NCBI RefSeq assembly: GCF_000310205.1
Contig: NZ_AMXE01000007.1
Span: 1 to 64,000, forward strand
Length of the DNA: 64,000 bases
Direction: 5' to 3'
Origin: Thauera linaloolentis 47Lol = DSM 12138
GTDB lineage: Bacteria; Pseudomonadota; Gammaproteobacteria; Burkholderiales; Rhodocyclaceae
A program made the translations under genes and the position numbers. The notes under the pieces were generated by a model. The model saw nothing but the letters and a program-made list of their open reading frames with translations, did not search any database and was not told the DNA's origin. Below, piece after piece: positions 1 to 64,000 of the stretch (its first letter is position 1; each line of letters begins with the position of its first letter).

Positions 1-78
1 GCTTCTATATGCCGATCACGCGGTGGCTCCATTGTGCCGATCATCAACTGGCTCCAATGTGCCGGTCGGTGACATGAG

Positions 79-345
79 GTGAAGGCCAAGCGGAAGGCGA
101 TGCGGCTGAAGCAATTCGAGTTCTGGGGCGCACTGGGGGTCACGCAGTCCGGCGGCAGCCGGTACGAGAGCGGCCGAGAGATCCCGGAGCCTGTTCAGAT
201 CCTGCTGAACTTGGCGCTGGGCGGCGATATGCAGTCGGCCGAGCTGTTCGGCCAACTGCGGAAGATCGAGGCCAGGGAGCGGGAGGTGGTGGCCGCGAAG
301 AAGGCTAAGCCGAAGGTGCCGCTAGGATTCGGGATGCTGCCATGA
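79..345 (+). CDS. Small helix-turn-helix (Xre-like) phage protein
   Basis: This 88-aa basic protein starts with GTG. Residues about 20-50 (GVTQSGGSRYESGREIPEP) look like a Cro/Xre-type helix-turn-helix of the kind found in phage and plasmid regulators, and the tail is rich in Lys and Ala. It lies at the left edge of a prophage segment, and a hairpin terminator follows about 110 bp downstream. A DNA-binding regulatory role is inferred from the helix-turn-helix only, and the regulated promoter cannot be named. Confidence 0.6.
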   Translation: MKAKRKAMRLKQFEFWGALGVTQSGGSRYESGREIPEPVQILLNLALGGDMQSAELFGQLRKIEAREREVVAAKKAKPKVPLGFGMLP

Positions 346-453
346 CGTGATCCGCGCGCACCGCCGAGCGCCCATGCTACCCCTGTAGGGCGATGTAAAT
401 GCTGGCTCGCCGCCGACAATGCGCAGGCGGGCCTGGAAAGGCATCAGAAAGTC

Positions 454-489
454 GAAGGCCCCGTACCGCTACCAACGGTCGGGGCCTTC
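454..489 (+). terminator. Intrinsic terminator-like hairpin
   Basis: A perfect 10-bp inverted repeat pairs 454-463 with 480-489. A smaller ACCG/CGGT pairing lies inside the loop, and a short pyrimidine-rich TCGTTTC follows. It lies between the small regulator gene and the next phage gene, in a stretch (346-530) with no other gene visible. The weak T tract leaves some doubt that it terminates efficiently. Confidence 0.55.
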
Positions 490-530
490 TCGTTTCAACC
501 ATCTGGAGGCATCAGAAGGAAGAACTTGGC

Positions 531-578
531 ATGAATTTTAGACCAATCGTGAGCGCACTGGAGTGGAGGACGCGATGA
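531..578 (+). CDS. Possible 15-aa leader peptide ORF
   Basis: A mini-ORF of 15 codons (MNFRPIVSALEWRTR) starts with ATG after an AGAAGGA-rich stretch. It ends in TGA overlapping the ATG of the next gene as ATGA. That arrangement would translationally couple the two. Only position and overlap support it, and it may be chance. Confidence 0.25.
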   Translation: MNFRPIVSALEWRTR

Positions 579-979
579 ACGTTACTGGACAACTGAACGA
601 GCGCGAGGCGCTTGAACTTGCGCGCCATGAACTGACGACCTTGCACGGCTTGATTGCCGCTGACGGCGCTGCGCCGAATGAGACGTGGAGCATCGACACA
701 AGCGCCGCCGTTCAAGCGATTGATGCCGTGCTCAGCGAAGCTTCGCCAAGAAAGGAGCAGGGAATGGAAATGATCGAAGCAGTGAAGAGAGCGGCACGAA
801 GCACTCACTGGAGCGAATGCGCTTTGCATAACGAGCCGGCCATGACGGCCGGTCCGTGCGACTGCGGCGCGGCTAGAGCTGGGCAAGGATTTTGGACATC
901 CCTGAGTCACCTTGCTTATATCCGGGTCGCGCACTGGCGAATGTGGCTCCGCTCTTGGTCAGGCCGTGTATGCCGCTGA
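575..979 (+). CDS. Hypothetical phage protein
   Basis: The start chosen is the ATG preceded by GGAGGA with 4-nt spacing; an in-frame GTG lies four codons upstream. The 134-aa product has an acidic helical N-terminal half and a small Cys/His patch (residues about 83-98, CALHNEPAMTAGPCDCG) that resembles short zinc-ribbon-like motifs of phage proteins. Its last 35 codons are antisense to the downstream WYL-like gene and read like low-constraint sequence (many W, R), so the ancestral gene probably ended earlier. The function is unknown. Confidence 0.5.
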   Translation: MNVTGQLNEREALELARHELTTLHGLIAADGAAPNETWSIDTSAAVQAIDAVLSEASPRKEQGMEMIEAVKRAARSTHWSECALHNEPAMTAGPCDCGAARAGQGFWTSLSHLAYIRVAHWRMWLRSWSGRVCR

Positions 980-1163
980 CCAGGAACATCTTCCACCCAA
1001 GGGTTCCCGTGGAACTTCTGCCCCCGGTTTGGTATGCACGCACCGCCTTATGTCCGGCGGTGGTGATCCCATAGGTGTGCGGCTCAACCGTTCGTGGAAA
1101 TCCATCGTAGGTGAAGGTAAGCACTTCTCGATTGGTGATGGCGTCGATGATGGTTTGGCTCAT
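873..1163 (-). CDS. Small WYL-like domain protein
   Basis: This 96-aa protein starts at an ATG preceded by a good GGGAGGAT ribosome site. Its N-terminal half (TFTYDGFPRTVEPHTYGI, about residues 16-33) followed by a GHKAVRAYQTGG segment matches the core pattern of WYL-type sensor domains (F-x-Y-x-G-x-x-R-x-V-E-P). There is no helix-turn-helix, so it is a stand-alone WYL-like module. Such stand-alone proteins are common in phages and mobile DNA, and their ligands are mostly unknown. It is convergent with, and overlaps by about 107 bp, the upstream plus-strand gene. Confidence 0.7.
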   Translation of the reverse strand: MSQTIIDAITNREVLTFTYDGFPRTVEPHTYGITTAGHKAVRAYQTGGRSSTGTLGWKMFLVSGIHGLTKSGATFASARPGYKQGDSGMSKILAQL

Positions 1164-1181
1164 GGCGATCCTCCCTTTAAA

Positions 1182-1199
1182 TGCATCGCAAGTGATGCA
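1182..1199. promoter_or_regulatory. Candidate operator, 6-6-6 inverted repeat
   Basis: TGCATC at 1182-1187 is repeated in inverse as GATGCA at 1194-1199 with a 6-nt spacer. It sits 18 bp upstream of the WYL-like gene start and in the leader of the large phage gene, so a bound regulator could act on both divergent promoters. The binding protein is unknown. Confidence 0.3.
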
Positions 1200-1280
1200 C
1201 CTGGAATCTATGTCTATCGCATCGGTTGCGAAACTGGAGAAATCGCCAGTGCTGTATGGAAAAACAGGTAGGAGTAGGTG

Positions 1281-4200
1281 ATGGCTGAGATCGATTGGGA
1301 AACGGGCGAAATTGGCTCGCCAGTATCATCAGGGTCAAATGATGTCGACTGGGAGCGTGGCGATATCAAGCCGTTGGATTACACGCCCCCCAAGCAGAAC
1401 ACATCTCTTTTCAGCGACATCGGCACAGACCTGAAGCGCGGCGCCCAGCAACTGCCCGGTGCGCTGACAGGGCTCGCTGACATTCCCGTAGCCGCGCTGA
1501 CGGGCGAGCGCCACGCCAGCAGGGCCGCCGATGCGTTGGGCGAGATGACCGGTTTCCAGCCCGGCAAGTGGGCCGAGGAAGCGCGTTCGGAATACAGCCC
1601 GCAGCGCCAAGCGGCAGACGCCGAGATCGACAAGGCCTGGGAAGAGGGCTCTGCTACGGACGTGGCCGGCGCGTACCTGCGCAATCCTGGAAAAGTCCTG
1701 GGGTTGGCGGCTGAGTCCGTGCCGTCGATGCTGGCGGGCGGCCTTGCCGGGCGTGCCGCGCTTGGGGCGGGGCGCGCGGCTGGCGCAATCGCGGCGCCAG
1801 CCACAGCAGCCCAGGCTGCGCGGCAGGCGGTAATCGCCGGTGCCGGCGGCGAAGGCGCGGTGATTGCGGGCCAGACGATGGACCAGATCAGCGACGACGT
1901 GGATGCGAGAACCGCAGCCGCCGCGGCGGCAGGCGCGGGCGCAGTGGGCGCAGGTCTGGGCTATGCCGGCGGTCGCCTGGCGCAACGCATGGGCGTGGTT
2001 GATCCTGAAAGCGTCATCGCTGGTGGAGCCGCTGGAGCAGTGACGGATCGCCCCCCGGTCGGGCTGGTGCGCCGCATGCTGGGTGGCGCGATGTCCGAGG
2101 GCGCGTTCGAGGAGCTGCCGCAGTCCGTCCAGGAGCAGATGTGGCAGAACTGGGCCGAAGGCAAGCCGCTGATGGAAGGCGCGGCGCGCGCGGCAGTGGA
2201 GGGCACTCTTGCTGGCGGCATGATGGGGGCGGGGGCGAACGTGTTGCCGGCAAGCCGCGGCGCCCAGCCCAGCCCGCAGCCCGAACAAGACGCTGACCAA
2301 GCCCCCGAGGCAGCGCCGATCGCTCCCACCGATATGGCCAGCGACCCGCTGGAGGTCCAGCGACGAGTGGATAGGGTGACTGGCGTTCAAAGGGCGCGGG
2401 TACTCGATTTCATTGATCGCAATACCGACTATCCAGAGGACGACGGCGGTACCGCCATGAAGGAGGCGCTGCGCGAAGAGGTCGAGCCGCAGGTCATCAT
2501 CGATGAGAACGGCCGCCAGAAGACTTCCACCAGCAAGTACGAGATCGATTTGTTCCATGCGGAGATCGATGAACGTATGGCGAAGCGGTCGCGCAACGTT
2601 GAAGCCGGTCAGAGGCTGCAGGCTGCTCGCCGGCCGTCCGAGCAGATGGGTCTAGACCCAAGCGCCGGCCCGATGTCGTCTGCTGCGGCGCTGGCCGTAG
2701 ATAGCGGCGCAGCGCCTGTGGCGCCTGTTGCCGCCGGGCGGCGCCAGGCAGTCGACCGGGAGCGGGATTTCGTTCCACCGCCATCCGGCTCGTTCTCAAC
2801 CATGAACGAGTTCGCCGATCTGCTCGGGCAGGAGCGCCAGGACGTATCCAGCCGACGCCAACAGGTCGCCGAGACACAGACGCAGCGCCGCGAATTCGAA
2901 TTCGAGCAAGCCGACCGGCGCACGGCGGAAGCCATGCAGCGCGAGGCGCAGACTCGCCGACGCGCCGTGCTGGATGCGGTGCTGGAAGACCCGGAGACGG
3001 CGAACCCGGCCGAGCGCTTCGGGGCCATGCTGAGCAGGCTTGGCTTCCGCGAAAACGCGCCGACGACTGAGGAACTGCAGACCATCCAGCGCTTCCAGGA
3101 TGTGCGTGACGCGCAACCGTCACCGAGCATCGAGCCGAGCGCGCCGAATGAGCTGGATGCGGCAGCGATGGGGATTCGCGAGCGCCGCCCGAAAGCGCCG
3201 CAGCAGGCCCGCGAGGAAGTAGCCGCGCGGGCAGAAGCCCGAGGAAGCGAGGCGCCCGTTTCTTCGGTCGAGGCTGGCGCACGCTGGGCGAGCATGCCTG
3301 CAGCAGATCGCCAAGCCATCGCAGATCGCGCCGGCCTCAACCCGATCCAGCGCCGAAATGTGCCGGGCATCCCCTGGACGGTGCTGAATGCCGGCCTGCG
3401 TGAGAGGCTGGCGCGGGCCATGACGCAGCCGGCGGCACAGAATGAAGGAGCGACGACCGATGGCGCAATCCCTGCTGAACGAACCGATGCCCCTGTGGTT
3501 GCGCCGGGCGCTGCGCAAGCAGGCGCTGACATGGCCGGAAGCGCAGGCGCTGCGCCACAGCAGTCTGATGTGCCCGCCGTGGGCGGAGTGGAACCCGTTG
3601 CCCGAGACACTGTGGCCGGCGGCCAGCAGGGTGGGGCTGCTGGAGGCGCCAGTGGTGGGCGGGCGACAGTAGCGCCGGGCGATGGGTCGCCCGTCGGCCG
3701 GGCCTTGTCCGTCCTGCTGGATCGCACCGACGGCAACGGCTCGCCCGATGGTCTCACCGGCCCGGAGAATGCGGATGCCCGCACGGCGATCGTTGCGGCG
3801 ATCACTGGACAGAGCGCGGCCGAGATCGAGGCGGCGCCGAACCACAAGTTCCGCACGAGCGTGCCGCAGGTCGAGCGGCTGCTGTACGACGCGGCAGGCA
3901 TCCCGACCGGGAACCTGAAGGATCGCCGGACGCCGTTCCTGGACTGGCTGGATGAGCGTACCGGGCAGCAGGCAACCGCGGCCGAGGCGGTGGGCGACGT
4001 TTCTGGTGAGGCTGATCCGGATGGTGTTCGCTTCAGCCGGACTGGACGGAACGCATTCTCCCCAGATCCATATGATGCACAACAGTTCGCCCAGGCAGTG
4101 GATCGCATCGCAGCAGCAGAAACCGCGCCGCGTACTGATCTGACCGTGGGCGACACGCCGGCCGTGCTGCGTGCGCTGGGCGCCAAGGCTCTGCCGGTTC

Positions 4201-7200
4201 AAATGCCGTCAAGCGTGATCCACAAAGCCAGCCGGCCAGAAGTGCGTGATCACGACGTGCCTGTTGAAGTGCTGCGCAACCTGCCGGCTCTGTTGGCCGA
4301 CCCGGTGATGGTGTTCGACTCTCAGACCGAAACCGGGGCCTTGGTTGCGTTCATTGAGGCCAAGGATGCGAGCGGCCGAGATGTCGCCGTTGCTATCCAC
4401 CTGGACGCAAAGGGAGGCGGTTTCCATCGCATCAACAAGATTGCCAGTATCTACGGTCGCGGCGGGGCGAAAGAAATTTCCGCATGGATGAATGGCAGTT
4501 TGCGTTACTACCAAACGGGAAAAGCCCCTCAATGGCTTCGTGCGGTCGGGCTGCAATTGCCCGAGGCGAACACCATCAAGAGGCTCAACCCGAGGGTAAT
4601 CACCGAGGCTGACGTTGTCAATGTCCCGTTCAGCTTTGCCGGCCAAAGTGCCGCCCGCCGGCGGGTCCCAATGAACGAGCGCAGCTTGCTGCGCGCGATG
4701 GAGATGCAATTCCCCAGCCTGGTGGCGCCAGTGCAGCGCATGCTGGAGAAGGGCCGGGAGGGCAAGCGGGGCGGCTTGGTTGTGATCGATGACGCCCGTC
4801 CGCGGCGGATCGCAGAGGCCTTCTCAAGCAAGACGGGGAGATCGCTGGATGACTCGATCGAGCTTTTCAGCGAGGCGGGGGCGATCAACGGCTTCTTCGA
4901 TCCGAGATCGGGCATGACCTTCCTGGTCGGACCGAACCTCAATCCGGTAACGGCGCCGGCGGTGCTGTTGCATGAGGCGGTCCACGGCAAGCAACGGGCC
5001 GGCATCGATGCTCGAGCACTGAGCATGATCGAGCGCCGCACGACGCTGGCTCAGCCGTTGCGGACGTTCTTGGATGGCGTGGCTGCGCGGATGGAAAATG
5101 CCGGCGAGACAGGCAATGCGGCGGAAGCTGCGTCGTACATCGTTGAGCAGGCCGTGATCGCCGGCCGGCGGGCTGGGTTCTCGGCGGTCGACGGCCCTCT
5201 GATGAACTGGATCGATGCGCATATCGGCGTGCCTGTGGGCAAGCTGGTGCGTGACTTCGTTGCGATGGTGAGGGCGTGGGCGCTGCGCGCTGGTGTAGGA
5301 GTGATCGACCCGAGCATCGACGACCTTGTTGCGTTGGCAAAGATGAACGTAGGGGATTTGGCGAGCCAGGGGGATGCGGGGAGAGGGGGTATCAGGTTCA
5401 GTCGAGCAGGGGCCGCCATCGATACCACGGGGGCTGTTATCGACCGCGCCCGGGCTGCTGGTCGCAGGATCACCGGAAGAGATTTCGGTCCGGTAGCGGC
5501 GAAGGCATTCTCAGATCTGGATGCCATGCAACAGCAGTACCTGGGCAAGATCGGGGCGAGCCGCACGCCAGCGGCCGATGCGATCCGCTCTGCCCTCGAC
5601 AGGGCCGGGTTGAAGATTCGCCAAGGCGCCGTCGATCGCTACGCCGCCTTGAAGGAACTCGACGAGAATCTGCATGGGAAGGATTTCATCGACTCTGCCA
5701 TCACAGACAGCTCGTGGGTGCTGGCGAAGATGTCATCGGCTGCCTCGGGCGCGCTCAATGCGATGATGAGCACCGGCCGGATCGTGTTCGACGGCGCGCA
5801 GCGAGTGATCGCCATGAAGGACGGCGATGCGACGGGAGGTCTGACGGCAGTGTTGCATCAGCTCGGTTCGCCGGCCGAGGTCGAGCGGTTCTTCGGCTGG
5901 CTCGCAGCGAACCGGGCCGAGAAGCTGATGGCTGAGGGGCGGGAGCACCTGTTCTCGCCCGAGGAGATCGCAGCCGGCAAGCGGATGAACGGCGGCAAGA
6001 CGGCTGATGACAAGGTGCGCCCGACGCTGTACGCGAAGGTGTTCCGGGAGTTCCAGCAGTATCGTGATGATGTGCTGGCGATCGCCGAGGAAGCCGGCAT
6101 CATCAGCGAAGAGAGCCGCACGATGTGGCGCGATGAGTTCTATGTGCCGTTCTACCGCGTGATGGAAGACGAAGGGGCCGCGAAGGGGCCGCGTGCCGGC
6201 AAGGGGCTGAGTCGGCAGGAAGCGTACAAGAAGCTGAAGGGCGGGCGCGAGAACCTGAACGATCTGCTGGAAAACACCCTGATGAACTTCCATCACCTGC
6301 TGTCTGCTAGCCTGAAAAACCAGGCGGCTGCGCAGGCGATCAAGAACGCCGAGAAGCTGGGCATTGCGCGGAAGGTGCCGGAAAGCAACCGGGATACCGA
6401 CACCAGTACGTTCGTGCTCGAGAAGGGGCTGCGCGTTTTCTACCAGGTGGATGACCCGCTGGTGTTCGAGGCAATCACGTCACTGTCCGATCCTGGCCTG
6501 AACAACTTTGCAGTGCGGGCTATGTCGGCCTTCAAGCGGACGTTCACCAACATGACCACGGTCACGCCGCAGTTTGTCATTGCCAACACGTTGCGCGACT
6601 TGATGCAGGCGTCTGCGACGAGCCCTGCCAGCAAGAACATGCTTCGCAATGCGGTACAGGGCGTGCAGGCGTTCCGCAACGACAAGACGCGCGCCGAGAT
6701 GCTGGCGAGCGGCGGGGCGTTCAGCTTCGGGCACATCTACGGCATGGACCCTGATGAGGTACGCGCGAGCCTTCGACAGAGTGTTCGCGGCGCGCAGCTC
6801 GTGAGCGACTCGAGCATGATCCCGCAAATCTTGCGACAGGGCTGGCGGAAGTGGAACGAGGCAATCAACACCTCGGAGAACATCAGCCGTGCGGCGACCT
6901 ATGTTCAGAACGTGGAGCAGATGGGCCGGCTGCGTGCAGCCTTCGAGGCGCGCGATGTGATGGACTTCAGCCAGCACGGCGCATGGCCGGCGGTACGTTT
7001 CCTGATCCGCGTGGTGCCATTCCTGAACGCGCGTCTGCAGGGCCTGGACAAGCTCTATCGTTCCGGCGCGAAGCCGGCTCTGCTGACGGCGATGGGCAAG
7101 GGTACGGCCGGCGACAGGGTTGCTGCAGCACGCTTCGCCACTGTGACCGGCGCGCTGACGCTGGCGAGCTTGGCGCTGTACATGGCGAATGCGGATGACG

Positions 7201-8102
7201 ACGAGTACCAGAAGCTGGAGGAATGGCAGAAGGACACGTACTGGTTCTTCCGCATCGGCGACAACGCCTTCTTCCTGCCCAAGCCATTCGAGGTAGGCGC
7301 GATCGCCACGATGGCCGAGCGCGTGGCACAGCAGTTCATGGACGACAAGGCGACCGGCAAGCTGTTCCGCGAGAGGATGTGGGAGATGCTTTTGCAGACC
7401 TTTGCGTTCAACCCCACTCCGCAGATGTTCCAGCCGGCGATCGACATCTATTCGAACAAGGATGCCTTCACGGGGCGCGACATCGAGACAACAGGCATGG
7501 AGCGTCTGAGCATAGGCCTGCGGGCGCGCGACACGACCACGGCCGCTGGCCGGGCGCTCTCCGCGGCTTCAAGGGCGTTCGGGGATGAAACGCCGCTGGC
7601 GGTGTCGCCTGTTCAAGCGGATCACCTGATCCGCGGCTACCTGGGAGCCGTAGGCACAACTGGCGCAGGCATGATCGATACGATCTGGCGCACGGCAACG
7701 GGGCAGGAGGCGCCGGACAAGCGTTGGAGTGAGTATCAGCCGATCCGCCGCTTCTACCGCGACCTGGGCGCACCGGCGCCCTACACGCGGTACAGCACGC
7801 TCTTCTATGAAGGGCTGCGCGAATCGAACCGGATCTACGCTGATGTGATGGAGTTGCAGAAGCTGGGGAGGGGAGGGGATGCCGGCGCGCTGAGGGAGAA
7901 GCACCGCAACGTGCTGGCGATGCGCCAGACGCTGAACCGGGAGCAGCGCAGACTGAGCGACATCAACCAGCGGATGCAGGCGGTGCGCCGGTCGGATCGG
8001 GACGGGGAGTGGAAGCGCCGCGAGATCGACCGCCTGAGCACGCTGAAGAGCGCAATCACGGAGCGACAGGGGAAGAGGATCGAGGAGGTGAGGGCGCAGT
8101 AA
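1281..8102 (+). CDS. Giant phage polyvalent virion protein (metallopeptidase-motif, MuF-C/PBECR-like and LPD38-like regions)
   Basis: This is a 2273-aa protein. ATG at 1281 follows AGGAG by 6 nt; an in-frame GTG lies one codon earlier. The N-terminus has two DWE-x-G-x-I motifs, then an Ala/Gly-rich hydrophobic region (about 140-235) that could insert in a membrane. A Gln/Arg-rich helical middle follows (about 480-650). Around 960-1120 lies a stretch (VEVLRNLPALLADP) resembling the MuF C-terminal/PBECR nuclease-like domain of phage polyvalent proteins. HEAVH at about 1231-1235 is a zincin-type HExxH motif. From about 1740 the sequence (PQFVIANTLRDLMQA) resembles the large polyvalent protein-associated domain LPD38. 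Proteins of this class are packaged in virions and thought to be injected with DNA. Domain names come from motif recognition, not a profile search. Confidence 0.75.
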   Translation: MAEIDWETGEIGSPVSSGSNDVDWERGDIKPLDYTPPKQNTSLFSDIGTDLKRGAQQLPGALTGLADIPVAALTGERHASRAADALGEMTGFQPGKWAEEARSEYSPQRQAADAEIDKAWEEGSATDVAGAYLRNPGKVLGLAAESVPSMLAGGLAGRAALGAGRAAGAIAAPATAAQAARQAVIAGAGGEGAVIAGQTMDQISDDVDARTAAAAAAGAGAVGAGLGYAGGRLAQRMGVVDPESVIAGGAAGAVTDRPPVGLVRRMLGGAMSEGAFEELPQSVQEQMWQNWAEGKPLMEGAARAAVEGTLAGGMMGAGANVLPASRGAQPSPQPEQDADQAPEAAPIAPTDMASDPLEVQRRVDRVTGVQRARVLDFIDRNTDYPEDDGGTAMKEALREEVEPQVIIDENGRQKTSTSKYEIDLFHAEIDERMAKRSRNVEAGQRLQAARRPSEQMGLDPSAGPMSSAAALAVDSGAAPVAPVAAGRRQAVDRERDFVPPPSGSFSTMNEFADLLGQERQDVSSRRQQVAETQTQRREFEFEQADRRTAEAMQREAQTRRRAVLDAVLEDPETANPAERFGAMLSRLGFRENAPTTEELQTIQRFQDVRDAQPSPSIEPSAPNELDAAAMGIRERRPKAPQQAREEVAARAEARGSEAPVSSVEAGARWASMPAADRQAIADRAGLNPIQRRNVPGIPWTVLNAGLRERLARAMTQPAAQNEGATTDGAIPAERTDAPVVAPGAAQAGADMAGSAGAAPQQSDVPAVGGVEPVARDTVAGGQQGGAAGGASGGRATVAPGDGSPVGRALSVLLDRTDGNGSPDGLTGPENADARTAIVAAITGQSAAEIEAAPNHKFRTSVPQVERLLYDAAGIPTGNLKDRRTPFLDWLDERTGQQATAAEAVGDVSGEADPDGVRFSRTGRNAFSPDPYDAQQFAQAVDRIAAAETAPRTDLTVGDTPAVLRALGAKALPVQMPSSVIHKASRPEVRDHDVPVEVLRNLPALLADPVMVFDSQTETGALVAFIEAKDASGRDVAVAIHLDAKGGGFHRINKIASIYGRGGAKEISAWMNGSLRYYQTGKAPQWLRAVGLQLPEANTIKRLNPRVITEADVVNVPFSFAGQSAARRRVPMNERSLLRAMEMQFPSLVAPVQRMLEKGREGKRGGLVVIDDARPRRIAEAFSSKTGRSLDDSIELFSEAGAINGFFDPRSGMTFLVGPNLNPVTAPAVLLHEAVHGKQRAGIDARALSMIERRTTLAQPLRTFLDGVAARMENAGETGNAAEAASYIVEQAVIAGRRAGFSAVDGPLMNWIDAHIGVPVGKLVRDFVAMVRAWALRAGVGVIDPSIDDLVALAKMNVGDLASQGDAGRGGIRFSRAGAAIDTTGAVIDRARAAGRRITGRDFGPVAAKAFSDLDAMQQQYLGKIGASRTPAADAIRSALDRAGLKIRQGAVDRYAALKELDENLHGKDFIDSAITDSSWVLAKMSSAASGALNAMMSTGRIVFDGAQRVIAMKDGDATGGLTAVLHQLGSPAEVERFFGWLAANRAEKLMAEGREHLFSPEEIAAGKRMNGGKTADDKVRPTLYAKVFREFQQYRDDVLAIAEEAGIISEESRTMWRDEFYVPFYRVMEDEGAAKGPRAGKGLSRQEAYKKLKGGRENLNDLLENTLMNFHHLLSASLKNQAAAQAIKNAEKLGIARKVPESNRDTDTSTFVLEKGLRVFYQVDDPLVFEAITSLSDPGLNNFAVRAMSAFKRTFTNMTTVTPQFVIANTLRDLMQASATSPASKNMLRNAVQGVQAFRNDKTRAEMLASGGAFSFGHIYGMDPDEVRASLRQSVRGAQLVSDSSMIPQILRQGWRKWNEAINTSENISRAATYVQNVEQMGRLRAAFEARDVMDFSQHGAWPAVRFLIRVVPFLNARLQGLDKLYRSGAKPALLTAMGKGTAGDRVAAARFATVTGALTLASLALYMANADDDEYQKLEEWQKDTYWFFRIGDNAFFLPKPFEVGAIATMAERVAQQFMDDKATGKLFRERMWEMLLQTFAFNPTPQMFQPAIDIYSNKDAFTGRDIETTGMERLSIGLRARDTTTAAGRALSAASRAFGDETPLAVSPVQADHLIRGYLGAVGTTGAGMIDTIWRTATGQEAPDKRWSEYQPIRRFYRDLGAPAPYTRYSTLFYEGLRESNRIYADVMELQKLGRGGDAGALREKHRNVLAMRQTLNREQRRLSDINQRMQAVRRSDRDGEWKRREIDRLSTLKSAITERQGKRIEEVRAQ

Positions 8103-8154
8103 GGAAGGCCTGCCGCGGCATGCCATTTGTAGAGCAAGCACTGTTTTGTAGAGC

Positions 8155-8188
8155 AAAGGCCCCTGTGGATAACTCCTCAGGGGCCTTT
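8155..8188. terminator. Bidirectional terminator between prophage and tRNA operon
   Basis: An 11-bp perfect inverted repeat (8155-8165 with 8178-8188) forms an AAAGGCCCCTG stem. It is flanked by A and T residues on both sides, so it can serve both the phage gene ending at 8102 and the minus-strand tRNA-His ending at 8196. Just upstream, a 12-bp direct repeat (TTTGTAGAGCAA at 8126-8137 and 8145-8156) overlaps it. Confidence 0.7.
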
Positions 8189-8195
8189 CTGTACT

Positions 8196-8272
8196 TGGGG
8201 CGACATACCGGGATCGAACCGGTGACACCTGGAGCCACAATCCAGTGCTCTACCAACTGAGCTAATGCCGCC
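8196..8272 (-). tRNA. tRNA-His (GTG)
   Basis: The cloverleaf folds with anticodon GTG in the loop ATTGTGG. The acceptor stem has 8 bp including the extra 5' G(-1) opposite C73, the identity mark of tRNA-His. CCA is encoded. It is the last gene of a three-tRNA operon and lies nearest the prophage end, which makes its 3' half a likely attachment site. Confidence 0.95.
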
Positions 8273-8286
8273 ACTAAAACCTGTCC

Positions 8287-8363
8287 TGGCCTGCCCGGCA
8301 GGGATCGAACCTGCAACCCCCAGCTTAGAAGGCTGGTGCTCTATCCAATTGAGCTACGGGCAG
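8287..8363 (-). tRNA. tRNA-Arg (TCT)
   Basis: The 77-nt gene has encoded CCA, a CTGCCCG/CGGGCAG acceptor stem and a CCAGC/GCTGG anticodon stem with loop CTTCTAA, giving anticodon TCT (reads AGA/AGG). It is the middle gene of the Pro-Arg-His operon. Confidence 0.95.
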
Positions 8364-8390
8364 ATTCCCGCGGGCAATCGGAGTGTGAGC

Positions 8391-8467
8391 TGGTCGGGGT
8401 GGAGGGATTCGAACCCCCGACATCTTGCTCCCAAAGCAAGCGCGCTACCGGACTGCGCTACACCCCG
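8391..8467 (-). tRNA. tRNA-Pro (TGG)
   Basis: The 77-nt gene has acceptor stem CGGGGTG/CACCCCG, encoded CCA and anticodon TGG in loop TTTGGGA. It is the first gene of the operon, about 10 bp downstream of a strong sigma-70 promoter. Confidence 0.95.
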
Positions 8468-8477
8468 AGAGCCGCGA

Positions 8478-8506
8478 ACTATACAGAGGTCCCGCTGTGG
8501 CGTCAA
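8478..8506 (-). promoter_or_regulatory. Sigma-70 promoter of the tRNA operon
   Basis: On the minus strand TTGACG (8506-8501) and TATAGT (8483-8478) are separated by exactly 17 bp, close to consensus. The first nucleotide of tRNA-Pro lies at 8467, giving a short leader. Confidence 0.8.
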
Positions 8507-8525
8507 ACATCTTTTGCAGGATTTT

Positions 8526-9797
8526 TTATGTATGCCTTGCGCGTTTCAAGTTATGTAAAACACGTAGCATGTTGAGCAGCAGCCAGCCGAACTCGGTAAT
8601 CATCAGCAAGCCCGCGATGCGTGCGATGCTGTCGGCGAATACGCCGAGGACGAGGGCGGCGAGTACCGCGAGGTGCAGCGCCAGCTGTCGCCGGACGGGA
8701 GTGTCGGGCAGCAGCTTCTTCATGTTCGGCGCCCGGATGCCGGCCTGGGTGAGGTGAAGCCAGGCAAGAAAGGGGACGATCTTGTACAGCATCGCGCTGA
8801 TGGCGCCGCCGAAGCCGCCGTGCAGGATGAGGACGCCGGCGAGCACGGACCAGTGTTCGGCGTCATCGGCGAGGTTGCAGCTCAGTGCGGCGAGCCCGGC
8901 AAGGATTGCCAGCATGGCCATGCGGAAGGCCCGGAAGGGGGCGTCCGGCGTGCTGCGGCGGGTGCGCGACTGGAGCCGCAGCGTAAGCAGGGCGAAGGCG
9001 GCAAATCCGAGGACCAGTGTGACACCCAGCACGCTGCTCGCACCGTCCGCGCCGAGCGCGCGCGCCAGCGACCACGACACCAGCCCGGCCAGCACGCCGG
9101 GGCCCCACCATCTGGTGAAGCGGGCGGGATAGCCCGGCGTGATCTGGAACATCGGTACGACGACCCAACTGGTCGCGGCCAGCAGGATGCCGCCCCAGCC
9201 CAGCCAGCCCCAGGTGGCATGCAGGTCGACGGCCTGTGGCAGCGGCAGCGGCAGCACCACGCCGCGGCCGATGGCCAGCGCGAGCGCCACGCCGAGCACC
9301 GCCGTCACGGCCAGGCCGGCCATGGCCAGGCGCAGGTCGCGCGGGGCATGGCTGGCGATCTTGACCGACGGCGAGCGGATCAGGCCCGCCAGTGCGGCGA
9401 CGAGGAATATGCCGATGCCGCCGAGCAGCAGGACGGCGCCGCCGATGATGGCATCGGGGCGGCCGAAGGCGAGGCCGCCGGCGAGCCCCATGGCGCCGAG
9501 CGTGAGCAAGGCATGGCTGCTGCCGGCGACGCCGAGTGCCGCGGGGAAGCGGACGCCGGCGACGACGGGCAGGATCTGCTGCAGGGCGCCGATCATGACC
9601 TGCAGCATGAAGCCGGCCGCGAACAGATGGACAGCCGCGAGTGCGCCCGGCGTCCACCGCGAACTCAGCACGCCGTCGCCGAGCAGCAGCACGAGCCCGG
9701 CGCAGAGGCCGAACAAGGGCGCCGTCAGGAAGAAGCGCAGCGGTGCGGAGAGCGGCGGCGTGTCCTCGTAGGCGAGCCCGGGGTTGGCGCTGCTCAT
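8526..9797 (-). CDS. 12-helix membrane protein of a NO-responsive operon (oxidase subunit I-like)
   Basis: This 423-aa, very hydrophobic protein has about 12 predicted membrane helices. The start ATG overlaps the stop of the upstream DUF2249 gene as ATGA. Longer in-frame starts further upstream would read through that gene and are rejected. His residues inside helices (VHLFAAGFMLQVMIGALQQI; DLHATWGWLGWGG) give it the look of a truncated heme-copper oxidase subunit I or NnrS-like protein. It lacks the full set of ligands I would need to call it an oxidase. Context (hemerythrin, DUF2249, an upstream FNR/Dnr box) points to NO or low-oxygen physiology. The exact function is not known to me. Confidence 0.7.
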   Translation of the reverse strand: MSSANPGLAYEDTPPLSAPLRFFLTAPLFGLCAGLVLLLGDGVLSSRWTPGALAAVHLFAAGFMLQVMIGALQQILPVVAGVRFPAALGVAGSSHALLTLGAMGLAGGLAFGRPDAIIGGAVLLLGGIGIFLVAALAGLIRSPSVKIASHAPRDLRLAMAGLAVTAVLGVALALAIGRGVVLPLPLPQAVDLHATWGWLGWGGILLAATSWVVVPMFQITPGYPARFTRWWGPGVLAGLVSWSLARALGADGASSVLGVTLVLGFAAFALLTLRLQSRTRRSTPDAPFRAFRMAMLAILAGLAALSCNLADDAEHWSVLAGVLILHGGFGGAISAMLYKIVPFLAWLHLTQAGIRAPNMKKLLPDTPVRRQLALHLAVLAALVLGVFADSIARIAGLLMITEFGWLLLNMLRVLHNLKRARHT

Positions 9798-10012
9798 GGG
9801 CGGGCGATCAGGATCGCCACGGCGCCATCGTCCCGGAAGCTCACGTCGTGGCGATAGCCGTCGCGGTCGAGCATGCGCAGCAGCGGATGCGGCATGCGAT
9901 CGAGCACGAGGGTGAACTGCTGGCCGGGTTGCAGGTCGGCCAGCGCTTCCATGGCGCGTTCGAAGGGTTCGGGCGGCTCCAGGCCGCGGGCGTCGACGAT
10001 TGGCATGTTCAT
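9794..10012 (-). CDS. DUF2249 (TusA-like fold) protein
   Basis: The 72-aa protein begins MNMPIVDARGLEPPEPFERA, the typical start of DUF2249 proteins, which share the small TusA-like alpha/beta fold (D-x-R-x-L-x-P-P-E-P-F). It overlaps both neighbours by 4 bp (ATGA), so the three genes are probably translated in a coupled way. DUF2249 genes often accompany hemerythrin, nitrosative-stress and denitrification genes. The biochemical role is unsettled, and the family lacks the conserved TusA Cys, as does this protein. Confidence 0.85.
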   Translation of the reverse strand: MNMPIVDARGLEPPEPFERAMEALADLQPGQQFTLVLDRMPHPLLRMLDRDGYRHDVSFRDDGAVAILIARP

Positions 10013-10464
10013 GATGTGTGCTCCGCGGCGAGTGAGTGTGAAAGCTGGGTACAGAGTTCATCCCTGGCGTGGCCGAGGCGGGCGTCGCACATGGGATAGA
10101 GGATGTTCTCTTCCTTCATGTTGTGCTGCTGCATCATGATCAACAAGGTTTCCGCTTCGCCGGCGAAATCATCCGCATCGTGGGCCTCGAGCGCCGCTCG
10201 CAGGCGTTCGAGCCCGGCGCGCATGTCGACGTGTTCGCCGCGCATGACCTGGGTCGGCCCCTGGGTCATGCCGGTGGCGGCTTCGAAGGCGGGGAAGAGT
10301 TGTTGCTCCTCGGCATTGAAGTGCGCATTCAGCGCGCGGGAGAAAGCATCCAGGGCTTCGGCGGCGCCGGCCCAGTCGCCCTGGGCGGCAAGTGTTTCGG
10401 CATGCGCGAAGTCGTGGTCGCATGCGCGATGGTCGTGGGTCATCAGATCGGCAATCGTGCTCAT
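10009..10464 (-). CDS. Hemerythrin HHE-domain protein
   Basis: The 151-aa single-domain protein has the four-helix hemerythrin ligand pattern: HDHRACDHDF near the N-terminus, HFNAEEQQLFP (H-x-x-x-E-E) in the middle, and HNMKEENILYP near the C-terminus. These would bind a di-iron centre. The start is the ATG with a GGAGC site; the reading frame extends upstream but without a better start. It is the first gene of the operon, behind a TTGAT-N4-GTCAA box 53 bp upstream. The likely role is binding or sensing of O2/NO, or repair of NO-damaged iron centres, inferred from the regulator site and partners. Confidence 0.88.
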   Translation of the reverse strand: MSTIADLMTHDHRACDHDFAHAETLAAQGDWAGAAEALDAFSRALNAHFNAEEQQLFPAFEAATGMTQGPTQVMRGEHVDMRAGLERLRAALEAHDADDFAGEAETLLIMMQQHNMKEENILYPMCDARLGHARDELCTQLSHSLAAEHTS

Positions 10465-10516
10465 GTTCTGCTCCGGTGGGATGGAGGCCATTCTCCGCAG
10501 CGGCAGGCGACTGGCA

Positions 10517-10530
10517 TTGATGCGAGTCAA
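10517..10530 (-). promoter_or_regulatory. FNR/Dnr-type box upstream of hemerythrin operon
   Basis: TTGAT-GCGA-GTCAA matches the FNR/Dnr consensus TTGAT-N4-ATCAA at 9 of 10 half-site positions. Its centre lies about 59 bp upstream of the hemerythrin start codon, compatible with activation at about -41.5. The dnr gene at 36.5 kb encodes the obvious candidate activator. Confidence 0.75.
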
Positions 10531-10657
10531 GTCGATCCCGGGCACCGAGGCGGCTTGCCGGGACGGCCGTGCGGGCGCGGAGCCGCGTCTGGCGCGGGAT
10601 TTGAGGAATCGAGGGCCGAAGGCGCACAATCGCCGCTTTCGTCCCGCTGGAGGCGGC

Positions 10658-11866
10658 ATGCCGCGCGCTGCTCCGCCAGGCGCCTGGAGCCGGATCTTCC
10701 TGCCCTTCGCGCTCGGCTACTACCTGTCTTATCTGCTGCGTACCGTGAACGCGGTGATCTCGCCTGCACTCACGATGGAGCTCGGCCTGTCGGCCGCGCA
10801 GCTCGGACTGCTGACCAGCATGTATTTCTTCGCTTTCGGGCTGGCGCAGATTCCGGTCGGCATCGCGCTCGACCGCTATGGCCCGCGCCGCGTCGAGAGT
10901 GTGCTCCTGCTGGCGACGGCGCTGGGCGCCATGCTGTTCGCGCTGGGCGATTCGATGGGCAGCCTCGGCCTGGCGCGGGCACTGATCGGGGTGGGGGTGT
11001 CGGCCTGTCTGATGGGGGCGCTGAAGGGGTTCGCGCTGTGGTATCCGCCCGAGCGGCAGAGTTCGATGACGGGCTTCGTCATGGCCTGCGGCGCGATGGG
11101 TGCGCTGACCGCCAGTGCGCCGCTCGAGGCGATGATGCCGCTGGTCGGCTGGCGGGGGGTGTTCTGGGGAATCGCCGCCGTTGCGCTGTTTGCCTCGGCC
11201 AACCTGTTCTTTAGCCTGCCGCGCGAGGCGCCGGCCGGCGAACGGCGGAATCTGGCAGGCATTCTCGAGGGGGTTGCGGGCATCTTCGTGGCTCCGGCCT
11301 TTCTTCGCTTTGCCGGTTCCTCGCTGTTCTTCGTCGGCGGCTTCATGGCCTTGCAGAGCCTGTGGGCGGTGCCCTGGCTGATGCACGTCGAAGGACTGGA
11401 GCTTGCGGCAGCGGCCCGCATTCTGCTGGTGCTGAACCTGGGGATGCTGGTTGGGCAGCTTGCCATCGGCGTGTTCGGCGTGCGCCTGGCGCGGCGTGGC
11501 GTGCAGCCCTTGCGTCTGCTGCAGACCGGCTATGCGGGCCTGCTGCTGGTCGAGGCCGCGATCCTGTTCGGGCTCGGACCGGCCGTGGCGCTGTGGTTCC
11601 TGCTCGGCATGTTGTCGGCGGTCAACTCGCAGGCCTATCTGGCGTCGGCGAACCACTTCCCGCGCGAGATGTTCGGTCGCGTCAGCACTTCGATCAACCT
11701 CATGGTCTTCCTGGGGGCCTTCCTCGTGCAGTGGGGCATCGGGCTGGCGCTGGACCTGCTGCGGGCATGGGGCTGGGCGATGCCCGAAGCCTTGCGCCTC
11801 GCCCTGGCCGCACTGCTGATACTGCAGGTGTTCAGCTACTTGCCCCTGTTCAAGCGCACGAACTGA
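10658..11866 (+). CDS. MFS transporter
   Basis: The 402-aa protein has about 12 membrane helices. The loop between helices 2 and 3 carries the MFS A-motif in the form GIALDRYGPRRVES (G-x-x-x-D-R-x-G-x-R). The start ATG follows GGAGG by 4 nt; a much longer in-frame ORF begins inside the divergent hemerythrin gene and is rejected. Its substrate is unknown. It is divergent from the hemerythrin operon and convergent with the next MFS gene. Confidence 0.85.
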   Translation: MPRAAPPGAWSRIFLPFALGYYLSYLLRTVNAVISPALTMELGLSAAQLGLLTSMYFFAFGLAQIPVGIALDRYGPRRVESVLLLATALGAMLFALGDSMGSLGLARALIGVGVSACLMGALKGFALWYPPERQSSMTGFVMACGAMGALTASAPLEAMMPLVGWRGVFWGIAAVALFASANLFFSLPREAPAGERRNLAGILEGVAGIFVAPAFLRFAGSSLFFVGGFMALQSLWAVPWLMHVEGLELAAAARILLVLNLGMLVGQLAIGVFGVRLARRGVQPLRLLQTGYAGLLLVEAAILFGLGPAVALWFLLGMLSAVNSQAYLASANHFPREMFGRVSTSINLMVFLGAFLVQWGIGLALDLLRAWGWAMPEALRLALAALLILQVFSYLPLFKRTN

Positions 11867-11882
11867 GGGGGCGGGGTCATCG

Positions 11883-13136
11883 TCAGGCCACTGCGCGGCG
11901 CTGCTGGGCCGCGCGCGCGGCCACGCCCAGCCCCACCAGCCCGGCCGAGCCGACCCCAAACAGCATCGCCACGGCCGAGCCGTAGAAGATGCCCGAGGTC
12001 ATGCCGGCATCGAGCATCGCGCCGAACACCGGCGCCGCCAGGCAGAAACCCAGGTCCAGGCCCGAATACACCGTGCCATACACGCGTCCGGTCGCGCCGG
12101 GCGGCGCGGCGCGCTTGATCAGCATGTCGCGCGACGGGCCGGCCAGGCCGGTGCCCAGGCCCGCCAGAGCGGCCAGCGCCAGCGCCGCCATGCCGGGCAG
12201 CCATCCGCTGCCGGCCAGCGCCAGCATCGCGGCCGCGGCCAGCAGGCTGGCGGCGATGGTGCGTTCCAGCCGTTCAGTCCGTCCCACCAGGAATCCGCCT
12301 GCCACCATGCCGGCGGCGCCGCACAGCATGTAGCCGGTGACCACCATGGCGGTCACCGACAGCGGCAGGCCGTACATCAGGTGCAGGGCCGGGCCGGCGA
12401 AGCTCTGGATCACGCTCAGGGCGCAGGTGGTCCAGAAGAAGAAGGAAAAGCACAGCCATACCGATGGCAGCCTGAGAAAGGCCAAGGGGTGCTCGGGCGC
12501 GCCGGCGTCCGCCGTCTGCCTGTGGGGCGATGCGATCCCGGTGTCGCGGTCGTCCAGGTCGGCGCGGTGCCATAGCGCGATCGCCAGCACCGTGGCCGCC
12601 AGCAGGGCCGCGCCCAGGCAGGCGAGGCGCCACGAGCCGGTGGCGCTGGCGATGCCCGCCATGAAAACCGGCGCGGCCGCCCAGCCGAGATTGCCGGAAA
12701 TGCCGTGCACCGAGAAACCGTGGCCCAGCCGTTGCGCGGAGACGCGCCGGTTGAGAATGGTGAAGTCGATCGGATGAAAGGGCGCGTTGCCCAGCCCGGC
12801 CAGCGCCGCGGCCAGCATCAGCCCGCCGTAGCCGCTTGCCGTGCCGGCGGCCAGCCCTGCCGCGGCAAAGCAGGTCAACGCGAAGAACAGCACCGGGCGC
12901 GCGCCCACGCGGTCCACGATGAAGCCCGACAGCGCCTGGCCCACGCCGGAGATGGCGAAGAACACCGAAACCAGCAGGCCAAGCTCGGAATAGCTGAAGC
13001 CGAATTCCGCGATCAGGAACGGGAACAGCGGCGGCAGCAGCATGTGGAAGAAATGCGACGAGCCGTGGGCCAGGCCGATCAGGCTGATGGTGCGGGCATC
13101 CTGCCGCAGCGAGGGGGCGTGTGCGATGGAAGTCAT
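11883..13136 (-). CDS. MFS transporter, fosmidomycin-resistance (Fsr)-like
   Basis: The 417-aa, 12-helix protein has an N-terminus (LIGLAHGSSHFFHMLLPPLF) typical of the Fsr-like MFS subgroup, followed by an A-like motif SGFIVDRVGARP. The start at MTSIAHAP was chosen because the longer version adds an unconserved Arg/Ser-rich stretch that overlaps the promoter region. It is divergently transcribed from an AraC-family regulator 65 bp away, the usual layout of an exporter and its controller. Fosmidomycin itself need not be the substrate. Confidence 0.82.
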   Translation of the reverse strand: MTSIAHAPSLRQDARTISLIGLAHGSSHFFHMLLPPLFPFLIAEFGFSYSELGLLVSVFFAISGVGQALSGFIVDRVGARPVLFFALTCFAAAGLAAGTASGYGGLMLAAALAGLGNAPFHPIDFTILNRRVSAQRLGHGFSVHGISGNLGWAAAPVFMAGIASATGSWRLACLGAALLAATVLAIALWHRADLDDRDTGIASPHRQTADAGAPEHPLAFLRLPSVWLCFSFFFWTTCALSVIQSFAGPALHLMYGLPLSVTAMVVTGYMLCGAAGMVAGGFLVGRTERLERTIAASLLAAAAMLALAGSGWLPGMAALALAALAGLGTGLAGPSRDMLIKRAAPPGATGRVYGTVYSGLDLGFCLAAPVFGAMLDAGMTSGIFYGSAVAMLFGVGSAGLVGLGVAARAAQQRRAVA

Positions 13137-13201
13137 GCGGCTGATGATAGGTATCGCGCCGGCGGCAGATGTACGATAGCAGGACAAAATCTGTCGCGAT
13201 C

Positions 13202-14119
13202 ATGCCAAGCCACGCCGAACACCATCCCGCCGTTTCCGCAGACCCCGGCGCCGTCCCGCGGACGCTGTCCCGTGGTGGGCGCGTCCAGGCCTGCGTGGCG
13301 GCGATGACGCCGCACCTCTACGTGCCCACGGCCGAACGCCCGGTGAGGGCGAAGATGCGCAAGCTGCGCGCCGACACGCGGGTGATGCCGCACAGCCATG
13401 CCTGGGCGCAGGTGGCCATCTCCGCCACCGGTGTGATCCGCCTGAGCACGGAGCGCGGCACCTACATCGTGCCGCCGTGGCGTGCGCTGTGGATTCCGCC
13501 GGGGGTGGAACATGCGGTGACGGTGGTGGAGGACGCGGACATGCGCACGCTGTACTTCCACCAGCCGGCGGACTGCTGCGGGCCGGGCGTGGCGCCCGCG
13601 GACGAGGCGCCCTGGCGCACATGCCGGGTGCTGGAAGTATCCGAGCTGCTGCGCGCGCTGGTGCGCGAGATGCCTTGCGTGCCCGACGACGCGCCGCCGC
13701 TGCCGCCCGAGGCGCTGCAGCGCGAGCGGCTGCTGAGCGCGTTGATCCTGGAGGAAATGCGCCGCGCCAGCGCCGTGCCCCTCGGCGTGGATCTGCCGCG
13801 CGACAAGCGCCTGCGCCAGTTGTGCGAGGCAGTGCTGGCCGACCCCACGCGCCACGAGACGCTGGCTGACTGGGCGTGTGATACCGGGGCCAGCCCGCGC
13901 ACCGTCGCGCGCCTGTTCCGCCAGGACCTTGGACGCACCTTCACCCAGTGGCGCCAGCAGGTGATCCTGGCCAGGGCCGTGGCGCTGGCCGCCGGCCGCA
14001 TGCCGATCAAGCAGATCGCGGCGGAACTGGGCTACAACAGCCCGAGCGCCTTCAGCGCCATGGTGCACCGTGCCGTGGGCATGCCGCCGGCGCGCTTCCT
14101 GGGGTTGCAGCACGACTGA
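13202..14119 (+). CDS. AraC-family transcriptional regulator
   Basis: The 305-aa protein has an N-terminal cupin-like sensor (about 45-150, with MPHSHAWAQ and the IPPGVEHAV turn) and a C-terminal AraC double helix-turn-helix (about 210-305). The latter contains LADWACDTGASPRTVARLF and IKQIAAELGYNSPSAFSAM, where the second segment is the classic family signature. It is divergent from the Fsr-like exporter and probably controls it from the shared 65-bp promoter region. The inducer is unknown. Confidence 0.9.
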   Translation: MPSHAEHHPAVSADPGAVPRTLSRGGRVQACVAAMTPHLYVPTAERPVRAKMRKLRADTRVMPHSHAWAQVAISATGVIRLSTERGTYIVPPWRALWIPPGVEHAVTVVEDADMRTLYFHQPADCCGPGVAPADEAPWRTCRVLEVSELLRALVREMPCVPDDAPPLPPEALQRERLLSALILEEMRRASAVPLGVDLPRDKRLRQLCEAVLADPTRHETLADWACDTGASPRTVARLFRQDLGRTFTQWRQQVILARAVALAAGRMPIKQIAAELGYNSPSAFSAMVHRAVGMPPARFLGLQHD

Positions 14120-14200
14120 GCGGCGGAGCGCCTTGCCGGCTGGCATCGCAGTGCGCGGCAGCGATCGGCCGGGCGGCGACGTGCGGCAGGCGGCCGCCGA

Positions 14201-15439
14201 TCAGGCCGCCTGGCCGCAGGCGACGCCCGACGACCAGGCCCACTGGAAGTTGTAGCCGCCCAGGTGGCCGGTGACATCCATCACCTCGCCGACGAAGTAC
14301 AGACCGGGGCAGGCGCGCGCTTCCATCGTGCGCGACGACAGCGCGTGCGTGTCCACGCCGCCGAGCGTGACTTCCGCCTTGGCATACCCTTGCGTGCCCG
14401 ACGGCGCCAGCTTCCAGCCGGACAGCGCGGCGGCAATGGCGCGCAGTTCGGCATGGCGGAAAGCGTTCAGCGGCCGCGTCCAGCCATGCAGCTCGCACCA
14501 GGCGTGGGCGAAGCGGCGCGGTAGGCGCTCGGACAGCAGATTGGGGAGCAGGCCGCGCTCGTTCGCGTGATCGAGCAGCCAGCGCTCGGCGTCCACGCCC
14601 GGCAGCAGGTCGAGCATGACGGGTTCCCGCTCGCCGTTTCCATAGGCCTGGGCCTGCCAATAGTTCGATACCTGCAGGATGGCCGGGCCGGACAGGCCGC
14701 GGTGGGTGATCAGCGCCGCTTCGCGGAACACCGGACCGCGGCAGCGGGCCTCCACTTCGAGCGAGATGCCCGCCAGCGGCGCGAGCCGCGACAGCGTTTC
14801 GGGCGGCAGCGTCAGTGGCACCAGGGCCGGCAGCGGCGCGATTACGGCCAGGCCGAACTGCTCGGCCAGCCTGTAGCCCAGTGGGCTGGCGCCGATCTTG
14901 GGGATCGACAGCCCGCCGGTGGCGACCACCAGGCTGTGGGCGGTGAAACGGCCGATGCTGGTGTCGACGGTGTAGCGCTCGGCCTGCGTGTCGCCATGCG
15001 CCACGCCCAGGACCCGGGCTGGCATGGCCCAATCGACGCCGCCGTCCTCGCATTCGCTGCGCAGCATGTCGATGATCCGTTGCGCCGAATCGTCACAGAA
15101 CAACTGGCCCCAGCCCCTTTCGTGGAAATCGATGCCGTGGTGTCGCACAAGCCCGATAAAATCCGCCGCCGTGTAGCGTGACAAGGCAGAGCGCACGAAA
15201 TGTGGATTGCGGCCGAGATAGTTTTCCGCGCCGACGCGGAGGTTGGTGAAGTTGCAGCGTCCGCCGCCGGAGATGCGGATCTTCTCGGCAAGCTTTTCGG
15301 CGTGGTCGATGAGCAGCACGTGGCGCCCGCGTTGTCCGGCAGTGGCTGCGCACATCATGCCGGCGGCACCCGCGCCGATGATGACGACATCGTAGCTGCG
15401 GTCCGCCGGCTGGCGATCGGGTGGGGCGGAGTGCGCCAC
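14201..15439 (-). CDS. BaiN/RdsA-family NAD(P)/FAD-dependent oxidoreductase (HI0933-like flavoprotein)
   Basis: The 412-aa protein has an N-terminal dinucleotide-binding motif VVIIGAGAAGMMCA, then KIRISGGGRCNFTN, the hallmark of this flavoprotein family, and a second FAD motif near the C-terminus (GLYFVGEVMDVTGHLGGYN). The length is normal. Family members are soluble FAD enzymes, some acting on steroid-like substrates. The physiological reaction here is unknown. It is divergent from the DUF748 gene across two hairpins. Confidence 0.88.
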   Translation of the reverse strand: MAHSAPPDRQPADRSYDVVIIGAGAAGMMCAATAGQRGRHVLLIDHAEKLAEKIRISGGGRCNFTNLRVGAENYLGRNPHFVRSALSRYTAADFIGLVRHHGIDFHERGWGQLFCDDSAQRIIDMLRSECEDGGVDWAMPARVLGVAHGDTQAERYTVDTSIGRFTAHSLVVATGGLSIPKIGASPLGYRLAEQFGLAVIAPLPALVPLTLPPETLSRLAPLAGISLEVEARCRGPVFREAALITHRGLSGPAILQVSNYWQAQAYGNGEREPVMLDLLPGVDAERWLLDHANERGLLPNLLSERLPRRFAHAWCELHGWTRPLNAFRHAELRAIAAALSGWKLAPSGTQGYAKAEVTLGGVDTHALSSRTMEARACPGLYFVGEVMDVTGHLGGYNFQWAWSSGVACGQAA

Positions 15440-15461
15440 GTGGGTACCTGCGATGACGAAA

Positions 15462-15516
15462 GCGGCGCAGAATACGCGCTGCGCCGCCAGGGGGCAAACC
15501 GCAGCGGTTTGCCCCC
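15462..15516. repeat. Two tandem hairpins in a divergent intergenic region
   Basis: Hairpin 1 pairs GCGGCGCA (15462-15469) with TGCGCCGC (15480-15487). Hairpin 2 is a perfect 12-bp inverted repeat with a 3-nt loop (15490-15501 and 15505-15516). They lie between two genes pointing away from each other, so they cannot be ordinary terminators. A regulatory or REP-like role is possible. Confidence 0.6.
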
Positions 15517-15600
15517 GTATTGCCTGCAGTGCCAGGCACAGGCCGGGCAGCGGAATCTAATGACAACCAGACCTGGAATGCCAGTTCGTTGGAGTGCTTT

Positions 15601-18600
15601 ATGACTGATACCACCACCGGCCCGAACGCGTCGCCCCGCAAGCGGGCCCTGCTTCGTCCGGCGATGTGGACTGCGGGTGTCGTGATCGTGATCGGCGCAA
15701 TCGGCTTTTTTGCCGTGCCGCCGGTGGCCAAGCACTACACCGTCAAGATCCTGGGCGAGACGCTGGGCCGGCCGGTTTCGGTCGAAGGCGTCGCCCTCAA
15801 CCCCTTCACCGCCACGGCCGAAGTGCGTGGCTTGAAGATTCTTTCCGCCGATGCCGGGACCGAGGCATTCGCCTTCGACGCCTTGCGCGCCAACGTCGAG
15901 GTGATCGAATCCCTCGTGCAGCGCGGCGTCGTGCTGCACGAGGTGGCCTTGAGCGGGCCGTGCGTCGAGATCGGCATCGACGAAAACGGGCGCCACAGCT
16001 GGAGCGACGTCGCCGAGCGCATCGCCTCCATGGCCGAAGCGAAGGACGAGGACCCGGCGGCCGACGAATCCGGCGCGCTGTTCTCGATCGGCAACATCCG
16101 CATCAGCGGCGGCCATATCCGCGTCGACGACAAGCCGCGCGGGCTGCAGCACGAGGTCGCGGATCTCGAAGTGGGCGTGCCCTTCATCTCGAACCTGCCG
16201 GTGAAGGTGGATGTCTTCGTCGAGCCCAGCCTGTCGGCCACGCTCGACGGCAATCCGCTGCACATGAAGGCGCGGCTCAAGCCTTTCGCCGATCTGAACG
16301 AAACCATCCTCGACGTGGTGCTCGACAAGTTCGACGTCACCCCGTGGCTGGCCTATGCGCCCTTCGAGCCGGCTTTCCGCCTGCCGTCGGCACTGCTCAG
16401 CAGCAACATCGAACTGTCGTTCAAACAGGCCGCCGAGGGCGCGCCCGAACTTGCGCTGCGCGGGCCGCTCAAGCTCGAAGCCTTCCAGCTGCAGGACAAG
16501 GAGGGCGTGCCGGTCGCGAGCGTTCCCGAATTCGAGCTCGAGTTCGCCGACGTGCAGCCGCTGATCAACCGCTGGCATTTCACCCGCCTGCGACTGGCGC
16601 AGCCCGAAATCGATCTGGTGCGTCTGGCGGATGGCGGCCTCAATCTGATGAAGCTGGTGCCGGTGGTGGCGGAAGAAGCCGCCGCGCCCAAGACGGCGGC
16701 GACCGGCAAGGATGCCGCCGCGAAGAAGGATGCCGCCGCGGCGGACACGGTGCCACCCGATGCTGCCGCGGCCGCTGCGGCCAAGGGCGCAGCGCCCGAT
16801 TTCCTGCTCGCGCATGCCCGCATCCGCGACGGCGTGCTGCGCTTCGAGGACCGCAGCCTGGCGCAGCCTTTCAAGGCGCGCATCGACGCCATCAACCTGG
16901 ATCTGCGTGACCTCGCGACCGATTCCGACATGCCGGCCGAAATCCGGCTCGACTACGTGACCGATGCCGGCGAGAAGCTGGTGCACGAAGACCGCCTGCG
17001 CCTCGAACCCTTCGAATTCGACGGCTTGCTGAATTTCGAGGCCATCGATGCGCCGCGCTACGGGCCTTATCTGGCGCAAGCCTTGCCGGGCGGCGAGCTT
17101 CGCGGCGGCAAGCTCAGCGGCAATCTGCGCTATCGGATCGTGCTCGACGACAAGGGCGAACCCCGTATCGACCTCAGCGCCGACGCCTTGGCCGTGCGCG
17201 ATTTCGCGCTGGCGCTGAAGGGGGCCAAGGATGCCGCGGTGAAGGTGCCCGAGCTGGACGTGCGCGAGGCGGTGATCGACCTCGGCGCGCAGAACGTCAA
17301 GCTCGCCGCACTCGGCATCAAGGGCGCGAGCGTCTCCGCCGTGCGCCTCAAGAACGGCGAAATCGATCTGCTCGGACTCACCGGGCCGGCGGCGAAGGGC
17401 GCCAAGCCCGAAGGCCAGGCCCGAAACGCGAAATCGGCGGGCAAGCAGGCCGAGGCGCCGTGGACCGTCGCCGTCGGCAAGCTCGCGCTGCAGGCGGCGT
17501 CGGTGCGTGTCGAAGACCGCACGGTCGGCAAGCCGGTGGTCCTGGCCGTCGACAACATCGGGCTGGAGGTCGACGGCTTTTCGACGGCCAAGGGCGTGCT
17601 CAGCCAGCTCAAACTCGACTCGCGCATCAACCGCAACGGCCGCCTCGGCGTGTCGGGCAGCTTCGGCCTGGAGCCGCTCAAGGCAGACCTGAAGCTCGAT
17701 GTGCGCAGCGTGGACCTGCTGCCCATCCAGCCCTACGTGCTCGAACAGACCAAGATCGCGATCTCGCGTGGCAACGTCAGCACCCAGGGGCGGCTCAAGC
17801 TCGACAGCGGACGCAAGGGCGATCTGCTCGCGAACTTCCGCGGCGACGTCAGCGTCGGCAATTTCGCCTCGGTCGACAGGCTCAACGCCACCGACTTCCT
17901 GCGCTGGCGAACCCTGCGCGTGGGCGGCATCAACGTCCACACCGAGCCCTTTTCGCTGGCGGTGCAGCGCATCACGCTCGACGATTTCTACACTCGTCTC
18001 ATCCTCGACGAGCAAGGGCGTCTGAACCTGCGTGAAATCCAGGGGGGCGGCGAGCAGGCCGGCGGGGATGCCTCGGCGGCGTCACAGCAGGCTTCGCAGT
18101 CTGCGGCGCTCGATCCTTTCATCGACCAGACGCTGACCAACAGCGGGCCGCGCGAGGTGGAAGGCCAGCGCAGCGCCGAACTGCCCGAGCCCAGCGCGCC
18201 GCCGCCGCCGATCCGCATCGACCGCATCGAGGTCAAGCGCGGCAACATCGCTTTCAGCGACCGTTTCATTCGTCCGAACTACGACGTCAACCTGACCGAC
18301 ATGGCGGGCGAACTGACCGGCTTGTCGACCGACCCGGACACGCTCGCCACGCTGGACCTGACGGGCAGGGTGGACAAGGCCGCGCCGGTCAAGGTGGCGG
18401 GCGAGCTCAATCCCTTCCGCCACGACGCGCACCTCGATATCCTCGCTTCGGTCAAGGATTTCGAACTGACCGGCCTGTCGAGCTATGCCGGCAAGTACGT
18501 GGGCTACGGCATCGCCAAGGGCAAGCTGTCGGCCGAACTCAACTACAAGATCGAAGAACGCAAGCTCAGCGCCACCAACCAGATCTTCCTCGACCAGCTC

Positions 18601-19383
18601 ACCTTCGGCGACAAGGTGGACAGCCCCGACGCGGTCAACCTGCCGGTGCAGCTCGCGGTGTCGCTGTTGCAGAACAGCCGTGGCGAGATCGATCTGCACC
18701 TGCCGGTCAGCGGTACCTTGGACGATCCGCAGTTCAGCGTCTTCGGCCTGGTCGTGAAGGTGCTGTTCAACCTGATCGGCAAGGCGGTCACGTCGCCGTT
18801 CTCCCTGCTCGGCTCGGTGCTGGGCGGAGGCGAGGAACTGTCGCATCTCGAGCTGGCGCCGGGCGTGGCCGCGCCGGGCGAGGCCCAGCGGGAAAAACTC
18901 GGCACGCTGGCGACGGCGCTGGTCGACCGGCCCGCGCTCAAGCTCGACGTCACCGGCCGCGCCGACCCCGCGGTCGATGTCGACGGCCTCAAGCAGGCGG
19001 CGCTGCAGCGCATGGTCAAGGCGCAGAAGCTCAAGGCGCTGGTGGCCAAGGGCGAGCAGGCACCGTCGCTCGACGACATCGAACTCGGTGAGGCGGAGTA
19101 TCCGGAACTGTTGAAGAAGGCCTATCGCGAAGGCGACTTCAAGAAGCCGAGGAATCTCATCGGCATGACCAAGGATGTGCCCGTGGCCGACATGGAGGCG
19201 CTGATCCTGGCCAACACCGAAGTCGGCGACAACGAACTGCGTGCGCTGGCGCAGCAGCGTGCCCAGGCGGTGCGCGACTGGCTGGCGGGCGAGGGCGGGG
19301 TGCCCGGCGAGCGCATCTTCGTGCTCGAACCCAAGGTCGAGGCAGTTGGCGACGAAGGGCAGGTGACGTTCTCGCTGCGCTGA
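15601..19383 (+). CDS. DUF748 (AsmA-like) envelope protein
   Basis: The 1260-aa protein has one N-terminal membrane anchor (about 20-40) and then a very long periplasmic body with repeating beta-rich units such as PFTATAEVRGLKI, IRISGGHIRVDD and IDRIEVKRGNIAFSDRF, typical of DUF748/AsmA-like proteins. An Ala/Lys-rich linker interrupts it at about 355-400. The C-terminal portion (LKLDVTGRADPAVD, then QQRAQAVRDWL) resembles an OmpA-like end found in this family. AsmA-like proteins are thought to form hydrophobic grooves bridging inner and outer membrane for lipid traffic. That role is inferred here. The start ATG at 15601 follows the hairpin region. Confidence 0.88.
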   Translation: MTDTTTGPNASPRKRALLRPAMWTAGVVIVIGAIGFFAVPPVAKHYTVKILGETLGRPVSVEGVALNPFTATAEVRGLKILSADAGTEAFAFDALRANVEVIESLVQRGVVLHEVALSGPCVEIGIDENGRHSWSDVAERIASMAEAKDEDPAADESGALFSIGNIRISGGHIRVDDKPRGLQHEVADLEVGVPFISNLPVKVDVFVEPSLSATLDGNPLHMKARLKPFADLNETILDVVLDKFDVTPWLAYAPFEPAFRLPSALLSSNIELSFKQAAEGAPELALRGPLKLEAFQLQDKEGVPVASVPEFELEFADVQPLINRWHFTRLRLAQPEIDLVRLADGGLNLMKLVPVVAEEAAAPKTAATGKDAAAKKDAAAADTVPPDAAAAAAAKGAAPDFLLAHARIRDGVLRFEDRSLAQPFKARIDAINLDLRDLATDSDMPAEIRLDYVTDAGEKLVHEDRLRLEPFEFDGLLNFEAIDAPRYGPYLAQALPGGELRGGKLSGNLRYRIVLDDKGEPRIDLSADALAVRDFALALKGAKDAAVKVPELDVREAVIDLGAQNVKLAALGIKGASVSAVRLKNGEIDLLGLTGPAAKGAKPEGQARNAKSAGKQAEAPWTVAVGKLALQAASVRVEDRTVGKPVVLAVDNIGLEVDGFSTAKGVLSQLKLDSRINRNGRLGVSGSFGLEPLKADLKLDVRSVDLLPIQPYVLEQTKIAISRGNVSTQGRLKLDSGRKGDLLANFRGDVSVGNFASVDRLNATDFLRWRTLRVGGINVHTEPFSLAVQRITLDDFYTRLILDEQGRLNLREIQGGGEQAGGDASAASQQASQSAALDPFIDQTLTNSGPREVEGQRSAELPEPSAPPPPIRIDRIEVKRGNIAFSDRFIRPNYDVNLTDMAGELTGLSTDPDTLATLDLTGRVDKAAPVKVAGELNPFRHDAHLDILASVKDFELTGLSSYAGKYVGYGIAKGKLSAELNYKIEERKLSATNQIFLDQLTFGDKVDSPDAVNLPVQLAVSLLQNSRGEIDLHLPVSGTLDDPQFSVFGLVVKVLFNLIGKAVTSPFSLLGSVLGGGEELSHLELAPGVAAPGEAQREKLGTLATALVDRPALKLDVTGRADPAVDVDGLKQAALQRMVKAQKLKALVAKGEQAPSLDDIELGEAEYPELLKKAYREGDFKKPRNLIGMTKDVPVADMEALILANTEVGDNELRALAQQRAQAVRDWLAGEGGVPGERIFVLEPKVEAVGDEGQVTFSLR

Positions 19384-19404
19384 GCTGCATCCGCCGGGCA
19401 GCGT

Positions 19405-19932
19405 TCAACGCGTGGGCGGCTTGATCGGTTCGGCAAGGTTCAGGTTGCCGACGCCGTCCTGGCCCTTGATCAGGAATTTGCCTGTCGTCTGGTCGCTGCG
19501 GCAGGGCCCGAGCCGGCGGCCGTTGATCTCGGTGCGGGCCGCTGTAGCGCGGCCACCTGCCGCGGATGTGCTGAGCTCGCCTTGGAAGTTGTACTGGAAG
19601 TCGCCTGAGAATTTGCCTTCGATCGTCGCGATGCCGTCTTGCGTGTCGCACTGGGCACGGTAGTAGATGTACAGATCGTCCTTCGACCATGCCTGGTCCC
19701 GGCAGTTGGTTCCGGCGTTCGCCGGTGTGGCCAGCGCATCGTCCCGGACTTTCCCGGTGATGCAGATGTGAAAGCCCTCGGTCTTTGCCGCTTCGCCTGC
19801 GGGCCCGTGGTTGACCAGCCAGAGGCCATGCATCCGTTGCGGTGCTTCGATGGAGTGTGGGGGGGACGCTGGATCGGCGTAAGCGGTTTGAAGTGTTGCG
19901 GCGGCGAGCAGCAGCGGAGCGAGGGCGCGCAT
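19405..19932 (-). CDS. DUF3617-family secreted protein
   Basis: The 175-aa protein has a clear signal peptide (MRALAPLLLAAATLQTAYA). The mature part begins with a GLW element and has four spaced Cys, including HICITGKV and NCRDQAW, the pattern of DUF3617 periplasmic proteins. The function is unknown. It is convergent with the DUF748 gene, and the 22-bp gap holds no obvious terminator. The 114 bp beyond its start contain nothing I recognise. Confidence 0.75.
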   Translation of the reverse strand: MRALAPLLLAAATLQTAYADPASPPHSIEAPQRMHGLWLVNHGPAGEAAKTEGFHICITGKVRDDALATPANAGTNCRDQAWSKDDLYIYYRAQCDTQDGIATIEGKFSGDFQYNFQGELSTSAAGGRATAARTEINGRRLGPCRSDQTTGKFLIKGQDGVGNLNLAEPIKPPTR

Positions 19933-20046
19933 GTTCAGTTCCAGCGATAGGTTGGATATGGGCGTCAGATTAACTGAGTGCCGCAGCGTGGAAATTGAGT
20001 ATGGACAATACTCGGCCCTGTTTTCGCGAGCTTAAGAACAGTCCCC

Positions 20047-20627
20047 TTAGAACATTCCCATTTCCAGCCGCGCCGCTTCGCTCATCATCTCGCGGCTCCA
20101 CGGCGGGTCCCAGGCCAGTTCGACCGTGGCTTCCGTCACCCCCGGCAGTTCGAGCAGCTTCTCGCGCGCCTCGTCGGCGATCAGCGTGCCCATGCCGCAG
20201 CCCGGCGCGGTCAGGGTCATGCGCACTGCCAGGCGGAACCCGCCTTCGGGCAGTGCTTCCGCGGTGCAGCCATAGACCAGGCCGAGATTGACGATGTCGA
20301 TCGGTATTTCCGGGTCATAGCAGGTGCCCAGCACTTCCCAGGCGCTGCGCTCGACGGTATCGGCGTCGAGTTCGCCTTCGGCCGGCGCGGACCGCGGCGC
20401 TGCCGCCCGGGGCTCCAGCCCCAGCGCATCGGCGTCGCGTTCGGCGATGCGGTACAGGTTGCCGCCGCACATCACCGTGATCGAGCCGCCCAGGCGCTGT
20501 GTCACCAAGGCATGAGCGCCCTCGGGCAATGTCTCGGGCCGGCCCCAGGGCACGCTGACGGCGTCGCAGTCGCGCGCGAGCACGCGGGATTCGGTTTCGG
20601 CGTAGCGTTCGCCCATGATCGTCTCCG

Positions 20628-20631
<4 letters not shown>
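20047..20631 (-). CDS. sufT: SufT-like Fe-S assembly protein
   Basis: The 194-aa protein ends in a DUF59/MIP18-like domain with CYDPEIPIDIVNLGLVYG and LTAPGCGMGTLI, the Cys-containing motifs expected of SufT. The N-terminal part (about 1-85) is the extension seen in the longer SufT proteins. The start codon overlaps the sufU stop as ATGA, so the M at 20631 is preferred over an internal one at 20616. It is the last gene of the suf operon and probably helps deliver or mature Fe-S clusters. Confidence 0.88.
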
Positions 20632-21080
<449 letters not shown>

Positions 21081-21092
21081 GTCGTCGTCCTT

Positions 21093-22358
21093 TCAGGCAT
21101 GCCGGTGCGTGCCGAACAGGTCCTGCGCCTTGCCGATGGCGGCGGTCAGGGCATCGATATCAGCCGTGGTGTTGTACATCGCCAGCGAGGCGCGCGCGGT
21201 GCCGGGGATGCCGAGCCGCGTCATCAGCGGCATGGCGCAGTGATGGCCGGCGCGGATGGCGACGCCTTCGGCGTCGAGGATGGTGCCGAGGTCGTGCGGG
21301 TGGATGCCGTCGACGAGGAAGGACAGGATGCCCGCTTTGTGCCTGGCCGTGCCCACCAGCCTTACACCGCGAATCGCCCCGAGTGCCGCCGTGGCGTGGT
21401 CGAGCAGGGCGTGTTCGTGCGCCGCGATGCGTTCCAGGCCGATGTCCTGCACGTAGTCGATGGCGGCGGCCAGGCCGATGGCGCCGGCGATGTTCGGGGT
21501 GCCGGCCTCGAAGCGCTGCGGCGCGTCGGCCCAGGTGCTGCGTTCGAAGGACACGGTGCGGATCATGTCGCCGCCGCCTTGCCAGGGCGGCATCGCCCGC
21601 AGGATGCGCCCGCGCCCGTAGAGTGCGCCGATGCCGGTCGGGCCGTACAGCTTGTGGCCGGAGAAGGCGTAGAAGTCGCAGCCTATGGCCTGTACGTCCA
21701 CCGCCTGGTGGGCGACGGCCTGGGCACCGTCGACGAGCACGACCGCGCCGGCAGCATGGGCGCGCGCGGTGAGTTCGGCCACCGGGTTGATGCTGCCGAG
21801 CGCGTTCGACACGTGGGTGATGGCGACGAGCTGGGTGTCCGACGTCAGCAAGGCATCGAAGGCGTTGAGGTCGAGTTCGCCCGCATCGCTGACCGGTACC
21901 ACCTTGAGCACGGCGCCGGTCTGCTCGCACAGCAGCTGCCAGGGCACGATGTTGGAGTGGTGCTCCATCGCGGTGACGAGGATCTCGTCGCCGGCGCGCA
22001 GTTCGGCGCGCCCCCAGCTTTGCGCGACGAGGTTGATCGCCTCGGTGGTGCCGCGGGTGAACACGATCTCATCCGCGTGCGCGGCGTTGATGAAGCGCTG
22101 CACCGTGGCGCGCGCGGCATCGTAGAGTTCGGTCGCGTGCTGCGACAGCCAATGCACGCCGCGGTGGATGTTGGCGTTGGATTCCAGATAGAAGCGCCGC
22201 TCGGCCTCGACCACGGCCAGCGGCTTTTGCGTGGTGGCGCCATTGTCTAGGTAGACGAGGCGGCGGCCATGCACGGTGCGGGAGAGGATGGGAAAGTCGG
22301 CGGCGGTGTCGAGCGGCGCGGCGCCGGTGTGCCGGGCGGCAGGGGTGGTCGTGCTCAC
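21093..22358 (-). CDS. sufS: Cysteine desulfurase SufS
   Basis: The 421-aa PLP enzyme is of group II. The PLP lysine lies in SGHKLYGPTGIGALYG and the persulfide Cys in RAGHHCAMPL. It releases sulfur from cysteine for cluster assembly, normally passing it to SufU in operons of this kind. The start overlaps the sufD stop by 4 bp. Confidence 0.95.
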   Translation of the reverse strand: MSTTTPAARHTGAAPLDTAADFPILSRTVHGRRLVYLDNGATTQKPLAVVEAERRFYLESNANIHRGVHWLSQHATELYDAARATVQRFINAAHADEIVFTRGTTEAINLVAQSWGRAELRAGDEILVTAMEHHSNIVPWQLLCEQTGAVLKVVPVSDAGELDLNAFDALLTSDTQLVAITHVSNALGSINPVAELTARAHAAGAVVLVDGAQAVAHQAVDVQAIGCDFYAFSGHKLYGPTGIGALYGRGRILRAMPPWQGGGDMIRTVSFERSTWADAPQRFEAGTPNIAGAIGLAAAIDYVQDIGLERIAAHEHALLDHATAALGAIRGVRLVGTARHKAGILSFLVDGIHPHDLGTILDAEGVAIRAGHHCAMPLMTRLGIPGTARASLAMYNTTADIDALTAAIGKAQDLFGTHRHA

Positions 22359-23665
22359 AGCAGTTCCTCCAGCAGGGCACTGCCCGGCAGGCGGGCGAGC
22401 AGGGTGGCGCGGGCATGCCTGCGCAGCGAATCCTGCGCGATGCGTTCGATCACCTCGGCGGCGAAGGCGTAGGTCAGCAACTGGCGCGCGTGGGTTTCAT
22501 CCACGCCGCGCGTGCGCAGGTAGAACAGCGCGTCCTCGTCGATCTGGCCCACGGTGGCGCCGTGCGCGCATTTCACGTCGTCGGCGTAGATTTCCAGTTC
22601 CGGGCGGGCGTCGGCCTCGGCCAGCTTCGACAGCAGCAGGTTGTCGCAGCGCTGGATGGCGTCGGTGCGCTGTGCATCCTGGGCGACGATGATGCGGCCG
22701 GCGAACACGCCGCGCGCGTTGCCGTCGACCAGGCCGCGGTAGTGCTCGCGGCTGGTGCCCAGCGGATGCGCATGCTCGATCAGCGTGTGATGATCGACGT
22801 GGCGCCGGCCATCGACGTGGTACAGGCCGTTGAGCAACGCCTCGCAGCCTTCGCCGTCGAAGCGGGTGTGGATGTCGTTGCGCGCCAGCCTGGCGCCGAA
22901 GGACAGCGAGTGCGAGGCGACATGCGCACCGCGTGCCTGGCTGGCCTCGATCTGTGCCAGGTGGATCGCCCGTTCGTCCTGCCGTTGCAGCTTGACGTGG
23001 GTGACGCGCGCATCCTGCGCGGCCTGCACGCGGGTGACCACGGTGCCGAGCGTGGCGCCGCCGCCGAGGTGGTGTTCGACGATGCTGGCTTCGCTGCCGG
23101 CCTCGGCCACGATCAGGTTGCGCACATGGGTGTCGGCCGCGCCGGTGGCGCCGATGAAGACCAGGTGCAGCGGATGTTCCAGGGCGGTGCCGCGCGCGAG
23201 ATGGACGAAGGCGCCGTCGCTGCACAGGGCGAGGTTGAGCGCATGGGGGGCGGCGGCGTCCCGGGCCGTGCCGAAGGCGGTCTCGACCGCCTCGGGGCGG
23301 TGTGCCAGGGCCTCGGACAGCGCGCAGATCGTGACGCCTGCCGGCACTGCGGCCATCACCGACAGGGCCGGCTCGGCGCGGCCGTCTACGAACACCAGCC
23401 AGTGGTCGCCGTCGTCGAAGCCGGTGCGCAGCGCGGCCAGTGTCGTGGCCGGATGCGGCGCGGCTTCGGGTGCGGCCAGCTCGTGCTGTTCGAGAAAGGC
23501 AAGCGAGGTGTGGCGCCAGGCTTCGAGCCGGCTCGTCGGCCAGCCGAGCGCGGCGAAGCGTTCGATCGCGTCGTGGCGGCGCGTGGCGAGCCACGGCACG
23601 GCGGCACCCGGCAGGGTGGCGGCGCGCTCGCGATGGCGGGCGACCCAGGTGTCGATGGCGTTCAT
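22355..23665 (-). CDS. sufD: SufD component of the SufBCD scaffold
   Basis: The 436-aa protein has the beta-helical core of SufB/SufD and the C-terminal motif CAHGATVGQIDEDALFYL found in both paralogues. It is more divergent at the N-terminus than SufB, as expected for SufD. It forms the scaffold complex with SufB and the ATPase SufC. It is separated from sufC by 3 bp. Confidence 0.94.
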   Translation of the reverse strand: MNAIDTWVARHRERAATLPGAAVPWLATRRHDAIERFAALGWPTSRLEAWRHTSLAFLEQHELAAPEAAPHPATTLAALRTGFDDGDHWLVFVDGRAEPALSVMAAVPAGVTICALSEALAHRPEAVETAFGTARDAAAPHALNLALCSDGAFVHLARGTALEHPLHLVFIGATGAADTHVRNLIVAEAGSEASIVEHHLGGGATLGTVVTRVQAAQDARVTHVKLQRQDERAIHLAQIEASQARGAHVASHSLSFGARLARNDIHTRFDGEGCEALLNGLYHVDGRRHVDHHTLIEHAHPLGTSREHYRGLVDGNARGVFAGRIIVAQDAQRTDAIQRCDNLLLSKLAEADARPELEIYADDVKCAHGATVGQIDEDALFYLRTRGVDETHARQLLTYAFAAEVIERIAQDSLRRHARATLLARLPGSALLEELL

Positions 23666-23668
23666 GGT

Positions 23669-24448
23669 TCAGCCTCCCGTCGCGCCCGTCGCCGGGGCGG
23701 CCTTGGCGCCCGCGTCGATCCAGCCGTAGCCGTGCTCTTCCAGCTCCAGCGCCAGCTCGCGGCCGCCGGACCGCACGATGCGGCCGTGCGACAGCACATG
23801 CACCTGGTCGGGCACGATGTAGTCCAGCAGGCGCTGGTAGTGGGTGATGACGATCATCGAACGCTCGGGCGAGCGCAGGCGGTTGACGCCTTCGGCGACG
23901 ATGCGCAGCGCATCGATGTCCAGGCCCGAATCGGTCTCGTCCAGTACCGCCAGCTTCGGCTCCAGCAGCGCCATCTGCAGCACTTCGTTGCGCTTCTTCT
24001 CGCCGCCGGAAAAGCCTTCGTTCACCGAGCGGTAGAGAAACTCCTCGCGCATGCCCACGGCCTTCATCTCGGCCTTCACCCGCGAGAGGAAATCCATCGC
24101 GTCGTATTCGGGCAGGCCGCGATGGCGGCGGATGGCATTGACCGCCGCCTTCAGGAAGTAGGCGTTGGAAACGCCGGGGATTTCGACCGGGTACTGGAAG
24201 GCGAGGAAGAGCCCGGCGCGGGCGCGTTCCTCGGCGGGCAGCGCGAGCAGGTCGGTGCCGTCCCAGTCGACCGCGCCGCCGGTCACCTGGAAGGTGTCGC
24301 GGCCGGCCAGCACCTGGGCCAGCGTGCTCTTGCCCGAGCCGTTGGGCCCCATGATGGCGTGCACCTCGCCGTCCTTCACTTCGAGGTTCAGGCCGTTCAG
24401 GATGGCCTTGCCATCCACTGCGGCGTGTAGGTTGTCGATCTTCAGCAT
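23669..24448 (-). CDS. sufC: SufC ATPase
   Basis: The 259-aa ABC-type ATPase has Walker A GPNGSGKST (about 36-44), signature SGGEKKRNE, Walker B AVLDETDSGLD and a His switch in MIVITHYQR. It powers the SufBCD complex. It lies 17 bp after sufB. Confidence 0.96.
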   Translation of the reverse strand: MLKIDNLHAAVDGKAILNGLNLEVKDGEVHAIMGPNGSGKSTLAQVLAGRDTFQVTGGAVDWDGTDLLALPAEERARAGLFLAFQYPVEIPGVSNAYFLKAAVNAIRRHRGLPEYDAMDFLSRVKAEMKAVGMREEFLYRSVNEGFSGGEKKRNEVLQMALLEPKLAVLDETDSGLDIDALRIVAEGVNRLRSPERSMIVITHYQRLLDYIVPDQVHVLSHGRIVRSGGRELALELEEHGYGWIDAGAKAAPATGATGG

Positions 24449-24465
24449 GTTCTTTCTCCTTGTCC

Positions 24466-25941
<1,476 letters not shown>

Positions 25942-25959
25942 GTGGAATTCTCCTGTCGT

Positions 25960-26439
25960 TCAGCCTGCGTTGCGTGCGAGACGGCCGGGGCCGGATACAC
26001 GCTGGCTGGCCGGGGAAGGGGCGTTGGAGAGATCGGGGGGCGGTGTCATCTCTGCGATGCTCACGCCCTGCAGGGCCTCGCGCACCACGGCGTTGATGCG
26101 GATCCAGCTGCCGCGGATCCGACAGCCGGTTTCCAGGCTGCAGGTACCGCTGCCGGCGCTGCATTCGGTGAGCCCGAAAGGCTGTTCTTCCAGTGCATCG
26201 ACGATGTCGGCGATGCTGATCTGCTCGGGCGGCCGCGACAGCAGGTAGCCGCCGCGGGTGCCGCGATGGCTCAGCACCAGCCCGTGCCGTCCCAGGGCCT
26301 TGAGGACCTTGCTGACGGTGGCGAGGCCGAGGCCGAGGGCGTCGGCCAGTTCGGTCGCGCTCACCACTTGTGCGGGTGTGGCCGCCATTTGGGTCACGAT
26401 CAGGGTGCCGTAGTCGGTGAGCTTGCTGATCCGAAGCAT
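25960..26439 (-). CDS. Rrf2-family regulator of the suf operon
   Basis: The 159-aa winged-helix protein begins MLRISKLTDYGTLIVTQMA, the classic Rrf2/IscR opening. It has three Cys in CSAGSGTCSLETGC (about 97-110), a possible Fe-S ligand set. A longer in-frame start at 26481 adds an unconserved stretch overlapping the promoter and is rejected. As first gene of the suf operon it probably autoregulates it in response to cluster status. Confidence 0.92.
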   Translation of the reverse strand: MLRISKLTDYGTLIVTQMAATPAQVVSATELADALGLGLATVSKVLKALGRHGLVLSHRGTRGGYLLSRPPEQISIADIVDALEEQPFGLTECSAGSGTCSLETGCRIRGSWIRINAVVREALQGVSIAEMTPPPDLSNAPSPASQRVSGPGRLARNAG

Positions 26440-26476
26440 GATGGGATGTCTCCAGGAAGGCTTTCTGTCGAGCGTG

Positions 26477-26509
26477 TGCAAACTGTACTAAATTGGTACT
26501 GTATTTGCA
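26477..26509. promoter_or_regulatory. Candidate Rrf2 operator upstream of suf operon
   Basis: An unusually AT-rich patch carries nested inverted repeats: TGCAAA at 26477 with TTTGCA at 26504, and GTAC at 26485 with GTAC at 26496. It sits 38-70 bp upstream of the regulator gene. The regulator that binds is inferred to be the Rrf2 protein. Confidence 0.4.
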
Positions 26510-26633
26510 AGATGCCGCCTTGGAAGCAAATGGAAACCGGCGGATGCGTGGCGCGAGCGCCACTGGAGCGGGGCGTGAATCCGGCGCCGGGCCTATGATG
26601 GAAAGCGCAGGAGGCGTTGCGGGAGGACTGAAC

Positions 26634-26822
26634 ATGGAACTGGAAACGGGCCGGATCTATCCGGTGCGCCTGTGCAGCGGCGAAATCCGGGCATGGCGTT
26701 TCGAGGGCCGGGATGGCCGCGGCTTTGCCTGGTGGCGCGACGCGGAAACGGGCGTGGGTTTTTCCGAGGCGGGCGTGCTCTATGCATGGGAGCTTCTGCC
26801 CGAGGGAGAGTGCGATGCCTGA
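26634..26822 (+). CDS. Small conserved-looking protein paired with the hydroxylase
   Basis: The 62-aa, Trp- and Gly-rich protein (MELETGRIYPVRLCSGEIRA) has a strong GGGAGG ribosome site 7 nt before ATG. It overlaps the next gene by 8 bp, so the two are likely translated together. No domain is recognised. It reads like a small beta-barrel-type protein. Confidence 0.55.
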   Translation: MELETGRIYPVRLCSGEIRAWRFEGRDGRGFAWWRDAETGVGFSEAGVLYAWELLPEGECDA

Positions 26823-27375
26823 GTCGTGGTGGATCCGCGCGGCGCTGCCTTTTCCTGCTTCGCTTGCGCTACCGGCGCTCGGCTTGTGCGCCGTCTGGCT
26901 GCTGTGGCCGCAGGCGGCTGGCGTGGGGGGCGTGGCGATCGCGGCCCTGGCCGGGCTGGCCGCCTGGACGCTGCTCGAATACGTGCTGCACCGCTTCATG
27001 ATGCATCACGTGGAGCCATTCCGCGCCTGGCACCTGGCGCATCACCGCAACCCGCTGGCGCCGATCCGGGTGCCGGTCGCATTCAGCCTCGCGCTGGTGC
27101 TGGTCATGCTCGGCCTGCCGCTCGCGGTACTGGGCGTGCTGGGGATGGATGGCCTGGCGGCGCCATTTTCGGTCGGCCTGCTGCTTGGCGACGTGCTGCA
27201 GGAAAGCGTGCACCAGCGGCTGCACGCGCAGGAGGTGTCCGGCCATTGGCTGTCGCACTTGCGCGAACACCATGGCGGGCACCACTTCAGGGACGAAAGC
27301 CTTGCCTTCGGCACGTTGACGGATTTCTGGGACCGTTGCTTCGGTACCTGTCCGCCATCCGCGGAGAGGCGTTGA
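26815..27375 (+). CDS. Fatty acid hydroxylase / sterol desaturase superfamily membrane protein
   Basis: The 186-aa protein has 4 hydrophobic segments and the His clusters of the di-iron membrane hydroxylases: HRFMMHH (about 60-66), HLAHH, HQRLH and HLREHHGGHH. The arrangement fits the short, carotenoid/fatty-acid hydroxylase-like branch. It probably adds a hydroxyl or desaturates a lipid tail in the inner membrane, but the substrate is unknown. It overlaps the preceding small gene. Confidence 0.83.
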   Translation: MPESWWIRAALPFPASLALPALGLCAVWLLWPQAAGVGGVAIAALAGLAAWTLLEYVLHRFMMHHVEPFRAWHLAHHRNPLAPIRVPVAFSLALVLVMLGLPLAVLGVLGMDGLAAPFSVGLLLGDVLQESVHQRLHAQEVSGHWLSHLREHHGGHHFRDESLAFGTLTDFWDRCFGTCPPSAERR

Positions 27376-27512
27376 AGCGGGATCCAGGGCCAGCGGCGGC
27401 TGGCACGCGCCACTTCGCTGGCGAGCGTGGCCCAGCCCGGGATCATCAGGGTACCGCCGACGGGTGCCACTGCGCCCAGCCAGCGTGGTCCGCCCAGTGC
27501 CGGTACAAGAAG
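27375..27512 (-). pseudogene. Remnant of a DUF423 membrane protein (C-terminal end)
   Basis: Read on the minus strand this stretch gives LLVPALGGPRWLGAVAPVGG and then TLMIPGWATLA. That matches the last helix region of DUF423 proteins, where a G-x-R-W-L-G-A-x-x-P-x-G-G motif is followed by a GW-x-x-LA helix. No matching N-terminal part or start is present in frame. The rest of 27376-27667 holds only the ribosome site of the next gene. Confidence 0.45.
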
Positions 27513-27667
27513 CGAAGGCGGGCACTGTAGGCGGAAGCCGTGAATGCCCAAGCGCGCGGACGCGTCTTTTCGATGGCTTCGCTTCGCTCGCCGAGGCTGG
27601 GAAGTGCATGAGCCAGAATGGATTCGCTGGCAGATACGAGACAGGTCTCTGATGGAGGTGAAATAGG

Positions 27668-28645
27668 ATGAAGCCGGTTCTTGCTCGCGTTTTCGGTTTT
27701 TCTTTGCGGGCCGTCGCAACGTTCCTGGGATCGATCGTCGCATTTGCCTTGCCACCAAACGCCGACGGCGGACAGACCTGGGTACCGCAACCGAGCGGCA
27801 CATCGAACGAGCTTCACTCGGTCGTCATCATGCCGGGTGGCCGCTCCGGCTGGGCAGTGGGGTTCGGCGGCACGATTCTGGCCACGGCCGATGGCGGGCA
27901 AAGCTGGGTATCGCAGCGGAGCGGCACATCGAACGAACTTCACTCAGTTGCTTTCACGCCGAATGGCCGTTCCGGCTGGGTGGTGGGGTTCGGCGGCACG
28001 ATTCTCGCCACGATCGATGGTGGGCAGAGCTGGGTGCCGCAACGGAGCGGCACACCGAACGAACTTCGTGCGGTCGCCTTCACGCCGGATGGCCGTTCCG
28101 GCTGGGCAGTGGGATTTGGCGGCATGATTCTCGCGACGGCCGATGGCGGGCAGACCTGGGTACCGCAGCAAAGCGGTACACCGAACGAACTTCGCTCGGT
28201 CGCCTTCACGCCGAATGGCCGTTCCGGCTGGGTGGTGGGGTTCGGCGGCACGATTCTCGCCACGGTCGATGGTGGGCAGAGCTGGGTGCTGCAACGGAGC
28301 AGCACACCGAACGAACTTCACTCAGTCGCTTTCACGCCGGATGGTCGTTCCGGTTGGGCAGTGGGTTTTGGCGGCACGATTCTCGCCACGGCCGATGGTG
28401 GGCAAACCTGGATATCGCAGCGGAGCGGCACATCGAACGAGCTTCACTCGGTCGCTTTCACGCCAGATGGTCGTTTCGGCTGGGTGGTGGGATTTGGTGG
28501 CACGATTCTGGCCACAATCGATGGTGGGCAGAGCTGGGTACCGCAGCAAAGCGACACACCGAACGAACTTCGTGCGGTCGTCTTCACACCGGATGGCCGC
28601 TCCGGCTGGGCAGTGGGTTTCGGCGGCACGATTCTCGGCAGATGA
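27668..28645 (+). CDS. Secreted protein of seven near-identical Ycf48/BNR-like propeller blades
   Basis: The 325-aa protein consists of a 31-aa signal-peptide-like N-terminus and exactly seven 42-aa repeats with nothing left over. Each repeat reads roughly xDGGQSWVPQRSGTPNELRS then VAFTPDGRSGWAVGFGGTIL with AT at the join. DGGxxW and GWAVGxxGxIL are marks of Ycf48/BNR/sialidase-type beta-propellers, so a single closed seven-bladed propeller is predicted. The ATG follows GGAGGTG by 7 nt. Repeats differ at only a few positions, indicating recent amplification. There are no catalytic residues I recognise, so a binding or scaffold role is a guess. It is flanked by unrelated genes. Confidence 0.8.
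   Translation: MKPVLARVFGFSLRAVATFLGSIVAFALPPNADGGQTWVPQPSGTSNELHSVVIMPGGRSGWAVGFGGTILATADGGQSWVSQRSGTSNELHSVAFTPNGRSGWVVGFGGTILATIDGGQSWVPQRSGTPNELRAVAFTPDGRSGWAVGFGGMILATADGGQTWVPQQSGTPNELRSVAFTPNGRSGWVVGFGGTILATVDGGQSWVLQRSSTPNELHSVAFTPDGRSGWAVGFGGTILATADGGQTWISQRSGTSNELHSVAFTPDGRFGWVVGFGGTILATIDGGQSWVPQQSDTPNELRAVVFTPDGRSGWAVGFGGTILGR
27761..28642 (+). repeat. Seven in-frame 126-bp tandem repeats
   Basis: Seven head-to-tail 126-bp units span the coding sequence of the propeller protein; for example CACGATTCT recurs at 27871, 27997, 28249, 28375, 28501 and 28627, with a one-base variant at 28123. Alternate units are more alike than adjacent ones, pointing to duplication of two-unit or four-unit blocks. 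The reading frame is intact throughout. Confidence 0.9.
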
Positions 28646-28705
28646 GTCTGTTGCTCTGCCAAAAGCCGTCACGGCAGGCCCACCGTGCGTGTGGCCCGGC
28701 AACGC

Positions 28706-29155
28706 TCAGGCGGGCGGCGCGATGCGCAGCGGAATCGTCACTGGGCCGTCATTGACCAGTTCGACTTTCATGTCGGCGGCGAAGCAGCCGGTCTGCACCT
28801 CGGGATGGGCGATGCGCGCGCTGGCGACGAAGTGTTCGTACACCGCCTGGCCGGTCTGTGGAGCGGCGGCCTTGGTAAAGCTGGGGCGGTTGCCGCCGGC
28901 CGTGTCCGCTGCCAGCGTGAACTGGCTGACCACCAGCAGGCCGCCGGCGACATCCTGCAGCGAGCGGTTCATCTTGCCGGCGTCGTCGGCAAAGATGCGC
29001 AGCTTCAGTATCTTGGCGAGCAGCTTGTCGGCTTCGGCAGCGGTGTCGCCGCGTTCGGCGCAGACCAGCGCGAGCAGGCCATGGCCGATCTCGCCGATGG
29101 TTTCGCCATCGACGGTGACGCGTGCTTCGGAAACGCGCTGCAGGATCGCGAGCAT
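28706..29155 (-). CDS. dtd: D-aminoacyl-tRNA deacylase
   Basis: The 149-aa protein has VVSQFTLAA (about 79-87), NRPSFTKAA (about 93-101) and C-terminal [10 protein letters not shown], the Gly-cisPro-type motif, all in normal places. It hydrolyses D-amino acids from mischarged tRNA. The start ATG lies 84 bp downstream of the metY stop, beyond two hairpins. Confidence 0.95.
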
Positions 29156-29171
29156 GGATGTGGCCTTCGGG

Positions 29172-29236
29172 GCCCGGACCCCTTTGGGTGTCCGGGCACG
29201 GAGACGCCGCCGCCAGGGAATCGGGGCGGCGTCTCC
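29172..29236 (-). terminator. Double hairpin downstream of metY
   Basis: A 12-bp perfect stem (29200-29211 with 29225-29236) begins 2 nt after the metY stop codon on the minus strand. A second 8-bp stem (29172-29179 with 29190-29197) follows. There is no strong T tract, so partial termination before dtd is the likely effect. Confidence 0.55.
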
Positions 29237-29238
29237 GG

Positions 29239-30510
29239 TCAGACGGCGGCGAGCGCCTGTTCCAGGTCGTCGATGAGGTCGTCGATGTGCTCGATGCCGA
29301 TCGACAGGCGCACCATGTCGGGCGCCACGCCGGCCTTCGCCAGCTCTTCCGGCGACAACTGGCGGTGCGTGGTCGACGCCGGATGGCAGGCGAGCGACTT
29401 GGCGTCGCCGATGTTGACCAGGCGGGTGAACAGCTTCAGCGCATCCTGGAACCGCGTGCCGCCTTCGATGCCGCCCTTGACGCCGAAGGACAGGATGCCC
29501 GACGCGCGGCCGCCCATGTACTTCTGCACCAGGCCGTGGTCGGCATGCTCGGGCAGGCCGGCGTAGTTCACCCACTCGACCTTGGCATGCGCCTTCAGGT
29601 ATTCCGCCACCTTCACGGTGTTCTCGCAGATGCGGTCCATGCGCAGCGCCAGCGTCTCGATGCCTTGCAGGATCAGGAAGGCGTTGAATGGCGACAGCGC
29701 CGCGCCGGTGTTGCGCAGCGGCACCACGCGCGCGCGGCCGATGAAGGCCGCCGCGCCGAGCGCTTCGGTGTAGACCACGCCGTGGTAGGAAACGTCCGGC
29801 TCGTTCAGGCGGCGGAAGCGCGCCTTGTGCTCGGCCCACGGGAACTTGCCCGAGTCGACGATGACGCCGCCGATCGAGTTGCCGTGGCCGCCCAGGTACT
29901 TGGTCAGCGCGTGCACCACGATGTCGGCGCCGTGTTCGAAGGGGCGGCACAGGTAGGGCGAGGGCACGGTGTTGTCCACGATCAGCGGCACGCCCGCCTT
30001 GTGCGCGATTTCGGCCAGGCGGCCGATGTCGGTGATGTTGCCCAGCGGGTTGCCGACGGATTCGCAGAACACCGCCTTGGTGCGTCCGTCGATCAGCCTG
30101 GCGAAGCTGTCCGGATCGCGGTGGTCGGCGAAGCGCACTTCGATGCCGAACTGCGGCAGGGTATGGGCGAACAGGTTGTAGGTGCCGCCGTACAGCGTCG
30201 AGGCCGAGACGATGTTGTCGCCGGCTTCGGCGATGGTCTGGATGGCGTAGGTGATCGCCGACATGCCCGAGGCCACCGCCAGCGCGCCGATGCCGCCTTC
30301 CAGTTCGGCCACGCGCTGCTCGAGCACGGCGGTGGTCGGGTTCATGATGCGGGTGTAGATGTTGCCTGCCACCTTGAGGTCGAACAGGTCAGCGCCGTGC
30401 TGGGTGTCGTCGAAGGCGTAGGAGGTGGTCTGGTAGATCGGCACCGCCACGGCCTTGGTGGTGGGGTCCGGCGAATAGCCGCCGTGCACGGCGATGGTTT
30501 CGAGCTTCAT
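29239..30510 (-). CDS. metY: O-acetylhomoserine sulfhydrylase
   Basis: The 423-aa PLP enzyme belongs to the Cys/Met metabolism family. The PLP lysine lies in [13 protein letters not shown] and the [15 protein letters not shown] and [14 protein letters not shown] blocks are typical of MetY rather than MetB. It makes homocysteine from O-acetylhomoserine and sulfide. The start [11 protein letters not shown] at 30510 is preferred to longer in-frame starts. A short AT-containing promoter region separates it from rlmI. No methionine riboswitch is visible. Confidence 0.92.
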
Positions 30511-30726
30511 GTGACAGGTCTCCCCTTGGTCTAAGTGCGGGGAGTATAGCCAGCGCGGGCATGCGGACGTAAGCATTAAACGTTCTGACCAATGCCAGCG
30601 GGTGAAAATGCCATGTGTATTCATTGGGCGGCGCAGCGGGCTGTTTCCCGTGTCCGCTATGGGCGCGAACGTGCCGAGCCGCTAAAATCCATCCCCCGAT
30701 CCATCATATTTCGCCCGGAATCCCGC

Positions 30727-31917
30727 ATGGCCCAGCTCATCCTCAAGCCCGGCAAGGAACGTTCTCTGTTCCGCCGCCATCCCTGGATCTTCGCCGGTTC
30801 GGTCGAGCGGCTCGACGGCCGGGCGCGGCCGGGCGACACGGTGACGGTGCTGGCTGCCGACGGCAAGGCGCTGGCGCGGGCGGGGTGGGCGCCCGAATCC
30901 CAGATCCGCGCGCGGGTGTGGAGCTTCGATCCCGAGGCGGCGATCGACCACGCCTTCTTCAAGCGCGCGGTGGCGGCATCGGTGGCGCGGCGCGCGGCGA
31001 TCCCGGCCCTGCGCGGGCAGGAGGGCGTGCGCCTGATCCACGGCGAATCGGACGGGCTGCCGGGCGTCATCGCCGACCGCTACGGCGATGTCGTCGTGCT
31101 GCAGCTCACCAGTGCCGGGGCGGACAAGTGGCGCGAGGCGATCGTCGCCGGCCTGGTGCAGGCCACCGGCTGCGCGGCGGTCTACGAACGTTCCGATTCC
31201 GAAGTGCGCCGACTGGAAGGGCTGGCGCCGCACACCGGCTGCGCGCACGGCGAACTGCCGTCCGGCGGTCTCTCCATCGTCGAGAACGGCGTGCGCATGG
31301 AGGTGGACGTGGTGGGCGGGCACAAGACCGGCTTCTACCTCGACCAGCGCGACAACCGCCTGCTCACCGGCCGGCTCGCCGCCGGGCGGGACGTGCTCAA
31401 CTGCTTTTGCTACACCGGCGGCTTTTCGCTGCAGGCGCTGGCCGGGGGGGCGAAGTCGGTGCTGTCGATCGACTCGTCCGGTCCGGCGCTGGAAGGCGCG
31501 CGCCGCAACCTCGCGCTCAACCCGCAGCTCGATCCCAGCCTGGCCGACTGGCATGAGGCGGACGTGTTCAAGGCGCTGCGCAATCTCAAGGACGAAGGGC
31601 AGCGCTTCGACCTCGTCGTGCTCGATCCGCCCAAGTTCGCGCCGTCCGCGGCGCATGCCGAGCGCGCTGCGCGGGCGTACACGGACATCAACCTGTTCGG
31701 CTTCCGCCTGCTCAATCCGGGCGGCATCCTGATGACCTATTCGTGCTCGGGCGGCATCGGGCTGGAACTGTTCCAGAAGATCGTCGCCGGCGCGGCCAGG
31801 GATGCGGGCGTCGACGCGCGCGTCCTGTACCGCCTGTCCGCCGCGCCCGACCACCCGGTCGGGCTGGCCGTGCCGGAAGGCGAATACCTGAAAGGGCTGG
31901 CCTGCCAGATCGGCTGA
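30727..31917 (+). CDS. rlmI: 23S rRNA (cytosine-1962-C5) methyltransferase
   Basis: The 396-aa protein has an N-terminal PUA-like domain (LKPGKERSLFRRHPWIFAGS), a SAM-binding Rossmann core (NCFCYTGGFSLQALAGGA) and the catalytic region VVLDPPKFAPS followed by YSCSGGIG. This architecture and length match RlmI. A longer in-frame start overlaps the metY promoter and is rejected. Confidence 0.93.
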   Translation: MAQLILKPGKERSLFRRHPWIFAGSVERLDGRARPGDTVTVLAADGKALARAGWAPESQIRARVWSFDPEAAIDHAFFKRAVAASVARRAAIPALRGQEGVRLIHGESDGLPGVIADRYGDVVVLQLTSAGADKWREAIVAGLVQATGCAAVYERSDSEVRRLEGLAPHTGCAHGELPSGGLSIVENGVRMEVDVVGGHKTGFYLDQRDNRLLTGRLAAGRDVLNCFCYTGGFSLQALAGGAKSVLSIDSSGPALEGARRNLALNPQLDPSLADWHEADVFKALRNLKDEGQRFDLVVLDPPKFAPSAAHAERAARAYTDINLFGFRLLNPGGILMTYSCSGGIGLELFQKIVAGAARDAGVDARVLYRLSAAPDHPVGLAVPEGEYLKGLACQIG

Positions 31918-31988
31918 GGCTCCCGCCGCCGTTTTCCCGTCCGCCGGCCCGGGCCGTTGCTCCGCCCGGACGCCGTCACGCAGGTCTC

Positions 31989-32030
31989 TTGACCCGCGTC
32001 ATTTTTCCCCGCGGCCCGCTCGGCTCTAAT
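31989..32030 (+). promoter_or_regulatory. FNR/Dnr box and -10 element of the nirJN operon
   Basis: TTGAC-CCGC-GTCAT (31989-32002) resembles the FNR/Dnr consensus, and TCTAAT (32025-32030) is a near-perfect -10 placed so that the box centre falls at about -41.5 from a start near 32037. This is the class II geometry of FNR-type activators. An AGGAGA ribosome site follows before nirJ. Confidence 0.72.
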
Positions 32031-32053
32031 GAGTTCCACTCAGGAGAGCCTCC

Positions 32054-33265
32054 ATGTTCCGCATCGCCCACTTCATCCGCGAACTCGACCAGCCCACGCC
32101 TGCCGGCCCGCGCCGCAACCCGCCCGGCCCGGTCGTCATCTGGAACCTGATCCGGCGCTGCAACCTGACCTGCGAACACTGCTACTCGATCTCGGCCGAC
32201 AAGGATTTCGCCGGCGAGCTGGATACCGCCGAAGTGTTCAAGGTGATGGACGACCTGAAGGCCGCGCGGGTGCCGGTGCTGATCCTGTCGGGCGGCGAGC
32301 CGCTGCTGCGCCCGGACATCTTCGACATCGCCCGCCGCGCCAAGGCGATGGGCTTCTACACCGCGCTGTCGTCCAACGGCACGCTGATCGACGCCTCGAA
32401 CATCGACGCGATCGACGACATCGGCTTCGACTACGTCGGCGTCAGCCTGGACGGCATCGGTGCCACGCACGACCATTTCCGCCGCAAGCAGGGCGCGTTC
32501 GAAGCCTCGATGGACGGCATCCGCCTGTGCCTGGAGCGCGGCATCAAGGTCGGCGTGCGCTACACGATGACCGAGGGCAACGCCCACGACCTGCCCGCAT
32601 TGCTGAAGCTGGTCGAGGACGAGGGCATCGACAAGTTCTACTTCTCGCATCTCAACTACGCCGGCCGCGGCAACAAGAACCGCGCCGGCGATGCCCGCCA
32701 CCGCACCACGCGCGAGGCCATGGAGCTGCTGTTCGACACCTGTCTGGACCTGCACCGGCGCGGCATCGAAAAGGATTTCGTCACCGGCAACAACGATGCC
32801 GACGGGCCCTTCCTGCTGCAGTGGGTGCAGCGCCGCTTTCCCGAACGCGCGGCGCACATCGAGGCCAAGCTGCGCCAGTGGGGGGGCAACGCCAGCGGCG
32901 TCAACGTGGCCAACATCGACAACCTCGGCATCGTCCATCCGGACACGATGTGGTGGCACGTGCCGCTGGGCGACGTGCGCAAGCGCGCCTTCGGCGACAT
33001 CTGGAACGATCTCTCCAACCCCCTGATGGCCGGCCTGAAGCAGCATCCGCGCACGTTGGAGGGGCGCTGCGGCGCCTGTCGCCACCTGGCCATCTGCAAC
33101 GGCAGTTCGCGCGTGCGCGCAGCGCAGGTGACGAACAACCCGTGGGCGGAAGACCCCGGCTGTTATCTGGACGACGAGGAGATCGGCGTCTCCGCCGCCG
33201 ACTACGACGGCCGCGCGCGCGTCGTCACCACCCCCTGGACCCGTATCGAGAAGGTGCCGGCATGA
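32054..33265 (+). CDS. nirJ: Heme d1 biosynthesis radical SAM protein NirJ
   Basis: The 403-aa protein has a radical SAM cluster motif CNLTCEHC (C36, C40, C43), the LSGGEPLLRPD SAM-binding loop, and a C-terminal Cys-rich segment (CGACRHLAICNG, about 337-348) that would hold an auxiliary cluster. NirJ replaces propionate chains on the heme d1 precursor by oxo groups. ATG follows AGGAGA. The stop overlaps the nirN start as ATGA. Other heme d1 genes (nirE, F, D/L/G/H) are not in the window. Confidence 0.94.
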   Translation: MFRIAHFIRELDQPTPAGPRRNPPGPVVIWNLIRRCNLTCEHCYSISADKDFAGELDTAEVFKVMDDLKAARVPVLILSGGEPLLRPDIFDIARRAKAMGFYTALSSNGTLIDASNIDAIDDIGFDYVGVSLDGIGATHDHFRRKQGAFEASMDGIRLCLERGIKVGVRYTMTEGNAHDLPALLKLVEDEGIDKFYFSHLNYAGRGNKNRAGDARHRTTREAMELLFDTCLDLHRRGIEKDFVTGNNDADGPFLLQWVQRRFPERAAHIEAKLRQWGGNASGVNVANIDNLGIVHPDTMWWHVPLGDVRKRAFGDIWNDLSNPLMAGLKQHPRTLEGRCGACRHLAICNGSSRVRAAQVTNNPWAEDPGCYLDDEEIGVSAADYDGRARVVTTPWTRIEKVPA

Positions 33266-34839
33266 AGGCGCTGCATTCCATCTTCCTGGCCGCCGCCGCG
33301 CTGGCGGCCGCGAGCGGCAACGCGACCGATGCCGGCCGCCCCGGCGTCGCCGAACTGTACGCCCGGCACTGCGCGGTCTGCCACTCGGGCGATCGCCTCG
33401 GCGGCATGGGGCCGGCGCTGCTGCCGGACAATCTCGCCCGCCTGCGCAAGCCCGAGGCGCTGAAGATCGTCGCCGAGGGGCGTACGGCCACGCAGATGCT
33501 GGGCTTCGGAGAACAGTTGTCCAAGGACGAGATCGCCGCGCTGATCGACTGGATCTACAGCCCGGTCGATCCGCCGCCGCGCTGGACCGACGACGACATC
33601 CGCGCCTCGCGCATCCAGCACGTCGATTCGGCCACGCTGTCCGACAAGCCGGTGTTCGATGCCGATCCGCTGAACGTCTTCCTCGTCGTCGAGGGCGGCG
33701 ACCACCACGTCAGCGTGCTCGACGGCGACAGGCTCGAGCCGATCCACCGCTTCCAGTCGCGCTTCGCCCTGCACGGCGGGCCCAAGTTCGCGGCGGGCGG
33801 GCGCTACGTGTTCTTCGGCTCGCGCGACGGCTGGATCACCAAGTACGACCTGTGGAACCTGACGGTGGTGGCCGAGGTGAGGGCGGGCATCAACACCCGC
33901 AACGTCGCCGCGTCGCCGGACGGCAAGCACGTGGCGGTGGCCAACTACCTGCCCAACACCCTGGTGCTGCTCGACGGCGACCTGAACCTGGTCAAGACCA
34001 TCGCCGCCACCGACCGCGACGGCAAGCACAGTTCGCGCGTGTCGGCGGTGTATGACGCCACGCCGCGCCAGTCCTTCATCGCCGCGCTGAAGGACGTGCC
34101 GGAAGTGTGGGAGATCAGCTACACCAAGGCAGTGGAGGACATTCCCACCGGCTTCATCCACGACTACGCGCAGAAGGAAGGCAGCTTCATCCCCGGCTAC
34201 CTGAACCCGCGCCGCACCGTTCTGGGCGAAGTGCTCGACGATTTCTTCTTCACCCAGGACTACGCCGAATTGATGGGCGCCTCGCGCGAGGGTGTGGGCC
34301 AGGTGGTCAACCTCGACATCCGGCGCAAGATCGCCGACCTGCCGCTGGACGGCATGCCGCACCTGGGCTCGGGCATCACCTGGGAGTGGATTGACGCCAG
34401 CGGCGCGGCGCGCACGGTGATGGCCAGCACCAACCTGAAGGCCGGCGAGGTCACGGTGATCGACATGAAGTCCTGGGAGGTCGTCAAGCGCATCGCCACC
34501 CGCGGTCCCGGCTTCTTCCTGCGCAGCCATGCAAACAGCCGCTACGCCTTCGTCGATTCGATGATGAGCCCGCAGGCCAAGCATATCCTGCAGGTCATCG
34601 ACAAGCAGACGCTGGAGGTGGTCAAGGAGATCACCGGCGAGCCGGGCAAGACGCTGGCACACGTCGAATTCACCCGAGACGGCCGCTATGCGCTGGCCAG
34701 CTTGTGGGAGGATGAGGGCGCCGTCATCGTCTATGACGCGCAAACGCTGGAAGAAGTGAAACGCCTGCCGATGAGAAAGCCGGTAGGCAAATACAATGTG
34801 TGGAACAAGATTTCACGCGAAGAAGGCACCAGCCACTGA
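33262..34839 (+). CDS. nirN: NirN, c-type/d1-type heme protein of heme d1 maturation
   Basis: The 525-aa protein has a signal peptide (about 1-22), an N-terminal cytochrome c domain with CAVCH (37-41), then a long WD-like propeller (VSVLDGDRLEPIHRF; VTVIDMKSWEVVKRI) like NirS and NirF. Its length and single heme c fit NirN, the periplasmic dihydro-heme d1 dehydrogenase, better than NirS itself. It is translationally coupled to nirJ. Confidence 0.9.
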   Translation: MKALHSIFLAAAALAAASGNATDAGRPGVAELYARHCAVCHSGDRLGGMGPALLPDNLARLRKPEALKIVAEGRTATQMLGFGEQLSKDEIAALIDWIYSPVDPPPRWTDDDIRASRIQHVDSATLSDKPVFDADPLNVFLVVEGGDHHVSVLDGDRLEPIHRFQSRFALHGGPKFAAGGRYVFFGSRDGWITKYDLWNLTVVAEVRAGINTRNVAASPDGKHVAVANYLPNTLVLLDGDLNLVKTIAATDRDGKHSSRVSAVYDATPRQSFIAALKDVPEVWEISYTKAVEDIPTGFIHDYAQKEGSFIPGYLNPRRTVLGEVLDDFFFTQDYAELMGASREGVGQVVNLDIRRKIADLPLDGMPHLGSGITWEWIDASGAARTVMASTNLKAGEVTVIDMKSWEVVKRIATRGPGFFLRSHANSRYAFVDSMMSPQAKHILQVIDKQTLEVVKEITGEPGKTLAHVEFTRDGRYALASLWEDEGAVIVYDAQTLEEVKRLPMRKPVGKYNVWNKISREEGTSH

Positions 34840-34976
34840 TACCGCCCTGCCTTCGAAGCGACGACGGCGTTGCTCTGCCCGTGCCACGGCACTGCCCGCG
34901 GTTGTGCGCCTCGTTCCCGCTCCGAAGGCAAGCCGGTAGGAGTGCCTCGGCAACACCCTGACAAAGAGCGATCGAC

Positions 34977-36164
34977 ATGGCCCTGATTCCCCTCGAAGAA
35001 CCGACCACCAAGCGCATACCGCCCGATACCTTCTCGCTGTGGGCACTGGCTTTCCGCCCCTTCTACCTGCTGGCCGCGGCCTTCGCCGTGTTGGCGATCC
35101 CCGTGTGGGCGGTCGTGTTCTCCGGCGGGCTGCAGACGCCGATCCCCGGCATGTGGTGGCATGCGCACGAGATGATCTTCGGTTTCGCGGTGGCGGTCAT
35201 CATCGGCTTCCTGTTCACCGCGGGGCGCAACTGGACCGGCCTGGACACGCCCGCCGGCGGCCAGCTCGCCGTGCTCGCCGGGCTGTGGCTGGCCGGGCGG
35301 CTGGCGATGGCCTTCGGCAGCGGGGCCTGGGTGGCGGTGGTCGACATCGCCTTCCTGCCGGTGGCCGCGGCCTTGCTGCTGCGGGTGCTGGTCCGCGCCA
35401 AGAGCCGGCGCAACTATTTCGTCGGCGTGCTGCCGGGCCTGCTGGCACTGGCCAACCTGGTGTTCCATCTGGCGGTACTGCAGGTCATCGACGTCGATCC
35501 GCTGACCGCGATGCACCTCGCGCTGGGCCTGATCGTGGTGCTGGAGACCATCATCGGCGGCCGCGTCATCCCGATGTTCACCTTCAATTCCATCCGCGGC
35601 ATCAAGCAGTGGCGCGACAAGCGCGTCGATTGGGCGGCCGCCATCGCCACCGGCATCGCGCTGCTGCTGTGGGCGACCGGGGCGGGCACCTGGGCGGCGG
35701 CCGTGTCCTTCGCCGCCGCCGTGCTGCAGGGGCTGCGCGTCGGCGGCTGGAATCCGTGGGCGACGCGCAAGGTGTCGCTGCTGTGGGTGCTGCACCTGTC
35801 CTACATGTGGATTCCGCTGGGCCTGGCGCTGATCGGCCTGGCCCAGCTCGGCCTGCTGCCGCGCACCGCCGGCATCCACGCGCTGGCGATCGGCGCCACC
35901 GGCGGGCTCATCATCGGCATGATCACCCGTACCGCGCTCGGCCATACCGGCCGCATGCTGGTGGCCGGGCCGATCGAAACCGCCGCCTATGCGCTGGTGC
36001 AGCTCGCGGCGCTGGCCCGCGTGCTGACCGTGGCCGTGATCCCCGCCGCCGCGATCGGCGGCATCCACGCCGCGGCCACGCTGTGGTCGCTCGGTTTCCT
36101 GCTCTACCTGTGGCGCTACACGCCGTTCTTGCTGAAGGCGCGGGTGGACGGCAAGGAGGGGTGA
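34977..36164 (+). CDS. nnrS: NnrS heme-copper membrane protein
   Basis: The 395-aa, 12-helix protein has the NnrS hallmarks: FRPFYLLAA near the start, WWHAHEMIFGF (about 57-67), GGRVIPMFTFN and ITRTALGHTGR. NnrS proteins bind heme and copper and protect against NO-derived stress; they are usually NnrR/Dnr targets. Here the 137-bp gap after nirN has no clear FNR box, so read-through from the nirJ promoter is likely. Confidence 0.94.
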   Translation: MALIPLEEPTTKRIPPDTFSLWALAFRPFYLLAAAFAVLAIPVWAVVFSGGLQTPIPGMWWHAHEMIFGFAVAVIIGFLFTAGRNWTGLDTPAGGQLAVLAGLWLAGRLAMAFGSGAWVAVVDIAFLPVAAALLLRVLVRAKSRRNYFVGVLPGLLALANLVFHLAVLQVIDVDPLTAMHLALGLIVVLETIIGGRVIPMFTFNSIRGIKQWRDKRVDWAAAIATGIALLLWATGAGTWAAAVSFAAAVLQGLRVGGWNPWATRKVSLLWVLHLSYMWIPLGLALIGLAQLGLLPRTAGIHALAIGATGGLIIGMITRTALGHTGRMLVAGPIETAAYALVQLAALARVLTVAVIPAAAIGGIHAAATLWSLGFLLYLWRYTPFLLKARVDGKEG

Positions 36165-36202
36165 CAGCGGCTCACCAGCACTCGCTGCCTGTCTGGCAAC
36201 AT

Positions 36203-36271
36203 ATGGCAGTTGACTCGGACATCGATCCTGGTCTTGACCGGGATGAGCTTTATGATGACCGTCTGCGTTGA
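36203..36271 (+). pseudogene. Possible antitoxin tail preceding a PIN toxin remnant
   Basis: A 22-codon stretch (MAVDSDIDPGLDRDELYDDR, then LR and stop) ends 17 bp inside the PIN-domain remnant, the overlap typical of toxin-antitoxin pairs. The sequence looks like the acidic C-terminal tail of a short antitoxin. No complete antitoxin is present. The assignment is weak. Confidence 0.3.
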
Positions 36272-36419
36272 CACCAACATCTAGGTCGATGCACTGAGTC
36301 GTCCGACGAGTTCTGATCCTGTTCGCCACGAACGTGCCCGGGACGCTATCCAGGCCGCCGAAGTCGTGGTGATCACGCCGCAGATAATCAATGAGCTGGG
36401 TTTCGTGCTGCGGCGAAAA
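36255..36419 (+). pseudogene. Disrupted VapC-like PIN-domain toxin remnant
   Basis: Read from the ATG at 36255 the sequence gives MTVCVDTNI, an amber codon (36282-36284), VDALSRP, then after a short spacer AAEVVVITPQIINELGFVLR. The VDTNI opening with its Asp and the ITPQIINELGFVLRR segment are clear marks of PIN nucleases of the VapC type. The in-frame TAG and loss of similarity after about codon 55 mean it is dead. The rest of 36420-36528 holds nothing recognised. Confidence 0.65.
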
Positions 36420-36528
36420 CGGGGGAGGCTGGTTGCGACACCCTGCTCAGTGAAGACATGCACCATGGCCATGCTCTGCCGGGTATCCGCGTCGCCAATC
36501 CTCTTGTCTGATCTTCCGCTGCCGTGCT

Positions 36529-37296
36529 TCAGTCCAAGCTGCTGCGCAGCTGCTCGATGTCGGGGATGTGGATGGTGCGGCCTTCGACCTCGATCAGGCC
36601 GGCGCTGGTGAGTTCGTGCAGGATGCGCGAGAAGTGTTCCTGCGTCAGGTTCAGGCGCGAGGCGATGGTGCCCTTGCTGGTGGGCAGGCGGATCGAGACG
36701 CGGCCGGTGCCGACGCTTTCCCCGCTCATCTCCTCTTCGCGCAGCAGGTAGCCGATGATGCGCTCGCGCCCGGAGCGCAGCGAGTAGCTTTCGACATCGC
36801 CCATCAGCCGGTGCAGGCGCTGGGCGAGGCCGGCGATGATCTTGTGGCAGAAGCGCGGGTCGCCGTTCATTTCCTCGAAGAAGACCTGCTTGCCGATGTG
36901 CAGCAGCGTGCTGTCGGTCAGCGCCTGCGCCATCACCACGTAGGGCTTGTCCATGAACATCACCGCCTCGCCGAAGCTCTGGCCGGGGCGCAGGATGTCG
37001 ACCACCTTTTCGTTGCCTTCGGACGAGGTGAAGGCGAGCTTGATCTGGCCGGACAGGATCAGGTGGAAGCCGCTGCAGGCGTCGCCGCGGTGGAACAGGA
37101 TCTCGCCCTTGGGTGCCTTGATCTCGCGCACGCCGCGCGCAAAGCGTGCGATATCGCCCAGCCCCAGGCCCTGGAACAGCGAGGCGTGGCGCAGCAGGCG
37201 GCACAGGCGTTCGACTTCGGGTGTCAGGGAGAGGGCGTCGGCGGGCGGGCTTGCGTCGCGCAGTGCCTCCTGGCACGGGATGTCGCAATGATTCAT
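36529..37296 (-). CDS. dnr: Dnr-type CRP/FNR-family regulator of denitrification
   Basis: The 255-aa protein has a cyclic-nucleotide-binding-like sensor (about 35-150), a dimer helix and a C-terminal helix-turn-helix with TQEHFSRILHEL; E-x-x-S-R is the FNR/Dnr recognition motif for TTGAT sites. FNR's N-terminal Cys spacing is not conserved, which argues for a Dnr/NnrR (NO-responding) type rather than an oxygen sensor. It is the last gene of the nor accessory operon, 17 bp after norD, so it is probably self-regulated. Confidence 0.86.
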   Translation of the reverse strand: MNHCDIPCQEALRDASPPADALSLTPEVERLCRLLRHASLFQGLGLGDIARFARGVREIKAPKGEILFHRGDACSGFHLILSGQIKLAFTSSEGNEKVVDILRPGQSFGEAVMFMDKPYVVMAQALTDSTLLHIGKQVFFEEMNGDPRFCHKIIAGLAQRLHRLMGDVESYSLRSGRERIIGYLLREEEMSGESVGTGRVSIRLPTSKGTIASRLNLTQEHFSRILHELTSAGLIEVEGRTIHIPDIEQLRSSLD

Positions 37297-37313
37297 GGCG
37301 TGGTTCTCATGCG

Positions 37314-39251
37314 TCAGCGGGTCAGTTGGGCGTAGAACATCGGCAGACGGGCGGGAAGCTCGTCGGGCTCGCGGATCACCGCGTAGCCGCCGGGGCCGAA
37401 CAGATGGGGCAGGTAGCTGGCGCCCTCGCGGTCGATGGTGACGCAGAAGGGCACGATGCCGCGGCCGCGCGCTTCGATGACGGCGACGCGGGTGTCCTCG
37501 ATGCCGTAGCGGCCGTCGTACAGGTCGAGGTCGTTGGGTTTGCCGTCGGACAGGATCAGCAGCACGCGGCGGGCCGCGGCCTGTTTTTCGAGCACGCTGG
37601 TGGCATGGCGGATCGCGGCGCCCAGCCGGGTGTAGTAGCCCGGCTTGATCGCCATGATGCGGCCGCGCGCGGCGTCGTCGAAGCGCTGCGAGAAATCCTT
37701 CAGGCGGTGGAAGCGCACGTTGCTGCGCTTGACCGACGAGAAGCCGCACAGCGCGAAGCCGTCGCCGGTGGCGGACAAGGCCTCGCCGAACAGCAGCAGC
37801 GAATCGCGGATGACGTCGATGACGCGGGCCTCGGACGAGATCCAGGCATCGGTGGACAGCGACAGGTCGGCCAGTGCCAGGCAGGCGAGATCGCGCTCGC
37901 GCTTTTCCAGCGACAGGTAGAGCTGATCGGACGGGTGCTGGCCGATGGCGCGGTCGGTGGCGGCGCGCACGACGGCATCCAGGTCGAGTTCGCTGCCGTC
38001 GATGCGGCCCTTGAGCCAGCGCCGGCCGGGCTGCAGCGCGGCGAACTGGCGGTGCAGATGGCGCGCGGTGCGGCGCAGGTGGGCCGGCAGCGGCGTGGGC
38101 GCGGCGCGCGGGTCGTGCGGCGAGGCGGTGAATTCCTGCAGGCGGACGTGGTCCTCGCGCAGCAGTTGCTTGCGGTAGTCCCACTCCGGCAGCGGGATGC
38201 CGCCGCCGAGCACGACGTCGTCCTCGGCGGCGGACGGCAGGTCGAGGTCGAAGCGCACCTTGGAGGCGACGCGCTCCTCGTCGCGCGACAGCGCAAGCTG
38301 TTCGAGGTTGGCGGCAGCGTCGGCGGCGTTGTCGTCGGGGTCGTCGTCGGTGCTGCGCTTGACCTTCAGAAACTCGGCCACCGACAGCAGGCTTTCGGCG
38401 CGGAAGATCATCAACAGGCCGTGTTTTTCCTGCGGCTGGTCGACGCGTTCGACACGGTGGGCCTGGCGTTCGGTTTCGCGCTCGTCGCGCTTGTTCTGCG
38501 CGTTGGCGCTGGCTTCGGCGCCGCGCCCGCCGCGCGCGGTGGCGGCGTCGCCCGGCAGCAGGTCGCCCAGCCACAGCAGCACCGGCTGATGTGGCATGCC
38601 CTTGGGGGGCAGCGGCGGCAGCGCGGCGACGCTGCCGGGTTGCCGCAGCGCCTGGCGGACGAGATTCTCGCGCTCGGCTTCGACCGGGGGCAGGCGGGCC
38701 GGATCGGGGCGCTGCTTCAGCACCGCGGCCACGAGGCGGTCGTAGCGCGACTGCAGGCCGGGCCAGCGCAGCAGGGCGCGCAGCGTGGCGAGCTGGTTTA
38801 GGCGCAGCTCCAGCGTCGCGGCGTCGGCGCTGGCGCCTTCGGGCAGGGGGGCGAGGCGTGCCTGGGCCTGGGCCAGTGCGGTTTCATCCTCGACGCCGGC
38901 CGGCGCGCCCTGCGCCGCGGCGAGGGCGGCCAGCCACAGGTAGAGGTCGCGGTTCAGGCTGCGCTCGGGCAGTGCGTCCAGCTCCATCGGCAGGCGCAGC
39001 GTGGTGCTGTCCATGCGGGCGCGGGCGAGGCGTTCGTCGCTGCCGGCGATGCGCGACAGCAGGCTGCGGCGCGCGCCGTGCACGTCGGCGGTGGCCGCCG
39101 CCACGCGCAGGCCGGGGTCGCCGCCGAGGGCGCGGAAGAACACACCCGTCATGCGTTCGATGTCCTTCAGCCTGACCGCGGCCTGGGGAAAGTGGCCGCC
39201 CGCGGCGCGGGTGATGAAGCGATGCCAGAGTTTGCCGACGGTTTCTTCCAT
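37314..39251 (-). CDS. norD: NorD, NO reductase activation protein with vWA domain
   Basis: The 645-aa protein has a C-terminal von Willebrand A domain with a MIDAS-like DLSLSTDAW and later LILSDGKPNDLDLYDG. The long N-terminal helical part matches NorD. NorD works with the AAA+ protein NorQ to activate the NorCB complex, probably by inserting the non-heme iron. It ends 17 bp before dnr. Confidence 0.92.
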   Translation of the reverse strand: MEETVGKLWHRFITRAAGGHFPQAAVRLKDIERMTGVFFRALGGDPGLRVAAATADVHGARRSLLSRIAGSDERLARARMDSTTLRLPMELDALPERSLNRDLYLWLAALAAAQGAPAGVEDETALAQAQARLAPLPEGASADAATLELRLNQLATLRALLRWPGLQSRYDRLVAAVLKQRPDPARLPPVEAERENLVRQALRQPGSVAALPPLPPKGMPHQPVLLWLGDLLPGDAATARGGRGAEASANAQNKRDERETERQAHRVERVDQPQEKHGLLMIFRAESLLSVAEFLKVKRSTDDDPDDNAADAAANLEQLALSRDEERVASKVRFDLDLPSAAEDDVVLGGGIPLPEWDYRKQLLREDHVRLQEFTASPHDPRAAPTPLPAHLRRTARHLHRQFAALQPGRRWLKGRIDGSELDLDAVVRAATDRAIGQHPSDQLYLSLEKRERDLACLALADLSLSTDAWISSEARVIDVIRDSLLLFGEALSATGDGFALCGFSSVKRSNVRFHRLKDFSQRFDDAARGRIMAIKPGYYTRLGAAIRHATSVLEKQAAARRVLLILSDGKPNDLDLYDGRYGIEDTRVAVIEARGRGIVPFCVTIDREGASYLPHLFGPGGYAVIREPDELPARLPMFYAQLTR

Positions 39252-39285
39252 GATTCAGCGCTCCTTCGCGCGGGCAACGGTCGGC

Positions 39286-39693
39286 TCAGCCATCTTCGCG
39301 CGGTCCGAAGATCGGATAGCGCCAGGGGCGGCCATTGACCGCGCGCGACAGGCCGAGCACGCCGAGCAGGATCAGCCCGGAATGGACGAAGGTGAAGTAC
39401 AGCACGCCGACCACCCACGACCACGGGTTGTCGAAGCCGCCGAGCACGAAGATGGCGGCGCTCAGGCTGACCAGCAGCGTGCCGCCCCAGATGCAGGTCC
39501 ACCCGGTCTGGCGCAGGTGGTTGCGCACCAGCGGATCGGGGTGGTCGTGGTGTTTCGCCCACAGCACCATCAGCACCAGGAAGGCGAGCCCCGGCGCCAG
39601 CATCAGGTTGATCAGGAACAGGGCCTCGGCGGCGACCGCAAGACGCGGGCCGGGCATGACGTGACGCAGGGGGTCGGGGCGTTCGATCGACAT
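39286..39693 (-). CDS. Small membrane protein in the nor accessory operon
   Basis: The 135-aa protein has 3 to 4 hydrophobic segments (ALFLINLMLAPGLAFLVLMV; TCIWGGTLLVSLSAAIFVLG; VGVLYFTFVHSGLILLGVLG) and a Trp/His-rich loop. It lies between norQ and norD with short gaps (15 and 34 bp), so it belongs to the operon. It loosely resembles DUF4870-like small membrane proteins. The role is unknown. Confidence 0.75.
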   Translation of the reverse strand: MSIERPDPLRHVMPGPRLAVAAEALFLINLMLAPGLAFLVLMVLWAKHHDHPDPLVRNHLRQTGWTCIWGGTLLVSLSAAIFVLGGFDNPWSWVVGVLYFTFVHSGLILLGVLGLSRAVNGRPWRYPIFGPREDG

Positions 39694-39708
39694 GGCCGGC
39701 CGTCCCTT

Positions 39709-40521
39709 TCAGCGGCCGAAAGTGGCCGACACGACTTCCATCAGCGCCTCGGCGACTTCGGCGTCGTCGGTCAGGCTTTCGACGATGCCGACGCGGCAGG
39801 CCGCCACCGGGTCCATGCCGTCCTTGATCAGCAGCGCGGCATAGATCAGCAGGCGGGTGCTGGCGGCTTCTTCCAGGTCGCGGTCCTTCAGCGCGCGCAG
39901 CGCGCCGGCGATTGTCACCAGGCGGCGGGCGAGGTCGGGTGGGCAGGCGGTTTCACCGATCAGGATGGCTTCTTCCTGTTCGGCGCGCGGGAAATCGAAG
40001 CGCACGCTGACGAAGCGCTGGCGGGTCGAGGGCTTCATGCCCTTCAGCAGGTTCTGGTAGCCGGGGTTGTAGGACACCACCAGCATGAAGCTGGGTGGCG
40101 CTTCCAGCAGTTCGCCGGTGCGGTCGATGGGCAGGATGCGGCGGTCGTCGGCCAGCGGGTGAAGCACCACCGTGGTGTCCTTGCGCGCCTCGACCACTTC
40201 GTCCAGGTAGCAGATGCCGCCCTCGCGCACGGCGCGGGTCAGCGGGCCGTCGCACCACACCGTCCTGCCGTCGCCGATCAGGTGGCGGCCGACGAGGTCG
40301 GCGGCGGTGAGGTCGTCGTGGCAGGCCACGGTATGCAGCGGCAGGCCCAGGCGGGCGGCCATGTGCGCGACGAAGCGCGTCTTGCCGCAGCCGGTCGGCC
40401 CCTTGATCAGCAGCGGCAGGCGGTTTTTCCAGGCGTGCTCGAACACCGCGACCTCGTCGCCCGCGGCCTGGTAGAAAGGGATGTCGAGCTTCGCTGCGCC
40501 CGTGAGGTTTTCCATTTTCAT
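39709..40521 (-). CDS. norQ: NorQ AAA+ ATPase
   Basis: The 270-aa protein has Walker A GPTGCGKTRFV (about 41-51), Walker B-like GGICYLDEVVEA and an arginine finger region STRQRFVSVRFDF, all matching the NorQ/CbbQ family. It partners with NorD to activate NO reductase. ATG overlaps the norF stop as ATGA. Confidence 0.95.
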   Translation of the reverse strand: MKMENLTGAAKLDIPFYQAAGDEVAVFEHAWKNRLPLLIKGPTGCGKTRFVAHMAARLGLPLHTVACHDDLTAADLVGRHLIGDGRTVWCDGPLTRAVREGGICYLDEVVEARKDTTVVLHPLADDRRILPIDRTGELLEAPPSFMLVVSYNPGYQNLLKGMKPSTRQRFVSVRFDFPRAEQEEAILIGETACPPDLARRLVTIAGALRALKDRDLEEAASTRLLIYAALLIKDGMDPVAACRVGIVESLTDDAEVAEALMEVVSATFGR

Positions 40522-40799
40522 TGCGGCAGTCCTTTGATGTATGCGATGGCGATGACCGCCCACACGAGGATCATCCAGCCCAGCGTCAGCGCGCGCCACA
40601 GCAGCGGTGCGTGGCGCAGGGCCATGAAGTCGAGGATGATGACCGCGCCCTTCCAGAACGATATCGCGGCCAGGATGGCGATCGCGCCCTTGCCGGTGGC
40701 GCCCGTCGCGCCCATGCCCCAGGTCAGCAGCGTGGCGACGATCAGCGTCGCCCACAACAGGGTGGCACGGCGCGGTGTGCCATGTACGTCGGAACTCAT
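40518..40799 (-). CDS. norF: NorF-like small membrane protein (subunit IV type)
   Basis: The 93-aa protein has three hydrophobic segments and the FWKGAVIILDFMALRHAP motif of the prokaryotic cytochrome oxidase subunit IV/NorF group. Its position between norE and norQ, overlapping norQ by 4 bp, supports NorF. It probably helps NO reductase assembly or activity. Confidence 0.85.
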   Translation of the reverse strand: MSSDVHGTPRRATLLWATLIVATLLTWGMGATGATGKGAIAILAAISFWKGAVIILDFMALRHAPLLWRALTLGWMILVWAVIAIAYIKGLPQ

Positions 40800-40809
40800 C
40801 TTCGCCCCC

Positions 40810-41418
40810 TCAGTGGATGACATAGACCAGCGGGAACAGGATCAGCCACACCAGATCCACCATGTGCCAGTAGGCGGCGCCGGTTTCGATGCCGTTCATG
40901 TCGCCCGGCCGGTAGCGGCCCGCGCGCGCGCCGTTCCACATCGCGACCAGGATCACCATGCCGAGGATGACGTGCATGAAATGGAAGAAGGTCAGCGACA
41001 GGTAGAACATGTGGAAGGGGCTGCTCGACAGGCTGATGTTGTGCTCGAAGGCAGCCGCGTACTCGAACATCTTGACCACCAGGAAGCCCGCGCCGCAGGC
41101 GATCGCGGCCAGCAGCCAGTGCGCGCAGGCCTGCGACCGGCTGTGCTCGGCGGCCTGCACCGCGCGCACGACGAAGTAGCTGGCGGTCAGCAGCAGCACG
41201 GTGTTGAGCGCGCCCGCATTGCGGTTCAGCGCCGCCTGCTCGGCGTCGAAGAGCTCGATGTTGTTGGCGCGGGTGAAGGCGTAGGCGGCGAAGAACACGC
41301 CAAAAGCCAGCAGTTCGGCGAGGATGAAGAACCAGATCGCCAAGTCGCCCGCCAGCCGTGGGCCGGAAGCCTGTTCGAGCGGAGCCGCCGTGACGGTGGG
41401 GAGAGTGTTCTGTTCCAT
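40810..41418 (-). CDS. norE: NorE, cytochrome c oxidase subunit III-like protein
   Basis: The 202-aa, 5-helix protein has FFILAELLAFGVFFAAYAF near the start and SLTFFHFMHVILGM and AAYWHMVDLVWLILFP later, the subunit III pattern seen in NorE. It opens the norE-F-Q-orf-D-dnr operon, 36 bp downstream of a Dnr-like box. No clear ribosome site precedes the ATG, which is unusual in this window. Confidence 0.9.
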   Translation of the reverse strand: MEQNTLPTVTAAPLEQASGPRLAGDLAIWFFILAELLAFGVFFAAYAFTRANNIELFDAEQAALNRNAGALNTVLLLTASYFVVRAVQAAEHSRSQACAHWLLAAIACGAGFLVVKMFEYAAAFEHNISLSSSPFHMFYLSLTFFHFMHVILGMVILVAMWNGARAGRYRPGDMNGIETGAAYWHMVDLVWLILFPLVYVIH

Positions 41419-41453
41419 GCGCCGCAGTCTAGGCAGGGGCGCATGGAATTAAC

Positions 41454-41467
41454 TTGATCGTGGTTAA
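41454..41467 (-). promoter_or_regulatory. FNR/Dnr-like box of the norE operon
   Basis: On the minus strand this reads TTAAC-CACG-ATCAA, with one perfect and one partly matching half-site. A TAGACT (41431-41426) is placed as a plausible -10, which would put the transcription start almost at the norE ATG. Confidence 0.6.
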
Positions 41468-41537
41468 CTGAAAGGCGCCGCCGCGCCCTGGGGCGGAATG
41501 GATGGCGTGCGCGATGTGGCGGAACGCGCGGCGGCGC

Positions 41538-42608
41538 CTACGCTTCCCGTGCTTGCGCCAGGCGTTCGAGCCAGTGCCGCGTCACATCCACCATGCGGCT
41601 GGCAAACCCCCATTCATTGTCGAACCACACCACCAGGTTGGCCAGCCGCGCGCCCACCATGCGCGTCTGGCCGCCGTCGACGATCGCCGAATGCGGGTCG
41701 TGGTTGAAGTCGATCGATGCGTGGGGGTCGTCGGACCACGCCAGCAGCCCGCGCCAGGCGCCCTCGGCGGCGGAGCGCAGCAGGGCGTTGATCCGCGCCG
41801 CGTCGGCGCCGCCGGAGAACTGCAGCACCATGTCGATGGCCGACACGTTATGCGTCGGCACGCGGATGGCCTTGGCCTGCACCTTGCCGGCGAGCTCCGG
41901 CAGCAGGCGCTCGACGCCGCGCGCCAGGCCGGTCGATACCGGGATGATCGACTGCATCGCCGAGCGCGTGCGGCGCAGATCGGCGTGATGGTAGCCGTCG
42001 ATCAGCGGCTGGTCGTTCATCGCCGAATGCAAGGTGGTGAGCAGCACGTTTTCCAGGCCGAGCTCGCGGTGCAGCAGGGCCAGCACCGGCACCACGGCAT
42101 TGGTGGTGCAGGACGCGTTCGACACCAGCCGCGCGCCGGCCCGCAGGCTGGCGTCGTTGATGCCGTGCACGATGGTGGCGTCGACGTCCTCGGCGCTGTT
42201 GCCGGGCTGCGACAGCAGCAGGCGCGGGCAGCCTGCCCGCAGGAAACGTTCGAGTTCGGCGCGGCTGCCGTACTGGCCCGAGCATTCGACCACCAAGTCT
42301 ATGCCGTGGGCGGCCCAGTCGACCGCCTCCGGCGTGCTGGCATGCGAGATCGCGATGGCCTGGCCGTCGATCAGCAGATGGCCGTCGCCAGCCTCGACCT
42401 TGCCGGGAAAGCGCCCGTGGGTGGAGTCGAAGCGCGTCAGGTAGGCGATGCTCGCCAGGTCCGCCGGCTCGTTGATCGCCGCCACCCGGAAGCGTTCCGC
42501 CAATCCCGCCTCGTGCAGGGCGCGCAGGTAACAGCGCCCGATACGGCCGTAGCCGTTGATGGCGATGCGTTGCGGGTGGGACAGGACGGGAGGCTGGGTG
42601 CGTGACAC
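41538..42608 (-). CDS. epd: Erythrose-4-phosphate / glyceraldehyde-3-phosphate dehydrogenase family enzyme
   Basis: The 356-aa protein has an N-terminal NAD-binding motif INGYGRIGRCYLRAL, the catalytic Cys in SNASCTTNAVVP (about 160), and the C-terminal VVWFDNEWGFASRMVD. The sequence around the N-terminal domain (NEPADLASIAYLTRFDSTHG) is of the E4PDH/GapB-like branch, so it may feed pyridoxal phosphate synthesis. Plain GAPDH activity cannot be excluded. It is a single gene, unrelated to its nor neighbour. Confidence 0.78.
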   Translation of the reverse strand: MSRTQPPVLSHPQRIAINGYGRIGRCYLRALHEAGLAERFRVAAINEPADLASIAYLTRFDSTHGRFPGKVEAGDGHLLIDGQAIAISHASTPEAVDWAAHGIDLVVECSGQYGSRAELERFLRAGCPRLLLSQPGNSAEDVDATIVHGINDASLRAGARLVSNASCTTNAVVPVLALLHRELGLENVLLTTLHSAMNDQPLIDGYHHADLRRTRSAMQSIIPVSTGLARGVERLLPELAGKVQAKAIRVPTHNVSAIDMVLQFSGGADAARINALLRSAAEGAWRGLLAWSDDPHASIDFNHDPHSAIVDGGQTRMVGARLANLVVWFDNEWGFASRMVDVTRHWLERLAQAREA

Positions 42609-42726
42609 GGTGGTTTCCGGTTGGGTGGATGGAGAAGCGGGATTCTACTGGCTGATGGCCGTGTCGCCGGTATCCGTGCAGCGGAAGGCGCTGTGTGCGC
42701 ATGCGATCCGGCCGACAATCCGGTCG

Positions 42727-42765
42727 AATAAGAAGGATTCTCGTTTCTGTCCATATAATGGACAG
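42727..42765 (+). promoter_or_regulatory. Fur box and adjacent dyad over the -10 of the iron cluster
   Basis: AATAAGAAGGATTCTCGTT (42727-42745) matches a common Fur-box form at about 16 of 19 positions. Directly next to it CTGTCCAT-ATA-ATGGACAG (42747-42765) is a perfect 8-bp dyad that contains the likely -10 TATAAT (42754-42759). Iron control is well supported. The dyad suggests a second regulator. Confidence 0.65.
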
Positions 42766-42806
42766 CTCTGTCGAAAATGACTGCTGCTCGCCTCAACGGG
42801 GAAACC

Positions 42807-43823
42807 ATGAAGGACCGGATCGCAAGCCTGAACAACAAAACCCTGGCCGGCAGGGGCCGCATGGCGGGGCCCCGGCTGTGGGCCTGCCTGTTCGGGTGGG
42901 TGCTGATGCTCAATGTGCTGCCGGCGCTGGCGCAGCCGAATCTGGCGCAACGGACCGGCACCACCATTGCCGACACCGGCGTCGCCGGCTATCGCTTCGA
43001 AACCATCACCCTGGACCCGGCAGCCAACGGGCGGGGCTATCGCTTGCGGGTGGCGCTGCCGGACAGCCCCGCGCCGCCGGGCGGCCACCCGGCGGTCTGG
43101 CTGCTCGACGGCAACGCGGCGCTGATGGATATCGGCGAGGAGACGCTGGCGCGTCTGGCGCGGCGGACCCCGGCGCCGGTGATCGTGTTCGTCGCCCATG
43201 ACAACGATCTGCGCATCGATGGCGATGCGCGCGCCCATGACTACACGCCGCGCCGCACCGGAGGCGAAGACGCCCAGCGCGACCCGCTGGCGGCGCATCG
43301 CCGCAACGGCGGCGCCGATGCCTTTCTCGGCCTGCTGACCGGGCAGGCGAGATCGGCCGTCGCGGAGCGGGCCGCGCTGGACCCGGCGCGGCAGGCCCTG
43401 TGGGGGCATTCGTATGGCGGCGTATTCGTTTTGCACGTGTTGTTCACCCGGCCCGCCGCGTTCTCCGATTACGCGGCGATTGACCCCTCGCTGTGGTGGG
43501 GCGACGGCCATGTCCTGCGCGAGGAGGCGGCCGCGGCCGCCGCCCCCGGTCCGCCGCCGCGATTGTGGTTGTGGCTCGGCGACTCTGACGCCGGGCGTGC
43601 TGGTCCGGGCGGGCCGTCCGTGCAGCCAGCCGGCGCCGCCCGCGAGGCGATGCAGCAGGCGCGCCGCAGCGTGCCGCCCGATGCCGCGGAAAGAATGGCC
43701 GAGCGCCTGCGCGCGCGCGGCATGGAGGTGGCGCTGGCGGAGCTGCCCGGGGTGTCCCACGGGCAGACCCTGGGCGCATCGCTGCCGCTGTTTCTCGACG
43801 CGCTCTTTCCCGAGGGGCGCTGA
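42807..43823 (+). CDS. Siderophore esterase-like alpha/beta hydrolase
   Basis: The 338-aa secreted protein has a signal peptide after a basic start (about 1-43 ending ALAQ) and an alpha/beta-hydrolase core of the Fes/IroE type: VWLLDGNAAL, the nucleophile elbow GHSYGGVFVLHVLF and a later LPGVSHGQTLG with a candidate His. Family members cleave ester siderophores such as enterobactin-type compounds. An alternative start lies 10 codons upstream. It is first in an iron-regulated four-gene cluster. Confidence 0.83.
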   Translation: MKDRIASLNNKTLAGRGRMAGPRLWACLFGWVLMLNVLPALAQPNLAQRTGTTIADTGVAGYRFETITLDPAANGRGYRLRVALPDSPAPPGGHPAVWLLDGNAALMDIGEETLARLARRTPAPVIVFVAHDNDLRIDGDARAHDYTPRRTGGEDAQRDPLAAHRRNGGADAFLGLLTGQARSAVAERAALDPARQALWGHSYGGVFVLHVLFTRPAAFSDYAAIDPSLWWGDGHVLREEAAAAAAPGPPPRLWLWLGDSDAGRAGPGGPSVQPAGAAREAMQQARRSVPPDAAERMAERLRARGMEVALAELPGVSHGQTLGASLPLFLDALFPEGR

Positions 43824-43850
43824 GGCGCGTTGCTGGACGAGGACGATACG

Positions 43851-44129
43851 ATGAACGAATGGATGGTCTTTTTTTCGGCGCTGTCCGGCGTGGCCGGCGC
43901 GTGGCTGCTCTACCTCGCGTCGCCACGGCAGCAGTGGCTGGCCCATCGCTCTTCGCCGCGCGTATCTGCCGGGGTCGGAACGGCCTTGCTGCTGCTGTCC
44001 CTGGCGCTGCTGCTGTCGATGATGGGCGCGACCGAGGCGGTGGCGAGCTGGATGGTGCTGGTGATGCTGGTCTGGACGCTGGCCCCGTTCCTCGGCGCGT
44101 GGCGGGCAGGACGGAGGACGCTCTCATGA
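43851..44129 (+). CDS. DUF3325-like small membrane protein
   Basis: The 92-aa protein has three hydrophobic segments with YLASPRQQWLAHR in the first loop, the look of DUF3325 proteins found beside TonB-dependent siderophore receptors and PepSY proteins. It overlaps the next gene by 4 bp (ATGA). It has no known biochemical role. Confidence 0.65.
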   Translation: MNEWMVFFSALSGVAGAWLLYLASPRQQWLAHRSSPRVSAGVGTALLLLSLALLLSMMGATEAVASWMVLVMLVWTLAPFLGAWRAGRRTLS

Positions 44130-44443
44130 GCGGGAAGGGGGCCATGCCGGCTGCGCGGCGCCTCGAGAGCCGCCATTGGTTCGGCAAGAGCTGTGCCGGC
44201 GCGCTGCTGGGCTTCGGCTTGGCCGTCGCCCTGTCCGGCCTGTTCGCCTGGCTCAGCCCGGGCGGCGTCGAAGGCAATGGCGGCAAGACGCAGTTCAACA
44301 TGTGGCTGATCTCGCCGATCTGGGCGGGCGTGCTGTGTTTCGTGTTTCTGTTCCGCGACAGCCTGCGCGCGTGGCTGTGGCTGGGGGCGGCGAACCTGGC
44401 CGCTTTCGGCCTGTTGGGCGCGATCCGCCTGGTCATGGGTTAG
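44126..44443 (+). CDS. Small membrane protein of the iron-uptake cluster
   Basis: The 105-aa protein has three hydrophobic segments (CAGALLGFGLAVALSGLFAW; PIWAGVLCFVFLF; LGAANLAAFGLLGAIRLVM). It is in the position usually held by DUF3649-type iron uptake proteins, between the DUF3325-like gene and the PepSY gene, with overlap on one side and a 3-bp gap on the other. The function is inferred from context only. Confidence 0.65.
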   Translation: MSGKGAMPAARRLESRHWFGKSCAGALLGFGLAVALSGLFAWLSPGGVEGNGGKTQFNMWLISPIWAGVLCFVFLFRDSLRAWLWLGAANLAAFGLLGAIRLVMG

Positions 44444-44446
44444 GCA

Positions 44447-46066
44447 ATGAAGATCCGTAACGACATCATCAAGGTGTACAAGGATGTACACATCTGGGTC
44501 GGCATCATCAGCGGGCTGATGCTCTTCATCGCCTTCTACGCGGGCGCCATCACCATGTTCGAGAAGCCGCTCGAACGCTGGGCCACGCCGCCGTCGGCGC
44601 TGGCTCCGCCGCCGCCGATCGAGCGCACGGAAGCGCTGCTGCAGGCCGTTTTCGCCAGCCATCCGCAAGCCGCGAAGCACTACCTCGTCGTCGTTCGGCC
44701 GAGCGCCGAAGCGCCTGCGCGGGTGATCTGGCGCGAACCCGGAAAGACGCGGCGCGAATTCACCGAATACGGCGCGAGCTTCGCCGCCGATGGCAGCCTG
44801 CAGGTCGAAAAGCTGGCCAAGGCGCCGGTTGCGCAACTGGTGGACACGCTCCACCAGCTGGTCGGCCTGCCTTTCCCCGACGCCGTGGCGCGCCAGATCA
44901 TGGGCGCGGTGGCGCTGATGTACGCCGTGGCGCTGGTTTCCGGGCTCATCATCGTGCTGCCGACGCTGGTCAAGGATTTCCTCGCCCTGCGCATCGGCAA
45001 GAACATCAAGCGCATGTGGATGGATGTGCACAATGCGCTGGGCATCGTGAGCCTGCCCTTTCACCTCGTCATGGCCCTGACCAGCGTGGTGTTCGCCTTC
45101 CATACGCCTTTCTATGCGGTCCAGGAAAAAGTGGTGTATCCCCATGGCCTGCCCTGGGGGCAGCACGAGCCTGCGCCATTGCCCGGTCCCGACGAATACC
45201 CGCTGCCGGCGGACGCACTGCTGCGCAGCGTCGAGGCGCAACTGCCGGGCTTCGAGGTGTACAGTTTCATTTTCCGTGAAGATCAGGGGCAACTGGAGGC
45301 GAGCGTCACCGGCCTGGACGTTCGCCACGGTACCCGTGGGCGAACCCAGGCGAGCACGCACCTGAATCCTTATACCGGCGAAGTCGACCCGCACGATCTG
45401 CCCGGGCGCATGGAATCATGGGATGCCGCCGTGAATGCCTTCTTCATGCTGCATTTCGGCAGCTACGGCGGCAACGCGATGCGCTGGCTGTATCTGGTGA
45501 TGGGGCTGGCCGGCGCGCTGCTGTTCTACACCGGAAACCTGCTGTGGATCGAGTCGCGCCGCAGGAAGCAGCGCGACGGCCTCGTGCCGGCGCAAAAGCG
45601 CTCGGCCCAGGTGCTGGGCTGCCTCACGGTCGGCGTGTCCCTCGGTTGCGTGATCGGCATTTCGGCGACGCTGGCGGCGACCAAATGGCTGCCGGGGCGT
45701 GTCGACGACGTCGCCCTGTGGCATCAGGGCCTCTACTACGCGTTCTTCGCCGCGGCGGTGGCGTGGGCCTTTGCCAGGGGCGCGGCGCGCGGCGCCGACG
45801 AACTGCTGCGGCTGGCGGCGCTGGCGAGCCTGCTGGTGCCGCTTGGCAGTCTGGCGGGCGTCTGGGGCATCGGCGGCACCTGGAATCATCCCGGCGCCGG
45901 TTTTGCCGTGGATGCCGTTGCGCTGGCGGCCGTGCCCGTTTTCCTGATGCTGGCGCGCTACACGCGCAAACGGATGGCCGACGGCCATACCGACAGCGTC
46001 TGGTCCACAGCGGGCGGCTCGGCTGACCCCGCCGCCGAGGGCGCCGATGCCCGCGCGGTGACCTGA
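44447..46066 (+). CDS. PepSY-associated transmembrane protein
   Basis: The 539-aa protein has four or more membrane helices and PepSY-like periplasmic loops. Family features include DVHIWVGIISGLMLFIAFYA (about 13-32), MDVHNALGIVSLPFHLV and FFMLHFGSYGGNAMRWLY with the conserved His. Members of this group are thought to act as ferric-siderophore reductases in the inner membrane. It is the last gene of the Fur-boxed cluster. The C-terminal end has additional helices. Confidence 0.85.
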   Translation: MKIRNDIIKVYKDVHIWVGIISGLMLFIAFYAGAITMFEKPLERWATPPSALAPPPPIERTEALLQAVFASHPQAAKHYLVVVRPSAEAPARVIWREPGKTRREFTEYGASFAADGSLQVEKLAKAPVAQLVDTLHQLVGLPFPDAVARQIMGAVALMYAVALVSGLIIVLPTLVKDFLALRIGKNIKRMWMDVHNALGIVSLPFHLVMALTSVVFAFHTPFYAVQEKVVYPHGLPWGQHEPAPLPGPDEYPLPADALLRSVEAQLPGFEVYSFIFREDQGQLEASVTGLDVRHGTRGRTQASTHLNPYTGEVDPHDLPGRMESWDAAVNAFFMLHFGSYGGNAMRWLYLVMGLAGALLFYTGNLLWIESRRRKQRDGLVPAQKRSAQVLGCLTVGVSLGCVIGISATLAATKWLPGRVDDVALWHQGLYYAFFAAAVAWAFARGAARGADELLRLAALASLLVPLGSLAGVWGIGGTWNHPGAGFAVDAVALAAVPVFLMLARYTRKRMADGHTDSVWSTAGGSADPAAEGADARAVT

Positions 46067-46234
46067 GCGCAGGCCGGGCCGGGATGCGCGGCGGGCTGGA
46101 CGTGGTCCGGGTTCTGCGTTGTAATCCTCGGCTACCGGGCTCTGAAGCCGGCTTCGGGCACGGCAAGCCGATGCCGCTGCCCGTGCCCATTCGGGGCCGG
46201 GCGTGCCAGTCCCGGGAACAGCCATCTTCGTGCC

Positions 46235-46609
46235 ATGACTTCATACATACCGCGTGGCGGCAGCGAATTGCCGCCTGCGCCAGCGGAAGGCGAAGCCTTC
46301 GCCTTGTCCGCGCTGTCGCAGAACGACATCACCATCCTGGCGGAAACTTTCCGCCTGCTGGGCGATCCGTCGCGCCTCAGAATCATGCTGTGCTGCATGG
46401 AAGGCTCCACCTCCGTGGGCGAGATCGCCGACAGCCTCGACCTTTCGCAGTCGCTGGTCAGCCACCACCTGCGGCTGCTGCGCGGCGCGCGGCTGGTCAA
46501 GGGCATTCGCCGCGCCAAGCACATCTTCTACGAAGTCGCGGACCAGCATGTCAGCCAGGTGCTGCAGGACATGGCCAGCCACATCGCCGAAGAGCATACC
46601 GACGACTGA
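46235..46609 (+). CDS. ArsR/SmtB-family metal sensor
   Basis: The 124-aa winged-helix repressor has LGDPSRLRIMLCCMEG and SQSLVSHHLRLLRGARLV as the DNA-binding core. The last helix carries D-x-H-x10-H-x-x-E (in DQHVSQVLQDMASHIAEEH), the alpha-5 metal site of Zn/Co sensors such as CzrA and SmtB. It lies just before a perfect palindrome and a Zn-type ATPase, so it most likely represses that ATPase until zinc, cadmium or lead is present. Confidence 0.88.
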   Translation: MTSYIPRGGSELPPAPAEGEAFALSALSQNDITILAETFRLLGDPSRLRIMLCCMEGSTSVGEIADSLDLSQSLVSHHLRLLRGARLVKGIRRAKHIFYEVADQHVSQVLQDMASHIAEEHTDD

Positions 46610-46671
46610 ATGCGCTCCGGCCCGGTGTGCGGTTCGGGCGCCGCGGCAGGACGGGGCTGTCTTTTTTAAAT

Positions 46672-46691
46672 ACATGAACAATTGTTCATGT
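46672..46691. promoter_or_regulatory. ArsR/SmtB-type operator
   Basis: This is a perfect 20-bp palindrome with core TGAACA-AT-TGTTCA, the classic SmtB/ArsR operator form. It stands out as AT-rich in GC-rich DNA and lies about 80 bp upstream of the ATPase gene. Confidence 0.85.
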
Positions 46692-46771
46692 GTGCTAGTA
46701 TTGGTGCACATGATGCCGCGGGAAAGGGGCGCGACTCCGCGCCTCCCGCATCGGCAGGCAAGGAGATCGGC

Positions 46772-49093
46772 ATGTCTTCGAACATCGATGGGCGGGTTGC
46801 GGCGCACGACGGTCACGCTCACCTCCAGCACGATGGGGGGCAGGAGCAGGGCGGCTGCACAGATCATTGCCATTGCACGGCCCGCCAGGGCGCGGACGAT
46901 GCCGCCGTCCGGCATGGCCACGCGGCGGGCGAGGTGGCAACCGCGGCCGTCCGCGAAAGCCCGCCCAATGTCGCCATGCGGGTCGAGGGCATGGATTGCG
47001 CGAGTTGCGTGAGCAAGATCGAAACCGCGCTGGCGCGCATGCCGGGGGTTTCGTGCATCCGGCTCAACTTCGCCGCGGAAACGCTCGAACTGGCCCTGGC
47101 GCCGGATTCGGCCACCGCCGTCGGCGACATCGAGAAAGTCATCGGCGGGCTGGGTTTCGGCGTGTCCGCCCTCCAGCACCAGGCGTCCGAGGCAAGTGCG
47201 GCCCCCGCTGCCGCGGATGATCCGTCCTGGTGGCGGACGAAGAAGGGCAGGGTGGTCGTCGGCCTGGGCGTGCTGATGGGCGCGGCCTATGCGATCGCGC
47301 ATTTCCTGCCTCAGTTCGGCCAATGGGTGTTCGCCGCCGCCGTGCTGCTCGGCGTCTTCCCGTTCGTGCGCAAGGCTTTCGCGCTGGCGCGGGCGGGCTC
47401 GCCGTTCTCGATCGAAACCCTGATGTCCGTCGCCGCCCTCGGCGCCCTGGCCATCGGCGAGGCCGAGGAAGCCGCTGCGGTCGTATTGCTGTTCTCGATC
47501 GGGGAACTGCTGGAGAACGTGGCTGCGGGCCGCGCGCGCGCCGGCATCAAGGCATTGGCCTCGCTGGTGCCGAAGACGGCCGTCCTGCTGGACCCGCAGG
47601 GCGGGCAGCGCGAGGTGCCCGCCGCGTCGCTGCGCGTCGGTGACCAGGTGCTGGTCCGTCCCGGCGACCGCGTGCCGGCCGACGCGGCGATCGTCGAGGG
47701 CGTCTCCAGCCTGGACGAGTCGCCGGTGACCGGAGAGTCCGTCCCCAGGCCGAAGGCCACCGGGGACAGCGTGTTTGCGGGGACGATCAATGTCGAAGGC
47801 GCGCTCCGGATCCGTGTGGAGAAAGCCGCTGCCGACAACACCCTCTCGCGCATCATCAAGCTGGTCGAGCAGGCCCAGGCGGCCAAGTCGCCCACCGCGC
47901 GCTTCATCGAGCGCTTCAGCCGCTACTACACGCCGGCGGTGATGGCGATCGCGGCCCTGGTGGTGCTCGTTCCGCCGCTGGCGCTGGGGGGCGACTGGAG
48001 CACCTGGCTCTATCGCGGCCTGGCGCTGTTGCTGATCGCCTGCCCCTGCGCGCTGGTGCTGTCGACCCCCGCCGCCATCGCCTCGGGCCTGGCCGCGGGC
48101 ACGCGGCGCGGGTTGCTGGTCAAGGGCGGCCATGCCTTGGAAACCATCGGCCGCGTCGGCACGATCGCCTTCGACAAGACCGGTACGCTGACCGAGGGCA
48201 GGCTGCGCGTCACCGACGTCGCCGCTTTTGCCGGTGAAGACGGCAACGGCGTGCTCGCCCTGGCCGCGGGCGTCGAATCCGGCTCCAGCCATCCATTGGG
48301 CAAGGCCATCGTCCGCCGGGCCGAAAGCGCCGGGCTGGCCATTCCGGCGGCGGCGGAGGCCTCGGCGAGCGCGGGCAGGGCGGTGCACGCAAGCGTGGGC
48401 GGCCGCCGCCTGGCGGTGGGCTCGCCCGTGTATGCCGAGCAGGCCGCGGGGCTGGCGCCGGAGCAGCGGGCACGCATCGAGGAACTGCAGAACGAAGGCA
48501 AGACCGTGTCGGTGCTGCTCGATGAAGAAGCGCGCAGCGTGCTGGGCCTGGTCGCCCTGCGCGACGAACTGCGGCAGGATGCGCGCGAAGGCATCGCCCG
48601 CCTCAAGGCGATGGGGATTCGTCCGGTCATGCTGACCGGCGACAACCGCCGCACCGCTCAGGCCATTGCGGGCGACCTGGGCATGGCGTGGGAGGCCGAA
48701 CTGCTGCCGCAGGACAAGCTGCGCCTGATCGGCGACATGAAGCGTGGGGCCAGCGTGGCAATGGTCGGCGACGGCATCAACGATGCGCCGGCGCTGGCGG
48801 TGGCGGACGTCGGCATCGCCATGGGCGGCGGCACCGACGTCGCCATCGAAACCGCCGATGCCGCGCTGCTGAAGAGCCGTGTCACCGATCTCGCCCACCT
48901 CGTCGCCCTGTCGCGCGCGACGATGGCCAACATCCACCAGAACGTCGTGTTCGCGCTCGGCCTCAAGGGCGTGTTCCTGGTGACGAGCGTGCTGGGCGTG
49001 ACCGGCCTGTGGGTGGCGGTGCTGGCCGATACCGGCGCGACGGCGCTGGTCACGCTCAACGCGCTGCGCCTGCTGCGCTTCGGGCGGGGCTGA
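46772..49093 (+). CDS. zntA: Zn/Cd/Pb-type P1B ATPase
   Basis: The 773-aa protein has an N-terminal His/Cys-rich stretch (about 19-62), a heavy-metal domain with GMDCASC (about 73-79), eight expected membrane helices, the CPC motif in IACPCALV, phosphorylation site DKTGTLTEG, HP locus SSHPLGKA and hinge GDGINDAPAL. This set with CPC and DCASC defines the ZntA group, which exports Zn2+, Cd2+ and Pb2+. The start was chosen by AAGGAGAT 5 nt upstream; a longer in-frame start lies inside the operator. Confidence 0.94.
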   Translation: MSSNIDGRVAAHDGHAHLQHDGGQEQGGCTDHCHCTARQGADDAAVRHGHAAGEVATAAVRESPPNVAMRVEGMDCASCVSKIETALARMPGVSCIRLNFAAETLELALAPDSATAVGDIEKVIGGLGFGVSALQHQASEASAAPAAADDPSWWRTKKGRVVVGLGVLMGAAYAIAHFLPQFGQWVFAAAVLLGVFPFVRKAFALARAGSPFSIETLMSVAALGALAIGEAEEAAAVVLLFSIGELLENVAAGRARAGIKALASLVPKTAVLLDPQGGQREVPAASLRVGDQVLVRPGDRVPADAAIVEGVSSLDESPVTGESVPRPKATGDSVFAGTINVEGALRIRVEKAAADNTLSRIIKLVEQAQAAKSPTARFIERFSRYYTPAVMAIAALVVLVPPLALGGDWSTWLYRGLALLLIACPCALVLSTPAAIASGLAAGTRRGLLVKGGHALETIGRVGTIAFDKTGTLTEGRLRVTDVAAFAGEDGNGVLALAAGVESGSSHPLGKAIVRRAESAGLAIPAAAEASASAGRAVHASVGGRRLAVGSPVYAEQAAGLAPEQRARIEELQNEGKTVSVLLDEEARSVLGLVALRDELRQDAREGIARLKAMGIRPVMLTGDNRRTAQAIAGDLGMAWEAELLPQDKLRLIGDMKRGASVAMVGDGINDAPALAVADVGIAMGGGTDVAIETADAALLKSRVTDLAHLVALSRATMANIHQNVVFALGLKGVFLVTSVLGVTGLWVAVLADTGATALVTLNALRLLRFGRG

Positions 49094-49133
49094 ATTTCCG
49101 CCCCGTGCGCAGCGCGCGGGGCGGGCCGAGGCT

Positions 49134-50183
49134 TCAGGCGGCGGACAGCGTGGCCATGTCGATCACGAAGCGGTAGCGTACGTCGGCTTTCTCCATGCGC
49201 TCGAAAGCCGCGTTGATCTGGTCCATGCGGATCATCTCGCAGTCGGGCAGGATGTTCTTCTGCGCGCAGAAGTCGAGCAGTTCCTGCGTCTCGCGGATGC
49301 CGCCGATGGGCGAGCCGGCGATGCGGCGGCGGCCGAACAGCAGCGGCACCGTGCTCAGTTCGTCCAGCGGGCCGATCTGGCCCACCAGCACCAGCGTGGC
49401 ATCCACGTCCAGCAGCGGCAGATAGGGCTTTAGGCTGTGCTTGACCGGCACCGTGTCGATGATCAGGTCGAAGCCGCTGGCCGCCTGGCGCATCGCCTCG
49501 GCGTCGGCGGACACCAGCAGGCGGTGCGCGCCCAGCGCCAGCGCGTCGGCTTCCTTGTCCTTGCTGCGGCTCAGCACCGTGACGTCGGCACCCAGCCCGA
49601 CCGCCAGCTTGACCGCCATGTGGCCCAGCCCGCCCAGGCCGATCACCGCCACCCGGCTGCCGGGGCCGACCTTCCAGGTGCGCAGCGGCGACCAGGTGGT
49701 GATGCCCGCGCACAGCAGCGGCGCGGCCTTGGCCAGGTCCAGGCCGTCGGGCACGCGCAGGCAGAATTCCTCGCGCACCACCAGATGCTTGGAATAGCCG
49801 CCCTGGGTCGGCGCCTGGGTGATGCGGTCGCGCCCGGCATAGGTGCCGGTGCAGCCGTTGCGGCAGAGCTGTTCCTCGCCCCGTTCGCACTGGTCGCATT
49901 CCATGCAGCTATCGACGATGCAGCCGACCGCGACGTGGTCGCCGACCCTGTGCCGGGTAACACCGGCGCCGACCCCGGTCACGCGGCCGACGATCTCGTG
50001 TCCCGGCACGATCGGGTAATGGCTCCAGCCCCAGTCGTTGCGGGCGGTGTGCAGGTCCGAGTGGCACACGCCACAGTAGAGGATCTCCATCGCCACGTCG
50101 TTCGGCCGCAGCGCGCGGCGCTCGAACTTGAAGGGCGCCAGGGGCGAATCGTTGCTGTAGGCGGCATAGCCGTAAGTCTGCAT
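49134..50183 (-). CDS. Zinc-dependent NAD(P)-linked alcohol dehydrogenase (YahK/CAD-like)
   Basis: The 349-aa medium-chain dehydrogenase has catalytic zinc ligands in CGVCHSDLHTA and GHEIVGRV, the structural zinc set CMECDQCERGEEQLC, and a dinucleotide motif IGLGGLGHMAV. The motif set fits the cinnamyl-alcohol-dehydrogenase/YahK group that reduces aldehydes with NADPH. The start is at MQTYGYAAY. It is a single gene between zntA and norB. Confidence 0.9.
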   Translation of the reverse strand: MQTYGYAAYSNDSPLAPFKFERRALRPNDVAMEILYCGVCHSDLHTARNDWGWSHYPIVPGHEIVGRVTGVGAGVTRHRVGDHVAVGCIVDSCMECDQCERGEEQLCRNGCTGTYAGRDRITQAPTQGGYSKHLVVREEFCLRVPDGLDLAKAAPLLCAGITTWSPLRTWKVGPGSRVAVIGLGGLGHMAVKLAVGLGADVTVLSRSKDKEADALALGAHRLLVSADAEAMRQAASGFDLIIDTVPVKHSLKPYLPLLDVDATLVLVGQIGPLDELSTVPLLFGRRRIAGSPIGGIRETQELLDFCAQKNILPDCEMIRMDQINAAFERMEKADVRYRFVIDMATLSAA

Positions 50184-50286
50184 GTCCGGTCTCCGGTGGA
50201 AGGGCTCGTGAGGAAGGGATCGTACAGGGAGTGGCGCCGCAGGCAAAAGCCGTGGCGCGCTTTCTCCGGCGGCGCGATCAGCGACG

Positions 50287-50316
50287 AGAAAAAAAAGGGG
50301 CGGCCTAAGCCGCCCC
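50287..50316 (-). terminator. Terminator of the norCB operon
   Basis: On the minus strand GGGGCGGC and its complement (50316-50309 with 50304-50297) form an 8-bp GC stem with a 4-nt loop, followed by a run of T (50296-50289). It lies about 53 bp after the norB stop. Confidence 0.85.
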
Positions 50317-50368
50317 AACCCCTTCCCCTGGTCGCCCAGGAGTTACTGCGGAGAGACACCGGTTGTCG

Positions 50369-51781
<1,413 letters not shown>

Positions 51782-51798
51782 TCAGCGGTTGCGCTGCC

Positions 51799-52224
51799 TC
51801 AGCCTTCGATGTTCGGCGGCCAGTTGGCCGTGTTGATCTCGGAGGTGTACTTCAGGAAGGCGACGAGTTCGTCGAGCTCCGAATCGGTCAGATGGAAGTT
51901 CGGCATCTGGCGACGTCCGGGAGCACCCGTGGGCTGGCTCATCATCCACGCCTTGATGAAATCCGGGCCGCGGCGAACGTAGACGTTGCCGAGTTCCGGG
52001 GCGAAGTAGGCGCCCTCACCCAGAAGGGAGTGGCAGCCGATACAGTTGCGTGTTTCCCAGATGTGCTTGCCGGCGGCGACCTGGGGCGTGATGTTGGCCG
52101 AATTGTCTCGCGATGGCAGTTCGCGTTCGGTATCGAAGGTCAGCGCCAGGAACAGGAGGAAGAAGAAAACCGTTCCCCCGTAGAAAATGTTCCGCGCCAT
52201 TGATTTGGTGAAAATGCCGCTCAT
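51799..52224 (-). CDS. norC: NO reductase cytochrome c subunit NorC
   Basis: The 141-aa protein has one N-terminal membrane anchor (about 13-30), the heme c site CIGCH (61-65) and an axial Met in RQMPNFHLTD (about 107). The start follows GAGGAG; a longer in-frame reading is rejected. First gene of norCB, with a Dnr box 117-130 bp upstream. Confidence 0.96.
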   Translation of the reverse strand: MSGIFTKSMARNIFYGGTVFFFLLFLALTFDTERELPSRDNSANITPQVAAGKHIWETRNCIGCHSLLGEGAYFAPELGNVYVRRGPDFIKAWMMSQPTGAPGRRQMPNFHLTDSELDELVAFLKYTSEINTANWPPNIEG

Positions 52225-52340
52225 CGCGCACTCCTCATCATTGGTCTCGTTTTCAGGATTGGTGTCTGTGGTCAGGGGTACTACATTCCACGGCAGGGCC
52301 GACGGTGAGCGAATGGTAGGGAGGTGCATGCCCCCCCTCC

Positions 52341-52354
52341 ATGATTTGAATCAA
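52341..52354 (-). promoter_or_regulatory. FNR/Dnr box of norCB
   Basis: On the minus strand TTGAT-TCAA-ATCAT matches the consensus at 9 of 10 half-site positions. A TACCAT (52318-52313) lies at the right distance to be the -10, giving a leader of about 82 nt. The site lies in the promoter region shared with the divergent amidase gene. Confidence 0.8.
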
Positions 52355-52404
52355 GATTGGCAGGGCGCCGAAAGGCCCCGTAGCGGCAGGCTTGGAGAGC
52401 GGAA

Positions 52405-53193
52405 ATGATCATGACGGCGGCAGAACCGGCCATGCACGGCGGCTGCGTGGCCGTGCTGGCGGCAGCACTAGCGGTTGTCCCGGCAATGGCGGGCGCCGCC
52501 TTGCATGGCGAGATCGCGGTGGACATCGGCCATACGCTGGCGGCGCCGGGGGCGACGAGCGCGCGCGGGCGCAGCGAATTCGAATTCAACCTCGACCTGG
52601 GGCGCGAAGTGACCGCCGCCCTGCGGGTGCGCGGCTTTTCGGCACGCCTGATCAACGAGGACGGCCTCATCCCCAGCCTGAAGGCCAGGCCGCAGGCGGC
52701 CAAAGGCGCGCGCCTGCTGCTCTCCATCCATCACGATTCGGTCAACGCCTTCGAACTGCGGCCATGGCAGTGGCAAGGGCAGGCGCTGGACTACAACGAC
52801 GATTTCGCCGGGCATTCGCTGTTCGTGTCGCGCGACAACCCCGACACCGCGCGCAGCATCCTGTGCGCCAGGATCATCGGCGCGCGGCTGCAGCGCATGG
52901 GCTTCGAGCCCACGCACAAGAACGGCCGCCGCCGCGCCTACGCCGACCCTGCGCATGCGGTGCACTACTACGACGGCCTGGCCGTGCTGCGCCATGCGCA
53001 CATGCCGGCGCTGCTGTTCGAGGCCGGCGTCATCAAGAACCGGGATGAGGAAGGGCTGCTGCGCGACCCCGCGCGCATCGCCCGCATGGCCGACGGCATC
53101 GCCACCGCCGTGGCCGCCTGCCTGCTCAACGGCCAGCCCGCCGACGACGAGCCCACGGCGGATGGCCCGCCGGTCCTGCCCAGCAGCGAGTGA
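52405..53193 (+). CDS. N-acetylmuramoyl-L-alanine amidase (Amidase_3)
   Basis: The 262-aa secreted protein has a signal peptide (about 1-31) and the Amidase_3 zinc ligands in order: DIGHT (His), SEFEFN (Glu), LLSIHHDS (His), and the catalytic Glu in LLFEAGVIKN. It cleaves the peptide from glycan strands in the periplasm. It lacks the AMIN targeting domain of AmiC-type enzymes. It is divergent from norC. Confidence 0.88.
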   Translation: MIMTAAEPAMHGGCVAVLAAALAVVPAMAGAALHGEIAVDIGHTLAAPGATSARGRSEFEFNLDLGREVTAALRVRGFSARLINEDGLIPSLKARPQAAKGARLLLSIHHDSVNAFELRPWQWQGQALDYNDDFAGHSLFVSRDNPDTARSILCARIIGARLQRMGFEPTHKNGRRRAYADPAHAVHYYDGLAVLRHAHMPALLFEAGVIKNRDEEGLLRDPARIARMADGIATAVAACLLNGQPADDEPTADGPPVLPSSE

Positions 53194-53208
53194 GCCGTGC
53201 CAGCTACG

Positions 53209-53227
53209 GATGTGAATGCATCTCAGT
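53209..53227 (+). promoter_or_regulatory. Weak Fur-like site upstream of the sigma/anti-sigma fusion
   Basis: GATGTGAATGCATCTCAGT matches a common Fur-box form at about 12 of 19 positions and sits about 50 bp before the sigma-factor start. Iron control of such genes is usual, but the match is only moderate. Confidence 0.35.
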
Positions 53228-53276
53228 AGCGTTGTCGAGTAACATTGGCGGCCGATTTTCTGCCCCGTTCGCCGCC

Positions 53277-54695
53277 ATGGACATGCCCGCACGCCTTAGC
53301 GCCACCCCGACAGCCTTCAGCAAGGACGGGCGCGCGTCCGGCATGGCAGGCGACGACCCCCGGGGCGATCTGCTGGCGGCCTTCCAGTGCCAGTACGGCG
53401 CCTTGCTCGGCTACATGATGCGCCGCCTCGGCAACAGCGACGATGCGCGCGAACTGGTGCAGGAACTCGGCGTGCGCCTGAGCATGGCCGGCAGCGGCCA
53501 GGCGCGCCCCGCCAACCCCCGCGCCTACCTCTTCGCCATTGCCCGCAACATGATCGTCGACCACCTGCGCGAGCATCGGCAGAAGCGGCAGGTGTTCGTG
53601 GCGCAGGACGGCGACGACCTGCCCGAGCCCGAAACCCTCGCCTGCGCCGACGTCCTCGACCGGCACCTGCACCGCGAAGCCCTGCAGGAAGTCGCGCGTA
53701 CGCTGCAGGCGCTGCCGCAGCGCACGCGGGAGGTATTCCTGCTGCATCGCATCGAAGGCATCGGCCACGACGAACTGGCCGCGCGCTACGGCGTCACCCG
53801 CAGCACCATCGAGCGCGAAGTCATCCGCGCAACCGACCGCATGCACCGCGCCCTCGGGCACTGGCGCGGCGATGCGCCCGGCGGCCCGGCCGAACGCGGG
53901 CGCAAGCGGCGCAGCCTGCAAGCCCTGCTTGGCATGCTGGTGCTGGGCGTCGGGGCCGGTGGCGCGGCCTGGCAGTCACAGCGCGAAAGCCGCGTGGAAT
54001 GGCGGCAGGCATGGCGCAACCCGCAGCGCTGGGCGCAGCCGCATGGCCTGCCGGACGGCTCGCAGATCGTCCTCGACGCCGGCAGCGCCGCCGAAATCGT
54101 CTTCGACGCCGGCCGCCGCCATGTGCGCCTGCTGCACGGCAGCGTCTGGTTCGACGTCGCCCACGCGCCGGAGCGGCCCTTCGTGGTCGACCTGGCCGAC
54201 GTGCGCGTCACCGTGCTCGGCACCCGTTTCGCCGTGGAAAGCGAGCGTACGGCGCAGGAGAACGGCTGGATCGAGGTGCACGTCGATTCCGGCCGCGTTG
54301 CCGTGGCGCCGCGCGGCTGGCGCGCCTGGCTGGGCAGCCAGCAGGAAGTGGTGCTGGGCGCGGCGCAGCGCCTGCGCATCGTCCCCGGCCAGCCCTGGCA
54401 GGCCGCCCCCGCGCAGGCCGGCGCGGCGGAACAAGTCGCCCCGTGGCGGGATGGCCGCATCGGCTTCAGCCGCGTGCCGCTGAAGGACGCCGTGCACAGG
54501 CTGGCACGCTACCACGGCCGTGCCGTGCAGGTGGATGAGGCCGTGGCCGCGCTGCCGGTCAGCGGTGACGTCCGCCTCGACCGCGTCGAGGACTGGCTGC
54601 GCGCGCTGCCCACCGCCTTGCCGGTCGAACTGCGGGAAACCGCCACCGGCTTCGCCATCGACGCCCGCACGATACCGGCGCGGCCCTTGGGGTGA
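53277..54695 (+). CDS. Fused FecI-type sigma factor and FecR-type regulator
   Basis: The 472-aa protein joins two normally separate proteins in one frame. Residues about 32-102 are sigma-2 (YGALLGYMMRRLGNSDDARE; FAIARNMIVDHLREH) and about 135-195 sigma-4 (ALPQRTREVFLLHRIEG; YGVTRSTIEREVIRATDR). A basic stretch and one membrane helix (about 213-232) follow, then a periplasmic FecR domain (about 255-350) and a C-terminal STN-like region. The anti-sigma DUF4880 domain that normally begins FecR is missing. The sigma factor is thus tethered to the membrane, like the P. putida IutY hybrid. Proteolysis would free it when the receptor 130 bp downstream binds its siderophore. In-frame codons extend upstream to 53190. 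Confidence 0.85.
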   Translation: MDMPARLSATPTAFSKDGRASGMAGDDPRGDLLAAFQCQYGALLGYMMRRLGNSDDARELVQELGVRLSMAGSGQARPANPRAYLFAIARNMIVDHLREHRQKRQVFVAQDGDDLPEPETLACADVLDRHLHREALQEVARTLQALPQRTREVFLLHRIEGIGHDELAARYGVTRSTIEREVIRATDRMHRALGHWRGDAPGGPAERGRKRRSLQALLGMLVLGVGAGGAAWQSQRESRVEWRQAWRNPQRWAQPHGLPDGSQIVLDAGSAAEIVFDAGRRHVRLLHGSVWFDVAHAPERPFVVDLADVRVTVLGTRFAVESERTAQENGWIEVHVDSGRVAVAPRGWRAWLGSQQEVVLGAAQRLRIVPGQPWQAAPAQAGAAEQVAPWRDGRIGFSRVPLKDAVHRLARYHGRAVQVDEAVAALPVSGDVRLDRVEDWLRALPTALPVELRETATGFAIDARTIPARPLG

Positions 54696-54826
54696 GGTGC
54701 CGCCCCCGGCGGATTCCGTCTTTTGTCATCAAGGCATGCCGGCGATCCAAAAATTCGTGCTGGAATCCGCGCGCAAATCCGACTTGTGGAAGGTAAGCCC
54801 AACCACTACCGATCGGAGTCTTGCCC

Positions 54827-57253
54827 ATGAAGCCGCACAAATGCCGGGAGCCCCGGTCCTTCCTCACCCGCCGCACGCTCGCCCGGCTGATCGCCGGCGC
54901 CGTGCTGGCCGGCGCCCAGGCCGCCCACGCGCAAAACCTGAATCTCGACCTGCCGGCACAATCGCTGGAAGGCGCACTTGCCAGCGTTGCCCGCCAGAGT
55001 GGCCTGCAACTGGCACTGGACCCCGCGCTCGCCGCCGGCCGCAACGTGCCGGCGCTCAACGGCCAATACACCACCGCGCAGGCCCTCGACCGCCTTCTCG
55101 CCGGCACTGGCCTGCAGGCCGTGCGGCGAGGGGAGACGCTGGTGATCCAGCCGGCGCCGAGAGGCCGGGATGTGCAGCTGGCGCCCGTCACGGTCACCGC
55201 GGGTACCGGCTACAGCGGCACCACCGAGGGCACCGGCAGCTACACCCAGAAAGGCCCCAGTCGCGCGGCGACCAGGCTGGCGCTGACGCCGAAGGAAACG
55301 CCGCAGTCCGTCAGTGTCGTCACGCGCCAGCGGCTGGATGATCAGCGGCTGGAAAAAATAGTCGATGTGCTGGAGGCAACCGTTGGTGTTTCGACTTTCC
55401 GGCAAAGTGTCGGGGCCGACCTGGACCAGCCCTATTCCCGAGGATTTTCCATTTCCAATTACCTCGTTGATGGTGTGTCCCGCTCAGGATCGACGAGAAG
55501 CACGCAAATGAATACGGCCGCATTTGACCGTGTCGAGATACTGCGCGGTGCCACCGGCCTGACCAGTGGCATGGGTTACCCCGGCGCATCCGTCAACATG
55601 GTTCGCAAGCGGCCGACCCGTGAGGCACAGACCAGCCTCAGCCTGGAGGCGGGCAGTTGGGATCGCCATGGCGTGGGCCTGGATATGGCTGGCCCACTGA
55701 CCGATAGCGGTCATGTTCGAGGCCGCCTGGTGGTCGATTACAAGGATCAGAAAAGCTGGTTGGATCGTTATGAAACCCAGCGCAGCCTGATTTATGGCAT
55801 CACCGAGATAGACCTGAGCAATGATACGTTGCTGACTCTGGGATTCAGCCATCAGAAAAACGACAATGATTCTCCCTTGAGGTCAGGTGTCACCCTGTAC
55901 TACAGCGATGGCAGCAAGATTGGCTTGCCACGTTCCTATAACAATGCGCCAGACTGGTCTTACTCCGACATCGAGGAGTCGTATGCATTTGCCTCCCTTC
56001 GCCACAGCTTTTCCAATGGCTGGAAAGCCAATCTCGAATTCAATTATCTGAAGGACCGCCATGATGAAATTTCATACTGGCGCACCGGGAGTGTCGATCG
56101 TGCAACCGGGCTGGGGCAGACCATGGCCCCGGCACGCTGGTACGGCGATGGTCGGCAATACGACGTCGATGCATCTCTGAGTGGTGATTTTTCCCTGTTT
56201 GGCCGCAGCCATGAATTCGTTGCCGGGCTCTCTCTTTCTCAGCGAAAAAATCGCAGCGACAACTATGGTGGTTACGGGGGGTGGCTCTGGCCCTGGAACA
56301 GCAGTTACGACGGGACGATCAACAGCCCCATATGGGAGTGGGATGGAAGCCAGGCCAACTATCCGGAATTCACCAAGGTTAGCGATGGCAGGGGAAAGAC
56401 AACGGAATATACCGCCTACTTCTCGTCGCGTTTCAACTTGACCGACCAGGCCAATCTGATCGTCGGCGCCAGGGTGATGGACTGGGAAGACGTGAGCGAA
56501 ACGATTCCCTTGTCGGGCGCCAGGAGCAAAACCGTCAAAAAAGAGACGGGTGTCGTGGTGCCCTATGCCGGTGTTACCTATGACCTGAACGATACCTGGA
56601 CACTTTACGGCAGCTACACACAGATATTCCAACCACAGAGTGCATCGGTAGTCGATATCAATAGAAAACCGCTGGACCCGGAAGAAGGCTCTGCGTATGA
56701 AGTCGGCGTCAAGGCCGGTTTCTTCGATCAGAAGCTGAACGCCAACTTGGCCTTGTTCAAGGTGGAACAGGAGAAGGTGGCGGAATTCGATGCCACGATC
56801 AATGCTTACAAGTTGCTGGAAGGCATCAATACCCAAGGCGCGGAAGTGGAACTGAGCGGCGAATTGGCCGATGGCTGGAACGTCTCCGCCGGTTACGCCT
56901 ACAGCGTGAGCGAGGACAAGGAAGGCAAGCGTGTGATGGAACGCATTCCGCGCCATACGGTAAAAGCCTTCACGACCTACCGTCTGCCGGGTGAGCTCAA
57001 TCGCTGGACCCTCGGCGGCGGTGCCATCTGGCAAAGCAGGTATGGTTGGGAAGGCGCCAAGGACAATGGATGGGACGATCAGAAAAGCTACGTTCTGGCA
57101 AATTTGATGGTGCGCTACGAGCTGTCCGGTTCGACGGAGATCACTGCCAATCTCAATAACGTCTTTGACAAGAAATACTATACGGCGCTTGCCGATATCG
57201 GCGTGTACGGCCCCCCGCGGAACTTCATGCTTTCCCTGAAGCACAAGTTCTGA
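54827..57253 (+). CDS. TonB-dependent siderophore receptor with STN signalling domain
   Basis: The 808-aa outer-membrane receptor has a twin-Arg-containing signal sequence (about 1-36), an STN domain (about 37-95, LDLPAQSLEGALASVARQSG), a TonB box-like APVTVTAG, a plug domain (KETPQSVSVVTRQRLDDQ) and a 22-strand barrel ending in Phe (LSLKHKF). The STN domain marks it as a transducer that signals to FecR-type proteins, matching the upstream fusion gene. The siderophore is unknown; the pattern is of the FpvA/FhuE group. From about 55,340 the codon use becomes more AT-rich than the N-terminal part. Confidence 0.92.
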   Translation: MKPHKCREPRSFLTRRTLARLIAGAVLAGAQAAHAQNLNLDLPAQSLEGALASVARQSGLQLALDPALAAGRNVPALNGQYTTAQALDRLLAGTGLQAVRRGETLVIQPAPRGRDVQLAPVTVTAGTGYSGTTEGTGSYTQKGPSRAATRLALTPKETPQSVSVVTRQRLDDQRLEKIVDVLEATVGVSTFRQSVGADLDQPYSRGFSISNYLVDGVSRSGSTRSTQMNTAAFDRVEILRGATGLTSGMGYPGASVNMVRKRPTREAQTSLSLEAGSWDRHGVGLDMAGPLTDSGHVRGRLVVDYKDQKSWLDRYETQRSLIYGITEIDLSNDTLLTLGFSHQKNDNDSPLRSGVTLYYSDGSKIGLPRSYNNAPDWSYSDIEESYAFASLRHSFSNGWKANLEFNYLKDRHDEISYWRTGSVDRATGLGQTMAPARWYGDGRQYDVDASLSGDFSLFGRSHEFVAGLSLSQRKNRSDNYGGYGGWLWPWNSSYDGTINSPIWEWDGSQANYPEFTKVSDGRGKTTEYTAYFSSRFNLTDQANLIVGARVMDWEDVSETIPLSGARSKTVKKETGVVVPYAGVTYDLNDTWTLYGSYTQIFQPQSASVVDINRKPLDPEEGSAYEVGVKAGFFDQKLNANLALFKVEQEKVAEFDATINAYKLLEGINTQGAEVELSGELADGWNVSAGYAYSVSEDKEGKRVMERIPRHTVKAFTTYRLPGELNRWTLGGGAIWQSRYGWEGAKDNGWDDQKSYVLANLMVRYELSGSTEITANLNNVFDKKYYTALADIGVYGPPRNFMLSLKHKF

Positions 57254-57607
57254 GCTTCAAGTCCAATGCGGCGCGGGTGCCGCTTTTCATCCATCTTGCT
57301 TTCTGGCTATTCGTGCTGCCTTGCAGCATTCCCCTGCAAGGCTGTGCCCAACAGCCTGGCCGTGAGCACGGAGAAGGCCAGCCCAGCTGGCGCGAGGGTG
57401 GCAAGAACAGCGTGGTGAGGATTGGGCTGGCAGCCGGTAGGGGGACGCTGCGCCATTCTTCTGGAGGTCATTGTCTGAAGAGCAATAGATCGTAAGAAAC
57501 GTGCCGTTCTTGCCGTCTCGAACGACATGTGCAGCGGGAACCGCCGGGCGTCACGATACAGACCCGACGGTTTGTTGTCTTCCGTTGCGCAGCCGTCAGT
57601 TCCCGAT

Positions 57608-57780
57608 CACCCCTTCCAGTCTCCGCCGTCAGCACCGCGTCGATCCAGCCTTCCAGTATCGACCCGCGCCACCCAGTTTTCATGGACGAAGCCGCGCAGC
57701 AGCGCCTCGACCATCGGCGGGTGGGAGAAGAGCTGCTTGTACAGGCCGTCGTAGGGCGTGGCGGAGGGGACGGTGGACAT
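57608..57780 (-). pseudogene. Decayed N-terminus of an Rpn/YhgA-like nuclease
   Basis: From ATG at 57780 the minus strand gives MSTVPSATPYDGLYKQLFSH, then a one-base deletion; the next frame continues PMVEALLRGFVHENWVARVD and soon stops. The YDGLYKQLFSH-PMVEALLRGFV pattern is the well-known start of Rpn-family (PD-(D/E)XK, transposase-related) proteins. The remainder of 57254-57973 shows no gene I can support. Confidence 0.55.
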
Positions 57781-57927
57781 GGGGATGGGCGCATGACGGC
57801 GATGTCATTAGAGCGGATGGTTATGCCATTGGGAATGATGCACGCAAATACCGGTACCCGGCGCGAGCGCCCGGGCCCGGTCATGGGCTTCCTGCGGTCG
57901 CCCAAAGTTCGGCGACCTACAGTCCGG

Positions 57928-57956
57928 TTGACGAGGCAGGGTGCCGCTTCTACAAT
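57928..57956 (+). promoter_or_regulatory. Sigma-70 promoter of the tRNA-Val pair
   Basis: TTGACG (57928-57933) and TACAAT (57951-57956) are separated by exactly 17 bp and lie 18 bp before the first tRNA-Val. Confidence 0.8.
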
Positions 57957-57973
57957 GCGCCCTCTTTGCGGAA

Positions 57974-58048
57974 GGGCGGTTAGCTCAGCGGTAGAGCACT
58001 GCCTTCACACGGCAGGGGTCACTGGTTCGATCCCAGTACCGCCCACCA
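57974..58048 (+). tRNA. tRNA-Val (CAC)
   Basis: The 75-nt gene has acceptor stem GGGCGGT/ACCGCCC, anticodon CAC in loop TTCACAC, and encoded CCA. It is the first of two identical copies. Confidence 0.96.
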
Positions 58049-58100
58049 GGCACGCGTTGCCACCTTCCGCAAGACCGATCAAGCGAGTTTTCGCCGCATC

Positions 58101-58175
58101 GGGCGGTTAGCTCAGCGGTAGAGCACTGCCTTCACACGGCAGGGGTCACTGGTTCGATCCCAGTACCGCCCACCA
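58101..58175 (+). tRNA. tRNA-Val (CAC), second identical copy
   Basis: This is identical over all 75 nt to the copy at 57974, separated by a 52-bp unrelated spacer. The two are transcribed together from the upstream promoter and end at the following hairpin. Confidence 0.96.
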
Positions 58176-58181
58176 GAATCC

Positions 58182-58214
58182 AAGCCCCAGCAGGGTATCC
58201 CGCTGGGGCTTTTC
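58182..58214 (+). terminator. Terminator of the tRNA-Val operon
   Basis: A 10-bp stem (58182-58191 with 58202-58211) is followed by TTTT, directly after the second tRNA-Val. It is a good intrinsic terminator. Confidence 0.9.
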
Positions 58215-58309
58215 CGTTTTGAGGTTCTCCGGTACCGCATCGTCTGTGATGGCGCGGCGAGCGCGCCCATGCGTTAGGCCCGCCGCCGGGCGGGCCGAAA
58301 GACCGCCGG

Positions 58310-59218
58310 TCACGCCGGCGCGCTGCCGGCGTCCGCGCGCACTTCGTCGATGGTGCCGAGGAAGGCTTCGAGGATCGGCGACTGGTCGTCGCTGCGGTAG
58401 ATGCAGCTCAGATCGACCTGGGCATGGTGGGGCAGGCCGGTGAGGGGCTTGTAGATCACGCCGGGCAGGGCCAGCGAGGTGGTCGATTCCGGTACCAGGC
58501 AGACGCCGAAGCCGCCGGCCGCCAGTGCCACGCCGGTGATGGCGTCGCTCACTTCCTGCGAGACGATGGGCTCGAAGCCCGCTTCGTGGCACAGCGTCAT
58601 CACCTTGTCGATGAAGTTCGGGCGCGCGCCGGTGGGGAAGAGCACGAGCGGGTGATCGCGCAGTGCCGCGAAGGCCACCGATTCTTGCGCGGCCAGCGGG
58701 CTGGTGTGGCTCATCGCCAGCAGCAGCCTTTCGTTGGCCACCAGCCGGGTGGTGATGTCGGGCAGCGGCGCGAGCATGCGGTTGAAGCCGACCGTGATGC
58801 GGCGCTGGCGCAAAGCCTCGATCTGTTCGCCCTTGTTCATGGTGTGGAGGACGATCTTCACCTCCGGGTAGGAGCGGCGGAAGGCCAGCAGCAGCTTGGG
58901 GATCGCGTCGAGGATCGCAGTGCCGAAGATACCGACGTCCAGCCGCCCGAGCTTGCCTTGCCCCGCGCGCTGGGTGCGCTCGGTGGCCTGCTCGACGACG
59001 GCGCGGATGTTGCGCGCTTCGTCGAGGAAGAGCGCTCCGGCCTGGGTCAGCTCGACGCCGCGCGGCGTGCGGTTCAGCAGGCGGACGCCCAGTTCTTCTT
59101 CGAGCTGCTGGATCTGCCGGGTGAGCGGCGGTTGCGAGATGTGGAGCCGGGTGGCGGCGCGGCCGATGTTCTGTTCCTCGGCGACGGCGATGAAATATCT
59201 CAGGTGGCGCAGGTCCAT
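58310..59218 (-). CDS. LysR-family regulator, CatR/BenM-like
   Basis: The 302-aa protein begins MDLRHLRYFIAVAEEQNIGR, with the helix-turn-helix AATRLHISQPPLTRQIQQLEE, the signature of the CatR/BenM/CatM group. The C-terminal effector domain is intact to DEVRADAG. It is divergent from the DUF1302 cluster, and an ATAC-N7-GTAT site lies between them. Group members respond to aromatic catabolites such as muconate; the ligand here is unknown. An in-frame start at 59251 is less likely. Confidence 0.9.
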   Translation of the reverse strand: MDLRHLRYFIAVAEEQNIGRAATRLHISQPPLTRQIQQLEEELGVRLLNRTPRGVELTQAGALFLDEARNIRAVVEQATERTQRAGQGKLGRLDVGIFGTAILDAIPKLLLAFRRSYPEVKIVLHTMNKGEQIEALRQRRITVGFNRMLAPLPDITTRLVANERLLLAMSHTSPLAAQESVAFAALRDHPLVLFPTGARPNFIDKVMTLCHEAGFEPIVSQEVSDAITGVALAAGGFGVCLVPESTTSLALPGVIYKPLTGLPHHAQVDLSCIYRSDDQSPILEAFLGTIDEVRADAGSAPA

Positions 59219-59249
59219 GCGCTTTCTCCGGTATCGATCCGGGATGATC

Positions 59250-59264
59250 ATACTTTAAAGGTAT
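59250..59264. promoter_or_regulatory. BenM/CatR-type LysR binding site
   Basis: ATAC-TTTAAAG-GTAT fits exactly the ATAC-N7-GTAT site of BenM/CatM-like regulators. It lies 32 bp upstream of the lysR start and 22 bp ahead of the divergent promoter. Confidence 0.65.
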
Positions 59265-59285
59265 TAATGAGTCCATAAATCGGTA

Positions 59286-59313
59286 TTGGACGGCATTTCG
59301 CCTGCTCTATAAG
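59286..59313 (+). promoter_or_regulatory. Likely promoter of the DUF1302 cluster
   Basis: TTGGAC (59286-59291) and TATAAG (59308-59313) have a 16-bp spacer. They lie just downstream of the LysR site, the usual place for activation. The mRNA leader would be about 60 nt. Confidence 0.5.
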
Positions 59314-59378
59314 GTTCGTGCCATCCCGGTAGGTCGGATACGGATCCGGGATCCAGATAACGATAGGAGGAGGAAGGC

Positions 59379-61067
59379 ATGGACAAGAGGGCACTCCCGC
59401 ACGGCCGCAGCCGTTTTCGCATCAGATCCGTCTGTCGTGCCGTTGCCGGCGCGTTCGCGGGGCTTGCGGCCTCCGGCGCCGCGCTCGCGTTTCAGATCGA
59501 TACCGGCAATCCGGACATCAGGATGAGCTGGGACAACACCGTCAAGTACAGCGCGAGCTGGCGCGTGAGCGGCATCGATCGCGGCGTGGCGGACGACTCC
59601 ATCGGGCCGCAGGCGAACACCAATGATGGTGACCAGAATTTCGGCCGGGGGCTGGTCTCGAACCGGCTCGACCTGCTGTCCGAGCTCGATTTCCGCTACA
59701 TGCGCAAGTACGGCTTCCGCATCAGCGGGGCGGCCTGGTACGACCAGGTCTACAACGAGTCGAACGACAATCCGGGCGCCCTCGGCGGCGCGCTGCTGAA
59801 CCAGCGCTCGGCGCGCTACAACGAATTCACCCGCGCGACCAAGAAGCTGCACGGGCGCAAGGCGGAGTTCCTGGATGCCTTCGTCTATGGCAGCTTCGAG
59901 CCGGCTGGCATGAACCTCAACCTCAAGGCGGGGCGCTTCACCCAGCTTTACGGCGAGAGCCTGTTCTTCGGCTCGAACGGCATTGCGGGGGCGCAGACGC
60001 CGCTCGACCTGGCGCGCGCGCTGTCGGTGCCCAACTCGCAGTTCAAGGAGGTCGCGCGTCCGGTCGGGCAGGTGTCGGTGACGCTGCAGATCAATCCCGA
60101 CGTGACGCTCGGCGCCTATTACCAGGCCGAGTGGCGCAAGTCGCGCCTGCCGGCGGCGGGCAGCTATTTCAGCTTCGCCGACTTCGTCGATGCCGGCGGC
60201 GAGCGCCTCATCCTCGGGCCGGGGCAGGAGGTGTTCCGGGGCAAGGACATCGAGGCGAAGGACTCCGGCCAGGGTGGGGTGCAGATCCGCTTCAAGGCCG
60301 GGGATTCCGAGTATGGTCTCTATGCCGCCCAGTTCCACGACAAGATGCCGCAGTTCTACGTGCGGCCGGGCGTCAACGTCCAGCCCGGCAGCATCGGCGA
60401 CTACGTCATGGTCTATGCGGAAGACATCCGCACCGTGGGTGCCAGCTTCAGTACCCTGGTGGGCGAGACCAACGTCGCCGGCGAATTGTCCTTCCGCGAC
60501 AACATGCCCCTGGTGGGCAGCGGCATCACCATGGTCCTGCCGGGCGACACCACCGCCGATGGCGGCGACGACGCGGCCTTCCCCAAGGGCCGGACGATGC
60601 ACCTCAACCTGTCGGCCATCAGCGTGCTGGGCGGCAGCGCGCTGTGGGACGGCGCGACCTTCGTCGGCGAGTTCGCCTACAACCGGCGGCTGAAGGTCAC
60701 CGACAACGCGCACCAGCTTGACCGCCTCGCCACGCGCAGCGCGAGCGCGATCCAGTTCGTGTTCACGCCCGAGTATTTCCAGGTGGCGCCCGGGCTCGAC
60801 CTGCAGGTGCCGATCGGCCTCAGCTACGGCCTCAGCGGCCGCTCCTCGGTGAATGGCGTGCTGTTCCCGTCCGAAGGCGGCGGCAACGTCAGCATCGGCG
60901 TCAAGGCCGACTACCAGCGGACCTGGCAGGCGGGCCTGAACTACACGCGCTACTTCGGTTCGGGCGGCTCCGTGATCCGCTACGACACCGCGGTGCCCGA
61001 GCTTTCGTACGACAACTTCCACCGCGACCGGGATTTCGTCTCGCTGTCGATCCAGCGCACGTTCTGA
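59379..61067 (+). CDS. DUF1302 outer-membrane protein
   Basis: The 562-aa protein has a long basic signal peptide (about 1-38, ending SGAALA) and a DUF1302 body opening with FQIDTGNPDIRMSWDNTVKY and ending in QRTF, the C-terminal Phe of outer-membrane barrels. DUF1302 genes almost always travel with DUF1329, a Ycf48-like protein and an RND transporter, as here. The role is thought to be in export or uptake of hydrophobic compounds but is unproven. ATG follows an AGGAGGAGG-rich ribosome site. Confidence 0.88.
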   Translation: MDKRALPHGRSRFRIRSVCRAVAGAFAGLAASGAALAFQIDTGNPDIRMSWDNTVKYSASWRVSGIDRGVADDSIGPQANTNDGDQNFGRGLVSNRLDLLSELDFRYMRKYGFRISGAAWYDQVYNESNDNPGALGGALLNQRSARYNEFTRATKKLHGRKAEFLDAFVYGSFEPAGMNLNLKAGRFTQLYGESLFFGSNGIAGAQTPLDLARALSVPNSQFKEVARPVGQVSVTLQINPDVTLGAYYQAEWRKSRLPAAGSYFSFADFVDAGGERLILGPGQEVFRGKDIEAKDSGQGGVQIRFKAGDSEYGLYAAQFHDKMPQFYVRPGVNVQPGSIGDYVMVYAEDIRTVGASFSTLVGETNVAGELSFRDNMPLVGSGITMVLPGDTTADGGDDAAFPKGRTMHLNLSAISVLGGSALWDGATFVGEFAYNRRLKVTDNAHQLDRLATRSASAIQFVFTPEYFQVAPGLDLQVPIGLSYGLSGRSSVNGVLFPSEGGGNVSIGVKADYQRTWQAGLNYTRYFGSGGSVIRYDTAVPELSYDNFHRDRDFVSLSIQRTF

Positions 61068-61099
61068 TCCCCCGGACACGACAATTTCAGGAGACGACA

Positions 61100-62452
61100 A
61101 TGATGAAGCACAAGATTCTGCCGCTGGCCGCGATCGCCGCCACGCTGATGGCGCAGGCCGCCGGTGCGGCGGTCACGGCCGACGAGGCCGCCAGGCTGAA
61201 GAGCGCGCTGACCCCGCTGGGCGCCGAAAAGGCGGGCAACGCCGACGGCAGCATCCCGGCCTGGGACGGCGGCATCACCAAGCCGCTGCAAGGCCGCAAG
61301 GTGGGCGACATTCCGGGCGAGATCTTCTCCGGCGAGAAGTCTCTGCACCAGGTCACGGCCCAGAACATGGGGCAGTACGACGCCCTGCTGTCGGAAGGGA
61401 CGAAGGCGCTGCTGCAGAAGTACCCCGACAGCTTCCGGCTGGACGTCTACCCCACCCACCGCACAGCGGCGGCGCCGCAGCGCGTCTATGACAACACTGC
61501 GCTGAACGCGACGCGCTGCAGCACCAGGGATGGCGGCTACTCGCTTGAAGGCTGCATCGGCGGCATTCCCTTCCCGATCCCGAAGGAAGGCGTCGAAGTG
61601 ATGTGGAACTTCCTGCTGCGCGTCGAGGCGCCGTCGATCGAATACCGCTTCAAGAACATCGTCGGCAATGCCGACGGCTCGCACACCCTCGCCACGCGCA
61701 ACGAGATCGCCTTCCAGTACCCGCCGTACTACGAGGACGCGACCATCGAGAAATGGTCCGGCGAGTACGCGATGTTCCGCTTCAACACCCTGGAGCCGCC
61801 GTTCAAGGCGGGCGAGTCGCTGGTGATCCGCGACGGCATCGACCAGAAGAACGCGCGCCAGGCCTGGCAGTACCTCGTCGGCCAGCGCCGCGTGCGTCGG
61901 GCGCCGACGGTGTCCTACGACACGCCCGATTTCGTCGCTTCCGGGGCGAACTACTTCGACGAGGTGCAGGGCTTCTTCGGCCAGCTCGACCGCTTCGAGT
62001 GGAAGCTGGTGGGCAAGCAGGAGATGCTGATCCCGTACAACAACAACGGGCTGGTCGGCGCCAGGCTGGAAGAGGCGCTGTCCAAGCACCATCTGAACCC
62101 CGACCAGGTACGCTGGGAGCGCCATCGCGTGTGGGTGGTGGAGGCGAACGTCGCCGCCGGCAAGCGCCACGCGGTGCCCAAGCGCCGCTACTACCTCGAC
62201 GAAGACACCTGGCTGATCGCGCTGATCGACGGCTACGACGCCGAAGGCAAGCTGTGGCGCACGACCCAGGTCACGCCTTTCGTCGTGCCGAAGATCCCGG
62301 CCACGCTGATGAAGACCGCCACCGTCTTCAACCTGCAGGCGGGCACGATGAGCGTCATCCAGGCGCTCAATGACGAGGATTTCAAGGTCGTCGAGCGCAA
62401 GCCGGAGACCTACTTCACCGGCGACGCGGTGGCTGCCGACGCCGCACGCTGA
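61100..62452 (+). CDS. DUF1329 periplasmic/outer-membrane protein
   Basis: The 450-aa protein has a signal peptide (about 1-24, ILPLAAIAATLMAQAAGA). The mature N-terminus (ADEAARLKSALTPLGAEKAG, then NADGSIPAWDGGI) is typical of DUF1329, which resembles the LolA/LolB-like fold. It lies 32 bp after the DUF1302 gene. It probably carries or accepts a lipid-like substrate for the transporter encoded downstream. That function is inferred. Confidence 0.88.
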   Translation: MMKHKILPLAAIAATLMAQAAGAAVTADEAARLKSALTPLGAEKAGNADGSIPAWDGGITKPLQGRKVGDIPGEIFSGEKSLHQVTAQNMGQYDALLSEGTKALLQKYPDSFRLDVYPTHRTAAAPQRVYDNTALNATRCSTRDGGYSLEGCIGGIPFPIPKEGVEVMWNFLLRVEAPSIEYRFKNIVGNADGSHTLATRNEIAFQYPPYYEDATIEKWSGEYAMFRFNTLEPPFKAGESLVIRDGIDQKNARQAWQYLVGQRRVRRAPTVSYDTPDFVASGANYFDEVQGFFGQLDRFEWKLVGKQEMLIPYNNNGLVGARLEEALSKHHLNPDQVRWERHRVWVVEANVAAGKRHAVPKRRYYLDEDTWLIALIDGYDAEGKLWRTTQVTPFVVPKIPATLMKTATVFNLQAGTMSVIQALNDEDFKVVERKPETYFTGDAVAADAAR

Positions 62453-62600
62453 CCTGCACGGCGCGCGCTCGCCGGCCGCTGCCGCGGAATGCGCGCAGGG
62501 CCGGCCGGCGAGGCGCCGGCTTCTCCAGTTTCTCAGATTGCTCGCCGCCGCCGTCCGCCACCCGCGGACCGGGGCGCGGCGAGGACACGGGTTCCGAATC

Positions 62601-63716
62601 ATGTCCATCAGGCTTCCAGGCCGGCGCGGCATTGCGCGCGCGGCCGTCGTTCTACCTGCCGTCCTGGCTGCGGCAACGGTCCTGGCCACGCAAACGCAGG
62701 CCGTGCCCGACCTTCTCGAGGCGCCGGCCAGCGCCGACGTCCGCGCCCAGCAGTCGCCGCAGTTGAACGTGGCGACGGCGGGCAGCCGCTTCGTCGGTGT
62801 CGGCGTGCGTGGCCTCGTGCTGCTGTCGGACGATGCCGGGCGCACCTGGCGCCAGGCCGGGGCGGTGCCGGTCAGCGTCGCGCTCACCGACGTCCACTTC
62901 GTCACCTCCACCGACGGCTGGGCCGTCGGCCATGGCGGCGTGGTGCTGCAGACCACTGACGGGGGCGAGACCTGGCAGCTTCGGCTGGACGGCCGCCAAG
63001 CCGCGCGCATCGTCTTCGAGGACGCGCAGGCCCGCGCGCAGGCCGGGGACGACGCGGCCGCCCGCGCGCTGCGCGACGCCCAGCGCCTCGTCGAAGAGGG
63101 GCCGGACAAGCCTTTTCTCGGCGTCCACTTCCTGGACGGGCAGCGCGGCTTCGCCGTCGGCGCGTACGGACTCGCGCTGGCGACCGACGATGGCGGGCGC
63201 AACTGGCATGCCTTGATGGGACGCATCCCCAACCCGCGCGGCAAGCACCTGTACACGGTCCGCGCCAGCGGCGCCGACGTGCTGATCGCGGGCGAGCAGG
63301 GGGCGCTGTTCAGGTCGCTCGATGGCGGGCAGCACTTCAGCGCGATCGAAACCCCCTACCCGGGAACCTGGTTCGGCGCGCTGGCGCTCGATCGCGACAC
63401 GTTGCTGGCCTACGGCCTGCGCGGCAACGTCTGGCGCAGCGCGGACGGCGGCGCCAGCTGGCGGCAGATCGCGCTCGGGCAGGCGGTGACGCTGACCAGC
63501 GGCAGCGTGCTGGCGGACCGTTCCATCGTGCTCGCCGACGAAAGCGGGCGCCTGCTGCGCAGCGTCGATGGCGCACGCAGCTTCACGCCCGTGGCGGGCA
63601 GTTTCCCGACCGGCCTCACCGGCCTCGCCCAGGGCGGCGACGGGGCGCTCGTGCTGTCCGGCGCGCGCGGGCTGACCCGCGTCGAGCCGGCTCAACTTGT
63701 TGCGGAATCGAGATAA
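62601..63716 (+). CDS. Ycf48/BNR-repeat periplasmic protein
   Basis: The 371-aa protein has a signal peptide (about 1-34, ending TQTQA) and irregular BNR/Ycf48 repeats such as LLSDDAGRTWRQ, TSTDGWAVGHGGVVLQTTDG, FRSLDGGQHFSAIE and WRSADGGASWRQ. It is predicted to be a beta-propeller. It is the third gene of the DUF1302 cluster and overlaps the RND gene by 1 bp. Unlike the propeller at 27.7 kb, its repeats are old and diverged. A long upstream in-frame extension is rejected. Confidence 0.85.
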   Translation: MSIRLPGRRGIARAAVVLPAVLAAATVLATQTQAVPDLLEAPASADVRAQQSPQLNVATAGSRFVGVGVRGLVLLSDDAGRTWRQAGAVPVSVALTDVHFVTSTDGWAVGHGGVVLQTTDGGETWQLRLDGRQAARIVFEDAQARAQAGDDAAARALRDAQRLVEEGPDKPFLGVHFLDGQRGFAVGAYGLALATDDGGRNWHALMGRIPNPRGKHLYTVRASGADVLIAGEQGALFRSLDGGQHFSAIETPYPGTWFGALALDRDTLLAYGLRGNVWRSADGGASWRQIALGQAVTLTSGSVLADRSIVLADESGRLLRSVDGARSFTPVAGSFPTGLTGLAQGGDGALVLSGARGLTRVEPAQLVAESR

Positions 63717-64000
63717 TGGCTGTCGCACATTCCCTTCCGGCCGAGGCCGTGATCGCGGACATCGCGGAATTCGATTCGCGTTCGGGCTCGCTGCCCGAGC
63801 GCCTGCTCTTCAACAACCGCCTGGCCGTCGTCGCCGTCTGCCTGCTGGTGACCGTGGTGCTGGCCTGGCAGGCGTTCGGCCTGCGGCTCAACGCGGCGTT
63901 CGAGAAGATGATTCCGACGGGCCATCCCTACATCGTCAACTTCCTGGAAAACCGCAGCCAGCTCGCCGGCATGGGCAACAGCCTGAGGATCGCGGTCGAG
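63716..64000 (+). CDS. RND/MMPL-family exporter (N-terminal part, runs off the window)
   Basis: The first 95 codons begin MAVAHSLPAEAVIADIAEFD, with the first membrane helix at about 40-60 and then ENRSQLAGMGNSLRIAVE, the usual periplasmic opening of RND-superfamily exporters of this cluster type. The rest is outside the window. The start overlaps the preceding stop by 1 base (TAATG). Confidence 0.8.
   Translation, partial: MAVAHSLPAEAVIADIAEFDSRSGSLPERLLFNNRLAVVAVCLLVTVVLAWQAFGLRLNAAFEKMIPTGHPYIVNFLENRSQLAGMGNSLRIAVE

Follow-up and report, generated by a model that had tools for sequence, protein, structure and literature searches.

The window analysed here comprises 64,000 nucleotides (positions 1 to 64,000 of contig NZ_AMXE01000007.1) of Thauera linaloolentis 47Lol, genome G000 in our survey, and carries a gene for a short protein in which a signal-like segment is followed by seven similar propeller blades. 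The locus raises the question of why there are exactly seven: the number may have been selected for closure of a ring, inherited from a seven-blade ancestor, or it may be incidental. We consider it likely that the gene encodes an exported Ycf48-like ring of seven blades, that it belongs to a rare subfamily of inserted genes, and that selection returns the blade number to seven.

Gene anatomy and predicted fold

The gene and its repeat units are located as follows:

27668..28645, plus strand: propeller gene with ATG start, 325 aa, match to PF14870 (E 3.6e-35)
27654..27658, plus strand: GGAGG, similar to a ribosome binding site, 9 nt 5′ of the ATG, read from the sequence
27668..27760, plus strand: signal-like segment, 31 aa, with helix 8-27 in the model; would direct export
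27761..27886, plus strand: repeat unit 1; strand 39-40 (DSSP of the model), the first of this unit, is the N-terminal one and would complete the last blade
27887..28012, plus strand: repeat unit 2 (repeat anatomy)
28013..28138, plus strand: repeat unit 3 (repeat anatomy)
28139..28264, plus strand: repeat unit 4 (repeat anatomy)
28265..28390, plus strand: repeat unit 5 (repeat anatomy)
28391..28516, plus strand: repeat unit 6 (repeat anatomy)
28517..28642, plus strand: repeat unit 7, which stops after the third strand (GTILGR; repeat anatomy and model)

The original prediction had given the gene these coordinates and a composition of 31 + 7 × 42 = 325 residues without remainder. Both are borne out by the DGGQ motifs at residues 33, 75, 117, 159, 201, 243 and 285, which set a period of 42 residues, and by TRF, which reported a period of 126 with 7.0 copies (score 1166) and also a period of 252 (score 1303). 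The runner-up array elsewhere in the window scored 69, and the repeat is far above chance expectation. The N-terminal 31 residues are hydrophobic and signal-like, the C-terminus coincides with the end of unit 7, and the motif DGGQ[ST]W, of the SxDxGxTW type that characterises Asp-box propellers, is present in 7/7 units, with T in the place of S in six of them. Two long open frames run over the array in other frames (28143-29276, plus strand; 27940-28321, minus strand); they are probably by-products of the repeated sequence and not genes.

Description of the blades as near-identical, differing at a few positions, was overstated, as any two of them agree at 28-38 of 42 residues and at 97-115 of 126 bases. 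Nor is the array very young, as had been proposed, because dS between blades is 0.22-0.73 (21 pairs, NG86). The corresponding dN/dS of 0.11-0.35 is below one, and the differences between blades therefore look filtered by purifying selection. The same divergence bears on the possibility that reads collapsed or expanded the array during assembly and the count is wrong. The genome of the window is a draft of 220 contigs, and that of the two-blade relative described below (G003) consists of about 160; the window blades, however, differ at 11-29 of 126 bases, which is enough for unique assembly, and another seven-blade relative (G830) comes from a genome in a single contig. We regard such an artefact as highly improbable.

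Assignment to a Ycf48/BNR-like family held: the protein scores 122.1 bits against Pfam PSII_BNR (PF14870, Ycf48-like; gathering cut-off 27), and its top PDB sequence matches are Ycf48 proteins. Against the NCBIfam Ycf48 equivalog NF010237 it stays below the cut-off (150.1 bits of 326). AlphaFold2 with the single sequence gave a pLDDT of 57, and this model was left unused for closure. With a 32-sequence alignment, pLDDT was 93.4 and pTM 0.86; in this model, helix 8-27 is followed by a short strand (39-40) and by a pattern of four strands in each 42 residues, and the C-terminus has three strands between 301 and 324. With strand 39-40 and the three final strands, the strands are arranged as in the 3+1 closure common among propellers. 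Ranked by E-value, the leading Foldseek hit was Ycf48; against WRAP-T (7big), a designed ring of seven blades, the model reached a target-length TM-score of 0.89 (rmsd 2.3). The structure prediction proposed originally as a check of ring closure is thus consistent with a ring of seven blades, predicted to close in the 3+1 manner. As the alignment consists of proteins of similar length and partly imposes seven blades, the model supports closure without proving it.

An inserted gene without common neighbours

The segment around the gene and the truncated gene beside it are located as follows:

27502..28700, no strand assigned: segment without counterpart in relatives, i.e., the propeller gene with a little flanking DNA on either side, which interrupts a DUF423 gene; right border approximate
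27393..27515, minus strand: 3′ remnant of the DUF423 gene, 41 residues, corresponding by tblastn (L173 185-307) to residues 108-148 of the G003 protein (61%)

The propeller gene is an orphan single inserted gene, lacking at the same site in relatives. DNA of five genomes (G003, G023, G013, G001 and G008) aligns with the window as far as position 27501 in every case, and the alignment resumes at 28699-28711; all five have a DUF423-like gene at the site (the G003 protein matches PF04241 with E 2.5e-26). Between the two alignments lie about 340 bp in G003 and G023, against about 1.2 kb, with the propeller gene alone, in the window; in G013, G001 and G008 there are 1.2-1.4 kb of other sequence. 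At the remaining ten dtd loci the left side is unaligned up to 27501 and is uninformative on the border. Within 1.5-kb dtd flanks a propeller was found in 0/15 other genomes (dtd was found at threshold in 16/29). Genes at these and the following loci are presumably dtd, mobB, dinG and a desaturase gene; Pfam matches nearby were MoeA, Helicase_C_2/DEAD and DUF423.

The closest relative in the genus occupies another site, between mobB and dinG:

L135 6381-6728, plus strand: complete two-blade gene of G003 with a signal-like start, which in one species of the genus forms an intergenic insertion of about 480 bp

In G023, with a mobB 98% identical, this site measures 63 bp compared with the roughly 480 bp of G003, and among 26 genomes examined of 28 others, the window's own included, none has a blade match there. 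Outside their coding parts, the G000 and G003 inserts share 0 common 9-mers; no mobile element was recognised in either, and a search of the genome with the upstream part of the window insert (27490-27770) gave no further copy at E ≤ 0.01.

The gene had also been described as standing alone without an evident partner, and the wider comparison agrees. Among the six loci of related stand-alone genes, 0/15 pairs have common neighbours (masked tblastx, 8-16 kb flanks, at least 60 bits). Nine neighbours recognised by Pfam are ordinary: MoeA, a DinG-like helicase, a pyridine-nucleotide oxidoreductase, FtsK, a SlmA-like regulator, a poly(A)-polymerase-type nucleotidyltransferase, an aldo/keto reductase, a sigma/FecR fusion and a sigma factor.

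We infer horizontal transfer of the propeller gene. Its G+C content (0.636, against 0.672 in the surroundings) is close to that of its neighbourhood and therefore lends little support to a recent event. Viral contigs gave one match in a protein scan (26%) and 19 stretches in a pattern scan, with an ORF carrying at least three tested motifs in 0/19; plasmids gave 7 records at E ≤ 1e-20, all below 60% identity to the propeller. We therefore did not retain a link to phages or plasmids.

Blade numbers in relatives and the origin of seven

Relatives were surveyed by genome at thresholds of 1e-20 to 1e-36, with the seven blades as query, a setting that favours long arrays; together with searches by flanking sequence, this made 1809 genome look-ups, repeats counted. 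Blades were counted by profile, Asp-box-only leaders being excluded as units; for the remaining ORFs, the profile count covers the top 45 among those listed. Duplicate loci were counted once (L104, L139 and L141 = L133; L105 = L134; L137, L140 and L142 = L147; L145 and L169 = L144; L168 = L143; L171 and L172 = L170; L146 = L136; L135 = L011). A stand-alone subfamily of the window gene and five others emerged, sharing one plan: a signal-like start, a unit 1 that begins in the Asp-box strand, and an end after the third strand. Blade numbers and median blade identities were:

Window (G000), stand-alone: 7 blades, 0.81
G1164, stand-alone: 7 blades, 0.78
G830, stand-alone: 7 blades, 0.62
G838, stand-alone: 7 blades, 0.50
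G425, stand-alone: 5 blades, 0.67
G003, stand-alone: 2 blades, 0.71
G057, fused array: 14 blades, 0.79
G230, fused array: 14 blades, 0.62
G610, fused array: 14 blades, 0.58

The five-blade gene and the fused cousins are located as follows:

L146 7528-8253, plus strand: five-blade member, between ftsK and a small gene, which we take to be Dps-like
L133 3474-8186, minus strand: KAP-NTPase protein with exactly 14 similar Ycf48-like blades (2 × 7), from profile count and KAP_NTPase match
L134 2743-7065, plus strand: KAP-NTPase protein with 14 Ycf48-like blades, same evidence
L147 5408-9814, plus strand: KAP-NTPase protein with 14 Ycf48-like blades, same evidence

Two arrays of uncertain blade number were omitted from the copy-number comparison. 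That of G556 (L138/L148) had 14 units by a loose count and 3 by profile. In Verrucomicrobia, L039 5497-7692 (plus strand) is an ORF of 732 aa in which similar Asp-box blades of 41 aa, with a median identity of 0.66, occur at least 11 times; the profile gave 11 units and two double-length gaps.

The subfamily is rare and sporadic. Within the window's genus, 12/29 genomes match the propeller at E ≤ 1e-20, the window's own included; among the rest, a close match (61%) comes from G003 alone, while the other ten, at 31-36%, resemble ordinary Ycf48-like proteins. One scan of the genome_contigs collection returned 113 relatives, and among the best 80 of 113 identity was at most 50%. Two blade motifs, SGTxNELxSV and GFxG, mark the subfamily. 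GF of GFxG is present in 35/35 stand-alone blades (VGF in 33, AGF in 2) versus 0/42 fused-array blades, and in 1/287 comparable motifs in 125 other Asp-box ORFs; NE of NEL is present in 24/35 stand-alone versus 0/42 fused blades. Further Ycf48-like genes occur in the window's genome on contigs C88, C155, C33, C72 and C7, and an ordinary one lies in the window at 62370-63716 (plus strand), with stretches of 29% and 43% identity to the propeller. The two genes ahead of it (block 59379-63716, plus strand) are presumably of DUF1302 and DUF1329 type.

These markers also weigh on a relationship to the fused proteins, which possibly form an envelope receptor-NTPase family. All three array proteins of G057, G230 and G610 match KAP_NTPase and have hydrophobic segments by eye (the G230 ORF continues past the end of its contig after the array); the two scanned against PADLOC match its QatA, PifA and PDC-S20 models. 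With an array in G057 that is 53% identical to the window protein, the latter might be a soluble relative of such receptors, with a part in conflict or defence as a sensor, a competitor or a decoy. The window protein itself, however, matched 0 PADLOC families at E ≤ 0.01, the GF and NE marks occur in 0/42 fused units, and no NTPase gene was recognised adjoining the propeller among neighbours partly searched by profile. We therefore judge this role decidedly improbable.

Selection for seven blades had been expected, against which freely varying numbers in relatives would speak. The numbers found in the five relatives, 7, 7, 7, 5 and 2, lean to seven but vary. Altogether 4/6 stand-alone members have seven blades and 3/3 fused arrays have 14, a leaning that six members, few and not independent, cannot settle. 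Under a crude uniform model that ignores relatedness and ascertainment, at least 4/6 members at seven has P = 0.0087 with six classes and 0.00046 with thirteen. The five- and two-blade genes have intact ends; seven is therefore not fixed, and closure at seven is not obligatory.

Such variation would also be expected of a drifting or decaying amplification product without benefit, in which seven is incidental. The gene is an orphan of sporadic occurrence, a consensus promoter was found 0 times with 0.1 expected by chance, and disrupted young propellers exist in non-trivial number according to the main text of Pereira and Lupas (PMC9218822). Against this, the ORFs of G000 and G003 are intact and preceded by GGAGG, dN/dS is below one between blades and versus G003, and, within the crude models just given, exactly seven is overrepresented. 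Drift of this kind seems unlikely to us.

A further alternative is descent. A single ancestral seven-blade gene may have been homogenised by gene conversion, seven being inherited and the five- and two-blade genes being contractions. By eye, G000, G003 and G1164 appear similar in their signal-like segments, and the members begin in the Asp-box strand and finish after the third strand, as common ancestry would have it. Inheritance followed by blade-by-blade divergence should leave blades at equal positions as the best matches. In the six pairs of seven-blade proteins, however, none of the comparisons over all seven circular offsets put offset 0 first by itself, and it was tied for best in 2/6 at printed precision, so that 0/6 pairs carry a positional signal. 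Without blade correspondence by position, the arrays seem to have been re-amplified, rearranged or homogenised since their common ancestor. Blade identity is higher within than between proteins for G000 (0.81 vs 0.67) and G1164 (0.76 vs 0.67), but not for G830 (0.62 within vs 0.63 to G000) or G838 (0.47 within vs 0.52-0.55 to the five others). For the latter two, with blades no more alike within than between, independent amplification is not apparent from the sequences. Concerted evolution could still account for the lost positional signal, and seven by descent is an explanation that we hold possible while leaning against it.

How the window array grew may be traced in a weak hint of growth by two blades, given by the alternation of GWAV and GWVV between blades and by the 252-bp TRF period. 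The partition {2,4,6}/{3,5,7} of units 2-7 ranks 1/10; the signal is weak because {2,4,6} ranks 3/35 once unit 1 is included. The main text of Pereira and Lupas (PMC9218822) reports one case in which the repeat unit consists of two blades.

Proposed function and comparison with known systems

In the reading that we prefer, a ring under selection for seven blades, the protein is probably exported, as its signal-like segment suggests, and would be periplasmic or extracellular. The seven tandem 42-residue blades would form the ring, with the residues after the signal-like segment serving as fourth strand of the last blade. Arrays would be re-amplified or homogenised time and again, recombination shifting the number by whole blades, and selection for a foldable closed ring would usually bring it back to seven. 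The propeller would most likely serve as a scaffold with up to seven similar sites, to which a peptide, protein or polymer would bind; no binding partner is evident, and no neighbour is common to any of the 15 locus pairs.

The five- and two-blade genes may be contracted remnants, or rings closed by self-assembly of chains. For the two-blade gene, dN/dS versus the window blades is 0.04-0.15 in unit 1 and 0.15-0.48 in unit 2, values in which dS is near saturation in many pairs and the two branches are not separable. A natural copy-number series of 2, 5 and 7 blades (14 in fused arrays), in which the members too short to close form rings by self-assembly, is a possible but on balance doubtful idea; if true, it would be the natural Asp-box counterpart of engineered WD40 and Pizza fragments. 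The two-blade gene is the best lead here and perhaps encodes a natural self-assembling propeller fragment. Its predicted protein can be likened to the two-blade chains of the design Pizza2, of WRAP fragments and of the Ralstonia solanacearum lectin, whose chain has two blades; these chains assemble into rings and belong to other propeller lineages. Engineered WD40 fragments form tetramers from two-blade and dimers from five-blade chains (PMC6805158), Pizza2 forms trimers (PMC7337062), and the propeller of the Ralstonia lectin is likewise a trimer (PMC11883740). The reason for the rarity of natural oligomeric propellers is unclear according to the main text of Pereira and Lupas (PMC9218822).

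The window protein resembles Ycf48/HCF136, the photosystem II assembly factor (PDB 2xbg, 5ojp, 5ojr), in its Asp-box blades and predicted seven-bladed ring. Blades of Ycf48 are divergent from each other, unlike those of the window protein with 28-38 of 42 residues shared, and the score of the latter lies below the equivalog cut-off. The KAP-NTPase fusions have the same 42-aa blade type in 14 = 2 × 7 copies but differ by their hydrophobic segments (by eye) and P-loop NTPase; the available part of Kaur and others (2020; PMC7159879) contains no KAP-Ycf48 fusion. On the stand-alone subfamily, no literature was found by title or abstract start.

A further parallel is the class of highly repetitive propellers described by Pereira and Lupas (2022; PMC9218822), with blades more than 60% identical; the window protein has a median of 0.81. 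According to the main text of that study, such propellers occur in all major lineages, the Asp-box group making up to 5% of the set. They arise by amplification within a lineage without a counting system, and yet their blade numbers are biased to each lineage's preferred value and mostly match it. From WRAP of Nostoc, a WD40 propeller whose type protein has no synonymous substitutions in that description, the window protein differs by its dS of 0.22-0.73 and by being short, stand-alone and provided with a signal-like segment. Compared with the main text, it fits as a new member of the class. Its family consists of short stand-alone proteins with 2, 5 and 7 similar blades and comparable starts and ends; natural proteins could therefore be compared directly for how rings close, whether chains self-assemble and how selection acts on the number of blades, and the propeller gene illustrates usefully, in nature, a known route of ring evolution.
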